Virus record (IMG/VR): IMGVR_UViG_3300035670_000111
Coordinates: 1-64,000 of that record
Length of the DNA: 64,000 nt
Source: a virus
Reading direction: 5' to 3' (one strand)
Positions within the stretch are counted from its first letter, which is position 1; each line of letters starts with the position of its first letter. The notes under the pieces are model-generated. The model ran no database searches. It saw nothing but the letters and a program-made list of their open reading frames with translations, and had not been told where the DNA came from. Shown piece after piece: positions 1 through 64,000 of this stretch. A program made the translations under genes and the position numbers.

Positions 1-114
1 TATTACTTTGACGGGGAAGAATACACATCAAACATGGAGCCGTTACTTAAGCGTATAGACAACGTAGACTCCTGCAGTAAGCAATACTTAGTGGCAGTAG
101 ATTTTCATTTCTAA
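1..114 (+). CDS. C-terminal end of a plus-strand gene, unknown function
   Basis: Reading frame 1 is open from the first base to a TAA at 112-114 and gives the last 37 residues of a protein ending VAVDFHF. The start lies outside the window. It is the only gene supported on the plus strand, and it converges on the minus-strand block across the inverted repeat at 121-167. No family is recognisable from the fragment. The short length makes chance possible, but the ending just before a strong hairpin supports a real gene end. Confidence 0.6.
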   Translation, partial: YYFDGEEYTSNMEPLLKRIDNVDSCSKQYLVAVDFHF

Positions 115-120
115 AAGATT

Positions 121-167
121 AACCCGCCCATATGAGATTCGTAGGTCGCTTCTCATATGGGCGGGTT
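121..167. terminator. Inverted repeat between convergent genes, probable terminator
   Basis: A perfect 17-bp inverted repeat has arms at 121-137 and 151-167 and a 13-base loop. On the minus strand the second arm is followed by TAATCTTTT, a usable U-tract; on the plus strand it is followed by AAAA, so it is weaker in that direction. It lies between the plus-strand stop at 114 and the end of the minus-strand block at 236, as expected for an intrinsic terminator serving mainly the minus strand. Confidence 0.75.
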
Positions 168-235
168 AAAATGTTTGTGTTGGCGGCGGCGGCGGATACG
201 TGGGTCAAAGGTTGGCCCGGTATCCCTGAGGGGGG

Positions 236-388
236 TTACTCCTTAAAAAATACTTCTTCTTCCCAATCCTCATCGTCCAACAAAAATTCGTCCTCGTCTT
301 CGTCTTCGTCTAGTTCTTCCCACTCTAGGTCATCATCTAGATCCAGATCGTCATCTTCGGACAGATCCAACCATTCTTCTTCAGTCAC
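236..388 (-). CDS. Very acidic 50-residue protein, possible DNA mimic
   Basis: GTG start at 388, six bases after AGGAG, and TAA at 236. The 50-residue product has 31 Asp or Glu residues, one Lys and no Arg, with a run of alternating Asp/Glu in the middle and scattered Trp, Leu and Phe. It is the last gene of the minus-strand block, 17 bases after the ribonucleotide reductase stop, and probably shares its transcript. Small, extremely acidic phage proteins are often DNA mimics that block host nucleases, RNA polymerase or nucleoid proteins; that role is inference from composition only. A plus-strand serine-rich frame over the same bases is its shadow. Confidence 0.7.
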   Translation of the reverse strand: MTEEEWLDLSEDDDLDLDDDLEWEELDEDEDEDEFLLDDEDWEEEVFFKE

Positions 389-405
389 TTTGACTCCTAT
401 TTAAA

Positions 406-2427
406 TTAATTAAACTTTATTTCACAGGCGTCCGTTGTGCAATAGGCCTCTCCTGATGCATCCAACGCGTTGCCCTTGTAGATAGGCGATAGGTCAATAG
501 CTTTAAGTTTACCGACGTAATTATTGTACGCCTCCTCAGTAATTTCAGTATAAGGTTGCTGAGGATATACATCGTTAGCTTTTGGAAGAAAGCTCACAGT
601 CTTTAGTCTTCCCTCGTACATATGCAAAATAGTGCCGATATGTCTAGCCTCGGTCTCCTTGTCAAAACTTATAGTGACTGATACCGAGTTGTCGGCCCAC
701 TCTGATTGGGCGAGCGCAGCAAGTTCGGCCTTTTCAAATATAGATACAGTCTGTTCTGGTCGTACCGGAACGGACTTAATCGGGAAGTAAACAACCGATG
801 TATTGTCTGGATCCGTCACAGAATCTTCTACCGTGTATTTGGCTTTGATAAACAACGGAAGCATAGGGTCAGACTTTGCAAACCGGATTGCTCTAAGAAC
901 ATACTCTCCGCCAATAGGCCAGTGGACTCCGGGAGTTTCTCCGGCAAGTATGGAGACAGTACCGGAAGGCTTAACGCTTGTAGTCTTAATGGACTCTCTT
1001 ACGCATAGCCATTCGGAGTAAACCTCATCCCATTTTTGTACTTCCTGATACCCATTATCCAACCAGTCTCTCAACTTTGGAAGGCCCTTGGTATCAGCGA
1101 AAGCCGCCAAGCCTGAAACTGAACAACCAATGCGACGATTGCGTTGCATAATTGCGTTGGTATTGGGCCAATGTGTTGGTATAAGAGTTACAGTCTTTGC
1201 ATACAAATAGGCGAACTTTAGGGTACGCAAATAATCCTTAATATCTGTGTGGCGATTGATGTAGGTCTCTACCAAAGTACAGCATTCGTAAGATTCTAGA
1301 GTCTGTTCAGCGCAGGGGTTGTATCCCGCAGCGCGATAGTCCTTGTTGTTTGCCGGATCTTTTAGACGTCCGTACTTTCTAGATACATCTAGCCATATGA
1401 AACCAGGCTCACCGTTCAAAGCAATAGCCTCTACGAATGGGGTATAGTCCATACCTACTGTAGCCTCGAGAGAGTTATTGCTCATCCAACCCCAGCCAGG
1501 ATTCTGTGGGTCGTAGGAGTTTCTCTCAGGGAAGGTCTCTGGATTCTTTAAATTAACAAAATCCATATCGGTAGGCTGACCCAAAGCAAGCTCAGCTGAG
1601 CGTCGTACATTGCCCGAAACCACACATACACCGATTAGGTTTGCCACATCTACAATGTCTTTGGTGGTTAGTTTCTCATTGGCACGGCCTTCAAAAATCT
1701 TTTTGATTGACCTATGTAGTCTCTCAAGAGGCTCGGATCCAGCTGCAGTTCCTCCAAAAGTTTTAATTGGAGTACCGGCTGGACGTACCAAAGAATAATC
1801 AAAGCCATAGATTGGCTGATCCGGCTTTAGGTAAGAGTTTATTAGGGTGGCTACAGACTCAACCCATCCTTCTCGGGTATCTGCCACAACAATGGTGACC
1901 TCATCGCCTGATGGGTCATAGATGGAGAAATCTTTATCGGCACCCTTGGTATCAAATCCAACTCCAACTCCAAGCATTGAGGCTTCCATCAAGAATACGA
2001 ATGGGGAAGATGGGTCAGCCTTTGTCATATCGGAAGTAGATACGAAGGCGCAGTTTTGTAGGGCGGCAGAGTTTCTCTGCTCCATGACGAATGGAGTACC
2101 CATCATCCAAAGCCCACGTCCGGGTGGAGTCCATTTCAAATTAAATAATCTATCGAAGGCCTCTTGAGCGGATGACTGGGCTTGTTGTCCGTTCCAAGGT
2201 AGGCGGTTAGTCTTGCAGTGATCTTTCTGAATCGAATACATACCCTCAATTACTCGACGGCATACATCAGACCAGCTTTCTTTGCTTCCATCTTCTTTCA
2301 AACGAGAGTAAGTTCTCATGAAAGTTATCTCGCCTACAGAGTTGCCTCCAGCATCTGGGTATCCCCAAGGAACTTTCTTATCTTTGTATGAAGCAACAAA
2401 ATCTTCTGTGAGACGAAATGAAAACAC
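406..2427 (-). CDS. nrdJ: Adenosylcobalamin-dependent (class II) ribonucleoside-triphosphate reductase
   Basis: Makes deoxynucleotides from ribonucleotides using adenosylcobalamin. The 673-residue length and layout match the monomeric class II enzyme typified by Lactobacillus leichmannii. Visible active-site residues are C126 (NCAFVST), the thiyl radical block C372 and E374 (NPCAEQ), C383 eleven residues after C372, and the C-terminal redox pair C663-x4-C668 close to the end. All key cysteines are present, so the enzyme should be functional. GTG start at 2427 with GAAAGGA upstream. It supplies dNTPs for the phage replisome encoded at 13-29 kb. The thioredoxin-like protein at 9291-9566 is a plausible reductant for C663/C668 (inference). 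Confidence 0.95.
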   Translation of the reverse strand: MFSFRLTEDFVASYKDKKVPWGYPDAGGNSVGEITFMRTYSRLKEDGSKESWSDVCRRVIEGMYSIQKDHCKTNRLPWNGQQAQSSAQEAFDRLFNLKWTPPGRGLWMMGTPFVMEQRNSAALQNCAFVSTSDMTKADPSSPFVFLMEASMLGVGVGFDTKGADKDFSIYDPSGDEVTIVVADTREGWVESVATLINSYLKPDQPIYGFDYSLVRPAGTPIKTFGGTAAGSEPLERLHRSIKKIFEGRANEKLTTKDIVDVANLIGVCVVSGNVRRSAELALGQPTDMDFVNLKNPETFPERNSYDPQNPGWGWMSNNSLEATVGMDYTPFVEAIALNGEPGFIWLDVSRKYGRLKDPANNKDYRAAGYNPCAEQTLESYECCTLVETYINRHTDIKDYLRTLKFAYLYAKTVTLIPTHWPNTNAIMQRNRRIGCSVSGLAAFADTKGLPKLRDWLDNGYQEVQKWDEVYSEWLCVRESIKTTSVKPSGTVSILAGETPGVHWPIGGEYVLRAIRFAKSDPMLPLFIKAKYTVEDSVTDPDNTSVVYFPIKSVPVRPEQTVSIFEKAELAALAQSEWADNSVSVTISFDKETEARHIGTILHMYEGRLKTVSFLPKANDVYPQQPYTEITEEAYNNYVGKLKAIDLSPIYKGNALDASGEAYCTTDACEIKFN

Positions 2428-2454
2428 AAAGTATCCTTTCTAACGGTGGTTGGT

Positions 2455-2471
2455 CTGTTATCTGATAACAG
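2455..2471. repeat. 17-bp palindrome, copy 1, upstream of nrdJ
   Basis: CTGTTATCTGATAACAG has 8-bp perfect arms around one central base. It lies in the 53-base gap between the nrdJ start and the stop of the TGT-like gene. Sixteen of its bases recur exactly at 3124-3139. The position just upstream of nrdJ suits an operator or a small hairpin in the leader; the role is not known. Confidence 0.6.
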
Positions 2472-2480
2472 TAATTTAAA

Positions 2481-3962
2481 TTATTCTAAAGAATCGGAGA
2501 TGATTTTAGTCGTTTGTTCCTCGTTTAGCCCGCCATCCGGAAGCTGTTTTAGGGTATTGGCACGGTCTCCAAACAAGGCTGACAGTACACCGCCAGAACT
2601 TTGACGCTCTACGGTCATGCGTACAAATTCTTTGTTCTCCTCCAACTCCTTTACTTGTTTTACAATCTTGAACAAACGGTCAATTTCTTGACCCGTATTT
2701 GGGTCAGGGTAACCACCGTTTACCTCCTCTGCAAATCGAGAAAACGCAACTCTGGCGCCTTGCATCTCGATTATTGCATTCAGTAAAGCCTTTAATTGTT
2801 CCTTTGTTTTTACCTCAATTGGTAGGTTAAAAGCACAGGCTGAATCAGGCTTCATGGCAGGACAATTAGCCGCCACGAAACAGGTATTGCACTGACGTAA
2901 AGATACAGATGCGTTCTCGATAATCGAGGCATCTTTGATGACATCTCGGCCGGCCTCATCCTTGTCAATAACCGTCTTGGATGTCATAGAAAATACGGGT
3001 AGAGTACGCATTTCTTCAGGGGATCTGCCCTTTATTTCAACAGATTGTTTCCGCACCTCTAGGGCACTATTATCAGGTCCGATACCCTGTGTTTCCGCAG
3101 AACCTGGGTCATCCCTATCAGTGCTGTTATCTGATAACAAGACGCCTCCCTTTTTAGTTAATTGTTGTTCAAGCTGCAAGTAAGACCAAATTGCTAATTT
3201 TGTAACTTCATTGCTGTCATCATCTAGGATTAGTTGAAAATCTAGTCCAGCTTTTTCTATTACGGCTTTATACCTAGGTCGTGCCTGGTCTTTCATCTTC
3301 TTTTGATATCTGACCAGCTTAGTTCCATCCCAGACTATAGTCTCGCCACGCATCATTGGTGAGAGCCATGCTAGGGTGCTAGCGGTCTCCAGAGGCACCT
3401 GTCGAAGGTTATCAGGGGTGGCGCAGGCCAAGCCATGGAATGAGGCTCCGTACTGGGATTTGAGGGCTCTAGCCCTTGCTGAGAGGGTCACATCGTTATT
3501 GATGGTCTCTCCCAGAATCCCAATATGAGGATAGGTTTGGGCCAGGGACATAAGGGCTGGATGGCCTAGTTCGGGGTGCCAAACAGGCATGAACCTATCT
3601 ACGCCAAAGTCTTCCCAGAAAGTCTTTCTTTGTTCATTGATCCAGACAGATCCTAGGCCTTTGGCGTCTAATTCCACGGCCATATAAATTTTATCTTCGT
3701 TGATTGCTACCCAGTCTTCGTAGTCGGCAGCATAATCCTCAAGCTCAGCTTGAGATAGGGATTCTTTATTTAAATGATAGCCGCCGCCATCCACATAGAT
3801 CCGAACATCGTCTGGGAAGCGCTCAGAGAGCAGGTAATCCTTAGTTTTAGGTAGGCCACGCTTCATCAAACGCCAGAAATTGACGCCTATATGCTTGACT
3901 CCAGCCTCTATAAGAAGCTTTCTATGGGAAGGGACTTCGCCTCCAAGGAAGACTAGATCCAT
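2481..3962 (-). CDS. TGT/DpdA-like barrel protein with C-terminal cysteine cluster
   Basis: 493 residues from ATG 3962, chosen because it forms a TAATG overlap with the upstream gene and follows AGGTGGGA; a GTG nine bases earlier is possible. The N-terminal 220 residues follow the pattern of tRNA-guanine transglycosylases and phage DpdA: IYVDGGGYHL resembles the TDSGGFQ base-pocket block, ETINND follows an IGILG strand, and HGLACATPDNL precedes a TLAWLS segment. At the usual nucleophile position (as in SVDSTSW) this protein reads TASTLAW, so the Asp is not obviously kept. The second half carries C358, C361, C367 and C376, a likely metal or Fe-S site, and a helical tail. Base exchange in nucleic acid is an inference. 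It is the last gene of the tight operon with the HAD-like and nucleotidyltransferase genes. Confidence 0.5.
   Translation of the reverse strand: MDLVFLGGEVPSHRKLLIEAGVKHIGVNFWRLMKRGLPKTKDYLLSERFPDDVRIYVDGGGYHLNKESLSQAELEDYAADYEDWVAINEDKIYMAVELDAKGLGSVWINEQRKTFWEDFGVDRFMPVWHPELGHPALMSLAQTYPHIGILGETINNDVTLSARARALKSQYGASFHGLACATPDNLRQVPLETASTLAWLSPMMRGETIVWDGTKLVRYQKKMKDQARPRYKAVIEKAGLDFQLILDDDSNEVTKLAIWSYLQLEQQLTKKGGVLLSDNSTDRDDPGSAETQGIGPDNSALEVRKQSVEIKGRSPEEMRTLPVFSMTSKTVIDKDEAGRDVIKDASIIENASVSLRQCNTCFVAANCPAMKPDSACAFNLPIEVKTKEQLKALLNAIIEMQGARVAFSRFAEEVNGGYPDPNTGQEIDRLFKIVKQVKELEENKEFVRMTVERQSSGGVLSALFGDRANTLKQLPDGGLNEEQTTKIISDSLE
3124..3140. repeat. Palindrome, copy 2, inside the TGT-like gene
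   Basis: CTGTTATCTGATAACAA repeats 16 bases of the palindrome at 2455-2471 exactly, about 650 bases away and inside coding sequence (linker region between barrel and cysteine cluster). An exact 16-base match is not expected by chance in a window of this size, so a shared binding site or a copied segment is likely. Confidence 0.55.
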
Positions 3963-4423
3963 TATTCCCACCTATTTAAATTATCGTCCAAAAGAATCTT
4001 TGCTCTGAGCTGCTTCTGGGCATCTAATTCTTCTTTTAGCTCTGACCACGGGCGTGCTTCACGTTTTCTTCTTGTAAATCCAGGCTTGGCAAATAGGATT
4101 GTGGTTACTCCAGAGGCTATAGCAGAGGCGCAACGGTCCACGTCACAGTCTATAAACAGTTCTATATTTCCTGAAGATCTAGCTAGCTTTAGCTGACGTA
4201 GCCTTAGATCTTGACCTTCGTAAGCCAATCTATTGTCATAGAGCTCTGCATAACCAGTTAGTAAGTTTGCCCGTAACCAATGCTCGGCCTCTTCAGATGA
4301 CCCATCAGTTGCCAGAGCAACTCTATAGGTAGCCGCCATCGTCCTGAATAGTTTTAGGCCTTCGTGTATCGGATCGCCAACTTCAGTTCTTAATACGCCG
4401 TCTATTGAAATTAAAACCGTCAT
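3962..4423 (-). CDS. HAD-superfamily-like protein lacking the nucleophilic aspartate
   Basis: 153 residues. The start LISIDGVL matches HAD motif I (normally hhhDxDGT/V), followed by a strand-turn ALATDGS like motif II and a late ELFIDCDVDRC strand like motif IV. The first Asp of DxD, the phospho-accepting residue, is Ser6 here (codon TCA in the DNA), while the second is kept. The protein may therefore bind but not hydrolyse phosphate. Its ATG overlaps the TGA of the nucleotidyltransferase gene by four bases, and its TAA touches the ATG of the TGT-like gene, so the three are translationally coupled. Alternative: a divergent nucleotidase or polynucleotide phosphatase. Confidence 0.6.
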   Translation of the reverse strand: MTVLISIDGVLRTEVGDPIHEGLKLFRTMAATYRVALATDGSSEEAEHWLRANLLTGYAELYDNRLAYEGQDLRLRQLKLARSSGNIELFIDCDVDRCASAIASGVTTILFAKPGFTRRKREARPWSELKEELDAQKQLRAKILLDDNLNRWE

Positions 4424-5340
4424 GGTTTAGTAGTGGCTGCCCTCCGTATCAGGGTCTCTGTGTCAGGTAGCTCTATACCGTAGGTGTCTAGTTGTTTTTC
4501 TTCATCATTTAAATCTTTATAATCTTTAATTGCTTTTAATGCGTGAACAACCCCGGACTTCTTGCCAGCTTGCCACCGGTAGTTATTGAAGTCAGAATAG
4601 CCGCCGCCGATCTTGCTGAAGGCAACTTTACGTCCAGCATGGATATCTTCATAAAAAGCTACAGCTTGATCTACAGCTAGTTGAAGTCTACGCTCTGCGT
4701 TGATTCTATAAGCCTCGTTTGATGCAGAAGCTTTGACGTCAGATAACGCTTGGGTGTATCTGTTGACCAGCTCCATGCCAGTTTCATAATCTTTTTGAAC
4801 TCGTTGTTCCCAAGCCCTTGAGTATGGGATAGATGGGGTTCTATCTGGTTCTACAGTCCAGGAATCAGAAATTAAATCATAGGCAGCATAAGGATTTATG
4901 TCTCGTATATCTGTTTGAGGATTTACGTAGTAAGTTAGTTCGTAGCCTTCCCAATTTTTGGTGTTAGGCATTAAAGAGTTGTAGAAACCCTCATTAAACA
5001 TCTTGGCAATTTCATCATCAGAAAGGCCAGCGTATTCCTGGTTGTATTGTCTAAATACTGGGTAGACAATGCCTACCAAACAATCTAAATCACCAGGATC
5101 TCTAGAAGCAGACCATTGATACGACACACCAGAACCTGCTAACCAAACTTTGGTCCACTTTTCAGGCATGCTGTATCGAACGCTTAGATGCTCGAATAAG
5201 ATCCTCTTTATTGCGTTTCTAACCCAAGGGCGTAGAGTTTTTCCTATAAAGATTCTCGGATCGAGCTCTGTCTCTGGTCTACTAAAGTACGAGGTGGAGC
5301 TTTGCTCCACGTTAACTTCAGAAAAACGATCCGTATCCAT
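4420..5340 (-). CDS. Nucleotidyltransferase (pol-beta superfamily-like)
   Basis: 306 residues. Residues 66-86 hold the signature of this superfamily: WLAGSG (G69, S70), then DPGDLD with D84 and D86 as the metal-binding pair. The region after it is helical and has a late KIGGGYSDF segment. Such proteins transfer a nucleotide to RNA, protein or small molecules; the substrate cannot be read from the sequence. It opens the tightly coupled operon with the HAD-like and TGT-like genes, which suggests a joint role in nucleic acid or nucleotide modification (inference). The ATG at 5340 lies five bases after the stop of the upstream small gene. Confidence 0.75.
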   Translation of the reverse strand: MDTDRFSEVNVEQSSTSYFSRPETELDPRIFIGKTLRPWVRNAIKRILFEHLSVRYSMPEKWTKVWLAGSGVSYQWSASRDPGDLDCLVGIVYPVFRQYNQEYAGLSDDEIAKMFNEGFYNSLMPNTKNWEGYELTYYVNPQTDIRDINPYAAYDLISDSWTVEPDRTPSIPYSRAWEQRVQKDYETGMELVNRYTQALSDVKASASNEAYRINAERRLQLAVDQAVAFYEDIHAGRKVAFSKIGGGYSDFNNYRWQAGKKSGVVHALKAIKDYKDLNDEEKQLDTYGIELPDTETLIRRAATTKP

Positions 5341-5344
5341 AGGA

Positions 5345-5599
5345 CTATTCTTCAGCTTCTGCGGGTGTATGTCCTTGCTTATTCGCTGATGCTAGCTTTA
5401 AAAGGGTGTACTCCGCTGCAGTTTGGGCATGAATATCTGAAAGGATCTCTCCCATAAATCTACGAACTTCTCTCAAACTAGCGTCTCTTTCGACACTTAC
5501 TGAGAATATGTTCTTATCCATTTCTAGAAAAATCCCGCCATCTTTGCCAATTAAAACCGCAAATCCGGTAAGAAATTCTTTCTTTTGTTCCTCTGACAT
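5345..5599 (-). CDS. Small conserved-type hypothetical protein
   Basis: 84 residues with ATG at 5599 preceded by AGGAGAACAC, a good ribosome site. The start MSEEQKKEF leads into two beta strands (GFAVLIGKDGGIFLEMD) and a long helix (SLREVRRFMGEI...). No cysteine cluster, membrane segment or known motif is seen. It is five bases upstream of the nucleotidyltransferase start and is probably in the same transcript. I do not recognise the family. Confidence 0.75.
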   Translation of the reverse strand: MSEEQKKEFLTGFAVLIGKDGGIFLEMDKNIFSVSVERDASLREVRRFMGEILSDIHAQTAAEYTLLKLASANKQGHTPAEAEE

Positions 5600-5607
5600 G
5601 TGTTCTC

Positions 5608-6189
5608 CTATTCATATGCGCCAGCTGCTTTACGCATCTGGGTTACAACGTGGGTTTTTACTGGACAAAAGTCGCACAAGTATACGTTTGTACTTGCAGA
5701 CTCTGCTGGCATTGGTAGCCCAGCTTCTTTTCTTTCCGCGTGAGTTTTAGGGATCAATCTCTTTTTAGAGTCTCTCCAATCTGAACAACCGGCTTGAGGC
5801 CGTAGATGTTCAGAATAACACTTCATTGCATCTTCATAGAAAGTTGCTTTTGTTGTGTAGTAATCTGGATCTATATCCGCTAAACCACCGCCAACTCTGG
5901 TTCTGATATTTTTAATAATCTCTTTTCTAAACTTCTCTTGTGACCAGAGCTTTACTCCAATCTTAGATAAGAAACCTGTGTGAGGTATGCCCGCGCTGTT
6001 GTGTTTTTCTATAGTTAATTCTAAAAATACATCGTCGTCTGGGTTACCCTCAAAGTCTGGAAGCTCTTCGATAGTCTTACAGTTGTAGCAATAAAGCAGA
6101 CGAATCTTTGGGCCCTCATCTCGGACCTCTACATACTCACCGCTTTGATCGGCAGGACCGCCGCTATTTCCTAAAATTGGGATGCTCAT
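5608..6189 (-). CDS. Zinc-ribbon-like hypothetical protein
   Basis: 193 residues with two spaced cysteine pairs, CYNC near residue 34 and CDFC near residue 172, which could close one zinc site, and a further Cys in MKCYSEH and AGCSDW. The middle part is charged and mixed alpha/beta. The start ATG lies directly after a hairpin that contains its GAGAGGG ribosome site (6192-6213). The gene lies eight bases before the next small gene. No family is recognised. Confidence 0.75.
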   Translation of the reverse strand: MSIPILGNSGGPADQSGEYVEVRDEGPKIRLLYCYNCKTIEELPDFEGNPDDDVFLELTIEKHNSAGIPHTGFLSKIGVKLWSQEKFRKEIIKNIRTRVGGGLADIDPDYYTTKATFYEDAMKCYSEHLRPQAGCSDWRDSKKRLIPKTHAERKEAGLPMPAESASTNVYLCDFCPVKTHVVTQMRKAAGAYE

Positions 6190-6191
6190 AA

Positions 6192-6213
6192 AACCCTCTC
6201 TACTAGAGAGGTT
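6192..6213 (-). promoter_or_regulatory. Hairpin overlapping the ribosome site of the 5608-6189 gene
   Basis: On the minus strand AACCTCTC-TAGTA-GAGAGGGTT forms a stem with one bulge, followed by TTATGAGC where ATG is the start codon. The 3' arm contains GAGAGGG, the only good ribosome site, so folding would hide it. The TTTT after the stem also gives it a terminator look. A regulated start or a leaky terminator are both possible. Confidence 0.4.
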
Positions 6214-6225
6214 ATCCTATCATGT

Positions 6226-6690
6226 CTAGTACTTGATACCCTTAGGTCTATATAGAGAAGTTGAGGCTGCTCGGTCCTCTTTACGCACTTTTTCTATAGC
6301 TTTTTTATCTTCAGGAATCTTATAAACTTTAAATTCACGGCCATTTACAGTTCTGATCTCATAGTCTGGGGATTTAGGGACCTTCTTAGTTGCTGCCTTC
6401 TTTTTAGCTGGCTTCTTAGGCTTTATTTCAGCCTCTGTAGCTGGCATAAACTGAAGATAATGCCTATTTAAATCTCTGGCCTCTTCACGAGTAATATGAC
6501 CTCCTTGAACAGCTTCAGCAACATGTCTGGCAGCCGGCATTCCAGAGGTAGGCTTTGCTTTAGTTCTCTTTGGATGCTTATAGCTAATTCTGGATCCTAC
6601 AGATACGTTCATATCTATGAGCTTATTTACTTCTTCCTGAGGAAGCCCTGTACCTCTAGCTCGTTCTCTAGGAACAAAAATTTTAGCCAT
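6226..6690 (-). CDS. Basic hypothetical protein
   Basis: 154 residues. The N-terminal half is mixed (RARGTGLPQEEVNKLIDMNV), the middle has a Lys/Pro/Ala-rich linker around residues 91-108, and the end is again basic. This composition suits nucleic acid binding or a virion-packaged protein but there is no recognisable domain. It starts eight bases inside the end of the upstream gene (stop at 6683). It is the first of a run of small basic proteins extending to about 12.9 kb. Confidence 0.75.
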   Translation of the reverse strand: MAKIFVPRERARGTGLPQEEVNKLIDMNVSVGSRISYKHPKRTKAKPTSGMPAARHVAEAVQGGHITREEARDLNRHYLQFMPATEAEIKPKKPAKKKAATKKVPKSPDYEIRTVNGREFKVYKIPEDKKAIEKVRKEDRAASTSLYRPKGIKY

Positions 6691-7303
6691 TCTTTAAAGA
6701 CTCAAATTCTCCCTTTAATGCACGCATAGTTAAGCCCTCTGCTTCTTTTCTACGGCGCACGTCAGCGGCTACTTTGAATATTGGTTTACCGCCAGTATTG
6801 GGATTGCCGGACTTAGTTACCCATCGTCCTCCAGCTGTTTGATGCTTCTTTTTAGCTGCGCCCATGCTGTGTATGGATTCATCTCCAGCACGGTGAGCTT
6901 TAATAAACTTTTCTACATTTGGATCTGGGGTAGCTGAGGGAGCATCCACCTGCATTTTGTACAACTCGCTTACATCACGAGTCATAGGAGTAATCATTGG
7001 AGCGTCTAAACCTTTTTTCTCAGCCCTGCGCTTAACTTTACCAGCGCAGCTTTGGCACAAAGGCACAAAGGACACGGGCTCTACAGGAGAAGTTTCTGGA
7101 TTGCGGTTAGTTATACCGGCTAAGCGAGTAGCGTCAGAACCACAAGAAGGTCCCCAGCAAAGGTGTTCTCTACCTCGTCTTGGTCCGCCTTCTAGTACGC
7201 TTTTAGATCCTCCACCTTTGTTACCTTTTGTACCGCCTCTTTTACTCTTTACAAAAGGATTGGGAGTTTCTACCGAATAACCCTTATTCTCAGTATTGTC
7301 CAT
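6683..7303 (-). CDS. Hypothetical protein with zinc-finger-like cysteine pairs
   Basis: 206 residues from ATG 7303. A GTG at 7321 in the same frame is possible but has no clear ribosome site. After a Gly/Lys/Arg-rich N-terminus comes CWGPSC, then about 30 residues later CQSC, the spacing of a four-cysteine zinc site. The C-terminal half is basic with a GGRWVTKSGN segment. The start overlaps the end of the upstream gene by 14 bases. It probably binds nucleic acid (inference). Confidence 0.7.
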   Translation of the reverse strand: MDNTENKGYSVETPNPFVKSKRGGTKGNKGGGSKSVLEGGPRRGREHLCWGPSCGSDATRLAGITNRNPETSPVEPVSFVPLCQSCAGKVKRRAEKKGLDAPMITPMTRDVSELYKMQVDAPSATPDPNVEKFIKAHRAGDESIHSMGAAKKKHQTAGGRWVTKSGNPNTGGKPIFKVAADVRRRKEAEGLTMRALKGEFESLKNG

Positions 7304-7634
7304 TAAAGCTCTCAATTGCACAGGTAGCGCACATGTTGCTAGCTCTAGAGTTGCTTACACTGGAATGAAACTGACTTCCGCGCTGAGATCCGCCTCCGCG
7401 GTTTCTTATACCGGCAGTTGCTGGATGAGCTTGAGAAGGATTATCAGTTAAACCAAGATGATAGCTGGCTTTTGAAGCAGCTTCTGAGACAACATCTGCG
7501 GCCATACCTCCAAGAGTCTTGGCAACTTTCTTAGCGCCTTCCTCTTTGTACATCTTTGCGGCAGGGCTATTCTTAATCTTGTCTGTAAACTTTTTAGGAC
7601 GATCGTCGTCCCCACCTACCGCTGTCTTAGCCAT
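7290..7634 (-). CDS. Small basic hypothetical protein ending in a CATC motif
   Basis: 114 residues. The first half is Lys/Asp-rich and helical (PAAKMYKEEGAKKVAKTLGGMA), the second is Gly/Ser/Arg-rich, and the end SNMCATCAIESFNGQY carries one CxxC pair. The MCAxC sequence recurs at the N-terminus of two other tiny proteins in the window (7635-7811 and 47058-47162). It is packed directly against its neighbours: the upstream gene stops at 7635. Function is unknown. Confidence 0.7.
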   Translation of the reverse strand: MAKTAVGGDDDRPKKFTDKIKNSPAAKMYKEEGAKKVAKTLGGMAADVVSEAASKASYHLGLTDNPSQAHPATAGIRNRGGGSQRGSQFHSSVSNSRASNMCATCAIESFNGQY

Positions 7635-7811
7635 TTACTTCTTCTTTTTATTCCTAAGTGCGGCTAGATCAGCAGCATCAATTTTCTTTGGGTCGCCAGC
7701 TTTTCCAGCAATCTTCTTTTGCTTTGGAGATAGTCCTTTAGCAGCAGACTTCTTTCCTTTACCGTATCCGGCTTGACCTTTTTTCTTTCCACATCCACAT
7801 ATAGCACACAT
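7635..7811 (-). CDS. 58-residue Lys-rich protein with N-terminal C-x2-C-x-C
   Basis: ATG at 7811, TAA at 7635. The product begins MCAICGCGKKKG and continues as a Lys/Ala-rich helix ending RNKKKK. Cysteines 2, 5 and 7 could bind a metal ion. It forms a TAATG junction with the upstream gene and ends one base before the downstream start at 7634, so it fills an otherwise empty slot exactly. The MCAxCGC start is shared with the 34-residue protein at 47058-47162. Confidence 0.75.
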   Translation of the reverse strand: MCAICGCGKKKGQAGYGKGKKSAAKGLSPKQKKIAGKAGDPKKIDAADLAALRNKKKK

Positions 7812-8089
7812 TAGTAGTTTGCTCCCATCTGATTAGCTTCCATATCAAATACAGGGTACTTGCGAGCGCGGCTAGACGCGGTGTCTCCTACCGGATTAAC
7901 CTTGTTAGCTTCCTCTGAGTTTACAAAACCATAGTTGTAGAACGGATGAAGGCCATTGCGGTTAGCGTTGGTGATGTCTTCTCCGCTTCCTGAGGCAACA
8001 GTCGTGTTAGGGCGAGCCTTACGATACTTGCCGTCCGTTGCTCCCTCAGATAAGCTCTGAGTAAGTGAGCGTGATTCGTTAGTTGCCAT
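7811..8089 (-). CDS. Hypothetical protein, small virion-type composition
   Basis: 92 residues, rich in Asn, Ser, Gly and Arg, with no cysteine, membrane segment or long helix. The segment NANRNGLHPFYNYGFVN followed by a Val-Asn-Pro-Val stretch looks like an extended structural peptide. It overlaps its neighbours by one base at each end, which supports translation in a single polycistron. No family is recognised. Confidence 0.7.
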   Translation of the reverse strand: MATNESRSLTQSLSEGATDGKYRKARPNTTVASGSGEDITNANRNGLHPFYNYGFVNSEEANKVNPVGDTASSRARKYPVFDMEANQMGANY

Positions 8090-8316
8090 TATTTACCTTC
8101 CTTAGGTGCTGGAGACTTAACATTAGTTTCTTTAGCTCTGCGATATAAACCGCTAGGACTTTGTAAATCTTTAGTTTTAACACTCCATGGGTCAGCGGCA
8201 TGAGCCTCGTTATCAGCTTTAGCTGAGTTACTAGCTCTACCAAAAGCTTCCATAGTTAGCTGATGAGTCCGTACAGACTTAGCTACACGACGACTATCTT
8301 TCTCTCTACGCATCAT
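8089..8316 (-). CDS. Small basic hypothetical protein, paralogue-like to its neighbour
   Basis: 75 residues. Its N-terminus RREKDSRRVAK matches RRERDNRRQAK in the gene immediately upstream (8313-8570), suggesting the two arose by duplication or share a short binding peptide. The rest is hydrophilic. The start overlaps the upstream stop by four bases (ATGA type). Function is unknown. Confidence 0.7.
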   Translation of the reverse strand: MMRREKDSRRVAKSVRTHQLTMEAFGRASNSAKADNEAHAADPWSVKTKDLQSPSGLYRRAKETNVKSPAPKEGK

Positions 8317-8570
8317 TGCTTGCGCTCCGATCTAGGTGTGCGTACGACTCTAGAACCAAACGAAATCTGTGGTCCGCCTCGAGTCATTCCCATGGCCTCT
8401 GCAGGGCGACGCTCGTTTACTTGACGAGCGTGGTGCTTAGAAATGTGTGCGACATCCGCCGGAGTTACTCGACCAGACGGAGTCTCTTCCATCATTCGAC
8501 GGAAGTAATCTTCGCTGTCCTGGAACTTAGCCTGACGGCGGTTGTCCCGTTCTCTGCGTGGTGCGCTCAT
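8313..8570 (-). CDS. Small basic hypothetical protein
   Basis: 85 residues with the N-terminal RRERDNRRQAK motif shared with the downstream gene, followed by an acidic-aromatic DSEDYFRRMMEE helix and a His-rich ISKHHARQ segment. It is Arg-rich throughout. The start codon overlaps the stop of the 53-residue gene upstream by four bases. Possible nucleic acid or scaffold binding protein; no known domain. Confidence 0.7.
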   Translation of the reverse strand: MSAPRRERDNRRQAKFQDSEDYFRRMMEETPSGRVTPADVAHISKHHARQVNERRPAEAMGMTRGGPQISFGSRVVRTPRSERKQ

Positions 8571-8728
8571 TTTGTTTTCTTCTTTCCTGCAAGTTTCTTA
8601 TCGTCTTTCTTAGGCTTTAGATCCTCAGCGGTCTTGAGCTTAAGAGGGACTACCTTGTAGCCCTTACTAAGAAATCCGTCTACCTTCTTGCCAGCTTTCG
8701 CTGCTTCTGAGGACTTCTTCATAGCCAT
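8567..8728 (-). CDS. 53-residue Lys-rich protein
   Basis: ATG at 8728 follows AGGAGAAACT, a strong ribosome site; TGA at 8567 overlaps the next start (ATGA). The product starts MAMKKSSEAAKAG, has a short hydrophobic core GFLSKGYKVVPLKL and a Lys-rich end. It resembles many tiny phage proteins without assigned roles. Confidence 0.75.
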   Translation of the reverse strand: MAMKKSSEAAKAGKKVDGFLSKGYKVVPLKLKTAEDLKPKKDDKKLAGKKKTK

Positions 8729-8758
8729 AGTTTCTCCTATTAGTATTCCTGTGTATGG

Positions 8759-9133
8759 TTAAAGTTTGCCGCCAGGCGTACTTCTACGCTGTTTATCTGT
8801 GGCTACCCCACCAGATCTCCAGCTAGCCGCTTTACGTACTCCAGTGCTGGGTTTGGTGTTCTTCTTAACTGTTTTAGTTATACGAGGACGAATAACCTTT
8901 TTTGTTCTAGCTGTAAATTTCTTGCTGCTACGGTATCTGGAGATGGCAGAAGGATCTCCAGGATGTAAGTTCATTGACTGTCTAGATACCCAGGGAGCAT
9001 CCCGTACTACTTTGTCCCAGGTCATTGTAGAAAAACTGCCTATAGCAGTCTGAGCAACCCTAGGTCTTTTAGCGCCCTTAGGTGTAGCAGTTTTGGGCAT
9101 CCTAGGCTTTTTAGGCTGTTGAGGTTTTCTCAT
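8759..9133 (-). CDS. Strongly basic hypothetical protein
   Basis: 124 residues dominated by Lys, Arg, Pro, Thr and Ser. The beginning is Lys/Pro repeats, the middle has one aromatic segment (SFSTMTWDKVVRDAPWVSRQ) and the end is basic again. This suits DNA or RNA binding. It overlaps the zinc-ribbon gene upstream by four bases (ATGA). A 30-base gap follows its stop before the next gene. No family is recognised. Confidence 0.7.
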   Translation of the reverse strand: MRKPQQPKKPRMPKTATPKGAKRPRVAQTAIGSFSTMTWDKVVRDAPWVSRQSMNLHPGDPSAISRYRSSKKFTARTKKVIRPRITKTVKKNTKPSTGVRKAASWRSGGVATDKQRRSTPGGKL

Positions 9134-9294
9134 CGACGTGGCCCCATAGCAGCTTTAGCTTGCTTTGCGTACTCTTTATTTCTGCACTGTGGGCATAGTC
9201 CTGTAGATCCAGAGAATAGCTTTTCAACAGGAGTCATAAGGCCATCGCATCCTGGACAGAAATCGCTATTGTTGTAAAAAGTTGGGATGCTCAA
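9130..9294 (-). CDS. 54-residue zinc ribbon protein, TTG start
   Basis: Two CPxC knuckles, CPGC at residues 13-16 and CPQC at 34-37, make a standard small zinc ribbon followed by a Lys/Ala helix. The start is TTG at 9294 inside the overlap TTGA with the stop of the thioredoxin-like gene; GGAGG lies seven bases upstream, which fixes the start. The zinc ribbon may bind nucleic acid or a protein partner. Coupled translation with the thioredoxin-like gene is visible from the overlap. Confidence 0.8.
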   Translation of the reverse strand: MSIPTFYNNSDFCPGCDGLMTPVEKLFSGSTGLCPQCRNKEYAKQAKAAMGPRR

Positions 9295-9566
9295 TTGAAC
9301 GCCTCCGCTAGAGCATCTTTTTGAGTCAAACCGTTTAGAGAAGTCAAGAAGTCGCCGTGCTTAAATACCATAAAAGTTGGGAAACTAGACACACCATTTA
9401 TCTCTAACGCGTCGGATTCTTCCGAGTTAATACGAATTACCAATATGTCTGGATTGTCTGATTCAAATTGATCCATTATAGGATTTTGTTGCTGGCAGTA
9501 AGGGCACCAGTCTGCGTAAAAATACCAAAGTTCTTTTCCTTTTAATGCCGGATTTATATACTCCAT
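9291..9566 (-). CDS. Thioredoxin/glutaredoxin-like disulfide reductase
   Basis: 91 residues from ATG 9566 (TAATG junction, AAGGA nine bases upstream; a TTG two codons earlier is less likely). The active site is WCPYC with C21 and C24, and the cis-proline loop is SSFPTFMVF, so the fold and chemistry are clear. WCPYC lies between the thioredoxin (WCGPC) and glutaredoxin (CPYC) motifs. The likely role is cytosolic disulfide reduction, with the phage class II ribonucleotide reductase at 406-2427 as an obvious client (inference). Confidence 0.9.
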   Translation of the reverse strand: MEYINPALKGKELWYFYADWCPYCQQQNPIMDQFESDNPDILVIRINSEESDALEINGVSSFPTFMVFKHGDFLTSLNGLTQKDALAEAFN

Positions 9567-9925
9567 TACCAAAATCCTTGTCCTTGTGCGTTACGCAATG
9601 TTCCTTCGTACCCAGCTTTAGAAGCAGTAAAGTCAACTCTTTCTGGCTGGAATTCCTCGTCAACATTCATGACATCAGTTATAGATAGTGCCCGGGTTCT
9701 GTAACCAAATCGTGGTCTAAATGGATCTATCTGAGGCAGATTAGGGCGTACAACCCCCTGTAGCTCCGCTCCAGGCATAGTAATAGAATTAAGAGCCTGG
9801 CTTAGAAGACGTTCTTGTACTGACCCAAATGGGCCCATATAGTCATAACGAATACCGACTTCTTCTTGGTCGGCAACAATTCCGCGTGGCTTACTGCGGT
9901 CGTAAATTGAGTCTTGTGAGTTCAT
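9566..9925 (-). CDS. Hypothetical protein
   Basis: 119 residues, ending GQGFW. It has a hydrophilic N-terminus (SIYDRSKPRGIVADQEEVG), a central ERLLSQALNSI helix and a Pro/Arg-rich stretch (LPQIDPFRPRFGYRTRALS). No cysteine, no membrane segment, no known motif. It overlaps the thioredoxin-like gene by one base and follows the next gene with no gap. Structural or packaged protein is a guess only. Confidence 0.7.
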   Translation of the reverse strand: MNSQDSIYDRSKPRGIVADQEEVGIRYDYMGPFGSVQERLLSQALNSITMPGAELQGVVRPNLPQIDPFRPRFGYRTRALSITDVMNVDEEFQPERVDFTASKAGYEGTLRNAQGQGFW

Positions 9926-10471
9926 TTAGTTCCATTTTGGACGTAGGTGAGCGAACTGTTGGCCCACTCTAGGGTTGAACTCAACTGGCACGTTTGAAGA
10001 TACGTTAGCCTTACCATCATTAACAAGCTTGGTATTTAAAGCTAAACCTGGATTTGGAGCATAACGACGAACCATCATGTTGACGGCCCCTTCGTTCTCT
10101 ACAACTGAATATAAATTTTTATTTAATCTGCGATCTGGTTTAAGATCTGCAGGCCACATGTATTGGGAAGCATCTATGCGCTCGCCCTTGTGCACACCGC
10201 GTTGATACCCGCGTTGGTTTTGTCTAGACTTTAAAGAATCTAAAACTGAATCTGATACTGAATACGGCTTGCCTTTATCGTCACGTCGTGAACGTATAGT
10301 TCCTAAGTAACCGTCTGGATACTCAGCTTCTGGAGTACGGCCGATACCCATACGCTCGAAGTCGAGATCACTTCGAGGCACAACCGGAGTACCCCCGCCA
10401 CCGGTGGTGGCGTAGGCACCCAGGTATCCATTAGCACCTAGGTATTGCCAGTTTTGATGTGACTGAGGCAT
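9926..10471 (-). CDS. Hypothetical protein, Tyr/Gly/Asn-rich
   Basis: 181 residues without cysteine or membrane segments, with an extended N-terminus (HQNWQYLGANGYLGAYATTGGGG) and many Arg-Asp/Asn pairs. This composition is common in minor virion proteins, but no family can be named. It directly abuts the downstream gene and is separated from the candidate holin pair by 15 bases. Confidence 0.7.
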   Translation of the reverse strand: MPQSHQNWQYLGANGYLGAYATTGGGGTPVVPRSDLDFERMGIGRTPEAEYPDGYLGTIRSRRDDKGKPYSVSDSVLDSLKSRQNQRGYQRGVHKGERIDASQYMWPADLKPDRRLNKNLYSVVENEGAVNMMVRRYAPNPGLALNTKLVNDGKANVSSNVPVEFNPRVGQQFAHLRPKWN

Positions 10472-10486
10472 ACCCTAAGTTTACTT

Positions 10487-10783
10487 CTATTTGCCCTTAG
10501 CGGCTTCCTTAGCTGAAGCTTTTCTTGCTTCGTCTGCAAGCTTTACAGAAAGCTCTGCAGCTGCAGCTGAGGCTACTCGACCAAAAGCCGGGTCCTTCTT
10601 GTTAGCCCAACGTAGGACTGTAGGAATTGCGGAAGACCAGAGAGCATTAGCTACTAGTATCCACTCATCGAAGCCAAATTCTAGGGGAGAAGCTACCCCG
10701 CTAGTTTGAGCCACGATCATGACAGCGCCGATTACCTGACCAATCAGGTTACGGAGGTATGATTCAATTGCTGCTTTATTCAT
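10487..10783 (-). CDS. Small membrane protein, candidate holin
   Basis: 98 residues with a hydrophobic segment at about 11-32 (RNLIGQVIGAVMIVAQTSGV), a second at about 41-58 (WILVANALWSSAIPTVL), and a charged C-terminal Lys/Ala tail. Two membrane spans, small size and a basic tail fit phage holins. It overlaps the upstream single-span gene by four bases (ATGA), making a holin/antiholin-like pair. No endolysin gene is adjacent; hydrolase domains are visible only in the tape measure protein. Confidence 0.55.
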   Translation of the reverse strand: MNKAAIESYLRNLIGQVIGAVMIVAQTSGVASPLEFGFDEWILVANALWSSAIPTVLRWANKKDPAFGRVASAAAAELSVKLADEARKASAKEAAKGK

Positions 10784-10977
10784 TTATCTTCCTTGCTAAT
10801 CAACAAGCGATGAATTTCATCGACCTTGTCTTTAACTGATCCTCCACCGTTTGGTTTAAGTTCAGTTAAATATTCTTTAACTAGTCTCTTAACAAGTTTA
10901 GCTATTCGTAATTCTATAATTCCCAAAAGTGTTAGGGTTCCTATTACGATAGAAATAGCTAGTTGTGTGTCCGTCAT
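10780..10977 (-). CDS. Small single-span membrane protein, possible second holin
   Basis: 65 residues: an N-terminal hydrophobic segment at about 6-24 (LAISIVIGTLTLLGIIELR), then a basic helix (KLVKRLVKEYLTELK) and a charged tail. The layout resembles small antiholin or accessory holin proteins. It is translationally coupled to the 98-residue membrane protein and is the first gene after a terminator at 10994-11045, so it may begin its own short transcript. Confidence 0.55.
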   Translation of the reverse strand: MTDTQLAISIVIGTLTLLGIIELRIAKLVKRLVKEYLTELKPNGGGSVKDKVDEIHRLLISKEDK

Positions 10978-10993
10978 TACATAAAGTCCTTTT

Positions 10994-11045
10994 AAAAAAT
11001 AGTGGGGCTAATATGATGCATATAATGCAACACATTAACCCCACT
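10994..11045 (-). terminator. Rho-independent terminator after the metallophosphoesterase gene
   Basis: Arms at 11001-11012 and 11034-11045 pair over 12 bases (AGTGGGGTTAAT with ATTAGCCCCACT on the minus strand, one U-G pair), then ATTTTTTAAAA follows on the minus strand. It lies 23 bases after the stop at 11068, as expected for the end of that transcript. Confidence 0.8.
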
Positions 11046-11067
11046 GTGACGGTAAACGCGTAAGAAT

Positions 11068-12255
11068 TTACTTGGCAGAATAAGTAAACTCTTGGCCGCG
11101 GTAGAGGGTTTTACCGTCGTCTATGTGCACCAAATCCACGTGGAATGATCCCTCTGGCTTGTAGGTAATGACAGCCATTCCCTGCTGCCAATTCTCGTAG
11201 TACGTAACAGGGCGCCCATCAATGCCAACTGCGCCTTTAACGCTTGGCACTGCGCCATCAATTCTGCATAAGCAACCAGGACTGATAGCCATAGCTTTAA
11301 TTCTTCCGGCTCTGTCGAACGTAGTCTTTGATTGGATCTCTTGACGATGTATATGGCCAAACACAGTTGAGATGTGCGGCATCTCGTTTGTGTATTTCAT
11401 AGCTGTGCTTCCTCCGGAGTTAACTTTATCTCCATGAATTGCACGAAGGCTGTCGTTAATCCACCACATTCCAGCCGGGTATGCGTCAATATATTCAACA
11501 TCTAGTTCATCTAGACGAAGCAAATAAGGTAATGACATTACCGGCCAAGAGTCCGGGACATTTGCTCTGCGAAGCCCAAACGCAGAAAGCGCATTGGCTT
11601 GCACAAACTTTTGCATGCGTCGATCATGATTACCTTCTAATACAACGATTTTCGCATCTGGAGCTGCGGCACGCTGCTCACCTAGGAACAAATGTCCTCG
11701 ATCTATTGCATGCTGAGTTGTGAACGCAAATGCTGCTTCTTGTTCGTACTTACCTTGAGCAGGTAGATCTAAAAAATCTCCAAGGTTTACTACTTGATCT
11801 ACTCCACCGTCATGCTCTAAAGCATTAGTGACTTGTAAAGCAACGTCCATAGCTGCGTCGTCGTGAAATGGGTCTAGGCCCGTATCAAACTGTCTAAAAC
11901 CTATTTGAGGATCAGGAAGGATTACCGCTTGTTTCCAACCTCCAATTAATGCTGGAGCCTTTTTTGGTTTCGAAGGGGTCTTAATTACTACTGGCTGAGC
12001 TTGCTGTACTACCGGCCACTCAGGTCCTTGTTCCCACTTAGGGCTAATCTGTATGCCAATTAGATCCTTAGTCTGTATTTCGCCGTCAGCATCTTTAGCT
12101 GCGGTTTGATAAAGACTTACTCTGCTGATCTTACCGACTTCATCTAGATCAATATTGTTTCGATCTAGTAAATCTTTAATTGCTCCAAGAGCATCTTTAC
12201 TAGCGTTATCTGCCCTAAAATTTTTTATGGCATCGCCTATGTTTAATTCATCCAT
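11068..12255 (-). CDS. Calcineurin-like metallophosphoesterase
   Basis: 395 residues from ATG 12255; a possible ATG at 12267 has its AAAGG site touching the codon, so the later start is preferred. After a roughly 100-residue N-terminal region, the core shows the ordered metal motifs: DPQIG (D115), NLGDFLD (D160, D163), EGNHDRR (N209, H210, D211), AIHGDK and FGHIHR. The usual DxH of the first motif is DxQ. The family cleaves phosphoester bonds in nucleic acids or nucleotides; phage members are often linked to DNA repair or processing. Followed by a clear terminator, so it ends a transcript. Confidence 0.9.
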   Translation of the reverse strand: MDELNIGDAIKNFRADNASKDALGAIKDLLDRNNIDLDEVGKISRVSLYQTAAKDADGEIQTKDLIGIQISPKWEQGPEWPVVQQAQPVVIKTPSKPKKAPALIGGWKQAVILPDPQIGFRQFDTGLDPFHDDAAMDVALQVTNALEHDGGVDQVVNLGDFLDLPAQGKYEQEAAFAFTTQHAIDRGHLFLGEQRAAAPDAKIVVLEGNHDRRMQKFVQANALSAFGLRRANVPDSWPVMSLPYLLRLDELDVEYIDAYPAGMWWINDSLRAIHGDKVNSGGSTAMKYTNEMPHISTVFGHIHRQEIQSKTTFDRAGRIKAMAISPGCLCRIDGAVPSVKGAVGIDGRPVTYYENWQQGMAVITYKPEGSFHVDLVHIDDGKTLYRGQEFTYSAK

Positions 12256-12491
12256 AAGCAAGAACATCCTTTCATTCTATGTTTACGGATGGTTTCAACT
12301 GATACAACAAACCCAATAGACCTTAAAAATAGCCTTAATTTATGGTTTGAAATAGGATCATCAAATAAAAGACTTTCCGCATCCTTTTTATCTTGCTCAG
12401 AAAGTTTTGAAATCCATTCGCCAACTAAGCAAGTCTTAACTTCTTTTATATTGTTTTGTTTCTTAAAATCTGCCAAAGCATCTGCCAGCAT
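12243..12491 (-). CDS. Small helix-turn-helix-type DNA-binding protein
   Basis: 82 residues. The C-terminal half (LRLFLRSIGFVVSVETIRKHRMKGCSC) has the pattern of a short helix-turn-helix with a recognition helix ending in RKHR, a type seen in many actinophage small proteins. GGAG lies six bases before the ATG at 12491. It overlaps the start of the metallophosphoesterase gene. Located just after a strong terminator, it could open the transcript and regulate it (inference). Confidence 0.65.
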   Translation of the reverse strand: MLADALADFKKQNNIKEVKTCLVGEWISKLSEQDKKDAESLLFDDPISNHKLRLFLRSIGFVVSVETIRKHRMKGCSCLWMN

Positions 12492-12512
12492 TTCTTCTCC
12501 GTTCGGTGCACG

Positions 12513-12548
12513 AAATTAGAAACCGGTATGGGAAGGTCCCATACCGGT
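12513..12548 (-). terminator. Rho-independent terminator after the 12566-12919 gene
   Basis: A perfect 12-bp stem, ACCGGTATGGGA at 12522-12533 and its complement at 12537-12548, has a 3-base loop. On the minus strand it is followed by TTTCTAATTTC. It lies between the stop at 12566 and the start at 12491. Confidence 0.8.
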
Positions 12549-12565
12549 ATCTATACTACACGTTC

Positions 12566-12919
12566 TTAGTAGGAGGTTGCAACACCGTCACTGAAGTTAG
12601 GGTTGGTGCGGTTTACAACAGAATTAAACTTTCTGCCGTTAGCCTGGGTTGCACCAGCTTCAGGACTTGTGGCCTTCAAGTAGGAAGTCTTGATGCCATA
12701 GGCTGCACCATTACGGTCACGTCCTGCAGGAACATTCTTACGAATGCCTACTGGCTGAGCGTATGGATCGCCGGCTGCGGTATTCTTCTTCTTAACAAGA
12801 GTACCTTTTTTTGGAACGCCAGCAGTGAACTTTACGCCATCCTTATTCATAGGAGTGCGTCCTTGTGCTGCCATGCCTGCCAAAGCTTCCTCTGGACTTG
12901 GAATAGATGATTTTGCCAT
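12566..12919 (-). CDS. Basic hypothetical protein
   Basis: 117 residues, hydrophilic, rich in Lys, Ala, Gly, Asn and Pro, with little predicted structure. AAGGAAAG precedes the ATG. It is flanked by its own terminator at 12513-12548, so it may be an abundant, separately controlled product; the composition would suit a virion-packaged or nucleic-acid-binding protein. No family is recognised. Confidence 0.7.
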   Translation of the reverse strand: MAKSSIPSPEEALAGMAAQGRTPMNKDGVKFTAGVPKKGTLVKKKNTAAGDPYAQPVGIRKNVPAGRDRNGAAYGIKTSYLKATSPEAGATQANGRKFNSVVNRTNPNFSDGVATSY

Positions 12920-12964
12920 ATTCTTTCCTTAAGGTTAGAGTTGAGATCTCACTCTAAAGGTACC

Positions 12965-13249
12965 TCAGCTTACGCTGATTGTAAAGACTATCGCGGAGAT
13001 TTGTCCGTCACGAGAGTCTACAGTGGTAAATCCTGGTCTACAGGTAAGATCTAGCCCCCTGGGAGCTACGTATCCACGTGCTATAGCTATGGCTTTTACA
13101 GCCTGATTTACAGCGGAAGCACCTACTGCACGTAACTTAACGGTTGGGGATTCATATAGGGCATGGGCAATAGCCGAGCCTACGGACTGGGCATTGGAGC
13201 CCGCGCTTACACGCAGGAACTTATCGTCCTGCTCTTTAGTTTCACTCAC
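12965..13249 (-). CDS. spoVS: SpoVS-family protein
   Basis: 94 residues. Residues 11-94 match stage V sporulation protein S along the whole length: LRVSAGSNAQSV, then AVGASAVNQAVKAIAIARGYVAP and a C-terminal FTI strand, all hallmark blocks. SpoVS is a small Alba-like protein that affects sporulation and septation in Bacillus and is found in many non-sporulating bacteria and some phages. GTG start at 13249 after AAAGGA. In a phage it may bind nucleic acid or alter host division; that is inference. Next to it upstream are nuclease and regulatory genes. Confidence 0.9.
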   Translation of the reverse strand: MSETKEQDDKFLRVSAGSNAQSVGSAIAHALYESPTVKLRAVGASAVNQAVKAIAIARGYVAPRGLDLTCRPGFTTVDSRDGQISAIVFTISVS

Positions 13250-13292
13250 GAGTTGTATTCCTTTGGGTTCGAGTTATGAGCGCCCTCAGGAA

Positions 13293-13880
13293 TTAGAGTA
13301 CGGGTTTCTCCCTATATTTTGGGTCTAAAAGCTTAGTAATAACTTCCTTCTCATATGCAGTATCAGCTCTGCCTGTAGCTATCCTAGCTAGGGCGTAGGA
13401 GTCAGCCGCGTTATCGTCGGTAAACTCAACATCCCACTTCTTAAAAACATTTAAAAGTATTTGATTCTTTTTGATTCCCTGACCTTTGCCAGTCACGTAT
13501 TTCTTTAACATAGCTGGGGCAACGATAAAGGGGTACCTAGCCTCTGTCTCATATAACCAGGATCTAAGCTCAAGCTTTACCAGGGCACCTATTTCCCCAG
13601 CCATATGGGCCATCTGAGCCCCGTACGCGTAGCCTTCCATAGCTGATCCTTGTACGTTGGTAACAGGCTCAAAAACATTCTGTCCTATGTATAAGGCAAT
13701 ATCTCTGAGTCGTTCCACTCCACGTAATGGGGAAGTGTAAACAAAGGTCTTGTAGAGAGTGCAGTCTTTACTAATTATCGTTATAGCGAATCCACTATAG
13801 GACTGATCTATCCCGATATATTTTTCTATTGACTTGTCAGTTAGATCAAGCCCACCATCAAATATTGGGTTGCGAGGCAC
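13293..13880 (-). CDS. RuvC-like Holliday junction resolvase
   Basis: 195 residues with the RNase H-fold resolvase signature: YIGIDQSYSG (D25), MEGYAYG (E82), and NAADSYALARIA with D160 (D156 nearby). These supply the acidic metal-binding residues that cleave four-way junctions. The length is close to RuvC. GTG start at 13880 overlaps the end of the upstream gene by 23 bases. With RecA, polymerase and the second resolvase-type nuclease at 16482-16799, it would process recombination intermediates or branched DNA before packaging. Confidence 0.85.
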   Translation of the reverse strand: MPRNPIFDGGLDLTDKSIEKYIGIDQSYSGFAITIISKDCTLYKTFVYTSPLRGVERLRDIALYIGQNVFEPVTNVQGSAMEGYAYGAQMAHMAGEIGALVKLELRSWLYETEARYPFIVAPAMLKKYVTGKGQGIKKNQILLNVFKKWDVEFTDDNAADSYALARIATGRADTAYEKEVITKLLDPKYREKPVL

Positions 13881-14238
13881 GCCTTGCTCTCTCTTCTATA
13901 ACCATTTGAACGGTACCAAAGTAACCTGCACCATCAACTAGGTTATCTCGTTTAGGCATATAAGCTTCTCTAGCTAATTTCACTCCGACCATACAGAGTC
14001 CGACTTGTTCAGGAGTTACTTGGATTCCTAGAACTACAGACCAGATAGAAGCGATACGTCCAAAGTTATCTAAAGGATGATCGTAAGTAGCATTTCTATC
14101 TCCAGTGATGAGGCGTTGAGCTTCTTCTAAGACTGTTTCACTATGTAGTGAATTTTCTAACTCTTGAACGGAATCCACCACCGTCCGAAGTTCTTCTTGT
14201 AAGTTCCCGGGATACCACTTGGGAGTCTCGTTCGACAT
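13858..14238 (-). CDS. DUF6378-like protein
   Basis: 126 residues. The core GDRNATYDHPLDNF, IASIWSVVLG, VTPEQVGLCMVGVKLARE and KRDNLVDGAGYFG follows a family common in phages with conserved RDxxYxDPLENF and DNxxDxAGY blocks; its helical bundle and acidic residues recall nucleotide pyrophosphohydrolases, but activity is unproven. ATG at 14238 follows GAGGG at good spacing. The start lies 98 bases inside the upstream gene, an unusually long overlap. Confidence 0.75.
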   Translation of the reverse strand: MSNETPKWYPGNLQEELRTVVDSVQELENSLHSETVLEEAQRLITGDRNATYDHPLDNFGRIASIWSVVLGIQVTPEQVGLCMVGVKLAREAYMPKRDNLVDGAGYFGTVQMVIEERARRASQPNI

Positions 14239-14623
14239 TCTCTGCCCTCGTTTCTATCATCTTTCTAAAAGCATACTTTGTATCTAAATCTTCACGCAAC
14301 TCGATAACCTTTGGATCTGAAGCTATCTTAGCTTTAGTAACAGCAACTCTATCCGCCTTACTATCAGTCCAGTTAGCAAGCATAGAGTGAGCTTCATGAG
14401 TATCTAACACTCGTTCTGCCTCACGCTCATTTATAACGGCTATAGCTCTGGCTCCAGATAAATGATCATTCCATTGAGTAAACTGAACAAAGAGGTCCAT
14501 CAAACCCTCGTCATCTAATTCAGTGATATCTCTGGGCAGATCGGGAATAGGAAACTCTGGTTTAGCCGCAAGGGTTACTCCCAAGGAGTTCAGTGACTCT
14601 AAAACTTTTCTACTAATAGACAT
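14141..14623 (-). CDS. Hypothetical helical protein (SRELTRR family type)
   Basis: 160 residues from ATG 14623 (AAGG and AGGG upstream; a GTG nine bases earlier is possible). Mostly helical and charged. The C-terminus holds ERDSQVVSRELTRRTSDGG, a block I recall from small conserved actinophage proteins encoded beside replication genes. Its last 98 bases also encode the N-terminus of the next gene in another frame. Function is unknown. Confidence 0.7.
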   Translation of the reverse strand: MSISRKVLESLNSLGVTLAAKPEFPIPDLPRDITELDDEGLMDLFVQFTQWNDHLSGARAIAVINEREAERVLDTHEAHSMLANWTDSKADRVAVTKAKIASDPKVIELREDLDTKYAFRKMIETRAENVERDSQVVSRELTRRTSDGGGFRSRVRKFTT

Positions 14624-14625
14624 CC

Positions 14626-15327
14626 CTACCACCTTTTTAGTTTTCTAAACAGTTCTCGATAAGCGTGGTTAATACTACTATGCTTTATCTTGTTGTGCTG
14701 TTCGATGACTTTTTCCTGGCTATCTACAACAACGCTAGACCACATGGAGTCCCAGTTTTCTCGTTTGAATGGGATCATCTGCACCATAGGGGTGCCTTGT
14801 TTTATAACCCCTTTAAAACCCTTAGTAACAAAAAAACTTAAGAATCCAGAAGACGCATAGGAGTCGGTATCAATTATCCCAGACATCGCATGTATAGGTG
14901 TAGGGAGTTGATGTATGGGGTTAGTAAATAACGTACTATAACCTTCAGGAGTTTCTATCGCCCATAAAGGATTTACTCGCATTACTTCTTTATGGTATTT
15001 ACTTAGATCCATAGGGTAGTTATTATATTGATGGTAGTGGTGGTCGGTCAATATCTGAGGGGTGTAATCCCACAAAGATTTATCTTCTAACCAAAAATCT
15101 AAAAAGTCTGGATTAGTTGCATCTACATGGACATCTGCGGGCATCACATACATGTAACCGGCAGTCATAGCGTCCAGTATAGGCATGCACCTTTTTATAG
15201 TTGGGTGCTTTTCATCTCCAAAGTCTTGCTCTCTATACCAACTAGGAACAATATTACTAGCTCGTACTGGCTTTACATCTAGGGCAAAGGGTACGGAACT
15301 AACCGGATGAAACTTTATCTCCATCAT
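14626..15327 (-). CDS. DUF6065-like protein, paralogue A
   Basis: 233 residues. Blocks VPSWYREQ, CMPILDAMTAGYMYVMPADV, WAIETPEGYSTLFTNPIHQ, GIIDTDSY and GTPMVQMIPFKRENW recur in the same order in the gene at 55167-55868, so this phage carries two diverged copies 40 kb apart. The family is widespread in phages and lacks a proven function. The ATG overlaps the TGA of the upstream nuclease gene. Its position here, among recombination genes, differs from the copy in the tail-fibre region. Confidence 0.7.
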   Translation of the reverse strand: MMEIKFHPVSSVPFALDVKPVRASNIVPSWYREQDFGDEKHPTIKRCMPILDAMTAGYMYVMPADVHVDATNPDFLDFWLEDKSLWDYTPQILTDHHYHQYNNYPMDLSKYHKEVMRVNPLWAIETPEGYSTLFTNPIHQLPTPIHAMSGIIDTDSYASSGFLSFFVTKGFKGVIKQGTPMVQMIPFKRENWDSMWSSVVVDSQEKVIEQHNKIKHSSINHAYRELFRKLKRW

Positions 15328-16163
15328 TCTCCCCTATATGGAGAGCAACGCTTGCATCCTTTTGCAGGATCTTGATTGCATACTGGAGGCCTATCGTTAT
15401 CAACTGCCCAAACTACATCTAAAGCAGCTTCAAATAAAGGCTCTACAAACTCTGGGGCATAGGAGACTACGAACTCTTTATAATCCTGTGTAGCCTTTAA
15501 CTCATAAATAAAAACTATTTCTTCTGGGGCAGACTCAAACTCCCCAGTCTCTACCATCAAGTGTGCCAGGTGTAGGTAGACCTGCCCTTGAAGTATGTGA
15601 CCTCTAAATGGGTTACGAATATTTTTCCATGCGCTGTCTAGATCTGCACCGCCAGAGAATAATGCTGGAGATTCCATGCGTATGGTTCCAGGCCCTATGG
15701 ACTTAACTTCAAGCAAGAAGTCTTCTCCTAAGCCCTTTACCCAGCCATCTGAATGGCCCGATATTCGATGCTTATCACTATGTAAAGGAACTTCTAAATA
15801 ATCAAGTCCTTCTGCAGCTGGCTCGTCAGATTTAGCCCAGTTGCCTCTAGTTCCCCAAACACCGTAAAGAGCCCCTATATCTGCAATGTAGCCCTGCCAC
15901 TTTTTATGTATGGCATGGCCCTCATCAAATATAGAGCGGGTGCGAAGGTTAGGCCGTTCTCTAGTCTCAACATAGTTTCCTTTGAGAGCATGAAAAGCGG
16001 CGAGCGCACACCATTCACTCTTTACGAGGTCTGATGGATGAATGACGTCTTGGCGACGAGAATCAAATGGTCTAAGAAGAGTATGGCGTTCGATAGCACC
16101 AAGCAAACGTGTCTCACGCTTACCGGCATCTAGGTACGCTTTTAGTTCTCCGAATTTAGCCAC
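15324..16163 (-). CDS. Cas4/RecB-like PD-(D/E)XK nuclease with Fe-S cysteines
   Basis: 279 residues. The nuclease core shows GHSDG (D139), LLEVKSIG (E152, K154) and GHILQGQVYL (Q192), the ordered PD-(D/E)XK motifs including the QhxxY-type motif. One N-terminal cysteine (C52) and three C-terminal ones (C262, C270, C273) fit the iron-sulfur site of Cas4-type exonucleases. It probably resects DNA ends for recombination. It ends in an ATGA overlap with the next gene and follows WhiB directly. No CRISPR genes are nearby, so a CRISPR role is not suggested. Confidence 0.85.
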   Translation of the reverse strand: MAKFGELKAYLDAGKRETRLLGAIERHTLLRPFDSRRQDVIHPSDLVKSEWCALAAFHALKGNYVETRERPNLRTRSIFDEGHAIHKKWQGYIADIGALYGVWGTRGNWAKSDEPAAEGLDYLEVPLHSDKHRISGHSDGWVKGLGEDFLLEVKSIGPGTIRMESPALFSGGADLDSAWKNIRNPFRGHILQGQVYLHLAHLMVETGEFESAPEEIVFIYELKATQDYKEFVVSYAPEFVEPLFEAALDVVWAVDNDRPPVCNQDPAKGCKRCSPYRGE

Positions 16164-16481
16164 TTATTTCTCCTGAGTTTCTAGCCACTCGTCGAGTGAT
16201 AAACCTTTCTTTTGGTACTTGCGCTTCATAGCATTTCGTTCTCTGTGGCTCATGCCACCAAAGATTCCATGAAGCTCATCGTTTTGTATCGCTTCTTTTA
16301 AGCATTCCTTGCGTACCGGGCACGGTGGACGACCGTCTCTACCCCAGCATATTGCTTTAGCTCTGTCAGCGATTGGCTTGTATAACGCTTTGTCTCTCGG
16401 TGGAAAGAAGATCTCGGTGTCTTCGCCACGACACTTCGCATCATATCTCCAAGCCCAGGGAAGACCATCCCTGTTTTCCAA
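16164..16481 (-). CDS. WhiB-family regulator with widened cysteine spacing
   Basis: 105 residues. WhiB features: C17 after WRYDAK, EIFFPP, then AKAIC (C45), CPVRKEC (C54, C60), and HGIFGGMSHRER matching the G(V/I)WGG turn. The central spacing is C-x8-C-x5-C instead of the usual C-x2-C-x5-C because of an inserted WGRDGRPP-type stretch. It should bind a [4Fe-4S] cluster and interact with the principal sigma factor. TTG start after GGAG, immediately following the stop of the upstream gene. It strongly indicates an actinobacterial host. Confidence 0.88.
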   Translation of the reverse strand: MENRDGLPWAWRYDAKCRGEDTEIFFPPRDKALYKPIADRAKAICWGRDGRPPCPVRKECLKEAIQNDELHGIFGGMSHRERNAMKRKYQKKGLSLDEWLETQEK

Positions 16482-16799
16482 TTAATCTCCTTGTATAGAG
16501 TTACGTAGTTCAAAGAAATCCTCCTCTCCCAATATCACATAGTTTTCTCCGTCAAGGTGAATGCCTAATATTGGAGTACGTCCATCTAGTATGGCTTCTT
16601 TAGTAATCTTTTTAAGAACTTCAGACTTAATAGTGACCTGTTTCTTGCCGGTCCACTTATGTTCTATCAAAAGTTCTTTATTCCTAACGTCACCTTTTCT
16701 AGACCAGAACGCTCCAGAAGCAGCATTTACTGATCCACCGATAACCTTAGCTAGTCTCTTCTCGTGCTTACGAGATTGTTTCTGACCCTCAGTCTTCAC
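16482..16799 (-). CDS. PD-(D/E)XK endonuclease, Holliday-junction resolvase type
   Basis: 105 residues. After a basic helix (SRKHEKRLAKVIGG), the sequence SRKGDVRNKELLIEHKWT gives D37 and E46-x-K48, the catalytic triad of small archaeal Hjc-like and phage nucleases; strands ILGIHLDG and NYVILG follow. GTG start overlaps the recA-like stop by 11 bases. This is a second resolvase-type nuclease besides the RuvC-like one, which may reflect division between recombination and packaging tasks (inference). Confidence 0.75.
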   Translation of the reverse strand: MKTEGQKQSRKHEKRLAKVIGGSVNAASGAFWSRKGDVRNKELLIEHKWTGKKQVTIKSEVLKKITKEAILDGRTPILGIHLDGENYVILGEEDFFELRNSIQGD

Positions 16800-17841
16800 T
16801 ATTGATAGCCAGTACAGGAGAGTTCTTTAAGGTATCCATAACAGCAGAACTTAGTTCAGCACTAAGATCTAGCTCTTCTCGCAGAGAATCAATCAATGCT
16901 TGAGCACCTTGCCACTTGCGATCGCCGTAGTACATCCACCCTCCACGGCGGTCTACTATCCCATTCAAGATAGAGAGAGCGACAATTTCCTTAGCTCTAT
17001 CATACTCCCCTGCGCTGATAATTCCTCCGTCCGAAAAGTAAAAGTCCAAGTACGCGGTCTGCTGGGGTGGGAAAGTCTTATTTTTAATAGTTCGTACCCT
17101 GATAGTCTGTCCGACACGCTTCTTATCCTGTCCTGTTCCGGCTTCTAGCCACTCATCTCTCTTAACCTCACAGCGGATGCTGTAGGCGTAATCCTTACCT
17201 AAACCTCCAGGAGTAGTACGGGGATCTCCGTGCATAACTCCGATCTTCATACGGTATTGGTTGATCATAAGTCCAAGGACTGGACGCTCTTCCTCAACGA
17301 GGTCACGTTTTGTTGCAGCTGAGACCTTACGGAAAAACTTATTTGTGAGCATAGCGCCTCGTCCGACCGTAAACTCTTCCATGCTCTTTTCATCCTCCGC
17401 CGAAGGGACAAGCGCAGGTAAAGAGTCGACGACAACCATATCAACAGACTTAGACTCGCAAAACTGAATAACAGAATCAAAGGCATCCTCCATGCTATTT
17501 GTTTCTACTAATAAAACACGATCGGTATCTACGCCACATAGTTGAGCGTACTTAGTATCAAACTGCTCAGCCGCAATCCAAACTACAGTAAAGTCAGGAT
17601 CTAAAGCTTGATTAGCAGCAATAGTTTTTAATGCTAGTGCGGTCTTGCCATGAGACGCTTCTCCAACTACTTCAACCCAATGATTCATGGGCCAACCCCC
17701 GCCAAGAACTACATCTAGAGTCAAAGACCCTGTAGTAATTCTTTTTGGAGCTCTAGTCATACTTGCAGGAACAACAGTGTTGTTACCTAGCTTCTTATTG
17801 ATAAGTGCTGCAATCTTTAATACTTCGGAGTTAAGCGCCAT
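16789..17841 (-). CDS. recA: RecA-family recombinase
   Basis: 350 residues. Walker A is GEASHGKT at 60-67 (K66, T67), Walker B is MVVVDSLPALVP, and the L2-type segment RTTPGGLGKDYAYSIR with a following KRDEW block matches RecA. It forms filaments on ssDNA and drives strand exchange for recombination-dependent replication and repair. It is somewhat diverged from cellular RecA (GEASHGKT instead of GPESSGKT), consistent with a phage version. It abuts the zinc-ribbon gene upstream and overlaps the nuclease gene downstream. Confidence 0.92.
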   Translation of the reverse strand: MALNSEVLKIAALINKKLGNNTVVPASMTRAPKRITTGSLTLDVVLGGGWPMNHWVEVVGEASHGKTALALKTIAANQALDPDFTVVWIAAEQFDTKYAQLCGVDTDRVLLVETNSMEDAFDSVIQFCESKSVDMVVVDSLPALVPSAEDEKSMEEFTVGRGAMLTNKFFRKVSAATKRDLVEEERPVLGLMINQYRMKIGVMHGDPRTTPGGLGKDYAYSIRCEVKRDEWLEAGTGQDKKRVGQTIRVRTIKNKTFPPQQTAYLDFYFSDGGIISAGEYDRAKEIVALSILNGIVDRRGGWMYYGDRKWQGAQALIDSLREELDLSAELSSAVMDTLKNSPVLAINSED

Positions 17842-18215
17842 TAGCCAAGCCTTTCTACAATTACATTTGGATTAAAACCAGATCCTACCGCAGGTTGTTT
17901 AGCTGGTCGAGCCGGCGCACCATCAGTAGGTATTCCACTTCCAGTGCCAGATTGAACTAGTGGGTACCCACAGTCATAGCACCTCTTCAAACTCGTTCCT
18001 TGAGGAGCCATATAGTTTCCAGAGTTACATCCTGGGCAACGATCTACCTGTCTAGCACTCGTCGCTTTAGTAACTACTTGATCAGCTGCAGGATCATATG
18101 AAACAGGGATGTTCTGCTTTGTGTACGCATACGGAACTGGTTGGGGCGGAGCAACCGGGGGAACCGAGGGTACGTTGGGTTGAGATAGTTTTTTAGACCA
18201 CCAGTCATTCGTCAT
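17841..18215 (-). CDS. Pro-rich protein with a zinc ribbon
   Basis: 124 residues: an N-terminal Pro/Val/Gln-rich linker (about 10-40), then a four-cysteine knuckle CPGC...CYDCG (about 60-83), then a Gly/Ala/Pro-rich tail ending FNPNVIVERLG. The long flexible flanks around a small zinc site suggest a protein-protein adaptor. It overlaps the start of recA by one base and the upstream gene by 11, so it belongs to the recombination operon. Function is unknown. Confidence 0.75.
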   Translation of the reverse strand: MTNDWWSKKLSQPNVPSVPPVAPPQPVPYAYTKQNIPVSYDPAADQVVTKATSARQVDRCPGCNSGNYMAPQGTSLKRCYDCGYPLVQSGTGSGIPTDGAPARPAKQPAVGSGFNPNVIVERLG

Positions 18216-18636
18216 TTGAGACCACCTTTGTTTCTATTAATCCGAGTTCTATAAAAGTAGATAGGCACGATACGGATGCCGACATTGATATTAATTTAAA
18301 TAATCTAGTAAGTTCTTCGAAGTTATCTGGATCTGCAAACTCTCCCAGGTCATCATTAGTAAGTATGTAAGCTGAAGCAGAAACCCTAGCCGCAATATCT
18401 GCATGAGCGTCTATAAACGGCATCAAAGCATCAAACTTATCTAGACGTTCTTCGCTAGCCCTGACTTCCATATCATGGACTTCTTCAGAGATTGGGGGGA
18501 GACCCATAAGATTAGATATCTTTTCGGAATCATTAAAGATTGAATCATAAACTACTTGCCTAATTAATATTGGCAACGGTAAGTCTATAACTTTAGTTAT
18601 TAAACGATACTTTTTTCTGCGCTTAAAAGGCCACAT
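18205..18636 (-). CDS. Hypothetical helical protein
   Basis: 143 residues from ATG 18636, which forms a TAATG junction with the DNA polymerase stop and is preceded by GGGGAGAGG; an upstream TTG is rejected. A basic N-terminus (WPFKRRKKYR) is followed by helices rich in Leu, Ile and acidic residues. No known motif. Its position between polymerase and the recA group suggests a replication accessory role (inference). Confidence 0.75.
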   Translation of the reverse strand: MWPFKRRKKYRLITKVIDLPLPILIRQVVYDSIFNDSEKISNLMGLPPISEEVHDMEVRASEERLDKFDALMPFIDAHADIAARVSASAYILTNDDLGEFADPDNFEELTRLFKLISMSASVSCLSTFIELGLIETKVVSNDE

Positions 18637-20612
18637 TACTTTGCCTCTCCCCAACGAGAAACTACTTTAACGTCGGCAATCATAGGTACTTTCAAAGCGT
18701 TTATACCTTCCATAGCCTCTCGTATGGCTTCAGCTGTGGCGTCTGCCAGACTATTAGGGGCAATAGTAACTAGTTCGTCATGTACAGTCAAAATCAGGTG
18801 AGAGTCCTCAGGGATCATATTTCTAGCCCTAACCATAGCAACCTTTATTAGATCCGCAGCTGAGCCCTGGATGACCGTATTAAACGCCTGACGTTCAGCC
18901 CTAGCGCGTTTCCATTGCTCTCTTGAGCGCAGATCGGGTAGATATCTTCTTCTCTTGAGTAAAGTGCTGGCAAAAGGTATTGGAGACTGTCTCCGGCACT
19001 CGCTTATAACCCGCTTCTTGTAGAGATTAACGGCAGGAAATTTATGTGAGAAGGAGTCTAAAAGGTTCCTAGCTTCGGTGAGAGTACAGCCAATTTCACT
19101 AGCAATTTTGTCTGGACCTACACCATAAGCCAAAGAAAGAACAAGAACCTTTCCAGCCTTTCTGTCGACTCCCATGGTATTTCCAATCGCCGTGTAGATG
19201 TCTTCGCCGTTTTTGTACGCGTTGACCATTGTTCGATCCTGGCTAAACGAAGCGATGATTCGAGGCTCGATCTGGCTGTAGTCCGCGACTACTAACTGAT
19301 GCCCCGGGGGAGCCACAAAAAGGTTTCTAATTGCCTTTCCATTTGCCGTATGTGGGGCAGGAACATTTTGAAGATTAGGGTTTCTACTAGAGAAGCGGCC
19401 GGTCTCGGCTCCATACTGAACAAAGTCGGTGTGAACCCGGTTCTTGTATAACAAACTCTCTTTAGCTACGACCTTTGACTTACCGGCGAGCGTACGAGTT
19501 ATATCTCCACCTAGATAAGGAATGACGTACGTGGTTAAAAGCTTATTTAGATCTGAATAGTTCATAAGGCAATCTACTAGAGCATCACGGCCCCTGAACT
19601 TCTCCATAGCAGGTTCCGATACGGAGAAGTCATGGACCGTGAGCGGAACTCCCTTTTCGGCGTGTGCTTTGCCAGCAGGAGTTAGCACTGTCGGTTTTAT
19701 GCCTCTTCCGCCTTCTTTCTTAGGCGTGAAAAGAAGGCGTTGTTTCTCAGGAACGGAGTTAATGTTAAATGCCTTACCAGCTAAAGAATAAATTTGTGCT
19801 TTCGTGTCTTCTAACTGTTTCTCTAAATCTGTCTTTAACAGTGAAAGTTGATCTACATCTATATCTGCTCCCCGCAGTTCCATCTCACAAATTACTTGAA
19901 GCACATCCATCTCAAGAGCAAAGATCCCTAAAAGACCGTCAGCCTTTAATTTGTCTGCATAGTGAAGGTAAAGCTTCCAGGTCCATTCAGCATCAAGTCC
20001 TGCGTAAGTAGCTACCTCATCAAAGGAGTGCTTTTCAATTTCTTTTCCAACACCTTTAACCATATCGTAATCAAACTCACGCTTTAGACAGTCGTCTAAA
20101 CCAAGCCCGATGCGATTCATATTGTTAAGAATAAAAGCAGCGTTTAAGGTACAGAAGAAGCCTGGTTCAGGCAACCCACCTATGTACTTAGAAACGCTTT
20201 GTAAGTCAAACTTTAGATTGTGCCCACCCTTTACCTTATCGCTCTTAAGTAAAGGCTTAAGAGCCTTGAATACTTCTCCAGGAGTTAATTGAGCAGGAGG
20301 TTCTGAAAATACTTTGGTGGCTTTCTTCTCATCTTTACTATAGTCCTGAGGACGGAGCTCCAAACCCTTTTCTAATCTGAGTTGAGCTGAGGGAAGAAGC
20401 GGGAAGTCAGTTCTAATATATTCGCCATTGGGATGGCCCATAGGTATTACATCTACGCGATCGTAGGTTGCTAATGCTATCCACACGACTTTATTCTGTC
20501 GCGGATCTCCTCTGTGGGATCCTAGAGTTTCTACGTCAAATACAAACGCATCTACTTTATTGTAGGCGTCGACAACTTCTTGCAGTTGTTCTTGATTATA
20601 AATAACCCTCAT
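18636..20612 (-). CDS. polA: Family A DNA polymerase with 3'-5' exonuclease
   Basis: 658 residues, the length of the Klenow part plus exonuclease; no 5' nuclease domain. Exonuclease motifs: D26 and E28 (FDVET), HNLKFD (D136) and TYAGLDAEW (D207). Polymerase motifs: A, VVADYSQIEPR (D444, E449); B, R484, K488 and Y496 (R-x3-K-x7-YG); C, VHDE (D612, E613). The residue matching E. coli Phe762 is Leu492, the variant common in environmental phages. Start ATG 20612 with AAGGAGG upstream. This is the replicative polymerase of the phage. Confidence 0.95.
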   Translation of the reverse strand: MRVIYNQEQLQEVVDAYNKVDAFVFDVETLGSHRGDPRQNKVVWIALATYDRVDVIPMGHPNGEYIRTDFPLLPSAQLRLEKGLELRPQDYSKDEKKATKVFSEPPAQLTPGEVFKALKPLLKSDKVKGGHNLKFDLQSVSKYIGGLPEPGFFCTLNAAFILNNMNRIGLGLDDCLKREFDYDMVKGVGKEIEKHSFDEVATYAGLDAEWTWKLYLHYADKLKADGLLGIFALEMDVLQVICEMELRGADIDVDQLSLLKTDLEKQLEDTKAQIYSLAGKAFNINSVPEKQRLLFTPKKEGGRGIKPTVLTPAGKAHAEKGVPLTVHDFSVSEPAMEKFRGRDALVDCLMNYSDLNKLLTTYVIPYLGGDITRTLAGKSKVVAKESLLYKNRVHTDFVQYGAETGRFSSRNPNLQNVPAPHTANGKAIRNLFVAPPGHQLVVADYSQIEPRIIASFSQDRTMVNAYKNGEDIYTAIGNTMGVDRKAGKVLVLSLAYGVGPDKIASEIGCTLTEARNLLDSFSHKFPAVNLYKKRVISECRRQSPIPFASTLLKRRRYLPDLRSREQWKRARAERQAFNTVIQGSAADLIKVAMVRARNMIPEDSHLILTVHDELVTIAPNSLADATAEAIREAMEGINALKVPMIADVKVVSRWGEAK

Positions 20613-20630
20613 TTAAACCTCCTTGTTAGA

Positions 20631-20675
20631 CCGAGAGCCTTGGAAAAGGAGGGGGGAGGAAACCAAGGCCCTCGG
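20631..20675 (-). terminator. Hairpin between ssDNA-binding protein and polymerase genes
   Basis: 13-base arms at 20631-20643 and 20663-20675 (CCGAGGGCCTTGG and CCAAGGCTCTCGG on the minus strand, one G-U pair) enclose a pyrimidine-rich loop. There is no strong U-tract, and the polymerase ribosome site AAGGAGG follows closely. It may attenuate transcription into polymerase or stabilise the mRNA end. Confidence 0.55.
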
Positions 20676-20689
20676 CGATTAGTGAGAGA

Positions 20690-21445
20690 TTACTGGCCAG
20701 CGAGAATTTCTTTTGCTATCTCTTCAAGCTCAGTCTTAGAAGCAACGCGTAGTGCGTCAGGTCCAAGAGGCTTAAGGCTTGATAGCAATTGAGATGCTGC
20801 GGCAGGATCGATCTCCCAATCCTCAACAAGGTCACGCTCTTTTACGGGCATGATTGAGTAGGAAGTTTTAGTTCCTTGACCAGACTTGCTGACTGCCCAG
20901 TAAATATCTGGACGATCTAGCGGACCGGTTTTCTTATCTGCGTTCAGTTTTTCTAACTGACCACATAGACGGACACCAACTACCATGAGTTGTACTTGAG
21001 GTTCTTCCTCAAGATCAGTTAGGTTTACAACAGTAAACGCAAACTTCTGCTCAGGCTTGTTGCCTACTCGGCATAGTGGATCTCCATCCCAACCAATAAA
21101 GGACTTCTTACCAGGGCGATTTACCCAGTGTTGCAAAAAGCTCATAGGTTCTGCGGATAGGAACTTGATAAGCTGAACATTCTCTTCAAACTTGAAGTCA
21201 GCTGTATAAGTTTTGCTGGCGTTTGCTACTGCTTTCTTAGCAGCAGACCAGCCGGATTGAATGATTGAAGATCTTTCGGGAAGTTCGTTTTCATCTTCAG
21301 TTTCAAAAACGTCGTCTGAAACAACTTCTTCAAGAGTTTCTTCAGCAACATAGGTATTTACATTTGGCGCATCTTTCTTGATACGCAGTGAACTTGCTTG
21401 AACGCCCATTTGGGTAGTTCCTTTCTTTTCCATAGCCATTGGCAT
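20690..21445 (-). CDS. Single-stranded DNA-binding protein
   Basis: 251 residues from ATG 21445 (TAATG junction); ATG 21409 with AAAGGA upstream is an alternative start. An acidic segment around residues 34-58 precedes a beta-rich core (KFEENVQLIKFLSAEPMSF, KSFIGWDGDPLCRVGNKP, FAFTVVNLTD) typical of actinophage ssDNA-binding proteins. It would coat the replication fork and support RecA, polymerase and helicase encoded beside it. A putative terminator follows its stop, so its expression can be uncoupled from polymerase. Confidence 0.75.
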   Translation of the reverse strand: MPMAMEKKGTTQMGVQASSLRIKKDAPNVNTYVAEETLEEVVSDDVFETEDENELPERSSIIQSGWSAAKKAVANASKTYTADFKFEENVQLIKFLSAEPMSFLQHWVNRPGKKSFIGWDGDPLCRVGNKPEQKFAFTVVNLTDLEEEPQVQLMVVGVRLCGQLEKLNADKKTGPLDRPDIYWAVSKSGQGTKTSYSIMPVKERDLVEDWEIDPAAASQLLSSLKPLGPDALRVASKTELEEIAKEILAGQ

Positions 21446-21909
21446 TATTCTGTTTCTTCGTTATGAATCTTCGTCCAGTTCTCCAGTAACTCTACTGATA
21501 GATCTGAATGTTGATTCCAATCAATCCGTGGAGCCTCTAAGAGATTCCGGGATTGAAAACTAGTTATTGTGGACTCAATAATAGCACGGCTATACATACG
21601 CCAGCCGGGCTCTTTCTTTCCATCCACTATTCGGGCTTTTAATCTGTAGGGAGCTCGAGGTATATATCCTTTTCTTTCCCATAGACGAATAGTAACAAGC
21701 GGTCGATTTAACGCAAGACAGAGAGATCCTGCACTAAACAGCTCGACGCTTTTACCATTTGGAAGCATCTTTAATTTACCCTGTGCTTCCCAGCCTTCCT
21801 TTTCTTCTTTCTTTTTAGGGTCAGGAAAAGACATTGACTTGCGTACACGTTTCGACCCAGGATAAAACTTGTCGATGTTCTTAAATAGCTCGTCAATGCT
21901 GTCTGACAT
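21445..21909 (-). CDS. MerR-like helix-turn-helix protein
   Basis: 154 residues. The segment SAGSLCLALNRPLVTIRLWERKGYIPRAPYR is a typical MerR/excisionase winged helix (helix, turn, recognition helix, KGYIP wing), and RMYSRAIIES completes it. The flanks are charged. It may act in replication origin binding or transcription; the operon context (ssDNA-binding protein, polymerase) favours a replication-linked DNA binder. No effector domain is seen. Confidence 0.75.
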   Translation of the reverse strand: MSDSIDELFKNIDKFYPGSKRVRKSMSFPDPKKKEEKEGWEAQGKLKMLPNGKSVELFSAGSLCLALNRPLVTIRLWERKGYIPRAPYRLKARIVDGKKEPGWRMYSRAIIESTITSFQSRNLLEAPRIDWNQHSDLSVELLENWTKIHNEETE

Positions 21910-21910
21910 A

Positions 21911-22351
21911 TTAACTCTTTGTTGGTACGAATGCCCAAGTAATTTTCTTAGGGAACATAGTGTCTATGTCCTCTTCGCTTAGCTTTCCTTCATAGAGTGC
22001 AGCCATTACTTCATCTTCTGCAATTGTAGGGACAGCCTTTATGCAACGTTCTGCTAATCCTTTTTTAGTAAGAATTAGAATAGCTGCATCCATATCTAAA
22101 CCTTGAGATACTCTGCGTTGACGCTGAATAGCGGTATAACCGTCAACTTCTTCGGGGAGCTCTACACGCACATGGCCACGATCATCTTCCTGGCCGTGCT
22201 CGATTACATACTCTGAGAGTTCTTCTTTAACTTTACTGTGTTCTTTTGAGATCGAATCAAGACGATTTTTTAATGAAACGAACTCACGGAACTTCTGTAT
22301 AAGAGGATTTTCTGTAGCTATTGTTCTAGATGGTTTTGCGGTTTTTGGCAC
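21911..22351 (-). CDS. Coiled-coil hypothetical protein
   Basis: 146 residues. An N-terminal coiled coil (about 15-55: KFREFVSLKNRLDSISKEHSKVKEELSEYV) precedes a beta segment (GHVRVELPEEVDGYTAIQRQRR) and a C-terminal acidic helix pair. It resembles small phage proteins encoded near helicase genes but no function is known. It lies two bases upstream of the MerR-like gene. Confidence 0.75.
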   Translation of the reverse strand: MPKTAKPSRTIATENPLIQKFREFVSLKNRLDSISKEHSKVKEELSEYVIEHGQEDDRGHVRVELPEEVDGYTAIQRQRRVSQGLDMDAAILILTKKGLAERCIKAVPTIAEDEVMAALYEGKLSEEDIDTMFPKKITWAFVPTKS

Positions 22352-22373
22352 GGTTCCCTCCTTGGATCCCTTT

Positions 22374-22517
22374 TTATTCTGAAGTGTATTCCTTCAGAGC
22401 CTCAATAATAACATCAGTAACAGTACGGTTGTCAAGTGCGGCTTTTTCCTTTACCGCATTCCACAACTCATCAGATACCCGAATGGTACGGGTAGGCGTC
22501 TTTGGCGAATTAGGCAA
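22374..22517 (-). CDS. Ribbon-helix-helix (CopG/Arc-type) DNA-binding protein, TTG start
   Basis: 47 residues. TRTIRVSDELWNAVKEKA is the strand and first helix, and RTVTDVIIEALKEYTSE the second helix, of a ribbon-helix-helix domain. It uses TTG at 22517 with AAGGAG five bases upstream; TAA at 22374. It sits between the SNF2-like helicase and the coiled-coil gene and fills the gap exactly. It probably represses transcription of the replication genes as a dimer (inference). Confidence 0.8.
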   Translation of the reverse strand: MPNSPKTPTRTIRVSDELWNAVKEKAALDNRTVTDVIIEALKEYTSE

Positions 22518-22526
22518 GACAACTCC

Positions 22527-24119
22527 TTAAACTATAGTCGACTGTAGGAAGGCCCGCAAACTACCGGCAGTGAGGTTTACCCCACCTTTGTCGTTTATAC
22601 CCTGACCGTCTACCACAGCGTTTGCTACGGCATTTTTTTGTTCCAGCATGGCGTGCTGGCGTTCTTCTATTGAGCCGTCTATCAGTATATCTTGAATGAC
22701 TACGGACTTCCAGGCGCTAGAAGCTCTCATAATTCTACCGTTTCTTTGGGTAGCTAGCCCGGCATTCCAAGGCAAATCGTAATTTATCAGCATGTTGGCC
22801 TGAGGCAAATCTACGCCATATCCACCTGCATCTGAGCTTATTAGGACTCGACATTCAGGGTTAGTTTGAAACTCTACCTTAGAAGCCTCTTTAGTCTTCG
22901 CATCCATCTGACCTGTGTAGGTAGAAGACTTGTATCCCTTTTTAGCAAGGGCCTTTGCGATGATGTCGGTCATCAAAACATAGCTGGTAAAGATAACTAC
23001 TTTGTTTCCCTCATACTCGTCTAAGAACTCGTCAACAAAGTCTATTAGAACATCCAGTTTAGGAGCAGACTTTAAATCCTGGAGCATTCCAGCCTCTTTT
23101 AATTCCCACGCGTACTTGGATCCTTCATCAGTCATAGCATTAAAAATATCCGCCGAATGTCTTAGCAGATCTGGATGATCGCAGAGCATACGAAGCGCAG
23201 TCAGTTTAGACATGATCTTTCCTCGTAGCTGGTCTCCTATCCCACCTTGATCACTATTGTCTCCGTAATGAGAGAAGAGATCAAAGCGCGGACCAAAAGA
23301 GTTAAGTGCTTCATCTAGATCGTCTAGAACCTCTGTAACTATCTGTCGATAAAGCACAGAAGACTTGCGGTCAAACTCTACAAGTATTGGCTCTGCCCGT
23401 ATTTCTTCTGGAAGAAACGGTGCCACATCTGGATCTGATTGGCGCTTTCTAACAATAGCTTTAGCCAAAGTCTTGTGAAGTGTGGGAAGGTTTCTATATC
23501 GCTCAACCCCACCAAATTGATTCCTTACAATAAAAGTAGAATCAAAAAGATCAAACCTACCCAGCACTCGTGAATCTACAAACTGCATAATGCTGTAGAT
23601 CTCTTCGGGCTTTCCATTCTCTACCGGAGTTCCGGTCAGAGCAAACTTGAACTGAGCCTCTAATTGCTTGACGTATCTTGATCGTTTTGATTTGAAAGAT
23701 TTGATTGCGGTTGCTTCGTCGACAACGACGAATCCTCTTGGGAGACTTGATACATACTGCCAGTCGTTAACAACTTGCTCATAATTGATAATGACGTAAT
23801 CAATCCCATTTTTACGCCACTCGAACGCAGAGTGGTATTGCTCTGCTCTTTGTTCCTTTGTTCCATCCACAACCAAAGCTTTAGAAGATCCACCGGTAAA
23901 TTTCTCAATCTGGGACTCCCACTGATATTTCAGGGAAGATAGGCAGATAACTATACCGGGTTCTGTGATCTGTCCACTATCCATAAGCTGCTCAATTGCG
24001 GCAATAGTGAGCACAGTCTTACCTAGACCTAGGTCATATGCGACAAGCATTTTCTTTCGCGCAATCATTTTGTTTACAGCTTCGGGCTGGTAAGGAAGAA
24101 GAGTTCCAGTAAAAGTCAT
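22527..24119 (-). CDS. SNF2-like superfamily 2 helicase
   Basis: 530 residues from ATG 24119, which overlaps the primase TGA (ATGA) with GGAGG upstream. Motifs: QxxP-like LLPYQPEAV, Walker A DLGLGKT (K34, T35), DEAT box (VVVDEATAI), TGTPVEN, and the C-terminal SF2 domain with FTSYV, SSDAGGYGVDLPQA and QRNGRIMR (arginine finger block). Such enzymes move along DNA to remodel protein-DNA complexes or forks. It is a core member of the replication operon. Confidence 0.9.
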   Translation of the reverse strand: MTFTGTLLPYQPEAVNKMIARKKMLVAYDLGLGKTVLTIAAIEQLMDSGQITEPGIVICLSSLKYQWESQIEKFTGGSSKALVVDGTKEQRAEQYHSAFEWRKNGIDYVIINYEQVVNDWQYVSSLPRGFVVVDEATAIKSFKSKRSRYVKQLEAQFKFALTGTPVENGKPEEIYSIMQFVDSRVLGRFDLFDSTFIVRNQFGGVERYRNLPTLHKTLAKAIVRKRQSDPDVAPFLPEEIRAEPILVEFDRKSSVLYRQIVTEVLDDLDEALNSFGPRFDLFSHYGDNSDQGGIGDQLRGKIMSKLTALRMLCDHPDLLRHSADIFNAMTDEGSKYAWELKEAGMLQDLKSAPKLDVLIDFVDEFLDEYEGNKVVIFTSYVLMTDIIAKALAKKGYKSSTYTGQMDAKTKEASKVEFQTNPECRVLISSDAGGYGVDLPQANMLINYDLPWNAGLATQRNGRIMRASSAWKSVVIQDILIDGSIEERQHAMLEQKNAVANAVVDGQGINDKGGVNLTAGSLRAFLQSTIV

Positions 24120-25063
24120 TTGATAGCCATCCTCCCTAGAACACAATGTTTGGCATTCTCTAGACCCCAGTCTATCTGATCTAGAGTCAAATCGCCAATG
24201 TCCTTTTTGTCCGAATCCCCGTAATTAAAGAACCAACACTCGATTCCTAGCTTTCTAAAAGAATCTAATAAAAAGTTACTAGCCTTTATGCCGGCTGGAT
24301 CGTTGTCCATAGCAATTACTAGGGTCTCAGCTCTACGCATGATCTCAATCTGATCTGCGCTAACTATTGCTCCACAGGTAGCCACGCCGCCAGAGATGCC
24401 CAAAGATTTTAATTTAACGGCATCTAAGGGGGATTCAACAACAATCATCTGCCCTGACTCCCAGATATCTAAACCAAATAAAGTTTTTGATTTTGGGATG
24501 CCTGGAGGACGGTTAAAAAATCTTCTAGATATGTGGCCCTTCTCCTGCCATCCCAAAAGTTTTTTATGGTCGACTGAGCGTATAGGCAGGACCCAAGTAG
24601 AGTCAGACTCTCTCCACCTAACCCCATACAAGTTGCAGGCTTCAACAGTCAGGTCACGATCTTTAGCCGCCCATTCAGGCACATCCTTAAAGATTGCTAA
24701 CCGAGCCTCGCTCATAGGAACTAGCTTGGGCAGATGAATGTAGGTTTTTCTAGCCTCATCTAACTGCTTGGATAACAGCTCCCAATCTACTTCTACATTC
24801 GATCTAAGCCATTGTTTGGCCTTTTCTAGATCTCCGTACTCTAGGAGATCAGAAATTAAAGTTAATAGGTTGCCTTTGTAACCGCAAGAAAAACAATGAT
24901 GGGCACCAGTCTCTGAGTTTATGGACCACGAAGGGTTGGCGTCTTCTTTGCCTACCCTGTACTTGTGCATAGGACAAGCAGCAAACAATTCACTACGTCG
25001 TTCGGTACTGTCTATACCTAAACGAAGTAAGGCTTTTTCTATGTCCCCTTCTTTATAAAACAT
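24116..25063 (-). CDS. DNA primase with CHC2 zinc finger and TOPRIM domain
   Basis: 315 residues. The N-terminal zinc finger has C30, H33, C57 and C60 (CPMH...CFSCG). The TOPRIM domain has E210 (VVESPLDAV) and D253/D255 (AMDNDPAG). It synthesises RNA primers at the fork with the DnaB-type helicase encoded 0.4 kb upstream. It is shorter than cellular DnaG because the helicase-binding domain is missing or reduced. Overlaps the neighbouring genes at both ends. Confidence 0.92.
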   Translation of the reverse strand: MFYKEGDIEKALLRLGIDSTERRSELFAACPMHKYRVGKEDANPSWSINSETGAHHCFSCGYKGNLLTLISDLLEYGDLEKAKQWLRSNVEVDWELLSKQLDEARKTYIHLPKLVPMSEARLAIFKDVPEWAAKDRDLTVEACNLYGVRWRESDSTWVLPIRSVDHKKLLGWQEKGHISRRFFNRPPGIPKSKTLFGLDIWESGQMIVVESPLDAVKLKSLGISGGVATCGAIVSADQIEIMRRAETLVIAMDNDPAGIKASNFLLDSFRKLGIECWFFNYGDSDKKDIGDLTLDQIDWGLENAKHCVLGRMAIK

Positions 25064-25275
25064 TAGTGCCTATCCAAGGGTGTAGGAGCTGTTGCATAGG
25101 TTCCACATACAGAGCATTCCATATCTAAAAAGTATGTTGCAATCTCATAGTCATCAAAGCAAGCTTTGACATTCCAGATGTTTGACTCACATACCGGACA
25201 CTCGTGAAGGATTTCTTTTTCATAATCCATAGACCCCGTGTAATCCGGCTTGAGTTCACGAATAGACTTTTTCAT
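25063..25275 (-). CDS. Small zinc ribbon protein
   Basis: 70 residues from ATG 25275, chosen because GAAGGA lies just upstream and the longer open frame would overlap WhiB almost fully. CPVC at 26-29 and CSVC at 54-57 make a zinc ribbon, with a DDYEIATYFLDMEC strand between. It overlaps the end of the whiB-like gene by 20 bases. It may bind nucleic acid at the replication complex (inference). Confidence 0.75.
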   Translation of the reverse strand: MKKSIRELKPDYTGSMDYEKEILHECPVCESNIWNVKACFDDYEIATYFLDMECSVCGTYATAPTPLDRH

Positions 25276-25513
25276 ACTTCCTTCTATGGGATCTAAGTCT
25301 CTGACGTTCTCTCGGGGTTGTGGCGCCCCATATTCCGTCCAGATCCGCATTAGATATCGCGTAGTCGAGGCAGTCAGAGATAAGAGGGCACTGATTACAG
25401 ATAGCTTTAGCAGCGTTAACTTTAGCCCGAGCAGTGTAATCTTCCGGAAAAAATAATTCCGGATCTTCTTTTTTACAGAGCTGACGGCCATCATACGGAT
25501 AATGAAGATCCAT
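25256..25513 (-). CDS. WhiB-family regulator, canonical spacing
   Basis: 85 residues from ATG 25513 (GAGG just upstream; a TTG nine bases earlier is less likely). Cysteines C13, C39, C42 and C48 have the standard C-x2-C-x5-C spacing; ELFFPE and DGIWGATTPRERQ complete the WhiB signature, and the basic tail RLRSHRRKY should contact DNA. Second WhiB of the phage, set between primase-side zinc ribbon and DnaB. Its start lies within the end of dnaB (overlap 23 bases). Confidence 0.9.
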   Translation of the reverse strand: MDLHYPYDGRQLCKKEDPELFFPEDYTARAKVNAAKAICNQCPLISDCLDYAISNADLDGIWGATTPRERQRLRSHRRKYEKVYS

Positions 25514-26723
25514 ATTCCTCAAACCTTCCCTCTTCCCAATCCCAGAGTAGCTCTACTTCCGCAGGGCCACAGTTGCGACTTGCAACAATTTTTAACAATC
25601 TAGAAGTGTCATCTGTTTCGTCTTGCCGCTGTAATCCAAATATAACGTCTGAGTCTTGGAAGAAAGATGATGAGTAACCAATGGAATCTGCAGTTACCTG
25701 TCCTCTACGCATCTTGTGAGTCAGCACCTGAGTAGTAATAACTATTGGCTTCTCATGCTGTTGTGCGAGGCGCTTCATAGACCTGCTTATATTTGTAAGA
25801 GCTAGAGGAGTAGTCATCTCCCCTGTCATCTCATCTACCATCAAGTAAACGCCGTCAACAAAAATAATATCGGGCTGAAGCTTTTCTATCTTTAAAGATA
25901 AAGTGCTTATGGTCTGAGCTGACACGGACTCGGTTAGGAAGAAGTTGTGCATGTTCTCCATCTTCTCCAAGGTCCGCTTGTATCGTATTTCTTCTTCAGG
26001 CTTAAGTGCCCCACGCATTAAACGACCACTGGAGATGTGAGCACGCATCGCATCATGACGACGTTGTTGCTCTATGTTGCTCATCTCAAAAGATTGGAAC
26101 ATAGGAACAAACCCGTCTTCGTGTACGTTTACTGCCATTTGCATAGCCAGAACTGATTTACCAGTCTTGGGTGGAGCAATAATTGTGATGAGCTGTCCTG
26201 GCTGTAAACCAGCAGTAGCAAAGTCCATAACCTGAAAACCGGTAGCCATTCCAAGTAAACCGTTAGGCCTGGTCTTTACATTAAGGTACTCATCAAATCT
26301 TTTTAAAGGATCTCTTGTAAGGTTTATATCAGTTACTTGAGATACGCCTTCTTCAGTTAACTTTGCAACACCAGCACCCATAAGAGTGAGAGCTTCGTGA
26401 TGGTCTCCAGAAGAAATAGCGTCTGCAGCTAACTGAACTACTTCTATAGTCTTCTGACGTTTTCTATATTCAATTAACTGATCTAGAAGATATAAAGAAC
26501 TATCTTGTACATCTAAAAGCCTGTATGTTGGGAAGTTATCTTTTACTGTTACCGCGGTAGGTACTTCGCTGTACTTCTTCCAATGATCGTGTATGAATCT
26601 CCATACAGCTCGGTTATCGTCTACATAAAACCAATCGTCGCGGATACCGCGCTCTAGCAATGGCGCGATGTCTCTATCACGTATGGCTTTTGATATAAGC
26701 CGTACTTCGTTATCCGCTGCCAC
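25491..26723 (-). CDS. dnaB: DnaB-type replicative helicase
   Basis: 410 residues. An N-terminal helical domain (1-120) links to the RecA-fold ATPase: GLLGMATGFQVMDFATAGLQPGQL, Walker A APPKTGKS (K189, S190), Walker B PDIIFVDGVYLM, and a late SRNCGPAEVELLWD strand like DnaB motif IV. It unwinds DNA ahead of the polymerase and is loaded by the DnaC-like ATPase encoded 0.7 kb upstream. Shorter than bacterial DnaB, as usual in actinophages. Confidence 0.92.
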   Translation of the reverse strand: MAADNEVRLISKAIRDRDIAPLLERGIRDDWFYVDDNRAVWRFIHDHWKKYSEVPTAVTVKDNFPTYRLLDVQDSSLYLLDQLIEYRKRQKTIEVVQLAADAISSGDHHEALTLMGAGVAKLTEEGVSQVTDINLTRDPLKRFDEYLNVKTRPNGLLGMATGFQVMDFATAGLQPGQLITIIAPPKTGKSVLAMQMAVNVHEDGFVPMFQSFEMSNIEQQRRHDAMRAHISSGRLMRGALKPEEEIRYKRTLEKMENMHNFFLTESVSAQTISTLSLKIEKLQPDIIFVDGVYLMVDEMTGEMTTPLALTNISRSMKRLAQQHEKPIVITTQVLTHKMRRGQVTADSIGYSSSFFQDSDVIFGLQRQDETDDTSRLLKIVASRNCGPAEVELLWDWEEGRFEEYGSSLSV

Positions 26724-27130
26724 TAAATGCTCCTACCGATATCTATAAATCTGCTGCCGTATCTTAGACCCCTGTCAGGCAAATCCACAACTCCCATTAG
26801 CTCTGGCCTATAAGGAAGCTCACGAACCAGGTCTGACACAGACTGATAACAAACGTAGTAATTAAAAGGGTTGGTGCCTAAATTGTCAAGATCGTCTTGA
26901 ATCTCTTTCATTTCTTTTTTTGTATATCCAAAACCAACCAACTCAAGGACGTAGTTGTACCTATTTGCGTATCTCCAAAATAAAGACAGAGCCTGACGGT
27001 TGTAAGTAATCTCTTCTTCAAAAACAGGGATACCAAATACTCGCTTAACGTTAGGCTTTTTATCTATTATGCAATCTAAAGTAACCGCAACTCTTAGCGG
27101 AACTTCGTTTGAGATATCCCCCCCTTTCAA
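26723..27130 (-). CDS. Hypothetical protein, weakly HAD-like
   Basis: 135 residues. LRVAVTLDCIID is placed like HAD motif I but lacks the DxD pair; LVGFGYTKKEM and MGVVDLPDRGLRYG are in the positions of later motifs. This is suggestive of a degenerate HAD fold, no more. It joins dnaB through a TAATG overlap and lies two bases from the SWIM gene, so a replication-linked role is likely. Confidence 0.65.
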   Translation of the reverse strand: MKGGDISNEVPLRVAVTLDCIIDKKPNVKRVFGIPVFEEEITYNRQALSLFWRYANRYNYVLELVGFGYTKKEMKEIQDDLDNLGTNPFNYYVCYQSVSDLVRELPYRPELMGVVDLPDRGLRYGSRFIDIGRSI

Positions 27131-27132
27131 GA

Positions 27133-27399
27133 TTAAATAACCTCTATCTTTCCGTACTTCATAAGTAAATTTCTAAATTCATCATCAGATTCTTTTGCTT
27201 TTTTTATTGCAGAATCTGGAGTTGCCTTGTCTACCTGTATTGGGAAAACGCCATTAGCTAAACTCGTCTCGCACCAAGTTACGTGTTTGCACTTTTTACG
27301 TTGCTTAAAACCCTCACAAGTGCATGAAAGATTTGCCGCCGTATCAGTTAAAACTTCTTCTACTCCTGTAAGACCTAAAAAGAACTGAATGGTTTTCAT
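27133..27399 (-). CDS. SWIM zinc-finger protein
   Basis: 88 residues. C26-x-C28...C37-x-H39 (CTCEGFKQRKKCKH) is the CxCx(n)CxH SWIM motif, which binds DNA or protein partners. The remainder is a short strand region before it and a charged helix after it. Its ATG overlaps the stop of the DnaC-like gene by four bases. Found between loader and helicase, it may bridge them or bind origin DNA (inference). Confidence 0.8.
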   Translation of the reverse strand: MKTIQFFLGLTGVEEVLTDTAANLSCTCEGFKQRKKCKHVTWCETSLANGVFPIQVDKATPDSAIKKAKESDDEFRNLLMKYGKIEVI

Positions 27400-28085
27400 A
27401 GTTTTCTTCTATCCCCTTCCTTGGAAGTAATAACATATGGGAAAAAAGCTTCGTGTGCAAAACTTGCCATAGGACTGCCGTATACGTCTGCCCATTGTTG
27501 TAACGGAATGTTTGTTGTGATAATGGTAGGTAGTCCAGCATTAAACCTAGAACGCAATAGAGCGTCAAAAGTATTCTCAGACCAACCCGATACATTTCGG
27601 TATTCCTTGCCGAGATCATCGAGGATCAGAATCTTTACGTTTAAGTGATCCGGGTTATCCCCGTAAATGCCGTCTACCAGGGTGGCTTCTAGATCGTCTG
27701 AGTCTGGCTCCCATTGACGCTTCTGAAGCCTTAGGAACCTTGGATAGTCTGTAAAGTACGCTGGACGGGCTGGGGACCTTTCAAGAGACCCTAGGACCTC
27801 TCTAGGAATGCCCCGTAGAAGCTCCTGGAGGGCCGTAGAGGCCAGAGTAGTCTTCCCGTGACCTGGATTACCGATCAGAAGCAGACCCATACCGCAGGTG
27901 GGCTCCCCAACGGCTTTTATGACCTTGCCGGAATTGACCAGATCTATCCACTTCTTGACCCCGTCTACAACATTGCCTTCATAAGGCCGGAGGTCAGAAA
28001 GCTCCAACCCAACGGTTTTCATTGGGAGACTAGCCTTGTTGATGTAGGAGCGAATGCTAGGAGCTATAGTATTTAAACTATACAT
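27396..28085 (-). CDS. dnaC: DnaC-like AAA+ helicase loader
   Basis: 229 residues. Walker A GNPGHGKT (72-79), Walker B ILILDDLG (D156, D157), sensor region TIITTNIP, and the N-terminal helices that contact helicase. It loads the DnaB-type helicase onto DNA. The one-base overlap with the initiator-like gene and the four-base overlap with the SWIM gene put initiator, loader and helicase in one coupled order. Confidence 0.85.
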   Translation of the reverse strand: MYSLNTIAPSIRSYINKASLPMKTVGLELSDLRPYEGNVVDGVKKWIDLVNSGKVIKAVGEPTCGMGLLLIGNPGHGKTTLASTALQELLRGIPREVLGSLERSPARPAYFTDYPRFLRLQKRQWEPDSDDLEATLVDGIYGDNPDHLNVKILILDDLGKEYRNVSGWSENTFDALLRSRFNAGLPTIITTNIPLQQWADVYGSPMASFAHEAFFPYVITSKEGDRRKL

Positions 28086-29002
28086 CAGTTGCCACCAAGA
28101 AGTTTAAGCATCTTTTCTTGATGAGCCGCAAAGTCATCATCTACATACTCCTTCACCTCAGGTTGGATTACCTTACCGTGAACCGTAGGGTAGAACTGAA
28201 AGAATCTTCTGTAAAGTGGATGGCCAACTCCAGCGTCGCTGTAAAGTCTAGGATCGCTAAAGAACATCCGCATAGCTTTTAGTATTGCCACACGTGGAGT
28301 TCCTTTGCCAACAAGATCATTAATCCAAGTAGCAAGATATTTGCCGTTAACCTGACTAGGTACGCCGGGAGCGTGTTCTTTAACCAAATCATAAAACTCG
28401 CCAATGAGGTCTTTGGTATCCCAGAGATCTTCCGGCTTTTCGTATCGGCGCATCACGGCAGGTGTTGACTCAATCGTAGTCTTCTTGTACTTAGCGTTTC
28501 GTTTAGCGATCTTGTCTTCGACTTTGCCCACAGATCCTACTTCGTAGTCCGTGTCTAGTTCTCGCTTCTTTTTTGGCTGAGGTTCATCTATTGGCCAGGG
28601 CATAATCTCCTCTCTTGGCGCGTCAGCGCCTAGATTAGAAATACGTAGTATTTCTAATCTATTACTGCTATCTAGCTTACTAGTAGTGCCTGGTTCACCG
28701 ACGGTCGGGATTCCAGGCATCGGTTGATAATTCCAGTTGAACAGGTCTAAGTAGTGCTGACCCATAGGTGTAAACCGTAGAGTTGTTACCCAACGGCCTC
28801 CTGCAACTTGTTCTTTGAATGCTTTGATGTACCCTGTACGCTTCAGCTCTGAGGCTGCAGCTCGTATGGCATCTCTGCCTTCGTTCATGTAATTAGATTC
28901 AATAACTTCTTCTGTAGACATGGGTCTGCCCACGGTTGCGTAAACCATCCATAGGGCACGAGCCATACCAGAAAGATATGGGTTTAGATTAGGTGCTTGC
29001 AT
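28085..29002 (-). CDS. Winged-helix replication initiator-like protein
   Basis: 305 residues. Residues 10-95 form a winged helix (ALWMVYATVGRPMSTEEVIE, ASELKRTGYIKAF, GGRWVTTLRFTPMG). A long charged linker (120-185) leads to a C-terminal helical domain (LIGEFYDLVKEHAPGVPS, ILKAMRMFFSDPRL). The layout, DNA-binding domain plus DnaD/RepA-like helical part, just before a DnaC-type loader, fits an initiator that recruits the loader. The exact family cannot be named. Confidence 0.6.
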   Translation of the reverse strand: MQAPNLNPYLSGMARALWMVYATVGRPMSTEEVIESNYMNEGRDAIRAAASELKRTGYIKAFKEQVAGGRWVTTLRFTPMGQHYLDLFNWNYQPMPGIPTVGEPGTTSKLDSSNRLEILRISNLGADAPREEIMPWPIDEPQPKKKRELDTDYEVGSVGKVEDKIAKRNAKYKKTTIESTPAVMRRYEKPEDLWDTKDLIGEFYDLVKEHAPGVPSQVNGKYLATWINDLVGKGTPRVAILKAMRMFFSDPRLYSDAGVGHPLYRRFFQFYPTVHGKVIQPEVKEYVDDDFAAHQEKMLKLLGGN

Positions 29003-29022
29003 TTTCCCTCCTTAAGCAGATC

Positions 29023-29298
29023 TTATAGTCGATCGATCCTATTCGGCAAGCCACGCATTTGTCTTACCGACACTCCGGTAAAAGCTTGCTCTACTGCTAG
29101 GGATAATGTCAAACCGACAAACGTTGTGGCTAGAGCGTAGACAACCAAGGTATAGTCATGAACTCCTAGAATGAAAGGGAAGATCATTCCACCGAGTAAA
29201 GCTACTAAGCCTCGCCACTTTCCAATAGGCAAAATTAAGCCTTCTATGGCGGTAAGAATTGAAGCAGTGGCTAGAGCAGAAAGTACCAGAGTTGTCAT
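29023..29298 (-). CDS. Small multi-span membrane protein
   Basis: 91 residues with three hydrophobic segments at about 5-22, 29-46 and 48-70 and a basic C-terminus. No enzyme motif. It lies between the last tail-fibre gene and the replication block. Possible holin or superinfection-exclusion protein; neither can be shown from sequence. Confidence 0.65.
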   Translation of the reverse strand: MTTLVLSALATASILTAIEGLILPIGKWRGLVALLGGMIFPFILGVHDYTLVVYALATTFVGLTLSLAVEQAFTGVSVRQMRGLPNRIDRL

Positions 29299-29307
29299 GC
29301 TTCGACT

Positions 29308-32300
29308 TTACTCTCTGAAAACTACCCTGTCAACATGGAAGGTATGCCCCGGCTCTGGAGTGTCTACGTCAGCTGTTATACGAACCTCAGCATAAGATGC
29401 GCCAATTGTCTCTGCGTTAGTCGCAAAGGTCGCTATATATGCCCAGCGATCATTTCGGCGTAACTCAATAGTTGAGGTCTTAATTAGAATCAGAACATCA
29501 AACTCGTCATAGAAGTTTACTGTTATAGTGTAGTCTCCAAAAGCGTCCACGTTTTCTGGACGTATAGCTGCTGAAGCATAGTAACCTCTTTGGCTTTTAA
29601 CAGAAATATCACCTGAGGTTATACCAAAAGTAGAGCTTGCGGTTGCGTTTACCCTACAAAACGCAGTTCCGTGTGTGGAAGTTTCATCAAATAAGGTACC
29701 TCGAGGAATAGATCTTGTTAAGTTCGCTGATATTCCCGCCCAAGATCCTAAATCGTTTTCAAAAGACGCAGAGGGTATTAACGAATCTTCTAGCTCTGGG
29801 AATGAAAGAGTACTCTTACCTGGAACAATTGCCCAGGTACTTCCATTAGGCATGACTCTAGATAGAGTTGTGTATAGACGGGCGTATTTATCTGCGTATG
29901 TTGTCCAGTAAAGACTTTTTCCACCATTTCTACTCTCGTACTTCATAGCGTACATGTTTACAGAAGGGTTAAGTAGATTAGGTCTTGTAATGGTTTCTGG
30001 AGATGCTGGATCTGTAAACTTGCTAGGTATTCTTCCAAACTCAGCCTGTACTCCATCAAAATAAAACACAGCTGCTGCTCCATTACCTGTAGATAAAGAT
30101 ATGGATAGAGTAAACGACGTCTCTCCCGCAGGCAAAATTCTTTTAGTGTGTATTCTTGTCCATTCGTCTTTATTAGCTTCAGTTACTATGAAATTTCCTG
30201 CGGCCTGTCCTGTAGTGCTGATGGAGTAGGTTCCCGCCTTATTTCTTACATAGGCTGAAACTACTACATCTTCTCCACCTATTGCCGCATATGGCAAATA
30301 TACGGTAGTAGACACTTCTCCACCGCCAGCTTTACTTATCTTGCCCTGTTTATTTCCAAATAAAGCTGGAACTTCAGAAACAGAAGTAAGCGTAGATCCA
30401 GAACCTGCTGTCCAACCAGTTGTTGTTTCTAAAGAGGGAGTAGGTACGTAATTTAAAACACTCTTAGTTTCCCAACGGCAGTCTTCTATGTCAAAAAAAG
30501 TCTCTGTTATAGGAGATATAGGTGTAGGAGCACCGTCTCCGCAGAAAAATGCATCTAGTTCTGAGTTTTGTTGAAATAACGCAGAATCAAAATAAAAGGT
30601 GTCGTTTATGTCTGCAGTGTCTATATACACGGACACTTTTGCAATAGGTTTACCAGAATCTTGAGAGAACACTGGAGATATAGAGCTTACAGATATTCTT
30701 TGAGCAATTGAGTCTATTTCTGCAGGCGCAGAGTCTACGATATATGGTGTTTGAGCGTAGTATTGCCCGTCTTCATCTGAAAGGATTGTAGTCTGTTCAT
30801 CAATGCTTTGTGGCACAGAGTACTCAATTCTTGCAATAGCATTATGGGCAGACCCACTAACGTAAATACTAAATGTATAGCTTTTGCCTGGATCTACGGG
30901 GATCCAATCGGATACTAAAGCTACTCTGTCTTGATCAGTTGTAGCAGTAAGTTTAACTACGCAGTCTCCGTATACTACGGAAGTAGCTGGGGCATTAAAG
31001 TCTTGACTTATGGTTGAGTTAAGAGAATACCAACCACCCAATCCTCCTTCAAAAGTAGGGTTAGGTATTAGGTTTTCAGATTCTCCAGAAACAACTACCT
31101 GAACGAGTCTTGCGTCTTGATACTCTAAGCTGTATTGAGCCTCTGCAAATTGAAGCATATCTAGATAGAACTCTACTTGATTGTCTATAGGAGTTAGCAA
31201 TATATTTAAAGTTGCGTAAGCAGCATCTTCTGGAGCTATTTTTCCATTACGCCCAGCAACAGACCCCGAATTAAATTCTTGCCACGTAGTGCTAACCTGT
31301 AACGCAGAGCTGTATGTTTCAGAGGATATTAGCGTTCCAGACCCATCATGCCAGTTAATTCTTGCCTGTACTGAACCTACTTTGTTAGATACCGCACATC
31401 TTGTCCAACCAGTGAATAAATATCTTTTTCCTGGAGTTACAGGTATCCCATAAAGCACAGGATTGCTTTCACCTAAACTGAGGGTTTCTGGAGAGTTGTG
31501 ACCATGAGCTCTAGCAAATGCGTTTCCTCTAGGAGGAAATAAAAGATCGTACAGGCCTGGAGATGGGGCCGTTACCGCTACTCCTAGTTCTGATAAAGAG
31601 TTTGCAAAAGTGTGTCTATCAAAATCTCCAACGTCAGCTGTCCACCTACCAGTAGATTCTTCAAAAGAAGAATCGTTATAATCCAGCATCAAGTTGTGCC
31701 CAGTTACTACTTCGTTAGTCCAGTGAGTCAAAGCAGTTGTATAAGATTTTACTCCCGAAGGGGTTCCCTTTAAGCTATTAATAATGTTTCCAGAGCCGTA
31801 TAAAGCTCTGTGATATAGATCGCCAAGAGCAGGCTCATAGCTAAAACCAAGGTCTGTTATTTTATTTTTTAATATAGCAGATGGAAGATACTGATAGTTT
31901 GAGCTTTTATACAGAAGTTCAGCCTCTGTTCTAAACTTATCGTATTCAAATGCATAAGCTGATAGTGTGTTATACAGGTCGGAATCTTCTGGCTCACCGG
32001 TAGCATCTCCTGGTTCGTTAAGCCAAGATCTAGGAATCCACTTGCTTATCTTATTTAAAGTATCAGTTTGACTTATTAAGACAGCTCTAGCGCTTCCGCA
32101 ATTAATCCAACGAATTCCGTTAAAGATCCAAAAAGAATAGGTTACTTCTGACCCCTCACTTATGGTGTCAAAATCAATCTTAGACAGACGATAGTTAGTA
32201 ATAAGATCGCCGTCTACCAAAACACCGTCGTATGGGTTGTTAGGGGCACCTGCGTAGCTCTTAATCAATTTCCAATGAGTGGGGCGACCAACTGTTGCAG

Positions 32301-32676
32301 AGCCTACCGGATCTATTGTGGTCAGCGGGATATCTGCGTTTGACTTAGTATATGTAAAAGTAGTGGGTGAGAGGATAGAGCTAATTGTATAGTTTCCGTT
32401 TGTAGCCTCTAAAGTTCCGCTTATGTTTACTGGAAGGTTCTCAATAAAATTGTGAGCAGACGCAGTGGTTACGGTAACAACGTTATCTTCTAACACAATA
32501 GAAACAACCTGGGCAATAATGTAGTCAGCAGGGTCGCTGGTTACAGAACCCCAAACTATAGAAACTGTTTGATAGTCATAGGACCAGGCTCTTAAATTTA
32601 CGTTGTTATAGACACGGGTGTTTTCTATTTCACCGTATTTGGGTAAGCCGTATGGAGCAAACGAATACTTAGCCAT
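29308..32676 (-). CDS. Large tail fibre / distal tail protein
   Basis: 1122 residues. After a FN3-like start, residues about 60-120 hold a beta module (VTVTTASAHNF...TFTYTKSNADIPLT) that recurs in the fibre at 61692-64000. Residues 210-290 (KISKWIPRSWL, LYNTLSAYAFEYDKF, LKNKITDLGF) resemble the baseplate-attachment part of tail protein I-type proteins. The rest shows at least four tandem carbohydrate-binding-like modules (repeated NLIPNPTFE, ...GKSYTFSIYVSG, ...GPW-type turns). It should link baseplate to a host-surface glycan. Confidence 0.8.
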   Translation of the reverse strand: MAKYSFAPYGLPKYGEIENTRVYNNVNLRAWSYDYQTVSIVWGSVTSDPADYIIAQVVSIVLEDNVVTVTTASAHNFIENLPVNISGTLEATNGNYTISSILSPTTFTYTKSNADIPLTTIDPVGSATVGRPTHWKLIKSYAGAPNNPYDGVLVDGDLITNYRLSKIDFDTISEGSEVTYSFWIFNGIRWINCGSARAVLISQTDTLNKISKWIPRSWLNEPGDATGEPEDSDLYNTLSAYAFEYDKFRTEAELLYKSSNYQYLPSAILKNKITDLGFSYEPALGDLYHRALYGSGNIINSLKGTPSGVKSYTTALTHWTNEVVTGHNLMLDYNDSSFEESTGRWTADVGDFDRHTFANSLSELGVAVTAPSPGLYDLLFPPRGNAFARAHGHNSPETLSLGESNPVLYGIPVTPGKRYLFTGWTRCAVSNKVGSVQARINWHDGSGTLISSETYSSALQVSTTWQEFNSGSVAGRNGKIAPEDAAYATLNILLTPIDNQVEFYLDMLQFAEAQYSLEYQDARLVQVVVSGESENLIPNPTFEGGLGGWYSLNSTISQDFNAPATSVVYGDCVVKLTATTDQDRVALVSDWIPVDPGKSYTFSIYVSGSAHNAIARIEYSVPQSIDEQTTILSDEDGQYYAQTPYIVDSAPAEIDSIAQRISVSSISPVFSQDSGKPIAKVSVYIDTADINDTFYFDSALFQQNSELDAFFCGDGAPTPISPITETFFDIEDCRWETKSVLNYVPTPSLETTTGWTAGSGSTLTSVSEVPALFGNKQGKISKAGGGEVSTTVYLPYAAIGGEDVVVSAYVRNKAGTYSISTTGQAAGNFIVTEANKDEWTRIHTKRILPAGETSFTLSISLSTGNGAAAVFYFDGVQAEFGRIPSKFTDPASPETITRPNLLNPSVNMYAMKYESRNGGKSLYWTTYADKYARLYTTLSRVMPNGSTWAIVPGKSTLSFPELEDSLIPSASFENDLGSWAGISANLTRSIPRGTLFDETSTHGTAFCRVNATASSTFGITSGDISVKSQRGYYASAAIRPENVDAFGDYTITVNFYDEFDVLILIKTSTIELRRNDRWAYIATFATNAETIGASYAEVRITADVDTPEPGHTFHVDRVVFRE

Positions 32677-33216
32677 TTACATCCCTGCAAGTAAAAACGG
32701 ATCAAACCTTACCGCTTCAGCCTGAGCTAGTGCGGTGTTCGCTGTGTTATTTAGTGTGTTGTATTCAGTACTGCCTACGTATAATACATTTGCCGCGTTC
32801 ACTTTTGGTATGCCTGCGCTGTTTATATTAAAACCCAAAGTGTTATCAGAAGCCCTGGCTTCAAAAATATTAGAAGTTCCAGAAATAGTTTTAATGACTA
32901 AGCCGACAGTTCCAGCTGTAGGTTGGATAGCGTCGCCGGCTTTTTTAACGTATGGGCTATTGATACCAGTTCCGCTAACTAATCCAGCTTCAATATTATT
33001 GATGCGCTGATCTAAGCTTGTCCACTCAGTAGTGGTAGAGAACGTGCCGGTATAGGTAGAGGTTAGCGGGTTTCCTCCTAGAGCTGTAGCTCCAAGAACT
33101 ATTTCTAGAGCACGTACTTCGTCCTGGATGGCGTTTACGTGGTCGGCAAGTACGGTATCTACAAGGTCAACCTTGTTCGTAAATGTACGAATACTTGAGG
33201 GATATGATGCTGGCAT
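32677..33216 (-). CDS. Short tail fibre protein
   Basis: 179 residues. The N-terminal YPSSIRTFTNKVDLVDTV and the following helix HVNAIQDEVRALE are typical of small tail-fibre proteins that trimerise through a coiled coil. The C-terminal part is beta-rich and contains a GYxxN-like repeat region. It abuts the large fibre gene and follows baseplate J by 33 bases. Confidence 0.75.
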   Translation of the reverse strand: MPASYPSSIRTFTNKVDLVDTVLADHVNAIQDEVRALEIVLGATALGGNPLTSTYTGTFSTTTEWTSLDQRINNIEAGLVSGTGINSPYVKKAGDAIQPTAGTVGLVIKTISGTSNIFEARASDNTLGFNINSAGIPKVNAANVLYVGSTEYNTLNNTANTALAQAEAVRFDPFLLAGM

Positions 33217-33249
33217 TTTAGATACCTCTTCCTAGTTTTTGGTATTTTC

Positions 33250-34797
33250 TCACGATAGTCCACCAGTTGTCGTGATAATCAGGTTGTCCGGTAAAAGAAA
33301 TGGGATTTGGCTAGCGGTTAGGGAAATATTGCCGGCAGAGGCACCGTTGTCCGTATTTAACTTTGTTACGGTTACTGACTCTACACCTTCAATTCCAGCA
33401 GCTGTAGCTATTACTTTAGAGAAAGCTATAGATCTTGCAAAGGTGTTTTGTTCAAATGAAAAAAGCTGATTATCGTCTAAGAAAGCTTTGATAAGGTTTA
33501 GCTTAACAGTGTTGTTTCTGTAAGACGGGTTTACGGTTACTGATAGTGAAACGTATAAAGGCACATATGTAGGCGGTTGAGTAGTAATAGTTGTTCCAAC
33601 AGGAACCTTGTCCTGCATATACAGACTTACATTAGAAGCAAGATCTGTCCAAGCTGTTGTTGGGTTTCCACTCTGGATTCCTGGGGTACTAGTGCCGTCA
33701 TTTTGAGGTTGGATGTAAAGAGTGATGGAGCTATAGACTGCCCCTACCGCGTTTACTTTTCCAATTTGAGGTACTTGTAGCGCTATGTACTTGTAATCAT
33801 CTAGGGTTACTGCTCGACGTCTAGCAATAATTGCAGCTTTAATTTTATTTCTAAGCTGGGTGTTGTCATCTGCGTCTGCTCCACCAAATGCGGCTGCGGA
33901 GTTAGTAGCGGTTAAATATGAAATAGCTTCTGGGTCTATGTTTCCTGGAATGAACGTTACTTCAGATATAGCATTAGAAACTACGTTTCCTGCTTCTCCT
34001 ACGCTTGTTTTGTACAGAGCGCTAATTAGCTGTCCCGTAGCAGGGATAGAACCATTAATTCCATCCCCAAATACAATTGTTAAACTTCCATCTTCATTTT
34101 GAGACGTAGTAAATACTAGATCCGTTGGACTAGCGTTAGACAAGCTGTCTGTGTATGTCCATGGGGCAAATGCAGCTCCCTGGCCTACATACACTATTAG
34201 AGACGCATCTACTACGCCAATATCAGTAATCGTGAACTCTTGATTAGACTCTCCGCTAGAAGTTCCTAGGCTTGAAGGAAGTGGCTTATTATTGCTAGGA
34301 TTGATAAGATCTGGGCGATCTGTATTTACTGTTTTACCTTCTTTTGCAGTCAAGGTTATTTCTTGATTTGGCTGAAGCTGAATTGCAGCTTGAGTAGTTT
34401 CAAAATAAACTTCTGTATACGGACCAAATAACAGCGGGGCCATAACTTGAGTACCAATAGGTATATCTATAGCCGCTGTGCTTATATTTTCAAAAGTTAC
34501 AGATACTGTGGCTGGGGTAGGACCAGAGGGTTTGTAGCCATACAACTCAGCAAAATTTAATAGGGTAGATCTTTGAACAGCGGTGTCAACAGTGGTTTCA
34601 TTAGCTACTCTGTCCAGGTAATAGGACATTATGTCGCCCATATAAGCAAAAGCCTCTACAAGAACTCCACCCAAATCAGATGGATCAGACGCATCCCAGT
34701 CAAGCTGAGTACGTGCATTTATAAGATTTATAAGGTCATTTTTTAGTGCCGCAAAATCTCTAGAGGTATAGTCTATTTGTATTTCGTTAGCCATCAT
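33250..34797 (-). CDS. Baseplate J-like wedge protein
   Basis: 515 residues. DYTSRDFAALKNDLI, SDLGGVLVEAFAYMGDIMSYYLDRVANET and RSTLLNFAELYGY are the hallmark blocks of baseplate assembly protein J (T4 gp6 family). It forms the wedge ring around the hub and triggers sheath contraction. ATGATG start overlaps the gp25-like stop; the second ATG is equally possible. Genes gp25, J and distal fibres are in the canonical order. Confidence 0.92.
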   Translation of the reverse strand: MMANEIQIDYTSRDFAALKNDLINLINARTQLDWDASDPSDLGGVLVEAFAYMGDIMSYYLDRVANETTVDTAVQRSTLLNFAELYGYKPSGPTPATVSVTFENISTAAIDIPIGTQVMAPLLFGPYTEVYFETTQAAIQLQPNQEITLTAKEGKTVNTDRPDLINPSNNKPLPSSLGTSSGESNQEFTITDIGVVDASLIVYVGQGAAFAPWTYTDSLSNASPTDLVFTTSQNEDGSLTIVFGDGINGSIPATGQLISALYKTSVGEAGNVVSNAISEVTFIPGNIDPEAISYLTATNSAAAFGGADADDNTQLRNKIKAAIIARRRAVTLDDYKYIALQVPQIGKVNAVGAVYSSITLYIQPQNDGTSTPGIQSGNPTTAWTDLASNVSLYMQDKVPVGTTITTQPPTYVPLYVSLSVTVNPSYRNNTVKLNLIKAFLDDNQLFSFEQNTFARSIAFSKVIATAAGIEGVESVTVTKLNTDNGASAGNISLTASQIPFLLPDNLIITTTGGLS

Positions 34798-35204
34798 AAC
34801 TCCGTTGCTGAGATAGTTCCGTCTATATTAAAAATTGCCGTGCTTACTGAAAGAGTAGTTATAGTGCTATTAGGAAGTTTAACTAGGATCTCAACTTCTG
34901 CCGACCCACTTTCATCTGGCAAAGACACGTTTATTTCCTCTATAGATATTTCTGGTAGCCAAACATTCACGGCGCTTCTTACTGCTTGATTAATGGAAAA
35001 CTCAAGTTGGTTATCATTTTCGTAAAGGGCTCTAAGAACGTCTGTACCATACTCAGGAAGCATGGGCCTTTGCCCCGGACTAGTGGATAACAAAGTTAGC
35101 AAACGATCTATGTAGATTTTTACTGGGTTTTCCGTACTATCTAAAACACCTAGTGGGCTAAGAGTAAAGGGATAGGATATTGCGCTCACTGTACTCCAAT
35201 CCAA
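34794..35204 (-). CDS. gp25-like baseplate wedge protein
   Basis: 136 residues. PGQRPMLPEYGTDVLRAL and the preceding KIYIDRLLTLLST block are the conserved core of the gp25/gpW lysozyme-like wedge family, which nucleates sheath polymerisation. Between spike and baseplate J, as in other contractile tails. Confidence 0.92.
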   Translation of the reverse strand: MDWSTVSAISYPFTLSPLGVLDSTENPVKIYIDRLLTLLSTSPGQRPMLPEYGTDVLRALYENDNQLEFSINQAVRSAVNVWLPEISIEEINVSLPDESGSAEVEILVKLPNSTITTLSVSTAIFNIDGTISATEL

Positions 35205-35839
35205 ACAGGGTATTCGGGATCTCCGGCTATGAACATGACCCAGACCATCTGCCCCTTATATGGGATCAAACGATGAGGGGTATGTTCGGCTACTCGAGCT
35301 GGGTCAGAAGATCTATTGGTGCCAAAACCAGCAGCTATAGGGTCTATGTCTAAACCCCCGGCTGTTAGGTTTTGTTCCTGAGAATCATTCCACCGCTGAG
35401 TAGTGTTTGCTATTGTATCGTGGGCATGGGTTAATTTATAGGTTGTATCTGGAGTCTTTCCGGCATGGTTGTTTGTGTGGGCATCATGAGCAAGGCTTAT
35501 TACTACAGGGTGAGTATGAGCTGTACCGGCTGATGCGGCCCCACTTGTTACCGTAGCTGAGTGGGTAGCGTGAGTCGCGTGTGCTTGCAGCAAATTAGCT
35601 ACTTCAGAAGCTAGGTGAGGCAAATGATCTGGATGATTTGCATTAGCTATTATTGGGTTGCAAGCTCTTGCCCATCCCGTAACTTCTTGACCAGTTGTTT
35701 GAAATACCTTTACCTTAATACGTCCCTTTTTTAGGGGATCTTGAATATCTTCGACTTTAGCTTCGTATATGCCAAAAAACCTATTACGACCTACTGGGTC
35801 CATGCCATATTCAGAATCGGCTACATGCTTGTATTTCAT
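35186..35839 (-). CDS. gp5/VgrG-like spike OB-fold protein with His-rich insertion
   Basis: 217 residues from ATG 35839 (ATGA overlap, GGGAGG four bases upstream). The halves FFGIYEAKVEDIQDPLKKGRI...GWARACNP and PYKGQMVWVMFIAGD...PVWIGVQ are strands of one OB domain as in gp5, gpV and VgrG. About 90 residues rich in His, Ala and Thr (residues about 84-150, many HxxH or HTH patterns) are inserted between them. The His-rich part may bind metal as in spike tips (inference). Confidence 0.85.
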   Translation of the reverse strand: MKYKHVADSEYGMDPVGRNRFFGIYEAKVEDIQDPLKKGRIKVKVFQTTGQEVTGWARACNPIIANANHPDHLPHLASEVANLLQAHATHATHSATVTSGAASAGTAHTHPVVISLAHDAHTNNHAGKTPDTTYKLTHAHDTIANTTQRWNDSQEQNLTAGGLDIDPIAAGFGTNRSSDPARVAEHTPHRLIPYKGQMVWVMFIAGDPEYPVWIGVQ

Positions 35840-36432
35840 ACAGCCTCCCATTTTACAGTTCTTTTAACTCTAGAAAAATTAGGAGGTTTAACAGAATATG
35901 GATCTTCTGGTATGACAGTTTCTGGTACAGCTGTTTCTCTAGGCTTTACCACGGAGGTAGGCTCTGTCTTTCCATAAGTTGGGGTTAAACTAGAACTATT
36001 AATTGCAAAAGAATAATCTTTTAAATTAGATTCAGCAGACGTTAATGCTTGATTAGATAGCTCTCCCTGTATATCTCTTATAGGAGTAGCATTTCTAGCT
36101 GAATCAGTGGTATCACCAATAGTGTCAGTTCCTATATCTACTTCCATCATATAGTCAGCGGGACTTCCCCCAAAAATATGTTTTACAGAGAGTACCGTCC
36201 AATATCCAGAAAGCCCATTAGGCAACCCGTCTAGATAGATGGCCTCATAAGGCTTTACAAGAGAATTGCCTACAAGCACTACTCTCGCCCGGTACTGGTA
36301 TCGCTTTGCATCAGCTAAGTCGTTGGCAATGTACTTAGACTCAGTTAAGCTTGTAGCTACATCATAAACTTGATGCTTTTGAAAAGAAGCTACGTTTTCT
36401 TCGGTTCCTTTAGTATATCTAGAGAGTGTCAT
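35836..36432 (-). CDS. Second part of the baseplate hub (gpD/gp27-like)
   Basis: 198 residues from ATG 36432 (GGAG eight bases upstream). YRARVVLVGNSLVKPYEAIYLDGLPNGLSGYWTVLSVKHIF corresponds to the final beta domain of late control D/gp27 hub proteins (the xVxGNPxLxxGxxVxLxG block). The C-terminal third is a Pro/Ser-rich tail. The N-terminal hub domains are in the adjacent gene at 36419-37270, so the hub is split over two overlapping genes. Confidence 0.75.
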   Translation of the reverse strand: MTLSRYTKGTEENVASFQKHQVYDVATSLTESKYIANDLADAKRYQYRARVVLVGNSLVKPYEAIYLDGLPNGLSGYWTVLSVKHIFGGSPADYMMEVDIGTDTIGDTTDSARNATPIRDIQGELSNQALTSAESNLKDYSFAINSSSLTPTYGKTEPTSVVKPRETAVPETVIPEDPYSVKPPNFSRVKRTVKWEAV

Positions 36433-37270
36433 CAAAGAACTCCTCGCTAGGTACTACAACACCTTTGTCTTCAAAATTAAAGTCTTTTAGTTTATGCAAT
36501 GTGGCAATGATGGTTCCAGTACGCTCATTGTAACCGGTGATTATGCGATCAACCTTTGCTCCCATTTCTGGAGCGGTATCCGAGATCTCAGGCTTAAAGC
36601 TTATTATAGTTCCATAGCTGCGGTTATACTTAACAGATGTGCCGCCTATCTCTGAATCTATGTATTCAAAATAAGGAGCGCTTTGTTTACTTTTAGTAAA
36701 AATTTTATTCTTAGATACAAAATAAATAGTAGTTCCTTCAGATCTTAAAGCAAAACCCGTCTGCTTTGCTAGACGTCGTAGCAACTGCCAGTCTGTTTGC
36801 CCTGCTTGAACTATAGTTTTTCGTACTCTAGGATGGCGTTGAGTAACCGCTTTCATCCCTGTTTTTTCAGCAATCTTTTTAACTACCTGATCTGCAGTTA
36901 CGTTTTTATATATTTTTTGATCTGTATTTTTTAATACGTGAGATGCTGAAATACAGATTATATCTGTATTGTTTGAGTCTAAATCGTCTTTAGGGTCTAT
37001 AGCATAGACGTAGCCTACAAACTCTTGCTTTATTCTATCTGTAGTAAAGGTGAACCTAACTGGGTCTTCAGATTTAATAACAGTATCGTCATTGAAGGGT
37101 TTGCCCTTAAAGTGAAGCACTAAACGGTCGTGCTGTTCAGTATCTTGATATAGCTCAGCTCCAATTAACAGCATTTCTAGATCTGGAGTTTTAGGCAACT
37201 CTACTTTATAGGTAGAGTAGTTAGCTGTAGACTCGTATACATAATTGCGTTGAAAGTTATTAGTTGTCAT
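36419..37270 (-). CDS. Baseplate hub protein, first part (gpD/gp27-like)
   Basis: 283 residues. VTADQVVKKIAEKTGMKA and QTDWQLLRRLAKQTGFALRSEGTTIYF are diagnostic blocks of phage tail protein D/gp27 hubs. The protein stops where the last domain is expected, and that domain is encoded by the next gene, overlapping by 14 bases. It overlaps the LysM gene upstream by 11 bases. Trimeric hub beneath the spike. Confidence 0.85.
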   Translation of the reverse strand: MTTNNFQRNYVYESTANYSTYKVELPKTPDLEMLLIGAELYQDTEQHDRLVLHFKGKPFNDDTVIKSEDPVRFTFTTDRIKQEFVGYVYAIDPKDDLDSNNTDIICISASHVLKNTDQKIYKNVTADQVVKKIAEKTGMKAVTQRHPRVRKTIVQAGQTDWQLLRRLAKQTGFALRSEGTTIYFVSKNKIFTKSKQSAPYFEYIDSEIGGTSVKYNRSYGTIISFKPEISDTAPEMGAKVDRIITGYNERTGTIIATLHKLKDFNFEDKGVVVPSEEFFDDTL

Positions 37271-37541
37271 ATGGAATCCTAATAACAGTTCCTGGGGCTA
37301 TGTTAGTTGGATCAACTATTTCTGGATTTATTTCTAAAATTTCCCACCAGTACTTAGAATGACCTATGTACACTTTAGCTAGGGCACCTAAACTATCTCC
37401 GTCAATCCAGGTGTATTCCACATATTGGACAGACTTGCTTTCAGGAAATTTTCTAAAAACTCCAATAGAGTACTGTCCCGTATATTTTTGTTTTATTTGA
37501 AACAAAGGCCCGTCGTAATATCGAGAAACTCTTTCTATCAT
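37260..37541 (-). CDS. LysM-domain tail protein (gpX/gp53-like)
   Basis: 93 residues. EYTWIDGDSLGALAKVYIGHSKYWWEILEINPEI...PGTVIRIP is a LysM domain. In contractile tails this small protein links hub and wedge. It is coupled to the upstream gene by an ATGA overlap. Confidence 0.88.
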   Translation of the reverse strand: MIERVSRYYDGPLFQIKQKYTGQYSIGVFRKFPESKSVQYVEYTWIDGDSLGALAKVYIGHSKYWWEILEINPEIVDPTNIAPGTVIRIPYDN

Positions 37542-39262
37542 GACTTGGCCTCCTCTCCAGTACCAGCAACTTTAGCAGCACGATTTTGAAACTCTTGTTT
37601 AATCTTTTTCTTTGAAAGTTCAAGAGATGGGTATCTAATAAAGGAGATATTTACTACAGACAGCATTGGAACCATTTCTTGGGTAAACATAACGTGTTTT
37701 ACGTCTAAGCTTGCCATGGATCCGTAATACTTTAGATTATTATGTAGATGGAACCAACAAGGAGTACCCGTTATATAACCAAAGTCTGAAGTCTTTCCGT
37801 CGTAGTCTAATAGAGCAGTTTTTCCAGGATCTCCATTTAAAACTCTGTATAAGAACTCAAGATCGTATTCTGTTCCTCTATAAAGGATCCCTTCAATTTC
37901 TTCTTTTCTTAATGCTCTTGGATAACCATTTGTATAGTCTATTCCATTACTTGTTGTTACCGTTGATTTTAAATTTTTTAGGGCGGTCATGTCAACAATG
38001 CGGTTTAAGTAAAGCTCGATGTTTACTGTTGTATTTCCACCAAGAAGGTTTGCGGGATCTTTGCTGTTAAGCATCCAATCTACAGACGTGTTTGTAGTAG
38101 TACCGTAATTCATAGATTGAGGGTTATAGGTAAATCTAAAACCCCACAATTTTCTTTCTCCTTTTGTGGGTTTATTTAGAGCTTCAGCACCATCCGTAGA
38201 CTGGTATATCTTTCCAAGCCGGTTATTTCTATTATTTAATGCGGCTACAACTCCCCTAGGATCTATGGTTACATCGTCCCGTTTATTTATAATTTCTCGC
38301 GTTCTTTCCCCATGACCTACAGATCTAGTGACAAAATGGTTTGGTGGGTTGTACTGAATTTTGTCTAAATCAGGAGGGGGCAAAATTTCTCCAAGAGCTG
38401 GATTAGGGGTTTCTTCTTCCCCGCATACGGCTCTTACAGCCTGTAATAAAACTTCTTGAGCTTGTCCAAAATAGGTATTAGGACCAGTAGCATCTACGGC
38501 TTCTCTTCCTAGGTACTGTTCACGTATTTTTTGACCATTTTTACTGTAGTAAACAAGCGTGGTATCAACTTTACCGCCAGCAACGTTTGTAAGATAAAAC
38601 CCTACCCATTCATTAGTGCATCGATTCCATCGAGCTCTGTCTGCTCCTACAAGAGTTTTTAAGGCTGGCGGGATCTTTGGTTGAGTAGATGCTTTTGTAA
38701 AATTTAAGGTTTTCATCCTAGCATTTGGATATAAACCTATTTCAACAGGCTCAGGATTAAGAGGGTTTTCTTGACTTCCAGCTTCAAGGGTTACTTGTAT
38801 TCTTGGAGTAATAACTCCCTTATCAGTACCGTTTATGAAAAAGGTAAATACTGTGTTTCCTTTTCCTGAAACAGGAGAGCTCTGTCTAACATAATTTCCA
38901 AAACTTTTTGGACAAGTTGCGTAAGAGGCAATGCTGTCTAACCAGCTTTGTAAAACAACTACCCTAACGCCGTCATCATCTCCCAACAAACCTACTGGAT
39001 TTGGACCAAGGCCCGGAGAAGTTTCTTTCCAAACACGTACTTCAAACTTTAATTGGTGCTTATAGTTTACTTGTTTTCCGTTATCTGGCGATAGCCAGTC
39101 TCCAGTTATAATTGGGTCATCATCCCAGCCATATATGCTTGCCCAACCATCAGAGTCTACAGCGTTAGTTGTTTCGACCCCAGTGTTTCCACTGCCTAAG
39201 TTGTCATCTATAAACTCGTAATAGTCAATGGTATAGAAATATCCAGACTCATATGTCGGCAT
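37538..39262 (-). CDS. Large baseplate-associated protein
   Basis: 574 residues between the tape measure and LysM genes. Mixed alpha/beta with Tyr/Trp/Asn-rich N-terminus and a C-terminal domain holding WGFRFTYNPQSMNYG and ISFIRYPSL strands, a type seen in baseplate proteins encoded after the tape measure of actinophage myoviruses. It overlaps the neighbours by one and four bases. Exact family uncertain. Confidence 0.7.
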   Translation of the reverse strand: MPTYESGYFYTIDYYEFIDDNLGSGNTGVETTNAVDSDGWASIYGWDDDPIITGDWLSPDNGKQVNYKHQLKFEVRVWKETSPGLGPNPVGLLGDDDGVRVVVLQSWLDSIASYATCPKSFGNYVRQSSPVSGKGNTVFTFFINGTDKGVITPRIQVTLEAGSQENPLNPEPVEIGLYPNARMKTLNFTKASTQPKIPPALKTLVGADRARWNRCTNEWVGFYLTNVAGGKVDTTLVYYSKNGQKIREQYLGREAVDATGPNTYFGQAQEVLLQAVRAVCGEEETPNPALGEILPPPDLDKIQYNPPNHFVTRSVGHGERTREIINKRDDVTIDPRGVVAALNNRNNRLGKIYQSTDGAEALNKPTKGERKLWGFRFTYNPQSMNYGTTTNTSVDWMLNSKDPANLLGGNTTVNIELYLNRIVDMTALKNLKSTVTTSNGIDYTNGYPRALRKEEIEGILYRGTEYDLEFLYRVLNGDPGKTALLDYDGKTSDFGYITGTPCWFHLHNNLKYYGSMASLDVKHVMFTQEMVPMLSVVNISFIRYPSLELSKKKIKQEFQNRAAKVAGTGEEAKS

Positions 39263-42200
39263 TAGTAGATACCTAATCCTTCCCCATACTTAATCTTTGC
39301 TTCTAATCTCTTTAGTACATCGTCGGCAAGTTTGTTTGCTTCTCCAACAGATGCTCTTGCTATATTAACGTTCATGTGTACCTGCACGTCTATTTTAGAG
39401 GACGCATTGAAGTTTGCTCCACTACTTCTTTGAACAACTACAGAAGAACCTTCAGTAGCCAAACCTCCAGAAGAGGAGTTACCCATTGTTTCTGGGCCCC
39501 CACCAATTCCAGATTTTTGAGCTATTCGATTAGCGTCGTCCATCCAATTAAGGAAAGTACCGTCTTTATAAACAGACCAAGGCTCCCAATTTTTTCCGCC
39601 TTTGCTTATTTCAAGCGCTGCTGCAAGATTGTATTTAGGATTTTTTAGTCGAGAAGCATCTCTCCATGGATTACTATAGGATTTCCAATTATTTAAAGAC
39701 CTTATTTGAAACGGCCCATAACTTGGTCCCCACTTACGAGTTACTAAGCTTTTATCTCCAACAGCATCTACTCTTCCACCAGATTCTGCCATAGCTACTG
39801 CAAAAGCAGTTTTTAAGGCGTCTCCTCTAAAACCAGCTTCATAGAGCATACGCATAAAGCCTGCTCTACTTCCTCCGGCTATGCCTTGTTCTCCGCCCCT
39901 ACCCTCAGTATGCCCTGGGTCTAATATATCCTTGTATCTACTATCCTTTGGATTAATTCCGCTCATAAGCCTGTCGTAGTTAACCGGGCCGTTATTTCCA
40001 AACATACTAAGTAATTGCGCTATGGACGGGCTTGTATATTTCTTGCTTAATGGGGTGCCGAAGTCCTCAAGATTTCTACTTTCAGCATTTGTTCCTTTGT
40101 GGCCCGTAAACGTATTTGCTACTGCGCCTACCATTGATTTTAGTCCACTAACAATTTTAGTTCCTACGGCTTTTATAAAGGAGAATGCTTTACCAAAGAA
40201 ACTCTTAGGATTTTCTCTTCCTTGAGCACCGACTCCACCGTGGTCTCTAACTTCAAAGTGAAGGTGAGGACCTGTAGAACTTCCTGCTCCTCGAGCGCCC
40301 TTCTTACCGCCAGACTTTGCAATTACCTGACCTCTTTTTACACGTTGACCTTTTTGAACTAAGATCTCGCTTAAGTGGGCATACAGAGTCGATTTAACTT
40401 GATGTTTAATAATTATATAGAATCCGTATTGTGCATGAGTCCCAGTCTCGTAGACTATTCCGTCAGCTGCGGCTTGTACAGGACTTCCTACTGCAACTGC
40501 GTAGTCAATACCTCTGTGATTAGAACTAATGCCTGGATTCTTTCTTGCTGCTTCTGCGCGAGGGCCATAATCAGAACTAATACGTGTACCTGGTTTTACA
40601 GGTGGTTGAAAAACTTTACCGTATTGTGCTGGAGCTCCGCCGCCATCTCCACCAATACCATGTGAGCAACCCATATTTCCGTGGTTGCACCCGCCGCCAT
40701 CTCCGCCCATACCAGCAAGGGTTTGTCCAACACCTATAGCTGTACCTATTGCAGCACCTATACCAGTTCCTATTACTGGTATAAAGCTTCCAATAGCTGC
40801 GCCAGTAAGGGCCATACCGCCAATATTTGCTGCGGCAAGGCCGGCTTTTCTTACGCCTGGACTTACTTTTTCTCCAAATAACGCGTCTAATCCTTCAGCA
40901 CCTAGTACTGCAGCTATTGATCCAAGCGTTAATTTACCTTTTGAAGATTTAAGTAGTTTTAATAGTGCTGCTCTTTTTGTAAGTGCTGCTGCACCAGTAG
41001 CTGTAGCTGCTGTTGCTCCAGCCGCAGCGGCTCCTGCGCTAACTCCTCCAGCTGCCATCGCACCTGTTCCCATAAAACCAGCTTTGCCTCCAACACCTAA
41101 CATACGGGCAGTTAAACCTAATTGGAGTGCACTTCCAGCCGCGCCTGCCATCATGCCGCCTAAACCAGATAAGGTAGCGCCTGTGTTTCCAGCCCCAGGT
41201 AAAGTTTGTAAAATTCCTTTTAGAGTCATCAAGCCATCGTTTACTGGACCTAAGATGTCAGCCATAGTGCTAAACGCATCGTTTACAGACGCGGTTGTTC
41301 TTAGGGAGACGTTGTAGCCACCTACTAATCCTTCTTCGGTAGCTTGAAGTTTTCTTGCCTCAGAGGTGTTGTATCTAAACTGAGCACGGAGCGGGCTTTC
41401 TTTTCCAACGCCCATAATGTCTAATGCTCTGTTAGGATCTGATAAATCTTTTTTAGTTAGGGAAGAGCCTTTACTTGCTCTTGCAATAATTCCCATCTGT
41501 AGCTGTTGCAATAGCTCTGGATTTCCTCCAGAGAGTTGCATGAGGGTCGCATAGCCTTTAGATCCTGGATTAAGGACCATCATGGCTTGCTCTTTAGTTA
41601 TCTTACGTCCGCCATATAGGAAGCCATATGCCTGATTAACAAGCTGGTTAGGAGCAACGAGGTTTCCTTGGCGATCACGTGCTCGTATACCCGCACGTAA
41701 GAAGCTCATCGCATTTATTCCAGCAAATGCGCCAGCTACTTGTTCATTAGACGCTCCGGTCAAAGCAGACATACCGCCTACTTGACCCATAATGCGTCGT
41801 GAGCTTAAAGTGTTAGCTAAATATCCGCCCTGATAGCCCAGCGTAGCTGCAGCCGCAGTAGGTCCCATGGCGCTAGTTGCACCGCCACCTACTAGCCTAT
41901 TAGACTGTGCTATTAGGCCTTGAGCACCCATCCCGCTGAGTCCAGCAAGAGAATCAGCGTAGATTCTTTGTGTAACGGCGGACATGGTGTTTGGAGCCAT
42001 GCTGTACGCTGTAGCTCCAGCAGCAAGGCCAATAACGCCCAAGCCCATGGCTTGCTGTTGACGTCTAGTTCCGCTACTAAAAGCACCTAAACCTAGTGTT
42101 TGACCGCCAACACCTTTGTTCCCGGTTGTGGCTTCAAGTAAAAGATCGCGGTATTCTCTGGCGTTCTTAACTAGCTTTTCAGAATAATCTACAAGTTTTT

Positions 42201-42312
42201 TCATGCCCGCATCGCTCTTAGAAAATACTTTATCTAAGACTCCGGGCATGGATGTAAAGTTTTCGGAGTCCGAAGCTCCGACCATATTCTGTCCACCGGG
42301 TGGAGTTGCCAT
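39262..42312 (-). CDS. Tape measure protein with M23 peptidase and lytic transglycosylase domains
   Basis: 1016 residues. Coiled and Ala/Gly-rich helical regions fill 1-540. A GGDGGGCNHGNMGCSHG loop (about 536-558) precedes an M23 metallopeptidase: H599 and D603 (NHRGID), H683/H685 (GPHLHFEV). Residues 815-910 form a lysozyme/transglycosylase-like domain with E843 (AESGG) and YGPFQI. It sets tail length and, once ejected, opens peptidoglycan. Its position after the gp26-like gene is canonical. Relatively short for a myovirus tape measure. Confidence 0.9.
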   Translation of the reverse strand: MATPPGGQNMVGASDSENFTSMPGVLDKVFSKSDAGMKKLVDYSEKLVKNAREYRDLLLEATTGNKGVGGQTLGLGAFSSGTRRQQQAMGLGVIGLAAGATAYSMAPNTMSAVTQRIYADSLAGLSGMGAQGLIAQSNRLVGGGATSAMGPTAAAATLGYQGGYLANTLSSRRIMGQVGGMSALTGASNEQVAGAFAGINAMSFLRAGIRARDRQGNLVAPNQLVNQAYGFLYGGRKITKEQAMMVLNPGSKGYATLMQLSGGNPELLQQLQMGIIARASKGSSLTKKDLSDPNRALDIMGVGKESPLRAQFRYNTSEARKLQATEEGLVGGYNVSLRTTASVNDAFSTMADILGPVNDGLMTLKGILQTLPGAGNTGATLSGLGGMMAGAAGSALQLGLTARMLGVGGKAGFMGTGAMAAGGVSAGAAAAGATAATATGAAALTKRAALLKLLKSSKGKLTLGSIAAVLGAEGLDALFGEKVSPGVRKAGLAAANIGGMALTGAAIGSFIPVIGTGIGAAIGTAIGVGQTLAGMGGDGGGCNHGNMGCSHGIGGDGGGAPAQYGKVFQPPVKPGTRISSDYGPRAEAARKNPGISSNHRGIDYAVAVGSPVQAAADGIVYETGTHAQYGFYIIIKHQVKSTLYAHLSEILVQKGQRVKRGQVIAKSGGKKGARGAGSSTGPHLHFEVRDHGGVGAQGRENPKSFFGKAFSFIKAVGTKIVSGLKSMVGAVANTFTGHKGTNAESRNLEDFGTPLSKKYTSPSIAQLLSMFGNNGPVNYDRLMSGINPKDSRYKDILDPGHTEGRGGEQGIAGGSRAGFMRMLYEAGFRGDALKTAFAVAMAESGGRVDAVGDKSLVTRKWGPSYGPFQIRSLNNWKSYSNPWRDASRLKNPKYNLAAALEISKGGKNWEPWSVYKDGTFLNWMDDANRIAQKSGIGGGPETMGNSSSGGLATEGSSVVVQRSSGANFNASSKIDVQVHMNVNIARASVGEANKLADDVLKRLEAKIKYGEGLGIY

Positions 42313-42485
42313 TAATTCACCGCCTTAGGTCTGCTCATAGCTTTGTCTAACCACATCATTCTTTCTCTAAACGACAACGATTTAATATCGCTTAAAGACC
42401 ATCCTGGATAGAAGTACACTAAATAGTTATAGGCCTCTATAACTAATTCGTAACTTGTTTCATTCTCGAAACAAGTCTGCCAGGG
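42312..42485 (-). CDS. DUF6760-like extension, probably expressed by +1 frameshift
   Basis: An open frame of 57 residues with no ATG, GTG or TTG before its middle. The sequence SYELVIEAYNYLVYF...WSLSDIKSLSFRERMMWLD matches the small DUF6760-type proteins that follow gp26-like genes in phages and related contractile systems. It lies in the +1 frame of the gp26-like gene and overlaps its end; TAA at 42312 forms TAATG with the tape measure start. A +1 shift at UUU-CGA (42466-42471) would join Phe to Glu-Asn-Glu and give a fused protein. Alternatives are a non-standard start or a sequencing indel. Confidence 0.6.
   Translation of the reverse strand, partial: PWQTCFENETSYELVIEAYNYLVYFYPGWSLSDIKSLSFRERMMWLDKAMSRPKAVN
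42454..42475 (-). promoter_or_regulatory. Hairpin over the putative frameshift site and stop
   Basis: CTTGTTTC and GAAACAAG (8-bp perfect arms, 6-base loop GAGAAT) cover the codons UUG UUU CGA GAA UGA that end the gp26-like frame. The stem includes the candidate slippery UUU-C and the stop. It may promote pausing or simply couple the two frames; this is inference from position. Confidence 0.5.
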
Positions 42486-43275
42486 TTAGTGGCAGTGGTA
42501 CCTCCGCTTCGCAAGATGTGCACGATTTCTTTATTTCGCTAAGTTGTGGTCCGGGGTTGCGGTCTGTTATGGCCTTGATTAAATCACGGCGATCTTTAAG
42601 ACTTAGGTCCTTGATCTGCTGTACGTTGAGTACAGGCATGCCGTTTATGGATTCAATACAGCTCTTTAACAAGATGGTGTCTAGTTCAGCTGCATTCTTA
42701 TTTGTTGCATTTACTAGCGCTTTTTGAGCGCTTCCGGTAGGAAGTCCTACCGTTACTTTTCCTACTTTGCAATCAAGTGTAAAAACTCGGTCTGACTCAT
42801 CTAGAGTTTTTGTCTCTACGTCTGTGCTTAGGTCTATCTCAAAGGTCTGCTCTTCTCCGCAGCTAGTGCAGATAGGCATTACTTTTACCTTAGGTCCAAA
42901 CGTTGCAACTCGGATTGCAAGAAGCAAGGCTTCTCGATCTCCGGCTAGAAGAGAATCTAAAGTCTCTTTGTCAGCAGGCTTATCGCCTACTTTTACTGTA
43001 GCTCTTTCTAGAATAGTCAATAGAGCTTTTCCAGGGTCTCCTATGCGAGCAATGATCTCTTCATCGGATCCGGTAAGTTCTCTAATTTCAGCAGTATTTA
43101 TAGTTCCGTCAAAAGGATCTGTTAATCCTCCTGGAAGAACTACTGATGTATCAGGTGGTAGCGACACTTCTACTTTTGGTGTTGGTGTCGCTACCTCCTG
43201 AGCAGAAGTAGCTTCTGCTACAAGCTTATTTGCAAGTGCAGGGTTATTTGATGCGCTGATAGTTTCTGTAGCCAT
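42460..43275 (-). CDS. gp26-like baseplate/tail assembly protein with zinc cysteines
   Basis: 271 residues. A low-complexity N-terminus is followed by DREALLLAIRVATFGPKV, CTSCGEE (C136, C139), VGKVTVGLPTG and CTSCEAEVPL (C252, C255). This order fits the T4 gp26-type baseplate hub/assembly proteins encoded before the tape measure. The two CxxC pairs likely bind zinc. It takes the genomic slot of the tail assembly chaperone, with the frame-shifted extension at its end. Confidence 0.8.
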   Translation of the reverse strand: MATETISASNNPALANKLVAEATSAQEVATPTPKVEVSLPPDTSVVLPGGLTDPFDGTINTAEIRELTGSDEEIIARIGDPGKALLTILERATVKVGDKPADKETLDSLLAGDREALLLAIRVATFGPKVKVMPICTSCGEEQTFEIDLSTDVETKTLDESDRVFTLDCKVGKVTVGLPTGSAQKALVNATNKNAAELDTILLKSCIESINGMPVLNVQQIKDLSLKDRRDLIKAITDRNPGPQLSEIKKSCTSCEAEVPLPLTLADLFRE

Positions 43276-43296
43276 TTAGTTTACCTTTTCTTTATT

Positions 43297-43935
43297 TTAC
43301 AGTGCTGAAATTACTGTAGTGTCTGAGAGCTTCTGTGCAGAACCTGACTGAGTGTAGTTCTTAGCAAAGGTTACATCGAAGCCTTCGTGTACAAGAGTAA
43401 TTGATTCAACGAGCAGGGTGTTTGATCCAGCATCAAGATCGCTGTAGGACAACGAAGTTATCCAAGCGTTGTTAACACGGAATCGAACAGATGCATGTTG
43501 ATCATATGCAGTATCCACTGCAGCTGTGCCACCAGATCCAGCGTATGCTGCTGGGTTTGGATGGCTTAGTACTGCGATATCTAGATCGCAGCGGAAGTCC
43601 GCACCAATTCCACTGGTTGCATTTGGAGTCAACACAGAGAATAGACGGCGCATCCAACGAGCATGAGAATCATTACCAAGCATTACTCCCTTTGATAGGG
43701 TGATTGGTGTAAATGAGCTCTGTCCAGGAATCTGGTGGAAGTTAGTGTTATAGCCACCTTCACGGTAAGCTATAGACTCAGTAGAGACACTTAGTCCAGA
43801 AAGAGAGACGAAACCCATCTTTCCAAAGGAAGATCCCCACTTAGAATCGTTAGTTTGAGGGAGAAATTCAACCACAAACTTAAAATTACGTACCGGATCT
43901 GTTAAGAGGGTACTGAGGGTGTTATTTACGGGCAT
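43297..43935 (-). CDS. Tail tube protein
   Basis: 212 residues. FKFVVEFLP at the start, SLSGLSVSTESIAYREGG, PGQSSFTPITLSKGVM and the C-terminal VESITLVHEGFDVTF are typical of the T4 gp19-like tube family. Forms the inner tube through which DNA passes. Follows the sheath gene by 14 bases in the normal order. Confidence 0.92.
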   Translation of the reverse strand: MPVNNTLSTLLTDPVRNFKFVVEFLPQTNDSKWGSSFGKMGFVSLSGLSVSTESIAYREGGYNTNFHQIPGQSSFTPITLSKGVMLGNDSHARWMRRLFSVLTPNATSGIGADFRCDLDIAVLSHPNPAAYAGSGGTAAVDTAYDQHASVRFRVNNAWITSLSYSDLDAGSNTLLVESITLVHEGFDVTFAKNYTQSGSAQKLSDTTVISAL

Positions 43936-43949
43936 CTTTATCTATCTCC

Positions 43950-45509
43950 TTATGCCGAAGCTGTTCCGGTTATCTGACCAAGCTTGATCACAATAAACTC
44001 AGCTGGATACTCAAGGGCCACGCCAACTTCAATGTTAACACGACCATTTTGGATATCAGACTGGCTTGTTGTGCTTGCATCTACTTTTACGTAGTAAGCC
44101 TTGTCTGGACTGGATCCACGCAATCCGCCTTGCTGCCAGTAGCCACGTAGGAACGAGCCAAGGGCAACACGTAATTGAGACCACAGACGTTCGCTGTTGT
44201 TCTCAAATATTGCGAATGCGCTTCTATCAGTCAATTCTTTCTTAATATAGGTAAGAGAACGACGTACGCTGATGTAGCGATCTCCTGGAGTATTGTTCAG
44301 GGTGCGAGCGCCCATTACAACAATTCCGTTTCCAGGAACTTGGCGGATAGCGTTTACTGGAACTGCACCAGTATTTAGGTCATCCAACTCAACGTTGGTG
44401 AACTGACGCTCCGTTGCTACAGCTAGTGCTACGCGGTTTGTCAAACCTGCAGGGGCTTTGAAAACTCCGCGAGAAGCATCTGTAGCCAAGAACTGGCCCA
44501 TCATTGCTGCTCCTGGAGCTTGAGCTCTTGTTGCTCCGCCAGATGCACGTAGAGTGTCTGGAATAAGCAACCATGGGAAGTACGCGGCAGCGCATCCTCC
44601 GTCTGAATCTGGTGCAGCAGCCTTAACCTCTGTAAAGAATGTCTTAGCTGTTGCTACGGTTTCTCCGATAGGTGAATCAATAATTGCAAATGCGTCTCCG
44701 CGAAGCTCGCAATAGTTGATTAGATCCCCCTGGATATTTATCGCAAGGGTTCTTTCTGTACTTGTTCCTGTTGGAGTGTAGATATATGCTGCAGCAGGAA
44801 TGTTAAATAGAAGGGGATTCTGAATAGCGTCAAAAGTAGCTAGAGCTACAGAGTAATCAGTTCTGCTTGGAGCTGATCCATTTACGCCACCAGTTAGATC
44901 CTTTAGACCATCAATTTCTGGAAGATCGTCAGGAGAAACAGAAGCAGAGTTTTGATCCGCTACTGTTACGTATGCTGAAGAAGAATTTATGACAGATACC
45001 ACATAACGAGGATCTGTTGAGTCCATGCTTAGATCAGTAAATTGTTCAAGAAGATTTGAATTAGCTACAGAGCCAATTGGAGCTCCATAAACTAAAAGAG
45101 TGAATCTATTGCTAGTTCCTGCTTCTTGTACTTCTACTGCAAGGTCATTTCCCCATGCTCCTTGGTTAGCTGCTCGAACCAAGAGGGTGTTCAATGCTGA
45201 GTTTGAACGGTCTGTCAATACTACAGAGGCCTGCGCTGCTCCTGAGCCTAGAATACGTCGCACATAAAGCTGACGACCACCATTGGCAAAGAAGTTGTAT
45301 GCTGCCCATGTAGTTGGGTATGCGTCTTCAAGACTTCCAAAAGTCTTGACAAATTGTGTCCAAGAAGTTACAAGAACTGGAGTTACTGATGGTCCCTTTG
45401 CAAGGGTACCCACCAAAGCTCCTGCTGCCGTGCCCACATCTGCAAGCGCGACTTCTTGAGGAAGCTCAACTTCTTGAATAAAGACGCCTGGTCTACTATA
45501 TGTAGCCAT
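43950..45509 (-). CDS. Tail sheath protein
   Basis: 519 residues. YSRPGVFIQEVELP at the start, TVVTSW-like strand VLVTSWTQFVKTFG, AAYNFFANGGRQLYVRR, and the C-terminal GNGIVVMGARTLNN and NIEVGVALEYPAEFIVIKLGQ are the conserved sheath blocks. It proves that the tail is contractile. Conserved order: terminator, sheath, tube, gp26-like, tape measure. Confidence 0.95.
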   Translation of the reverse strand: MATYSRPGVFIQEVELPQEVALADVGTAAGALVGTLAKGPSVTPVLVTSWTQFVKTFGSLEDAYPTTWAAYNFFANGGRQLYVRRILGSGAAQASVVLTDRSNSALNTLLVRAANQGAWGNDLAVEVQEAGTSNRFTLLVYGAPIGSVANSNLLEQFTDLSMDSTDPRYVVSVINSSSAYVTVADQNSASVSPDDLPEIDGLKDLTGGVNGSAPSRTDYSVALATFDAIQNPLLFNIPAAAYIYTPTGTSTERTLAINIQGDLINYCELRGDAFAIIDSPIGETVATAKTFFTEVKAAAPDSDGGCAAAYFPWLLIPDTLRASGGATRAQAPGAAMMGQFLATDASRGVFKAPAGLTNRVALAVATERQFTNVELDDLNTGAVPVNAIRQVPGNGIVVMGARTLNNTPGDRYISVRRSLTYIKKELTDRSAFAIFENNSERLWSQLRVALGSFLRGYWQQGGLRGSSPDKAYYVKVDASTTSQSDIQNGRVNIEVGVALEYPAEFIVIKLGQITGTASA

Positions 45510-45552
45510 TCGATTTTACTCCTTACTGTTAGGTTTTCTTTGGGTTCCGAAT

Positions 45553-46152
45553 TTATATCTCTATTGGTTCGAAGTCTGTAAATTGCTCTTCTAGTGTGAT
45601 GTTTGGTGGTGTTAGCACTTCGTATACTTGGTTCAACTGAGCTGGGAGGAATTCCGAGCTAACTTGAACATTGTAGATATTACTGAACAGTCTTTTATCT
45701 TGTTCTGTAGTATCTCGTTTAACGAACCCCAGCACATCTACCCTGCGTACAGTGCCATCTTCAGGGATTTGTAGGAGTCCGAACCTAAGTGGTAAACGAC
45801 CTGGAGCAAATAACGCATTGATTATTTGTCGATCATGTCGTGGTTGACGAGAGTATGTAGTTATCTGATATAACAAGTTAACTGGTATTGGATACCAACC
45901 CTCGTACTCTTCTTCTGAATCTGCTCCTTCTGGAAGATATCCATAAGGAACATAGCCTCTGTGTGCTCGTTCAAAAGCTTCATTTATTCCAACAAGCTCA
46001 ATTGTAATGTATGGGTAGCTCTGTTGACGGATCTCAACGTCTGGCTGACCAAACCAAACCCCTACAGATCTGGTTGGATTCCCGGAATCCGCAACAGTTA
46101 TGCCAGATAGCAGAGTCTTTAGAGCTTGATCTTCATTTATTAAATAAGGCAT
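45553..46152 (-). CDS. Probable tail terminator protein
   Basis: 199 residues. Mixed alpha/beta with YPYITIELVGINEAFE, VNLLYQITTYSRQPRHDRQIINALF and a C-terminal strand pair. Size, fold pattern (strand, YxITxYSxxxRHDRxIxxAL helix) and position directly before the sheath fit a tail terminator/completion protein. It is coupled to the upstream HK97 gp10-like gene by one base. Confidence 0.7.
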   Translation of the reverse strand: MPYLINEDQALKTLLSGITVADSGNPTRSVGVWFGQPDVEIRQQSYPYITIELVGINEAFERAHRGYVPYGYLPEGADSEEEYEGWYPIPVNLLYQITTYSRQPRHDRQIINALFAPGRLPLRFGLLQIPEDGTVRRVDVLGFVKRDTTEQDKRLFSNIYNVQVSSEFLPAQLNQVYEVLTPPNITLEEQFTDFEPIEI

Positions 46153-46475
46153 CAGATCAACCTAGCCTTCTTTAAATGTTTTTCTATCTCATTTTCCATA
46201 CCAGTCTGGTACAGATCTTGAAGAAAAGTTCGTATGGCAGGGGCTGGAGGGATTGACTGGGTGCCGTATTCCAGGGTCAGAATTGAGTTTTTAAACATAG
46301 GTGGGTATTGGACGACGTATTCCCCGTCCTCGATACTTACACGTAGATGTGAAGAGACTTCTGCAGGCCAACCTAAATCTTTGGCAAAGTCTCTAAGCTC
46401 CATAGTTAACTCTGAAGCTGAGTCTTCTGCCGCTTCTGCGTACGCCTTTACTAAGAATTTGGAGAGTGGATTCAC
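46152..46475 (-). CDS. HK97 gp10-like tail completion protein
   Basis: 107 residues with GTG start overlapping the stop of the 51-residue gene (GTGA). ILTLEYGTQSIPPAPAIRTFL resembles the EYGTxxxPPxPFLRP block of the HK97 gp10/head-tail connector family. Helical ends flank it. It most likely acts at the neck. Confidence 0.65.
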   Translation of the reverse strand: MNPLSKFLVKAYAEAAEDSASELTMELRDFAKDLGWPAEVSSHLRVSIEDGEYVVQYPPMFKNSILTLEYGTQSIPPAPAIRTFLQDLYQTGMENEIEKHLKKARLI

Positions 46476-46627
46476 TTATTCCGAATCCTATTCGTGAGTA
46501 GATACCCTGCAACAAGGCCAACAAGAAGGGGTTTCTTGGTGTCTTTGAGGTTAGCTAAACCACGAATGAATTCTTCTTTATCGGCTTGGGTCTCAGCCCT
46601 ATTTAGCCGGTTAATAAGTGCAATCAT
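46472..46627 (-). CDS. 51-residue hypothetical protein with a short hydrophobic segment
   Basis: ATG at 46627 after GGAGGAATT, TGA at 46472. A charged helix is followed by PLLVGLVAGYLLTN, which may insert in a membrane or pack in the neck. It lies after a terminator (46697-46721), so a promoter may be near, but none is obvious. Coupled to the gp10-like gene. Confidence 0.75.
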   Translation of the reverse strand: MIALINRLNRAETQADKEEFIRGLANLKDTKKPLLVGLVAGYLLTNRIRNK

Positions 46628-46696
46628 AATTCCTCCATTGAGGCGCAAGGTAAAGCAGCAGGGTTCCGGGTTTCCCCGGCGTCAATCCAAGGATAA

Positions 46697-46721
46697 AGAA
46701 AAAGCCCCCATATTGGGGGCT
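46697..46721 (-). terminator. Rho-independent terminator
   Basis: On the minus strand AGCCCCC-AATAT-GGGGGCT is followed by TTTTC (arms 46715-46721 and 46703-46709). Classic GC stem with U-tract, seven bases after the stop of the Lys-rich gene at 46728. It separates the small-gene/neck cluster from the tail operon. Confidence 0.85.
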
Positions 46722-46727
46722 AAATTC

Positions 46728-47015
46728 TTACTTCTTTTTCTTCTTTTCCCGCTTCTCTTCGGCCTTTTCGCCCTTCTTGCCCTCTTTCTTTTCGTGGGCT
46801 TTTTCCTTCTTTTCTATGCCTTTGATAATCTTCTTGTCAATAGCGATATCTTTACGCATAGTCTTAGGGTTGGCTTTTTTGCCGTGAGCTTTGTCTTTCT
46901 TTTCAAACTCTTCTTTTTGTTCTTTGTCAAGCTTCCTGGTTAGGTAAGCATCGACCGGTTCGTCCTTGGACTTGACGTACTTGCCCTTCATCATCTTAGC
47001 CTTAGGCTTTTTCAT
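46728..47015 (-). CDS. Lys-rich 95-residue protein
   Basis: ATG at 47015. About a third of residues are Lys, with Glu and Asp making charged helices (KLDKEQKEEFEKKDKAHGKK) and a Lys tail. Suits DNA or capsid-interior binding. It is the last gene before the terminator. An upstream GTG in the same frame is less likely because ribosome-site evidence is lacking. Confidence 0.7.
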   Translation of the reverse strand: MKKPKAKMMKGKYVKSKDEPVDAYLTRKLDKEQKEEFEKKDKAHGKKANPKTMRKDIAIDKKIIKGIEKKEKAHEKKEGKKGEKAEEKREKKKKK

Positions 47016-47091
47016 TAGGGTCTTCTTTCTGACAGGTGCAGCCACCACAGCCGCAGGTTACTTCTTCTTGCTCTGGCGAGCTGATTTGCAC
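47002..47091 (-). CDS. Possible 29-residue Cys-rich peptide
   Basis: GTG at 47091 to TAA at 47002: an acidic start (SSPEQEEV), then TCGCGGCTC with C13, C15, C18 and C20, then QKEDPNEKA. It overlaps the genes on both sides in a different frame and has no clear ribosome site. The cysteine pattern looks selected, but short overlapping frames can arise by chance. Confidence 0.35.
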   Translation of the reverse strand: MQISSPEQEEVTCGCGGCTCQKEDPNEKA

Positions 47092-47162
47092 GTGTTGCAG
47101 CGGCATTTGCATCCTTTCATAGCTTTGGACTTAGTACATTTACAACCACAGGAAGCACACAT
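47058..47162 (-). CDS. Metallothionein-like 34-residue protein
   Basis: ATG at 47162 in a TAATG junction, TAA at 47058. The product contains eight cysteines in 34 residues (C2, C5, C7, C9, C18, C20, C22, C25) in CxC and CxxC pairs and the rest is mostly Lys, Ser and Arg. It should chelate metals such as zinc or copper. The MCASCGC start matches the MCAICGC protein at 7635-7811. Confidence 0.75.
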   Translation of the reverse strand: MCASCGCKCTKSKAMKGCKCRCNTCKSARQSKKK

Positions 47163-47299
47163 TATTTTTTACCTTTCTTAGGGGCAGGTACCTTAGATTT
47201 TCCTTTACCCTCCGGCACACAGTTAGGGACTTTCTTACCAGCTTGGCTTTTAAAGCCCACCTGGACATAACCTTTCCAGCAGGGATTACTTTTTGCCAT
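47162..47299 (-). CDS. 45-residue basic phage protein
   Basis: ATG at 47299, TAA at 47162. SNPCWKGYVQVGFKSQAGKKVPNCVP is a block I know from many phages, as a stand-alone small protein or the tail of structural proteins; function unknown. The Lys-rich end follows. Overlaps its neighbours at both ends. Confidence 0.75.
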   Translation of the reverse strand: MAKSNPCWKGYVQVGFKSQAGKKVPNCVPEGKGKSKVPAPKKGKK

Positions 47300-47420
47300 T
47301 CTTCTTTTTCACCTTCTTGGGTAGTCGCTTACCTTTGGGAGTCTTTTCTTCCCACTCAGCAGCCATCTTAGGGTCATTAGCATACATCCACTTACGCTGA
47401 GCTTGGGACTTGAATGGCAC
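47286..47420 (-). CDS. 44-residue conserved phage protein
   Basis: GTG at 47420 with GAGG eight bases upstream, TAA at 47286. PFKSQAQRKWMYANDPKMAAEWEEKTPK is a widespread small phage protein type (MPFKSxAQxRWMxAxxPxxAxxW). Function unknown. It begins three bases after the stop of the neck gene. Confidence 0.8.
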   Translation of the reverse strand: MPFKSQAQRKWMYANDPKMAAEWEEKTPKGKRLPKKVKKKNGKK

Positions 47421-47423
47421 GGT

Positions 47424-48005
47424 TTAACCTCGGTTTGTTCTAGAAACGAATGGGGTGTAGTTAGCGTATTCCTGGAACTGGGGATCATTGATGAGCTCTT
47501 CAGCATTAACCTGGTTACAGTCAATTGTAAAGAGGGTATAGTCGTCAGTAATGATTCCCTTAGGGAAGATCTGCTTTACCGCAAATACTTGTTTTCTAAA
47601 GACCACCCTATCGCGTAGATATGCGTCTGGGTTAGTAGGCAGATACTGAAGCTCTGGGATAACCCTTGATTCTCCACCAGATAAGCTGGATCCATCGATG
47701 ATATCCATGTTAATGGTAATTCTAAGAACGTCGGTGTTGTAGAAGCCTCGTTCACTCTGTACAGTTACGCCCTGGAATAGAGCAGCATTAACTACTGGGA
47801 TTGTATGAGGTCCGTGATATCTACGACCTCCTCCTACGCTGCTTCCCACGTCATAAAGAGCGTCTACTTGGGTTAGGTCCTGGTCATATAACCACCAGTC
47901 GATTTCGTAACCTACAGTACGAACAACTTCTTTGGTGGTACCAGAAATAATAGACCCACGCTCATGTTGGATACTAAACCGGCCCTCCCGCTGTTCTCCA
48001 CGCAC
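47424..48005 (-). CDS. Putative neck / head-closure protein
   Basis: 193 residues with GTG start at 48005 after GAGGAG. Mostly beta strands (EIDWWLYDQ, RITINMDIIDG, QVFAVKQIFPKGIITDDYTLFTIDC) with SGGESRVIPELQYLPTNPDAYLRDRVVFR. Position before gp10-like and terminator genes supports a stopper or head-closure role, but the family is not certain. Confidence 0.6.
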   Translation of the reverse strand: MRGEQREGRFSIQHERGSIISGTTKEVVRTVGYEIDWWLYDQDLTQVDALYDVGSSVGGGRRYHGPHTIPVVNAALFQGVTVQSERGFYNTDVLRITINMDIIDGSSLSGGESRVIPELQYLPTNPDAYLRDRVVFRKQVFAVKQIFPKGIITDDYTLFTIDCNQVNAEELINDPQFQEYANYTPFVSRTNRG

Positions 48006-48007
48006 TT

Positions 48008-48232
48008 TTACTCCTCTACTGGAAGGCTGTACTCATCGATTAGAGGGTCGTATGTTGCTCCAACTACTATGTTATGTGATTCGAGTGGCATTTTGTCTGA
48101 TACGTCTTTAATTACAGGTTCGCTTAAAAAGATAGCGCCAAGGCGTTCATCGGTATGTAGGATGTCTACAACCTGGTTATCAATGATAAAAGCAATCTTG
48201 ACTGGTGGTATTTCTTGAGTGTAATCAGCCAT
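48008..48232 (-). CDS. Small hypothetical protein of the neck cluster
   Basis: 74 residues, beta-rich (VKIAFIIDNQVVDILHTDERLGAIFLSEP). No cysteine or membrane segment. It starts inside the end of the DUF6171-like gene (eight-base overlap) and ends two bases before the neck gene start, so it belongs to this unit. Function unknown. Confidence 0.7.
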   Translation of the reverse strand: MADYTQEIPPVKIAFIIDNQVVDILHTDERLGAIFLSEPVIKDVSDKMPLESHNIVVGATYDPLIDEYSLPVEE

Positions 48233-48467
48233 TTATTTCCTCCTTATAGATATTGGTTACTGCTTCCCACTTATGTAATGGGCAAGAGGCGTTAGGAAGC
48301 TTTGTCTTAAGCTTCATTATGCAGCCACACTCTTTGCATTGAGTGGTGGCCTTTATAAATCTATCGCAGGTCTGACAGATCTCTAGTCTTTTCTGGGCAA
48401 TATCGGTTTCTACTCGACCTATATTCTTATTGAATAGGTCCCAGGGACGGGCGGGTCTTTCGCTCAT
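48225..48467 (-). CDS. DUF6171-like zinc-ribbon protein
   Basis: 80 residues. RLEICQTCDRFI (C31, C34), CKECGC (C44, C47, C49) and SCPLHKW (C62, H65) form the conserved zinc-binding pattern of this small phage family. AGGAG lies just before the ATG. Role unknown; found next to fibre and neck genes in various phages. Confidence 0.8.
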   Translation of the reverse strand: MSERPARPWDLFNKNIGRVETDIAQKRLEICQTCDRFIKATTQCKECGCIMKLKTKLPNASCPLHKWEAVTNIYKEEING

Positions 48468-48475
48468 TTATACTC

Positions 48476-50251
48476 CTATATTGTCGCCAAGAAATTGTCT
48501 ACGGTAGATCCTTGACTTCCTGTGGAAGGCGCCTTAATTATACCCACAGAAGTTCCCTTGGTGGGGGAAGTTGGGGTATGGCTTAGATCAGCCCCAAGTT
48601 GCGATCCGCCAAGGTTTGATCCAGAATAGGCCTTTGCCGTTATTACGTTACCTACAGTAGTTACGTATACAGAGCCGACTGTAGTAAAGCCAGAGTTATT
48701 GCTAGATATCTGTAAAGAAGCGGCCTCGCTTACTACTTCAGACACAGAGCTGGCTATTACTAGGGACGATACATAGGTAGTTACGCTCCTAGTGCCGGTG
48801 TAGCAAGAATAAGTTGTGACGCTTCTAGTGCTGGTGTAGCAAGAATAATTAGTGGTGTACGCGGTATAGCAAGAGTAATTTGTGGGCTGGTTTACTTGCT
48901 GTGTATAGCAAGAGTAGACTGTTCTATTTCTAGTCGAAGTATAACAAGAATAACTTACCGGATTAGTTACGGTACGTGTAGAGGTATAGCAAGAATAGGT
49001 AGTAGGGGTTGTAGTAGTACTATTACTGGTGTAGCAAGAATAAGTGGTTGGCGTAGCTGGGTTATAGCAAGAGTAGCTAGATAGCTCTTGTCCAGGGCTG
49101 CAATAGTAACAAGCAGTATAGGTGTTAATACACTCTCCGGAAATACCTTGACAGCAGTCATATCCAGCTATGCGCTGCTCATAGGTTTTAGTAATTGATG
49201 TTGCCGAATTTGAATAAGATCTAGCAGATCCTGGATTAGTAGTGACGCCAGAACAGCAGCTTCCTGATGGAGGGTTACTAGTACTTGTTACTTGACCTTG
49301 ATTGCAGACTGTGGTGGTTCCACCTCCAGAACTAGTGACGCCAGAACAACAGCTTCCTGAGGGAGGGTTACTAGAACCACTAACCTGTCCTTGATCGCAG
49401 ACTGTAGAGGTTCCACCACCGCTTGTTATAACGCCGGAGCAGCAGTTAGTTCCAGAACAGCTTGAGTTTGAGCACCCAGTTAGGCCCTGATCGCAAACAC
49501 TAACAGTTCCACTAGAAACTCCTGAGCAGCAGCTTCCAGAGGGCGGATTACTATAAGAATCTACGTATCCTCCGGTACATGCAGTTCCACCTCCGGAAGT
49601 AGTTACTCCAGAACAGCAGCTTCCAGAAGGAGGGTTGTTTGTGTTGGTGACCTGACTTTGGTTACAGGTTTGAGAGCTAGTTATGTCAGAGCAGCAATTT
49701 CCAGCAGGAGGACTATAGGTGTTAGTTGCCTGACTCTGATCGCATACTGAAGTGCTTCCAGTAGTTACTCCAGAACAGCAATTGCCAGCAGGAGGGTTTG
49801 AGGTATTGGTAACTTGACTCTGATCACAAAAAGTTTGAGTGCTTGAAGTATACCTAGGATAAGCAGCCCACCAAGATCCAGCGGAGCTTATCCAGAAAGA
49901 AACGCCAGTTCCACCAGTGGTATCTGTTTGTATCTTTACATCAGTATTTCCAAGGTTAGCCGAAGCTATTGGATATGTGCTAGCCGCATCATCTGCAATA
50001 GCTGTGTTAGAACCACTGATACGCCAGTTTCCGCGTAGAGCTGTCCACACCTGACCTGAGTCAGCTGTTCCTAATCCATTTACAGTAGAAGTTCTATTAA
50101 ACGCATCTTGTATTTTGGATGCAAACCATTGTTTCCATTGTCCACCCACTTTTACGAAGGCGCCAGTAGCGGTTTTCCATTGACCGCTTACTTTTACAGA
50201 AAGACCGCTAGCAGTCCTCCAGACGCCTCCTACTTTGGATGAACCCGGCAT
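48476..50251 (-). CDS. Tail protein with cysteine-rich repeat insertion
   Basis: 591 residues. Residues 8-40 hold two VxGxWKTATGxxVKV anchor repeats. Residues 45-132 (DAFNRTSTVNGLG...GVSFWISSAGSWWAAY) and 490-591 (SLVIASSVSEVV...GSTVDNFLATI) look like the two halves of one LamG/ConA-like jelly roll. Between them lie about seven units C(D/N)QxQ...NPPSGSCCSGV (142-340) and eight YSCYT units (392-487), over 40 Cys in total. Disulfides could form only outside the cell, so surface exposure is likely. Probably a host-recognition fibre tip; function inferred from position and composition. Confidence 0.8.
   Translation of the reverse strand: MPGSSKVGGVWRTASGLSVKVSGQWKTATGAFVKVGGQWKQWFASKIQDAFNRTSTVNGLGTADSGQVWTALRGNWRISGSNTAIADDAASTYPIASANLGNTDVKIQTDTTGGTGVSFWISSAGSWWAAYPRYTSSTQTFCDQSQVTNTSNPPAGNCCSGVTTGSTSVCDQSQATNTYSPPAGNCCSDITSSQTCNQSQVTNTNNPPSGSCCSGVTTSGGGTACTGGYVDSYSNPPSGSCCSGVSSGTVSVCDQGLTGCSNSSCSGTNCCSGVITSGGGTSTVCDQGQVSGSSNPPSGSCCSGVTSSGGGTTTVCNQGQVTSTSNPPSGSCCSGVTTNPGSARSYSNSATSITKTYEQRIAGYDCCQGISGECINTYTACYYCSPGQELSSYSCYNPATPTTYSCYTSNSTTTTPTTYSCYTSTRTVTNPVSYSCYTSTRNRTVYSCYTQQVNQPTNYSCYTAYTTNYSCYTSTRSVTTYSCYTGTRSVTTYVSSLVIASSVSEVVSEAASLQISSNNSGFTTVGSVYVTTVGNVITAKAYSGSNLGGSQLGADLSHTPTSPTKGTSVGIIKAPSTGSQGSTVDNFLATI
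48788..49078 (-). repeat. YSCYT-type tandem repeats in coding sequence
   Basis: Eight degenerate units of about 10-15 residues, each with YSCYT or YSCYN (for example TYSCYTSTRTVT). At DNA level this appears as a recurring TAGCAAGAATA every 30-60 bases. Part of the tail protein at 48476-50251. Confidence 0.85.
49232..49828 (-). repeat. NPPSGSCCSGV tandem repeats in coding sequence
   Basis: About seven units of 25-32 residues, each with one leading Cys, a Gln-rich stretch, NPP(S/A)G and a CC pair. Unit 5 is diverged (CSNSSCSGTNCC). DNA copies differ at many third positions, so the repeats are kept by protein selection. Encodes the core insertion of the tail protein. Confidence 0.85.
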
Positions 50252-50481
50252 TAGACGTACTGCACCCAGATATCTCCGTCATTCCCACCTGCTGGAGCGT
50301 TGGTGGAGACGGTTATGTTTCTAACAACGTTAGAAGATGTAGAAGCAGTAGTTACCTGACCATTGACAACGTTAACTGCGCCAATAGCTGAAGGGGTTAT
50401 ACCTAAAGCTGCAGGGTTTAGTTGTGGGCTACCAAAAGCTTCCCACTGACTTGTAGTGTTATTCCAGCGCTTTATAGCCAT
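50251..50481 (-). CDS. Small tail-fibre accessory protein
   Basis: 76 residues. IKRWNNTTSQWEAF at the start is the 'WN-GTxW' anchor found in many tail fibre proteins; the C-terminal APAGGNDGDIWVQYV is the matching GDIWV motif. TAATG overlaps on both sides. It probably sits between fibre proteins. Confidence 0.75.
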   Translation of the reverse strand: MAIKRWNNTTSQWEAFGSPQLNPAALGITPSAIGAVNVVNGQVTTASTSSNVVRNITVSTNAPAGGNDGDIWVQYV

Positions 50482-51050
50482 TAATTAACTCCATACACTA
50501 AAGCTGTACCACCAGAGAATGTTCCGGTAGATAGCGAGATTGTCATTTTAGTTAAGGCTCCAGGAACGGTAAAGGCATTTGTATTGTCTAGGATCGTTAC
50601 GACGTTAGAGTTGTTGGTATACACGCCTTTTAGATATCCCCATGAAAAGCTGGTGGTATCTTGGGTATCTACTATGTCTACAGACCAGTGGTTAGTATCT
50701 ACCCCAGATTTTACGTTTGCGATACTAAATAGGGCTGTTCCAGAGGCATAGTTAGTCACATCATCATTTAGAGTTATGTTAACCGTAGCGTTTGCTGATG
50801 GTTTTACGCCCCTAAATACGACGTATACGTCCTTGTAAAGAGAGATGATAGAAAGATCTACAGATGATCCCGTAAGGGTTGCTATGGATACAAGGTTCTT
50901 ACCAGCATTGTTTTGAACGTCAGAGTCCACCCAGATGTCGCCATCGGTAGGGTTAGTGGGCTGGTTAGCACCAAAGAAAACTCTTTTGCCAGGATAGTCG
51001 TCGGTAAATAAAATAGGTCCGACTGGCTGGCCGTTATTTTGAACGGCCAT
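50481..51050 (-). CDS. Tail-fibre protein with GDIWV motif
   Basis: 189 residues. NQPTNPTDGDIWVDSD is the GDxW anchor motif; the rest is a beta domain (LTGSSVDLSIISLYKDVYVVFRG...MTISLSTGTFSGGTALVYG) of the jelly-roll type used in receptor-binding proteins. It lies between small fibre genes. Confidence 0.75.
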   Translation of the reverse strand: MAVQNNGQPVGPILFTDDYPGKRVFFGANQPTNPTDGDIWVDSDVQNNAGKNLVSIATLTGSSVDLSIISLYKDVYVVFRGVKPSANATVNITLNDDVTNYASGTALFSIANVKSGVDTNHWSVDIVDTQDTTSFSWGYLKGVYTNNSNVVTILDNTNAFTVPGALTKMTISLSTGTFSGGTALVYGVN

Positions 51051-51052
51051 GG

Positions 51053-51394
51053 CTATGCTACCTCAGAACCAAATGCCTGGAATGTAAGGTTTGCTGTAGA
51101 TGCGACAACAGTGATCGTATCTGAAGCAGACAGGGTAACTCCAAGGGTAAAGGTGGTAGTAGTGTTAGCCGGGATAGCGGCATCGTAAGCAAGATACTGC
51201 TTGTTATCCAGGGCAGCGTTATCCTCACGGATAGCTATACGGTAGGTTGCTGCGGAGGTTCCGCGATTACAAACTACGATGGTAGATACCACAGCAGCGC
51301 TTCCCGCAGTAGAGGAGACAGCATACAGTTGGCTTCCTCCAGATACGTTGGCTGCTGGGGCAACCTGACCTAAAATTTTATAAGTCGTCGCCAA
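51053..51394 (-). CDS. Small beta-rich structural protein, TTG start
   Basis: 113 residues. TYKILGQVAPA, then AVSSTAGSAAVVSTIVVCNRGTSAATYRIAIRED and a late FTLGVTLSASDTITVVAS, typical of small phage virion proteins (DUF-like head or fibre decoration). TTG start at 51394 with AAGGAG seven bases upstream; overlaps the glycosyltransferase stop by 17 bases. Confidence 0.8.
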   Translation of the reverse strand: MATTYKILGQVAPAANVSGGSQLYAVSSTAGSAAVVSTIVVCNRGTSAATYRIAIREDNAALDNKQYLAYDAAIPANTTTTFTLGVTLSASDTITVVASTANLTFQAFGSEVA

Positions 51395-52451
51395 GAGATT
51401 GCTCCTTCGAGTAGAAAGCTAGATTCGCTGTAAGGCGCGGATCATTTGGGTTCAATTCTACGGCTTTAGTCCCGTATTGAACTGCCTTATCTGACAAACC
51501 TAGGCGATACGCCGCAATTGCTGCATAATCCCAGGGATCTGATCCCCAGGCAAAGTCTTCGCATAAATACTCTAGGGGCTTTTCCGTTATTTCTAATGCG
51601 TTTTCTGCCGCATCTAGGCAGTCAAACCAGCGGTTGTTTTCATAGTAAAGCTTGGCTAGCTCTACATACCCCTCTCTACGATCAGGAGCTTCTTCTACTG
51701 CTTTTTTTAACCAGTCTTCTCTTTCAACAAAGTCTTCCATCATTTTGGATATATACCTCATAGACGCCGCTCGTTCGGGTTTCCATACCGCTTTTGGTAA
51801 GGAAAGATGTCTCTTAAATTCCTCCACTGCTTCTGCAAAACGCCCATAAAAGTATAGTTCTCTAGCGTGATAGAAGGCGTTTCTATCGTCGTAGGGATCT
51901 TCTTTTACCGACTGAGCTAGCAAAGGAAAGTATTGAGACCTAGGCTTTGTGTTATCTGCGTGATGGTGGATTTCTAAACCTATCCAGCTTTGGACCTCAT
52001 CTATGCGGTCAGAGACCAATACTTCGTGTACAGGGTGCTTCCACCTATAGCCATGTCTACGGTGGATCTTATCTCCACCGTATTGCAGGCCTGGACTTCC
52101 ATCTATATTCCAATTCCATGTATATTGGTATCTAGGGCGAGTAACGTATTTATCGATAGATTCTAAATGCGCTCGCCACCCAGGAACTAGTACCTCATCC
52201 ATATCAAGAGCAATACATAGATCTATATCATCAGGCAATACAGCAAGCGCAGCATTACGGGCGTCATCAAAACGCCAAGGTTTTACTGAAATTGATACCA
52301 CATTTATACCAAGTTTCTTAGCTGCTTTAACTGTGGAGTCGGAAGATCCGGTATCAGCTATGAGAAGATAATCAGCTTCTTTTGCTGACTCATACCAGGG
52401 CTTTACAAACTGTTGCTCGTTTAACGCGATAGTGTAGATCGCTATCTTCAT
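51378..52451 (-). CDS. Family 2 glycosyltransferase with helical repeats
   Basis: 357 residues. The GT-A core has IAIYTIALNEQQFV at the start, LIADTGSSDST (D33), and ALDMDEVL (D83-x-D85, metal binding). Residues 190-350 form TPR-like helical hairpins (FYHARELYFYGRFAEAVEEF, GYVELAKLYYENNRWFDCLDAAENAL). It may glycosylate fibre proteins or host cell-surface components. Placed inside the fibre region, it may alter receptor recognition (inference). Confidence 0.88.
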   Translation of the reverse strand: MKIAIYTIALNEQQFVKPWYESAKEADYLLIADTGSSDSTVKAAKKLGINVVSISVKPWRFDDARNAALAVLPDDIDLCIALDMDEVLVPGWRAHLESIDKYVTRPRYQYTWNWNIDGSPGLQYGGDKIHRRHGYRWKHPVHEVLVSDRIDEVQSWIGLEIHHHADNTKPRSQYFPLLAQSVKEDPYDDRNAFYHARELYFYGRFAEAVEEFKRHLSLPKAVWKPERAASMRYISKMMEDFVEREDWLKKAVEEAPDRREGYVELAKLYYENNRWFDCLDAAENALEITEKPLEYLCEDFAWGSDPWDYAAIAAYRLGLSDKAVQYGTKAVELNPNDPRLTANLAFYSKEQSLGDDL

Positions 52452-52462
52452 TTATGCTCCGA

Positions 52463-52573
52463 TTATTCTTCAGGATATACTAGGTCGTAACCTACTACTA
52501 CTCCTTCATCGTTCTTGACTTCAAACTTCTCTGCGCCAGTTTCTGGATCAATTCCTAGGCTTGTACGTATCAT
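52463..52573 (-). CDS. 36-residue hypothetical protein
   Basis: ATG at 52573, TAA at 52463. The product IRTSLGIDPETGAEKFEVKNDEG... ends VYPEE and overlaps the collagen-like fibre stop by four bases (ATGA). Function unknown. It fills the gap before the glycosyltransferase gene. Confidence 0.65.
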   Translation of the reverse strand: MIRTSLGIDPETGAEKFEVKNDEGVVVGYDLVYPEE

Positions 52574-54708
52574 GAGAACCTTCCCCAAACGCTAATTGTA
52601 CTAGAGGACATGCTGCTAATAGTGGTAGGTAAATCTGTCTGAGCGGCCACTGCTCCAGTAAGTCTAGGAGCTAGTGTAGATAGGGTAGCCGGCACAGAAC
52701 TATACGCAAGTTGTAGGTTTCCAGTTGTAGATGCTAATACTATGATTCCAAGGGCGTATCTAGTTCCCGCAGTAAGGGCATAAGTTGAGGGGAAACCTCC
52801 CGTAGTATCAAGATTTCGTGTGTAAAGGGTGTTAGTAGTGCTAAACAAGGTAGTGTCGTTAGCTGTTCTGGCTACTAAAGTTGCAGTATTTCCAGAGACT
52901 GTATAGATACCTAGTCTGATTAAAGAAGCTCCGGTAGTTGCAATAGTAGATGAAGCTACACTTATTGAATCTACTACGGCATCCCAGCTAGGGGTAAACA
53001 TAGTTAGGTAAACAGTTCCGCTTGTAGGCGTTCCAGTAAAGTTACCGATTCTTGGGTAAACATCAACAATATCTGAGCTTTGATTTAAAGTACCCGCAGC
53101 AGCTATTAGAGGATTATCCCAGACCAATCCCGTAGATTCTGCAGAGTTTGCTGATAAGAACTTTCCATTTGCTCCAACCGCTAAGTTATCTATAGTTCCA
53201 CTAGCTGTAGCAGCTAATAGATCTCCCTTTGCCGTAACTAAGTGGGTACCCAAAAGAGTTGTATTCTCTGCTGGAACCGTAACGGTTACGTCTGCTACAG
53301 GATCTGTAAAACTTAAAGTTGTCTCAAAGTCGTTAGCAGTTCCCTCTACGGTTAAGCTTGAATCAGAAATATATAGACCTGATACTGTTGGGGTTGTTAA
53401 AGTTAAATCTGCAACTGAAGTTGTAGTGTCACCTAAAGTTATAGCTGTAGATCCAAGCGTTATTCCGGAATTTTCAAGCTTATCATTTGTTACGTCACCG
53501 TCAACAATTTTTGCTGTGGTAACCGAACCGTCTAGCGGAGTTCTTTCATCAGATAGACGACTATCATCTCCAAGGACAACCTCTCCCGCTGCGGCATCTC
53601 CTGTGGTTGAATAATTTTTACCTGCTGCGGTTCCCGCATCAGAAACCTGTGAAAGGGTTATAGATAACAGAGATTGATCAAGACCTAGCACTGCGGCGGT
53701 AGATGTTCCAGTATTTGTAACAGGACCCGTTACAGAGATAACTCCAGATGGACCGGTTGGGCCTATATCTCCCTGAGGACCTGTTGGGCCGGTGTCTCCC
53801 TGTGGTCCAGTAGGACCTTGTGGACCAACAATCTGACCGGCGCTGTACCAGCCAGAGATATCGCTCCAAACGTAAACATCTCCATCTGAGTCAACAATGT
53901 AAGCATCATTTTGGTTTGGAGTTGGAGTTGTTGGTAAATCTATAGGAGTAGCAACGCTACCAATAAGGTTGATAGCAACACCTTGTGGACCTGTAGGACC
54001 AAGCTCTCCTTGAGGTCCTGTTGGTCCCGTTTCACCTTGAGGACCGGTTGGTCCAAGGTTTGAAACCGCGATTGCTCCAGCCATTGGTGGGTGGTATTGG
54101 CAAACGTAATAAAGTTGCGGTGCGTCAAAAGGAACTTCAAAAATAATAGTTCCACTTTGAGTACCATTGTTAGTAATTCCTGTGCTGTAAATATTTCCAG
54201 AACTATAGGCTCCAGATACTGTTTGAATCCAGAATGGATGGCCTACAGCATTAACATTAATTACATATCTGTGACCACGAATGAAAGATAACGTTGGGTT
54301 GCTTTCGCCATTAATTACGTAAGCGCCTGATCCAGAGTTAGTTACATTTAGAACAATACCGCCACTAGGACCAGTTGGTCCAGTTGGTCCTGTTGGACCT
54401 GTAGGACCGGTGACACCTTGAGGAATACCAAAGTTGTATACGGCTGCAGTTGCAGTTCCTGTATTAACAACGGTTGCAGAAGATCCTGGGGCTAGGGTAG
54501 AAACAACTCCTACAGTTGCTGTAGAACTTGGGCCTGTTGGACCTGTTGGTCCGGAGGAGTAGGGCAAAGAGTTCCAAGCAGATGAACCATTTCCAATTTT
54601 AAACTTACCAGTGTCGTACTCGTAACCAACTTCTCCTTGGGAAAGGATTGGGTTTGCGGTTGCCCACTCAGATACAGTTCCGCGTCTAAATTGAACTTTA
54701 ACTGCCAT
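52570..54708 (-). CDS. Collagen-like tail fibre with cupredoxin-like domain
   Basis: 712 residues from ATG 54708 (TAATG junction; GGAAAG upstream). Residues 1-50 are the tail-fibre head FRRGTVSEWATANPILSQGEVGYEYDT. G-P-T/Q repeats at 53-60, 101-115, 219-243 and 296-320 form collagen-like stalks. Residues 118-217 look like a cupredoxin with ligands H157, C203, H206 and M209. The C-terminal half has GYxx-like beta modules. Trimeric fibre for host attachment, with a possible copper site. Confidence 0.85.
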   Translation of the reverse strand: MAVKVQFRRGTVSEWATANPILSQGEVGYEYDTGKFKIGNGSSAWNSLPYSSGPTGPTGPSSTATVGVVSTLAPGSSATVVNTGTATAAVYNFGIPQGVTGPTGPTGPTGPTGPSGGIVLNVTNSGSGAYVINGESNPTLSFIRGHRYVINVNAVGHPFWIQTVSGAYSSGNIYSTGITNNGTQSGTIIFEVPFDAPQLYYVCQYHPPMAGAIAVSNLGPTGPQGETGPTGPQGELGPTGPQGVAINLIGSVATPIDLPTTPTPNQNDAYIVDSDGDVYVWSDISGWYSAGQIVGPQGPTGPQGDTGPTGPQGDIGPTGPSGVISVTGPVTNTGTSTAAVLGLDQSLLSITLSQVSDAGTAAGKNYSTTGDAAAGEVVLGDDSRLSDERTPLDGSVTTAKIVDGDVTNDKLENSGITLGSTAITLGDTTTSVADLTLTTPTVSGLYISDSSLTVEGTANDFETTLSFTDPVADVTVTVPAENTTLLGTHLVTAKGDLLAATASGTIDNLAVGANGKFLSANSAESTGLVWDNPLIAAAGTLNQSSDIVDVYPRIGNFTGTPTSGTVYLTMFTPSWDAVVDSISVASSTIATTGASLIRLGIYTVSGNTATLVARTANDTTLFSTTNTLYTRNLDTTGGFPSTYALTAGTRYALGIIVLASTTGNLQLAYSSVPATLSTLAPRLTGAVAAQTDLPTTISSMSSSTISVWGRFS
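54058..54357 (-). other. Cupredoxin-like domain region within the fibre gene
   Basis: Codes for residues 118-217 of the fibre. The blocks NPTLSFIRGHRYVI, VNAVGHPFWIQ (H157) and QLYYVCQYHPPMAGAI (C203, H206, M209) follow the type I copper fold of plastocyanin-like proteins: an N-terminal His then C-x2-H-x2-M. Collagen-like repeats flank it on both sides. Confidence 0.65.
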
Positions 54709-54851
54709 TAGCAATCACACTTCTTTCCTTTTTTCATTTTCCACCACATCCAAACATGGTGAGCCGCCATTAGTCCCATAAGAGCCCACATAACTTTCAT
54801 CTCAGTTATTTGAAAAGAAAAGTCTGTTGAGTGATTTGTATGATCATGCAT
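54708..54851 (-). CDS. 47-residue small membrane protein
   Basis: ATG at 54851 (TAATG with upstream stop), TAA at 54708. A His-containing N-terminus (HDHTNHSTD) is followed by a Met/Trp-rich hydrophobic segment (MWALMGLMAAHHVWMWW) and a basic CDC end. His, Met and Cys residues on both sides of a membrane span are suggestive of metal contact, which is interesting beside the cupredoxin-like fibre; unproven. Confidence 0.65.
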   Translation of the reverse strand: MHDHTNHSTDFSFQITEMKVMWALMGLMAAHHVWMWWKMKKGKKCDC

Positions 54852-55144
54852 TAGTCGTTAGGCCCTCCGCAATCAATAGGGACAACTCCACCGTACGTAG
54901 AAGACGGAGTTCCGCAATCTACGTTTTGAAAGATAGGACCAGTCGGTCCAGTTGGACCAGCAGATCCAGTGGGCCCAGTTACAGCAGGACCGGTTGGCCC
55001 GGTTGGACCAGCAGGACCTGTAGGTCCGATTGGACCTAAAGACTCTTTAATGACCCACTTGTAACCGTCCCAAAGCCAAGTAGTTCCTGCAGCACTGAAC
55101 TCTTCGTTTAGCGCAGGGGAATTAGGAAAGTCAATTGCTGGCAC
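54851..55144 (-). CDS. Short collagen-like fibre protein
   Basis: 97 residues with GTG start at 55144. [12 protein letters not shown] anchor motif is followed by G-P-T/A repeats (about 37-71) and a terminal CGTPSS...DCGGPND with two Cys. It overlaps the downstream small gene by one base. Accessory fibre. Confidence 0.75.
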
Positions 55145-55166
55145 ACCTTAGATTTTACCTTAGGGG

Positions 55167-55868
55167 CTAGTCGTAGGACTTCTTAACCCAAACTACTTTT
55201 CTGTACCCGTCGTATAGGTATTTAGCGACTTGGAACAGCTGCTTGTTTAGCCAGTTCTTGTCAGTCTCTTTGACTTCGCTTTGCCAACCTTCTCTTTTAA
55301 AAGGGATGATTTGCATTATGGGGGTGCCCGCAGGGATGGTTCCTTCAAACCCTTCTTTTAAGAAGAAGGGTATCTCCCCACCAAGGGAGAACCCGTCAGA
55401 GTCAACAACTCCAGAGGTAGTTGTAAACGGGAGATCAAACCTATTTAAAGGGTGGGTGAACACACAGCTATATCCTTGAGGAACAGATACTGCCCAATAG
55501 GTGTGCCAAGCGTACAAGTCATGGTCATGACCAGACGGTCTGGGCAAAGTAGAAGCCATGTCTTTTGGTCTAATTTCTACAATGGATGGGGCTTCGTTCC
55601 AGAAAAACCCCACCTCATTGCCTTTACGTTGAACTAGCAAATCTACTGGCAGTGTCAGCATATAACCAGTAGTTAAAGCGTCTAAAAATGGAACGCATAG
55701 CTTTATGTCTTTATTAATTCCACCAGCCTCTCCAAGAATTTCCATTTTACCGCTACGAAACCTTTTGGCTTTTTTGTACCAATCTGGAACATAGGACTTA
55801 GCGGATTTTGGTGGTTCGAACTTAGACACGTCCTCATTCATAGGCATAAAACTAATGCGCTTTGTCAT
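55167..55868 (-). CDS. DUF6065-like protein, paralogue B
   Basis: 233 residues from ATG 55868, with GGAGGAATTC upstream in the end of the permease gene. Same block order as the gene at 14626-15327: VPDWYKKAK, CVPFLDALTTGYM, WAVSVPQGYSCVFTHPL, GVVDSDGF and GTPIMQIIPFKREGW. Unlike that copy it is set in the fibre and accessory region. Function unknown. Confidence 0.75.
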   Translation of the reverse strand: MTKRISFMPMNEDVSKFEPPKSAKSYVPDWYKKAKRFRSGKMEILGEAGGINKDIKLCVPFLDALTTGYMLTLPVDLLVQRKGNEVGFFWNEAPSIVEIRPKDMASTLPRPSGHDHDLYAWHTYWAVSVPQGYSCVFTHPLNRFDLPFTTTSGVVDSDGFSLGGEIPFFLKEGFEGTIPAGTPIMQIIPFKREGWQSEVKETDKNWLNKQLFQVAKYLYDGYRKVVWVKKSYD

Positions 55869-55869
55869 T

Positions 55870-56820
55870 TTATAGAATTCCTCCATAGTACAGGGTTATA
55901 CCCATCAATACGACAGGCACTACAAGCGCAAGGATAGCCTTATAGTAATCTTTAAGCGGAGTCCTAAAATAACTCTTTCCTACAACTAGGCACTTGTGGG
56001 CTGGGGATAGCATGTACCCAGCGTAGTCAACGGCAAAGAACAATGGCAAGGTTTCAACGCCAAATACTCCTACAGATAGGACCACAAATCCAGCAAACTT
56101 GCTACTGCTTCCTAGGGCAAAGCTGGCTAGAAAACCAGTAAATGCTACAAGAATAAGTAGGTTGTTTTTATGGGCGGCCTCAATCCATCCGTTAATCGTG
56201 TCGATATTAGCCTTAACAATGTTGCTAAGCACGATAACAATGGCGGTGAATACTAAGACTCGTGCGTAGTCAATGAGTTGCTTACGATCACGCTTGGAAT
56301 CTGCCTCTAACTGCCAAGACTCCTTATCCTTCTTCTTTAGCGGTTTCCCTGGAATAACGATTTCAATATCATTTTCTTTTAGTACCTTAAAGATATAGAA
56401 CAAAATAACAACTGCTGCGGTAGCAAGTAAGGGCGAAATTTTACTCATTAACTCCCAGTAACTAATGCTTAGAGCTGCCATAGGCAATAAAACAGTAGCC
56501 TCTAATGGGGACCAGAAGTAAAAATGATGCGTAGATAGGTAGTCAATAATTCCGTAATTCTTACGCTTTTTGTGATCTTCTGGAGCAATGGTATCTAGAG
56601 CACCAGCCGAAATAGCGACGCGACCTGAAATCGGTAGTACACCAGAAAATAGGGAGATCAGCGCTACGACTGCTCTCTTTGACTTAACACGTGTAGCAAT
56701 CCATGCGTAAAACGGCATGAATACTTGTGTCTTTTTTGCAGCAAAGGAAAGTCCCATTACTGCGGCCAGTAGAATGAGGAATTGCTGATTATCCAGCAAC
56801 AACGATGATGTAAATTCCAT
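55870..56820 (-). CDS. DUF401-like integral membrane permease
   Basis: 316 residues with about eight hydrophobic segments. The pattern LFSGVLPISGRVAIS, FWSPLEATVLLPMA and VETLPLFFAVDYAGYMLSPAHKCLVVGKSYF matches the DUF401/IT-superfamily transporters, in which the SPxHxCLxV block is conserved. Such proteins are rarely seen in phages. It overlaps the U32-methyltransferase gene by 32 bases. Substrate unknown; likely a host-derived metabolic gene acting in the inner membrane. Confidence 0.75.
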   Translation of the reverse strand: MEFTSSLLLDNQQFLILLAAVMGLSFAAKKTQVFMPFYAWIATRVKSKRAVVALISLFSGVLPISGRVAISAGALDTIAPEDHKKRKNYGIIDYLSTHHFYFWSPLEATVLLPMAALSISYWELMSKISPLLATAAVVILFYIFKVLKENDIEIVIPGKPLKKKDKESWQLEADSKRDRKQLIDYARVLVFTAIVIVLSNIVKANIDTINGWIEAAHKNNLLILVAFTGFLASFALGSSSKFAGFVVLSVGVFGVETLPLFFAVDYAGYMLSPAHKCLVVGKSYFRTPLKDYYKAILALVVPVVLMGITLYYGGIL

Positions 56821-58432
56821 TCCACCACATCCTTTCGTTTTCGATGCTGTTTAGCATCTTTTTGGAGTATACGGGTGTAAGACCCGCGGCTTTCACCGCA
56901 TCGTCAGCTGCACGCACCGTATCTGTCCAATTCGCGTCATCGAACACAAGGATGGCTTGCTTAGCGAAGCAGTCCCTATAACGGGTCACGGCCTTATAAA
57001 TATGCTCGTACTCGTGAGGTCCGTCATAGAAAAATAAATCCACATCTTTGATGGTGGACACATCAACTTCGTGCATATCCTCATTAATGATGTGCACTTT
57101 GTTATCGCCCACATATGGGGCTATATTTTTTTCAAACTCATCTTGGTTATTAGGCGGGAGCTCTCCGTGCTCTTCTCTAACCGGCTGTAGGTCTTCTTCC
57201 CACATGTCGATAAAGTAGGCGTCCAGATTATTTCCCGCTAAAGCGGCCGCTCCTGTAGCGCCCAGATAAGCGCCTATTTCTAGGTAAACCTTTGATTGAG
57301 AGGCCAACCCATTGAGCAGTTGTTGAATACGTTTGCTGGTAAGTCCAGGGATATTAATATCCAACTTTCGGTTTACCGAATCAACCAGTTCTCTAGTTAC
57401 AACCAAGGTGCGAGGCTGTCGCTTGTCTCCATACTTAGCCGCAACAATTTTGTCGCAGTACCCGCAGTCCCAGCAGTCAAACTTGCAAGTCTTAATCTTT
57501 TCACGCCAGATATTAATTGGTCTGTCTACCAAGTTTCCTTCTTCTACGAAGTCCTTGAAATGGTCAAACAGAATTTCTTTACCAGCAATATAATTGCGGA
57601 TAATCTGCATAGTCTCTCTGAGCCTAGAGCGAGATTCACGACCGTGCATCTTTATGACATCAATACCAAGTTCGTTTAAGAAGTAATCCCAGTCCTCTTT
57701 CCATGGTGGAAAGTTGGCTGTTTTTAACGGAACTGCTTGATCCTCATAGTCCCACTTCATACAAGAAACACGGCTAATAGAGTCCGCAAAATATTGTGAA
57801 GATTCGGACCTAGTGTTGTTAAAGTGGTAATGCTCGTCCATCATAGGGCAACCACCCAGGCATCCTTCGTTAGCCAACAGGGATAGTTTTACCCCGTATT
57901 GTTCTTTTGCCTTTTTAAATCTTTTTAGTTTTTCATGATCTCGCATCAAATCTCGGTCTAGATTTATGTAGTTAAACCCAGCCTTTGCCAAATGAGATAT
58001 TTCCCGTGGTTCAGATACATTTCTAAGAATAGTGTTCTTAATAAAGATTCCGGGAAACTCCGCCTGGATTTGACCACTAGCAACCCAGTGAGTGTGTGGG
58101 ATTGTGATTGATCGAATACCAGCCTCGTATAAAGGCCTAAAGTTTTCAATAAATAGGTCTAAGTTCTCTTGGGTAGGTGGTACATATATGTTGTTAAACA
58201 CGGCAGAAGCTGTGATGCCGGTAAAGGTTTGAATATTTATAGCAAGTTCGTTTAGATACTTGTGGTCTTCTTCGGGGTTGGAAAAGACATCACCCATCGC
58301 ATCTTGCATAAAAGGCGGTATACGGCAGGTAAAGTAAAAGTCATAGATATAGCTTTTGCACTCATCTAAAAATTCTATGAACTCTTCAAGTTCCTCTTGA
58401 TTCAGCTTGGGATTTAAGGGTACTGTGAACAT
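56789..58432 (-). CDS. U32-type barrel fused to a class I methyltransferase
   Basis: 547 residues. Residues 1-330 resemble the peptidase U32 family (RlhA/TrhP/UbiU-UbiV type): LSLLANEGCLGGCPMMDEHYHF with C191 and C195, C224, and CKFDCWDCGYC (C316, C320, C323, C326), probably an Fe-S cluster. Residues 375-547 are a SAM methyltransferase: YLEIGAYLGATGAAAL (SAM loop), FYDGPHEYEHIYKAV and ILVFDDANW. Known U32 members hydroxylate RNA or quinones. The fusion and substrate are unclear. It joins the permease and the unknown 141-residue gene. Confidence 0.75.
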   Translation of the reverse strand: MFTVPLNPKLNQEELEEFIEFLDECKSYIYDFYFTCRIPPFMQDAMGDVFSNPEEDHKYLNELAINIQTFTGITASAVFNNIYVPPTQENLDLFIENFRPLYEAGIRSITIPHTHWVASGQIQAEFPGIFIKNTILRNVSEPREISHLAKAGFNYINLDRDLMRDHEKLKRFKKAKEQYGVKLSLLANEGCLGGCPMMDEHYHFNNTRSESSQYFADSISRVSCMKWDYEDQAVPLKTANFPPWKEDWDYFLNELGIDVIKMHGRESRSRLRETMQIIRNYIAGKEILFDHFKDFVEEGNLVDRPINIWREKIKTCKFDCWDCGYCDKIVAAKYGDKRQPRTLVVTRELVDSVNRKLDINIPGLTSKRIQQLLNGLASQSKVYLEIGAYLGATGAAALAGNNLDAYFIDMWEEDLQPVREEHGELPPNNQDEFEKNIAPYVGDNKVHIINEDMHEVDVSTIKDVDLFFYDGPHEYEHIYKAVTRYRDCFAKQAILVFDDANWTDTVRAADDAVKAAGLTPVYSKKMLNSIENERMWWNGIYIIVVAG

Positions 58433-58811
58433 GTGGTTTCATGACTTGCCAAAACGCGTCGGCTTGTCTTTTGTCCTCCTCAGTTAACTCGTATTTGTAC
58501 CGCATAGGGCAATCAACTAGGTCGCCCATCTTATTACGTTTTGGGTGTTCCACAAATCGCGTTTTTTGCTCTGGAGTGAACTGATCCATTACATTTGAGT
58601 GCGCCCAGACGTGAATGTACCCCCTATTAATATCGTAGTATTTGTACCCCATAGCCTCATACTCGCTCATGGGTATATACGGAAGTTCCTCTGGCACGTT
58701 CTCTACTTCAGTAAAGTACCAAAACATAAAGGACCCTTTTATCTTTAGGGCGTCCCATTGATCCGGGCTAAACTTATAGATATCGTCGTGAAATAGTCCG
58801 GCGAAGGTCAT
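58386..58811 (-). CDS. Hypothetical protein, aromatic-rich
   Basis: 141 residues, rich in Tyr, Trp, Phe, Met and His (GYKYYDINRGYIHVWAHSN). No metal motif besides scattered His. It overlaps the fusion gene start by 47 bases and forms an ATGA overlap with the coiled-coil gene, so it is part of the accessory unit. I do not recognise the family. Confidence 0.65.
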   Translation of the reverse strand: MTFAGLFHDDIYKFSPDQWDALKIKGSFMFWYFTEVENVPEELPYIPMSEYEAMGYKYYDINRGYIHVWAHSNVMDQFTPEQKTRFVEHPKRNKMGDLVDCPMRYKYELTEEDKRQADAFWQVMKPHVHSTLKSQAESRGT

Positions 58812-59581
58812 TCTATTTCTTTAGGCTTATCTATTAACTCAATTGTAAATTGTTTGTTAGCCAACTCTTTAATCTTGGCTGACTGAATTTGACCTAAAGC
58901 ATTATCTACACGTGTCGCCCAATCCACAGCAACAGTCAAAGCTGCTACAGCAGAATCAGTGTCCATCTGAGAGATGGCGTCCATGTTTCCCGTGCCAATT
59001 TTTCCCATAGCCATTAGGTCCAAGGCAGCCTGTTTTCCTAGGCGCTGAACCCAATGGTCTGCCTCAAGCTTGGCTGACAGCTCTTCATTTTGCACAGCAT
59101 CTTTTAAATCAGTTCCGTCTGGAAGGTACGCCTCACCTGTCTGGTACATCTCTTCTAACGCAATTATGTAATTTTTACGTTCTACATAACATTGGTTTAG
59201 CCTGCGGTGCATTTTTATGAGGTCGTTTTTATTAGTAATTAATTCAAACTCTTTTAATTTAACTTTTGCCGGAGATGTGGTTTCTGACATCTCTTCATGA
59301 ACCACTTCTATCTGAGCCTCTTGTTTTGCAATGTTCATTAGAAGGTTTTCAATAACCTCTTCACGAGATCTAATTTCTAAAAGAAACTGTTTGTATTTTT
59401 GATAAGGTGTAATTTGGGCGTCACCCACAAAGTGCTTAATCTTAAAGTAAGGGGTGCTATGGTCTATGTCTAAAGAGAACTTTAGTAGTTCTACTTGCTT
59501 ATCATTAAGGTCCCCGGTGTCGGTAACCAACTTTTGACGAGCTGCTTCTAGGCGCTCTTCAAGGCTTGTAATATTATCCAT
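58808..59581 (-). CDS. Coiled-coil structural-type protein
   Basis: 257 residues from ATG 59581, chosen for GGAG six bases upstream; longer starts would overlap the fibre gene. Long helices (SLEERLEAARQKLVT, YKQFLLEIRSREEVIENLLMN, LIKMHRRLNQCYVERKNY) suggest an elongated coiled coil. Such proteins occur beside fibre genes in T4-like cyanophages, perhaps as chaperones or connectors. No enzyme motif. Confidence 0.7.
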   Translation of the reverse strand: MDNITSLEERLEAARQKLVTDTGDLNDKQVELLKFSLDIDHSTPYFKIKHFVGDAQITPYQKYKQFLLEIRSREEVIENLLMNIAKQEAQIEVVHEEMSETTSPAKVKLKEFELITNKNDLIKMHRRLNQCYVERKNYIIALEEMYQTGEAYLPDGTDLKDAVQNEELSAKLEADHWVQRLGKQAALDLMAMGKIGTGNMDAISQMDTDSAVAALTVAVDWATRVDNALGQIQSAKIKELANKQFTIELIDKPKEIE

Positions 59582-59615
59582 GTTGTTCTCCATGTTGTTA
59601 GTGTACCAGGTGCTG

Positions 59616-60638
59616 TTAATCTCTCCAGAACCCGTGTCCTGAGGACCTTCCGTTAATGGCGGCTCCATTTGTATGAGTACCAGTAAGAGAAGTTGATGTT
59701 ACGCGGAAGCCAGAATCCGTAGCAAAATCAAACTTTCCAATATCATTGGTTTGACCTGTCGTGGATGCGTTACCACCTGTGGTATCTGAGTAGTGACCCA
59801 GCATAATGCCGTGAGTCTGGCTCATAGAGAAGTTTTCTTCACCGCAGAACCACACGCTCTTTTGTGGGGTTGCTACTGTGCTCTCTGTAGTGTAATTCCA
59901 CTTTCGGAAATAACGACCAGACCCATAAGTCCCCTCGTTACCTCCATAACCAAATCCGGTTTTAGCCGGAGAACCCTTTTGCTGTCCGTGGAACCCTGGA
60001 GAAGATCCAGGAGTAGACTCTGCTTCCGTTGCAAAAACAAACTTTCTACGATATGTAGAGTCGCCATCTGCGTTGTCTCCCCAAAAATAACCCCAGTTCT
60101 CGCTCATGTGAGCCCCTGCGCCGGTACCGGCCTGTCCAAAACCAGTTCCTGCCGTCGAGGTGTGGACTTCGGTTGTTAAATTAAACTTTTGATATACGGC
60201 TGTACCTTGGTTTCCTGTTTGCCATGAGAATGTGTAGTTTCCTGTAGTGTCTTGGGCAAGAATAGTGGCTGAATCTCCAACAGTTTGAGCGGTGTTCATG
60301 GCCGCTTGTTTTGTATACGTTGTATCGTTTCTCATACTAAATACTGAAGTAGAGGTAAATGCGCCAACACCACCAGTGCCCCAAACAAAACCTATATTTC
60401 GGTTATGAGCACCGGACGTATAGTTAGCTGTTTCTGTAAGGATGTTTCCTAGGTTACTTGCAACGTCTGTAGAAAATGCGTACTTGTTTACATTCTGCCA
60501 TGGAACGCTGTCTTTGTATCCAGCGGCTACATAACCAGTTGTTAAAACTTGACGCGTTAGAAAAGGAAGAATTCCACCTCGCTTATAGCGAGCGCTGAAG
60601 ACACCATTAACAGATCTTTGGGATGCAAAAATAGGCAT
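59616..60638 (-). CDS. Beta-propeller-like tail fibre, paralogue 1
   Basis: 340 residues. The first 26 residues (PIFASQRSVNGVFSARYKR...) are identical to those of the next gene. The body has Gly/Asn/Thr-rich repeats of about 45-50 residues with F-x(2)-ATE, YGGNEG and HGIMLGHY-type turns, as in kelch-like propellers. A phage receptor-binding fibre attached by the shared N-terminus. Its ATG joins the preceding stop by TAATG. Confidence 0.75.
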   Translation of the reverse strand: MPIFASQRSVNGVFSARYKRGGILPFLTRQVLTTGYVAAGYKDSVPWQNVNKYAFSTDVASNLGNILTETANYTSGAHNRNIGFVWGTGGVGAFTSTSVFSMRNDTTYTKQAAMNTAQTVGDSATILAQDTTGNYTFSWQTGNQGTAVYQKFNLTTEVHTSTAGTGFGQAGTGAGAHMSENWGYFWGDNADGDSTYRRKFVFATEAESTPGSSPGFHGQQKGSPAKTGFGYGGNEGTYGSGRYFRKWNYTTESTVATPQKSVWFCGEENFSMSQTHGIMLGHYSDTTGGNASTTGQTNDIGKFDFATDSGFRVTSTSLTGTHTNGAAINGRSSGHGFWRD

Positions 60639-61678
60639 TAGTCACTCCACATTCCTGCGCCAGATGAGCGCCCTTCAATAGCCGCTCCAGCCGAAGATCC
60701 TGTTCCGCTTTGTGTTCCAGTAGGCCATTGTCCTGAAGGCCATAGCGCTCTAGCACCAGTAGCAAACTCATAGTAACCGGATTCGTTTACTTGAGCTCCA
60801 TTGTAGTGACCAAGCACATACCCACGGGTCTGCGACTGAGAATGGTTCTCTTCTCCAGAATTAAGGATTGCTTTTGTATTAGCGCCAAGAGTTGTAATGG
60901 TGCTAGTTGCGTAAGTGTACTGTCGGTATGAGTAGCCCGCATTATAGCCGCCCTCGTTACCGCTCCAACCTTTTCCATCTTTAGAGACAAGACCTTTTTG
61001 TTGAGATGCTGGAGATGCTCCGGAAAAAGATTGTCCGGGGTTTGTCTCCGCTTCTGTAGCATAAGTAAAAGAGCGTTGACCGTCTGCAGCTGTGGTTGCA
61101 GTACTATCTGCCCAATAAATAGCGCGAGTCTCATCAAAGTGAGCTCCGGCTCCAGTACTCGCATTGTTCATGCCAGTTCCTGGTCCTGTAGTCCAAACAT
61201 CATTGGACATATTAAATTTGTAATAGTTAGCGCTAGAGTTTCCGCCCATTACATAAGCTATCCAGCCAGTTCCAAGTGTGTCGTAATAAATAGGCGACTC
61301 AGCGTCAGCCATAGTTCCTGGGGCTGTTCCAGGTTGAGTTTGGGTAGTAAAGTTTTTTAAATGAAACTTAGAAGTCTTGTTGTAAGAGCCCATACCTTCA
61401 TTACCAGTACCGTTAGTACCAAAGACATAACCCATGGTACGACTCATAGCGCCACACACGTAACCGCCAGCTTCATTTAAAATGTCACCGCGGTTAGTTG
61501 GGGTCTCAGTTGACCATGCGTATGAGTTAACGTTGCGCCAAGCAACGCTGTTTTTATACCCAGCAGCTACATAGCCTGTAGTGATGACTTGCCTAATCTT
61601 AAAAGGCAGAATACCGCCGCGTTTGTATCTAGCGCTAAATACGCCGTTAACGGAACGCTGCGAGGCAAATATTGGCAC
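60638..61678 (-). CDS. Beta-propeller-like tail fibre, paralogue 2
   Basis: 346 residues, GTG start at 61678 after AGGAGG. Same N-terminal 26 residues and similar body with SGNEGGYNAGYSYRQY, ATEAETNPG and GYVLGHYNG repeats. The common N-terminus would attach both to the same partner while the propellers diverge. Nearly all shared codons differ at the third base, so the duplication is old and under selection. Confidence 0.75.
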   Translation of the reverse strand: MPIFASQRSVNGVFSARYKRGGILPFKIRQVITTGYVAAGYKNSVAWRNVNSYAWSTETPTNRGDILNEAGGYVCGAMSRTMGYVFGTNGTGNEGMGSYNKTSKFHLKNFTTQTQPGTAPGTMADAESPIYYDTLGTGWIAYVMGGNSSANYYKFNMSNDVWTTGPGTGMNNASTGAGAHFDETRAIYWADSTATTAADGQRSFTYATEAETNPGQSFSGASPASQQKGLVSKDGKGWSGNEGGYNAGYSYRQYTYATSTITTLGANTKAILNSGEENHSQSQTRGYVLGHYNGAQVNESGYYEFATGARALWPSGQWPTGTQSGTGSSAGAAIEGRSSGAGMWSD

Positions 61679-61691
61679 TCTAGCCTCCTAA

Positions 61692-64000
61692 TTAACCGAA
61701 GTTTACGCTTGCGTTACCTAACGCTGTCCAAGCACCGCCACGTCGTACTAGGGTGAAATTGTACACGTCAATGCGTCCTGAGGTAGATGTTGGAGTTGGC
61801 GCTTGTGCTCCGTACCATCTAATTGTTACTGGTGAACCGGCAACTTGTAGGGTAGCAGGGTAATAACCAGTTCCGCCTTGGGTAACAAAACCGGTAACGG
61901 TAAATGTTCTGCCATCTGTTGTAGGAGCGTTAGTGATGTTCCAGGTCATATTTCCAGAAGGAGTAGATGTAATCCAGAACACTGATCCGGATTGGTAGTT
62001 TAGAGTCGCAACGTTTGAGGCAAGCGCTACGTCTACTACATCTTCTACCAGCTCCTGCATACGGAATCCGCCAGTTATTGTTACCTCACCGCTAAATGAA
62101 GCGTTTCCAGATACATCCAGAGTTCCGGTAACTGTAGTGTTTCCTACACGTACTGGAGCAAAACTTACTCCAGCCTCTGCAAAGTTAACAGTTGAGACAG
62201 GTCGCTCTACTAAACCTCTAAATAATTTAAACGTTCCACCATCGTTTGCATCTCGAGCCACACCAGAGTATTCTCTGCGTGAAGACACAGAAGCAGAACC
62301 GGCTGGAGAAACAGCGGCTGATGTTACGTTCGCATTTGTTTTGTCATAAGTAAACGTTGTAGCGGTTGGTACGTCTTGGATGATGTAAGTTCCATTGAAT
62401 GTAGCATCTACTCCAGATACAACTACCTGGTCTCCAGCACGATACGTGTGAGCAGCCGCAGTTGTTAATGTTGCTACGTTTGAGGTCAATGCTTTGTTTG
62501 TCACTGAGGCTAAGATTGGCGATACGGTTACTCCGTAACGAAGCACAAGTCCTAGATCTAAAGCATCTGCAGCGTTACCGACACCCGCAAAGATTAGCGG
62601 GTCAGAAACTGCCAAGTTGTCTGTGGTAACTGTGGTTCCACCACCACCGAAGGTAATAGCACCGGTGATATTTACGTTACCAAGGATGTTCATATCACCC
62701 TGGATACCAACTCCACCTACAACGGTAAGAGCACCTGTAGTTGGGCTGGTTGACGGTGTTGGGATTTCAATGTGGACTGAGACATCTGGGGTAATAACCA
62801 TCTGTGTGTTGTCAGAGGCAAGACCACCGGCTGCAAAAACAATAGCGTTTTCTTGTCCAGTATCGCTTGTTGCAAGGACTAGGTTTCCGTTACCTGGGGT
62901 TCCGTATGGAGCGGCCATAAAGATATAGCCATCGTTTACTCCAGTAATAGTGAACTCAGGGTCACCAAATGTTGAGGATGTAATGCCCATATCAATGTAG
63001 CCAGAGAAGTCATTTCCATTATCTGGGTACGCGATAAAGTCAGTTGATACGTTAGTTCCAGAAGAGGTGTTGTGGATGATTAACTGTGAGAAGTCCGAGT
63101 CTGCATCAGTAGTAAATACGGCGATTGGGTTTGTCCAACCTGTTACCGCACTTGCAGTTAATCCTGATCCTATAACTGAGGTTAGGGCTACATCTGCGCC
63201 AGCGCTATCGTAAGTGAAGGTGGTAGGTGTAGGGACGTCGATAATTTCTACTTCTCCGTCAAAATCCACATCGCCAATAGCAACAGTAACGAACTGGAAT
63301 GGAGAAAACCCGTGAGCAACGGATGTAGTAATAGTTGCTACGTTGCTGGCCTTCTCTTTAGCACTTACGGTTTTTACGTTTTCACCAATAGAGTCTGTTA
63401 AAGTTCTAGCGTCTGGTCCAACGTAAATAAGCTCTGAATCGGCTTCAATCGCACCAGCCGTGTAAACATCTCCTGTGGCTGAGTCGACTGTAAACTTATT
63501 GGTGTCTACCTCAATGCCGCCATTGGCCGCTAAAGTGCCGGTTAAAGTTGTAAGACCTGTTACGTCTAAGTTGCCTTCGGTAGAGATATTTCCAGTAACT
63601 GAGGCTGATCCAGCAGGAGAAACTACCCCACCCGCATCAGTTGCTGTAGAGGTTGAATAACTAAACGTTGTGTCTGTGACCGCGGTAAGTAATGCTCCAC
63701 CAGCGTTATACCCTGCGCCAACTCCGGTTACGATTACTCGGTCTCCAACGTCAAAGTAATGTTTTCCGTCAGTAGTTAGAGTTACTACGTTACTAGCAAT
63801 AACCTTTTGAATAACATCAACTGATCGTGATGTGGTGGCAACATTTCCTTTTACGTTTGCGTCTCCGTCAACAGTTATGTCGGAAAGAGTTGATAGAGTT
63901 GTTACTGTTGGGGTACCTGACCAAGATGTAGCTGATCCATCAGTTACTAAAACTGTGTTCTCATTTCCTACTTGATTAGGGAATGCGCCATCTACAAATA
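61692..64000 (-). CDS. Long tail fibre with repeated beta modules (start outside window)
   Basis: Open for at least 769 residues to the window edge; the GTG at 63269 lies inside a module, so it is not the start. Three modules with NV(A/V)T(L/I)TT...H-Y/F...V(V/T)(V/T)xG(V/D)...TTF(T/S)Y recur around 63.8, 63.3 and 62.4 kb, and one in the fibre at 29308-32676. The C-terminal VWRNGGAW-like part (TLVRRGGAWTALG) is an anchor type. Receptor-binding or fibre shaft protein. Confidence 0.8.
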   Translation of the reverse strand, partial: FVDGAFPNQVGNENTVLVTDGSATSWSGTPTVTTLSTLSDITVDGDANVKGNVATTSRSVDVIQKVIASNVVTLTTDGKHYFDVGDRVIVTGVGAGYNAGGALLTAVTDTTFSYSTSTATDAGGVVSPAGSASVTGNISTEGNLDVTGLTTLTGTLAANGGIEVDTNKFTVDSATGDVYTAGAIEADSELIYVGPDARTLTDSIGENVKTVSAKEKASNVATITTSVAHGFSPFQFVTVAIGDVDFDGEVEIIDVPTPTTFTYDSAGADVALTSVIGSGLTASAVTGWTNPIAVFTTDADSDFSQLIIHNTSSGTNVSTDFIAYPDNGNDFSGYIDMGITSSTFGDPEFTITGVNDGYIFMAAPYGTPGNGNLVLATSDTGQENAIVFAAGGLASDNTQMVITPDVSVHIEIPTPSTSPTTGALTVVGGVGIQGDMNILGNVNITGAITFGGGGTTVTTDNLAVSDPLIFAGVGNAADALDLGLVLRYGVTVSPILASVTNKALTSNVATLTTAAAHTYRAGDQVVVSGVDATFNGTYIIQDVPTATTFTYDKTNANVTSAAVSPAGSASVSSRREYSGVARDANDGGTFKLFRGLVERPVSTVNFAEAGVSFAPVRVGNTTVTGTLDVSGNASFSGEVTITGGFRMQELVEDVVDVALASNVATLNYQSGSVFWITSTPSGNMTWNITNAPTTDGRTFTVTGFVTQGGTGYYPATLQVAGSPVTIRWYGAQAPTPTSTSGRIDVYNFTLVRRGGAWTALGNASVNFG

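Follow-up and report, generated by a model that had tools for sequence, protein, structure and literature searches.

Why would a virus keep, in one compact block, two proteins that resemble enzymes and lack catalytic residues, side by side with a third that retains its own? The question is raised by three overlapping genes in the window analyzed here, a stretch of 64,000 nucleotides at the start of a virus record of 88,239 bp (IMGVR_UViG_3300035670_000111). The genes encode a nucleotidyltransferase-like protein (NT), a HAD-like protein and a TGT-like protein, and a sequence-only reading had regarded them as a modification or anti-defence unit, with binding or regulatory roles or a new chemistry as possible consequences of residue loss. 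The analysis below leads us, with middling confidence, to view the trio as a conserved core module whose centrepiece is a DpdA retired from catalysis ("pseudo-DpdA"), retained for nucleic-acid binding together with a dead HAD and an NT whose active site is intact. The argument draws on homology, residue loss, selection, synteny, absence of preQ0 genes and a shared Cys4 domain, all of them computational results.

A fixed gene block in viruses of Actinobacteria

The window encodes a contractile tail (tail sheath, baseplate), a DnaB helicase, a primase, a DNA polymerase and a class II ribonucleotide reductase (RNR). The head, portal and TerL genes lie past its end, and TerL is found at ~73.3-74.9 kb of the record, distant from the trio. 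Because two WhiB genes are present, the phage can be considered an actinobacteriophage; WhiB was also detected in Streptomyces phage BRock and in 9/9 relatives tested, and was absent from the Bacteroidota-type contig L099. The GC content (~44%) and the relatives suggest that the host is a low-GC freshwater actinobacterium.

Additional observations were made in passing. A short plus-strand ORF (132-404) adjoining the RNR gene has a long poly-Ser/Arg-Ser tail, and a gene at 51378-52451 is beta-1,4-glycosyltransferase-like (PHROG 13126, E 9e-117). A small gene near TerL (L090:12417-12977, ~75.4-76.0 kb of the record) belongs to PHROG 3292 and has a C-terminal part that looks KTSC-like by eye. A gene for an Hsp20-type heat-shock protein (PHROG 432, E 3.5e-39) was found in a phage record at L091:11258-11707.

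The trio is transcribed in the order NT, HAD, TGT-like (Table 1). The overlaps by which the sequence-only reading had joined the genes were confirmed in position, ATGA at 4423/4420 between NT and HAD and TAATG at 3964/3960 between HAD and TGT-like, and each of the three genes is real. For the TGT-like gene, ATG 3962 is the preferred start; the listed GTG at 3971 gives 3 residues more.

Table 1. Position of the trio, its sequence motifs and associated genes in the window.
Feature	Position	Strand	Evidence or remark
Class II (B12-type) ribonucleotide reductase	406..2427	-	next gene after the trio in freshwater relatives
Pseudo-DpdA, TGT-like barrel plus Cys4 domain, 493 aa	2481..3962	-	PHROG 887, AF2, Foldseek
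Helical region (EMQ..RV.F...GGYPDPN..EIDRL)	2643..2813	-	conserved; after the Cys cluster
Cys4 cluster CX2CX5CX8C (Cys358, 361, 367, 376)	2835..2891	-	invariant in alignment
TGT-like TIM barrel domain, residues 1-270	3153..3962	-	AF2, DpdA profile match
DpdA nucleophile-position codon (Ser195; Asp in SVDSxSW of intact DpdA)	3378..3380	-	alignments
DSG-type Asp (Asp58 in VDGGGYHL)	3789..3791	-	kept here, variable in freshwater relatives
HAD-like protein, 153 aa, motif I ISIDGVL without nucleophile Asp	3962..4423	-	BRock gp38 identity, motif tallies
HAD nucleophile-position codon (residue 6, Ser)	4406..4408	-	alignment
NT-like protein, 306 aa, first gene of the trio	4420..5340	-	motif, AF2, BRock gp39
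NT motif G69-S70 ... D84-L85-D86 (306-aa numbering)	5083..5136	-	alignment
Cys-rich protein o193	5608..6189	-	upstream member of the block; conserved
WhiB genes (two)	16227-16451 and 25295-25486		

The same three genes are found in the same order in the Streptomyces phages BRock (gp39-gp38-gp36) and GiJojo (gp178-gp179-gp181), with identities in the 28-36% range: 36% between NT and BRock gp39, 28% between HAD and BRock gp38, and 33-34% between the TGT-like protein and its counterparts in both phages. These loci differ from the window in that the RNR gene is not adjacent and one extra basic protein lies between HAD and TGT; their TGT-like proteins retain the DSG Asp.

A scan of viral contigs yielded 80 loci, nearly all with the arrangement o193-NT-HAD-TGT and usually with RNR next. 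When NT was used as the seed, HAD and TGT were present in 77/79 loci, and in the other two the contig ends before TGT could be reached. Streptomyces-type sequences retrieved 48 further loci, which together with five loci from bacterial genomes (Terracoccus, Nonomuraea, Herbidospora, Saccharothrix, Streptomyces) form a high-GC set of 53; o193, HAD and TGT are present in 52 of them, and a detectable NT in 40. Freshwater contigs, Streptomyces phages and elements integrated in Nonomuraea and related bacteria thus have the order (Cys-protein)-NT-HAD-TGT in common. In freshwater phages, the block has small basic proteins on one side and RNR on the other, outside the structural cluster; in Streptomyces phages, its neighbour is the endolysin gene. 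TerL queries, which may miss divergent sequences, detected no TerL close to the module in the loci examined.

Every relative with enough sequence carries the trio as a nearly invariant core block. Since purifying selection (see below) and synteny extend over well over 100 loci, chance can be ruled out. Many viruses of Actinobacteria share a fixed trio in which two members lack catalytic residues and the NT-like partner keeps its own. The upstream protein o193, with conserved cysteines C34, C37, C124, C135, C172 and C175, accompanies the trio in freshwater as well as high-GC actinophages and is probably part of the same system.

The TGT-like protein is a DpdA relative that has lost its nucleophile

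The TGT-like protein matches PHROG 887, 'queuine tRNA-ribosyltransferase', over its full length (E 2.7e-60), and profile comparison with hhalign matches its barrel to intact DpdA (E 2.2e-13). An AF2 model, whose inputs were the window and IMG/VR sequences only, shows a barrel with pLDDT mostly 80-93 over residues 1-270; confidence is low for most of residues 272-380, Cys region included. Foldseek against viral structures (BFVD) matched phage queuine tRNA-ribosyltransferases at ~E 1e-8, in agreement with the TGT-like fold proposed earlier, and Foldseek against the PDB gave TIM barrels, with no TGT among the 50 matches listed. Sequence searches of the PDB gave nothing significant, either with the single TGT-like protein or with profiles of all three families, and no Pfam family exceeded the cut-off for the TGT-like, HAD-like or NT-like protein.

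As the sequence-only reading had noticed, the protein keeps VDGGGYHL and lacks the nucleophile Asp, which is Ser in the window and is never Asp in the relatives. At the nucleophile position (column 198 in 496-aa numbering), 68 freshwater-type and Streptomyces sequences show S51/T14/A2 and one gap, and the high-GC set has Ala or Ser almost throughout. Altogether, across ~120 loci, no member that could be read has the Asp, whose place is taken mostly by Ser, Thr or Ala. The motif reads SVSSTSW, SVASTSW or TASTLSW in the actinophage group and is intact (SVDSxSW or SCDSSSW) in the DpdA of que-carrying phages (9g, Bipper, BS162P1, contig L099).

Other pocket residues have a different history. The Asp in VDGGGYHL corresponds to the Asp of DSGGF-type motifs. 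Its column reads D43/H11/E9/S3/T1 in the first set, so that His, Glu, Ser or Thr is found in 24/68, and the Asp is retained in 49/53 high-GC sequences. This distribution indicates that the nucleophile was probably lost before the pocket decayed. The Asp of the E-x-D motif is retained in 57/68 sequences of the first set.

In a tree that included eight comparison sequences, five of which showed the intact motif on direct reading, the nucleophile-less sequences all fall to one side of a branch supported at 100/99. Their closest sampled relative is the two-gene DpdA of Bacteroidota phages, a placement with weak support (83/63) and long branches. The TGT-like gene has dN/dS values of 0.04-0.06 against close relatives, a rough estimate with dS near saturation, and the Cys/helix part has the same range; values this low mean strong purifying selection. 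Transglycosylase activity has very probably been lost in pseudo-DpdA.

Comparison with the DpdA of Enterobacteria phage 9g, Mycobacterium phage Bipper and Arthrobacter phage Sonali shows how far the kinship goes. The window protein has in common with them the TGT-type barrel, the DSG-type motif and the HGxxxT...W motif that frames the nucleophile; unlike them, it has the nucleophile replaced and carries an extra Cys4 plus helical domain. The phages differ too: the window phage has NT and HAD as fixed partners and lacks preQ0 genes. The record that contains the window lacks QueC, PTPS/QueD and FolE, as do 12 relatives, BRock, GiJojo and two Gordonia phages. These genes are present in phages with intact DpdA, except for FolE in MT835482 and QueC in Bipper; hence, preQ0 pathway genes in the same phage are usual for DpdA, not universal. 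A modification unit is difficult to reconcile with the lack of genes that intact-DpdA phages encode.

A decayed HAD-like protein and an intact nucleotidyltransferase-like partner

Absence of the first Asp in the HAD-like protein, also pointed out earlier, turned out to be a family trait: the first Asp of motif I is missing in 53/56 members, as well as in every member of a second set (n=52) that could be scored. The remaining 3/56 homologues (L039, L073, L081) keep DxDG and lack the first Asp of motif IV. The active site has decayed, therefore, by different routes. Assignment as a putative HAD is based on these motifs and on weak HAD matches of the profile in the PDB (E 0.15).

The NT-like protein presents the opposite situation. 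The DxD that it was said to keep is invariant: G68, S69, D83, D85 and E133 (alignment numbering, one lower than the 306-aa numbering) are found in 54/54 homologues, and the pattern hG[GS]...DxD...acidic in 37/40 of a second set. The AF2 model has a pLDDT of 93, with strands at 63-68, 83-91 and 133-139. Matches of the model in the PDB are weak, low-probability NT matches, with CdnE, CCA-adding enzyme and AadA among the top ones, and DUF6932 is the only weak hint from Pfam. With its active-site residues intact, the protein is predicted to be probably active.

The Cys4 domain links pseudo-DpdA to large 'terminase small subunits'

The most constant part of the TGT-like protein is its C-terminus, made of the CX2CX5CX8C cluster and the helices that follow. 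In Bacteroidota phages the Cys4 protein is encoded by a separate gene directly after intact DpdA, and the Cys spacing of the window protein is also found in the partner protein P0013 of such a phage. The barrel and the Cys4-helix module recur in the two-gene system (BS162P1, contig L099, MT835482), next to each other and in the order seen in the window. The system differs from the window in having separate genes, an intact nucleophile Asp, and genes for QueC and a QueE-like protein close by; these phages gave no NT homologue. The order in contig L099 is QueC-DpdA-Cys4-152 aa-QueE-like (L099:1866-5324), with QueC confirmed and QueE assigned by eye.

Two side observations concern this system. 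The Cys4 protein of contig L099 seems to be a companion of intact DpdA not described before. In the human faecal phage MT835482.1 (L089:2518-4716), where the DpdA gene is followed by genes for the Cys4 protein and a QueE-like protein, DpdA has an intein-like insertion inside the catalytic SSDSS/TTW motif.

A Cys4 cluster with identical spacing was also found at the C-terminus of large 'terminase small subunits' (TerS; PHROG 6902 and 16015), present in over 100 records of Gordonia, Rhodococcus and Tsukamurella phages and located directly 5' of TerL wherever inspected. The Cys4-helix region and the TerS C-terminus were matched by hhalign with E 4.4e-7 (reversed control, 0.047), and Foldseek against BFVD retrieved the TerS of Gordonia phage Jumbo (E 3.9e-5, 566 columns) with a low TM-score. 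The TerS N-terminus gave only P 0.0036 against the pseudo-DpdA barrel, with no improvement (0.0079) when 17 sequences were used (hhalign); profile comparison of the same region with intact DpdA gave no match. These TerS resemble the window protein in Cys4 spacing, in the helices that follow and in total length, and differ in an N-terminus whose divergence leaves a TGT barrel there no more than a candidate, in lying directly 5' of TerL, which the window gene does not, and in the lack of NT, detected in none of the phages that carry the large TerS. In the Gordonia literature, the name small terminase rests mainly on position upstream of TerL (PMC4524720). Some genes near TerL in the window phage were checked, and none was recognised as a small terminase; as such proteins diverge fast, the argument is a weak one.

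In Rhodococcus phage ReqiDocB7, the large TerS appears as two ORFs (gp001 and gp002; L111:152-1548) with the break at the Cys cluster, which admits two explanations, either a frameshift or a real split.

A speculation, which we consider rather doubtful, is that a DpdA was domesticated for DNA recognition in packaging through loss of the nucleophile and fusion with Cys4, and that the large TerS belong to the same TGT lineage, in a further-decayed state.

A proposed role and its alternatives

Since the TGT-like and HAD-like proteins lack catalytic residues, the trio probably binds nucleic acid rather than modifying it. This agrees with the binding or regulatory roles envisaged in the sequence-only reading, with the addition that the loss is family-wide, ancient and under selection. 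The following scenario can be proposed. A DNA-acting TGT barrel would have joined the Cys4 domain, which is encoded by a separate gene beside intact DpdA in Bacteroidota phages. The barrel would have lost its nucleophile Asp, probably in a single event at the root of the actinophage clade, so that base exchange by the TGT mechanism would no longer be possible. Pseudo-DpdA would have been retained as a nucleic-acid-binding protein, perhaps in a complex with the dead HAD-like partner and the intact-site NT, and its most likely job would be that of an adaptor recognising or holding phage DNA.

Because the Cys4 domain is shared with TerS, genome packaging in the manner of a small terminase is the leading specific guess, a tentative one. 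Against it are the facts that the window gene is not beside TerL, that the TerS phages lack NT, that the TerS N-terminus gives only the P values stated above against the barrel and no match to intact DpdA, that the Cys region is modelled with low confidence, and that TerS names are largely positional. In the literature searched, which covered few subscription journals, we found no description of this DpdA degeneration or of the link to TerS.

Several alternatives have to be weighed. The trio might be an anti-defence or DNA-decoy module that shields DNA, or blocks a restriction or base-modification-dependent system, by binding and without chemistry. Descent from a family of restriction-evading enzymes (PMC6884629) and purifying selection fit such a function. 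We consider it unlikely, however, as typical anti-defence genes are patchy and these form a nearly invariant core block; no known defence-related neighbour was identified. The 'anti-defence unit' of the earlier reading meets the same difficulty, as the block is not an accessory island. A similarly low probability can be given to a virion or assembly component, such as a DNA-binding protein associated with the head or tail and with no part in packaging initiation: core conservation and the vicinity of the endolysin gene in Streptomyces phages speak for it, and the location of the freshwater block, outside the structural cluster, against it.

A third alternative takes its model from QTRT2, the non-catalytic subunit of eukaryotic TGT, in which the TGT fold has been retained and catalysis lost. 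Pseudo-DpdA might be a partner or regulator of host TGT or tRNA, with the NT and the dead HAD acting on tRNA or holding it. A TGT fold without nucleophile, the DSG motif and the acidic residues downstream of it that the high-GC clade retains, and the membership of tRNA-acting enzymes in the NT superfamily are compatible with this proposal. We find it quite unlikely, as the 64-kb window contains no tRNA gene, the pocket Asp itself decays in freshwater relatives, and the nearest relatives are phage DpdA of the DNA type. QTRT2 forms a tRNA-directed heterodimer with an active TGT, and no active partner was found in the phages.

Continued activity of the protein as a transglycosylase or glycosidase, by way of a displaced nucleophile or a different chemistry, is very unlikely. 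The DSG Asp of most high-GC sequences and the E-x-D Asp of most sequences in the first set might be taken as vestiges of activity; however, pocket residues degrade in a large clade and genes for substrate synthesis are lacking. Tolerance of Ser, Thr, Ala and Gly at the nucleophile position also makes the 'new chemistry' of the sequence-only reading unlikely. Decaying pseudogenes, which loss of catalytic residues might bring to mind, can be dismissed on account of the low dN/dS of the TGT-like gene, the intact frames and the invariance of non-catalytic motifs in well over 100 loci.

Under the reading that we favour, a retired DpdA kept as a binding protein, the 'queuine tRNA-ribosyltransferase' or dpdA-like label is misleading, as it would wrongly predict deazaguanine in the DNA or tRNA of many actinobacterial phages. 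The family offers a natural series that goes from an intact enzyme in two genes to a fusion without nucleophile and to further decay of the pocket. It also connects, through sequence and in a way open to testing, a DNA-modifying enzyme system with a protein associated with packaging and named largely from gene position.

Follow-up and report, generated by a model that had tools for sequence, protein, structure and literature searches.

What kind of structure is built by a viral protein in which a long, cysteine-laden insert appears to split one domain into two halves? The question is raised by a minus-strand gene of the window, the whole 64,000-nt stretch analysed here (positions 1 to 64,000 of the IMG/VR virus record IMGVR_UViG_3300035670_000111, which has 88,239 bases). 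The gene is a single open reading frame of 591 aa, and it can be divided as follows.

48476–50251, minus strand: whole gene, 591 aa, probable tail or baseplate adhesin with a putative disulfide-ladder insert (synteny is part of the basis)
50117–50251, minus strand: residues 1–45, GGxWkxxxxxxVKV repeats, a phage tail module and probable attachment end
49829–50116, minus strand: residues 46–141, predicted N-terminal half of a ConA-like jelly roll, continuing into the base of the hairpin
49253–49828, minus strand: residues 142–333, putative ascending arm, seven units of three cysteines each (five in unit 5), 23 cysteines
49037–49252, minus strand: residues 334–405, putative tip, 6 cysteines, that of YSCYN among them
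48803–49036, minus strand: residues 406–483, putative descending arm, seven YSCYT cysteines with spacings that mirror the ascending arm
48479–48802, minus strand: residues 484–591, base of the hairpin and predicted C-terminal half of the jelly roll

All 36 cysteines of the protein lie within the insert (counted on L001, a protein identical to that of the window), rather than the total of over 40 given in a preliminary description of this DNA; the insert boundary proposed there (residues 133–489) is near that obtained from profile alignment. The seven NPPSGSCCSGV-type units reported there are present (with CDQ, the CDQ...NPPSGSCCSGV type), six of them being of the NPP/SPP...CCSGV type and one (CDQGLTGCSNSSCSGTNCCSGV) having two additional cysteines, while the supposed eight YSCYT units are seven exact copies plus one YSCYN. 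Third-position variation in the repeat DNA had been taken as a sign of selection on the protein, and this is borne out: the six NPPxGxCCSGV units show dN 0.09 and dS 1.64, and the seven YSCYT units dN 0 and dS 1.31. The dN/dS ratios (0.06 and 0, respectively) indicate purifying selection, which argues against the view that the insert is non-specific, low-complexity repeat growth in a tolerant loop. The richness of the inserts in S, T, G, N and Y and their very variable lengths would fit such growth, but the better conservation of the cysteines, their parity and the register of the repeats (see below) also speak against it, and it is scarcely credible as an explanation. The window protein has no match in Pfam at E up to 1, nor has its relative L092. 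In PHROGs, residues 1–45 are weakly matched (phrog_36019 and phrog_25859, E 1.7e-4 and 4.8e-4), and elsewhere in the protein there is just one match, at E 0.027.

Profile searches of IMG/VR for distinct sequences with both jelly-roll halves gave 101 sequences, that of the window included: 59 in a first set and 42 new ones in a later, confirmatory scan with a different query. The position of the insert is constant across all of them, its length ranges from 65 to 450 aa and its cysteines number from 0 to 64. In an insert-free homologue (L061), a profile of the joined halves aligns unbroken across the join (E 1.3e-16), and in L101 it also aligns in one piece, more weakly. In the AlphaFold2 model of the short-insert relative L092 (46 family members; pLDDT 88.6, pTM 0.77), the pLDDT of the jelly roll mostly exceeds 90, and strands 94–124 and 157–184 form one long hairpin at the insert, the outer blocks of which are less confident (pLDDT 63–80). 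When compared with known folds by a second-look alignment (VIA), the model shares the jelly-roll fold of the carbohydrate-binding domain CBM66 (PDB 4b1m, Z 17.9 over 150 residues), the central fibre gp20 of mycobacteriophage Douge (PDB 8zdp, Z 17.4 over 166) and TM4 gp23 (PDB 9n6a, Z 15.0 over 168). A single Foldseek search against the PDB gave no match at E 1e-3 or better, and the fold claim depends on VIA. The L061 join, the L092 model and the CBM66 match agree with the original suggestion that an insertion separates the two halves of one ConA-like jelly roll, and the window protein would have this fold as well, its halves being shared by profile and the fold modelled on L092. The AlphaFold2 model of the window protein with 10 relatives (pLDDT 32, pTM 0.25) was set aside as evidence.

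The family profile has no match among the sequences of solved structures at E up to 1, and tblastn against 50,697 phage records found no cultured relative with the whole window protein at E 1e-5 and none with L092 at E 0.1. With the N-terminal half as sole query there were 24 records (best E 5e-3), and with L158 there were 12, chiefly via its N-terminal repeats. Several unannotated BFVD proteins of ‘uncultured Caudovirales phage’ (A0A6J5KM36, A0A6J5RDN1, A0A6J5MLT4 and others) are fold matches, the first six with E 2e-20 to 4.6e-9, and are probably further family members. No description of a cysteine-insert jelly-roll family was found in the open PMC papers searched, although literature elsewhere may differ. 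The ‘cysteine-rich repeat’ of rusticalin was dropped as a candidate since, in the extracts of PMC7379824 and PMC6339383, it belongs to animal proteins.

The number of cysteines in the insert is even in 101 of 101 sequences (59/59 in the first set and 42/42 in the confirmatory set; in one the number is zero), and in 45 of 45 cysteine-containing clusters at 50% insert identity. As a control, 38–60 of the 101 inserts have an even count of Ser, Tyr, Gly, Asn, Thr, Ala, Pro or Gln, depending on the residue; among other ORFs of the same loci with at least 150 aa and at least 4 cysteines, 18 have an even number of cysteines and 11 an odd one (1 and 3, respectively, if at least 8 cysteines are required). 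Cysteines in the flanks are rare, being present in five of the 101 proteins; four of these have exactly one, which makes the whole-protein count odd. Since cysteines are conserved in pairs and not in groups of four, the simplest reading is that each insert cysteine is in a disulfide. Metal binding had been offered as a role for the repeats. Zinc or another metal might be bound in a metallothionein-like or zinc-ribbon-like array; CxC and CxxC motifs do occur in several inserts, and many relatives have a small zinc-ribbon-like gene directly downstream. As the main role it is disfavoured, because 53 of the 101 inserts have 4n+2 cysteines, unlike four-cysteine sites throughout; a metal sponge would have no need for strict evenness, and histidine makes up 0.2% of the inserts, so that this reading is very unlikely. 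One sequence counts against a disulfide ladder: L260 (ORF 2824–4113, plus strand) has at the same site a 200-aa insert that is tyrosine-rich, with repeats, and has no cysteine. It is perhaps a ladder without disulfides.

The repeats themselves are spaced in a regular manner. In the ascending arm of the window protein, the distances from the first cysteine of the CC pair to the first cysteine of the next unit are 12, 10, 13, 12, 15 and 15, and the distances between YSCYT cysteines, read in reverse, form the same series; of the 180 possible orders of these six distances, one fits. Ascending distances equal the reversed descending ones in seven of nine examined sequences (L001, L002, L071, L026, L028, L029 and L069), which are kin and not independent tests. 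The series of L002 and L071 is that of the window, L028 and L029 have 12, 13, 15, 15, 15, and L026 and L069 have 12, 13, 15, 15. A shared series with a varying rung number (5, 6 or 7) implies that the gain or loss of a rung has affected the two arms together, at corresponding places, and agrees with the expectation that copy number differs between close relatives. For the window's class, the units were set only once the sequences had been inspected; with the first unit patterns, the linkers matched are 6/6 in L001 and L002, 6/7 in L071, 4/5 in L026, 5/5 in L028 and L029, and 0/2 in L069, which matches at 4 steps under a cysteine-only rule. The divergent L004 and L005, assigned to the class by their first unit and scored with the first pattern only, match at one of two linkers each. 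Stalk and tip cysteines are each even in all seven matching sequences (for the window protein, 23 + 7 and 6, respectively). In other classes, arm counts judged by eye are equal in L114 (9/9), L055 (3/3), L021 (3/3, vs 2/2 in L022) and L011 (6/6).

Across the whole family the mirrored spacing did not reach significance. A blind test on 27 clusters gave Wilcoxon p values of 0.14 (relative to parallel order) and 0.81 (relative to permutations), and a second blind test gave Fisher p 0.27 (order only, 0.07), the antiparallel arrangement being better in 11 cases and worse in 15; uncorrected permutation p values up to 0.05 were obtained in 4 of 27 clusters (L154, L135, L176 and L175). Either bulges in other classes defeat the scores, or strict register is limited to some classes.

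If the first and last cysteines of the insert are opposed, their distances to the jelly roll should differ by a constant. With profile anchors, 13 of the 30 clusters have an offset (a−d) of exactly 9 and another six have 3; in 50,000 permutations the modal count has a mean of 4.2 clusters and a maximum of 9. In 15 clusters consisting of new sequences only, the mode is again 9 (5/15, p 0.007). The effect is weaker with motif anchors than with profile anchors (mode 9/30, p 0.00045), nine of the 30 clusters are exceptions at 3–5 rather than 7–10, and four are outliers; the two offsets show a Spearman correlation of 0.64 (p 1.6e-4) and a Pearson correlation of 0.26 that is not significant (p 0.17). 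In the L092 model, C110 would lie opposite C169, going by our own reading of the strand limits.

These measurements bear on whether the CDQ/NPP and YSCYT repeats are two independent arrays in a loop, a row of knots followed by a row of elements without mutual pairing. The family-wide blind tests, not being significant, are consistent with this, and even cysteine numbers by themselves would fit it too. The mirrored spacings and equal copy number on both arms in seven sequences, the constant offset of first and last cysteine and the modelled hairpin of L092 all argue the other way, and since each YSCYT unit has one cysteine, seven or five of them in an array would always leave one without a partner. 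Independent arrays are therefore unlikely. The repeats described earlier are real, but side-by-side cassettes are a less apt picture of them than the opposed arms of a single hairpin whose units stay in register.

The reading that we favour, and consider probable, is that the cysteine insert is one long antiparallel, disulfide-closed hairpin on a virion adhesin with a ConA-like jelly roll of CBM66-like fold. To features computed from the sequences (the common site, the parity, the register in the window's class, the base offset and the exchange of inserts) and to the hairpin predicted for a relative, this adds disulfide pairing, virion location and host binding, which we infer. Both ends of the hairpin would meet the jelly roll at one and the same beta-hairpin turn, and each ascending unit (C...CC, of 3 or 5 cysteines) would oppose one descending YSCYT (1 cysteine), so that every rung would have an even number of cysteines and be closed by disulfides. 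Between rungs, linkers of equal length would pair as a beta-ribbon, giving a stiff mast that bears a separate disulfide-bonded tip. By our own arithmetic, the 77 residues spanned by the descending arm of the window protein would reach on the order of 25 nm if fully extended. The mast may project from the tail, with its variable tip and rungs in contact with the host surface, and its likely role is that of a rigid mast with a variable host-binding tip. The idea of a rigid, protruding structure had been raised before, and it remains the best reading. Counting against a disulfide ladder is the cytoplasmic site of phage assembly, which is presumably reducing; the bonds might form after lysis, or by means of a phage or host oxidase. 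Pairing might also take place between chains, with the repeats of one chain joined to the opposite arm of the next in a dimer or trimer. A trimeric state is common among phage fibres, and symmetric interchain pairs would likewise be expected to leave an even number per chain, but the hairpin already forms in the single-chain model of L092, and we regard an interchain ladder as quite unlikely.

The proposed mast appears to evolve separately from the domain that carries it. Among 131 pairs whose flanks are at least 60% identical, 126 have an insert that is less similar than either flank. In the pair L057/L059 the flanks have dN 0.003 and dS 0.15, and the insert dN 0.43 and dS 1.09; the corresponding values for L044/L046 are 0.002 and 0.051, and 0.38 and 1.08. 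That the insert dS is high as well speaks more for replacement by recombination than for a relaxation of selection. On these sequence comparisons, mast and tip are more likely a fast-evolving cassette that is swapped by recombination while the jelly roll is retained. The cysteines are the best-kept positions, with 376 of 401 cysteine columns identical vs 2337 of 3233 remaining columns (17 pairs). A clearly faster insert is absent in three of the 17 pairs: in L158/L156 and L158/L171 the insert dN is below the flank dN, and in L001/L002 the two are alike. The inserts of L123/L125 are identical.

Among the genes of the virus record are those of a tail sheath, a baseplate J protein and a fibre combining an Mtd_N domain with collagen repeats, and the virus is accordingly a contractile-tailed phage. 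The best relatives of the sheath are those of Streptomyces phages (35.7% identity, Streptomyces phage BRock), which hints at an actinobacterial host; in the annotation of the 33.9 kb of BRock examined there is no named counterpart of the adhesin. The adhesin gene lies between fibre genes (52570–54714) and the sheath (43950–45509), and its neighbours recur in 82 of 101 family loci. The family protein is probably a tail-tip protein of many uncultured bacterial viruses. Directly downstream of the adhesin gene of the window is a small CxxC zinc-ribbon-like gene (48225–48467, minus strand; PF19668, E 4e-07; phrog_13558). Of the 101 loci, 62 have a homologue no more than 3 kb downstream of the family gene; among loci where at least 2.5 kb of sequence is present on that side, the share is 23 of 24. 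The median gap is about 10 bases, and the product of the small gene possibly partners the adhesin.

Among the fold neighbours, the tip-CTD of the Douge central fibre is stated, in the extract of PMC13033339, to bind M. smegmatis cells and cell-wall glycans, which by analogy would support a binding role for the family jelly roll; that extract describes no insert in the Douge fibre. The nearest analogy to the insert is the bovine ultralong CDR H3 where, according to excerpts of the literature, a beta-ribbon stalk from a beta-sandwich loop lifts a disulfide-bonded variable knob (PMC5994613) and the number and position of cysteines vary (PMC5994613, PMC8602281). The likeness is one of working principle and not of descent. 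The scaffold is a ConA-like jelly roll in the family and an immunoglobulin in the CDR H3, the inserts have 65–450 aa as against up to 70 aa in those excerpts, and, unlike in the CDR H3, the stalk would consist of disulfide rungs and repeats and variation would arise by phage evolution and cassette exchange. The broader claim that the ultralong CDR H3 has its viral counterpart in a large family of environmental phages, whose jelly-roll adhesins would display exchangeable disulfide-stapled masts, seems to us evenly balanced between true and false. Mtd and the tentaclins, which are diversified by DGRs, resemble the family in having a variable hairpin on a lectin-like phage adhesin, as given in the extract of PMC10743442. 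As far as that extract goes, DGR targets have a C-type lectin fold and undergo point hypermutation, whereas the family would have a ConA-like fold and change by whole cassettes. The 88,239-base virus record, possibly a fragment, has no match to a reverse transcriptase (RVT_1).

The feature is real and unusual, a variant of a phage jelly-roll adhesin with a predicted hairpin made from two different repeat families in step. If the proposed structure is true, phages would reach their hosts by a hypervariable disulfide-laddered mast, a way of coping with variable host surfaces that is distinct from DGRs and fibre swapping. It would also be a repeat protein of a new type: two distinct repeat families would face each other across a single hairpin, every copy and every linker on one strand having its match on the other. 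Even cysteine counts would serve as a simple sequence signature for finding such structures, and, given the register of the two arms, the number of rungs and the pairing of the disulfides could be predicted from the sequence. The jelly roll would provide a scaffold with very long, rigid and exchangeable binding loops. A further question would then be what allows 18 disulfides to form, the protein being presumably a product of the bacterial cytoplasm.

Several other genes of the window deserve mention. A thioredoxin-fold gene (9300–9530, minus strand; PF00085, 49.9 bits) has a CPYC motif, read from the sequence, and no match to the glutaredoxin family; its product could serve ribonucleotide reductase or cysteine oxidation. 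The fibre protein at 52570–54714 (minus strand) joins a major tropism determinant N-terminal domain to collagen-like repeats. A membrane-protein-like gene at 55870–56820 (minus strand), with a DUF401 match (E 3.6e-08), is unusual among phage structural genes. Finally, a 106-aa protein very rich in lysine and glutamate is encoded at 46728–47048 (minus strand), and in several relatives it is likewise retained in the vicinity of the family gene.
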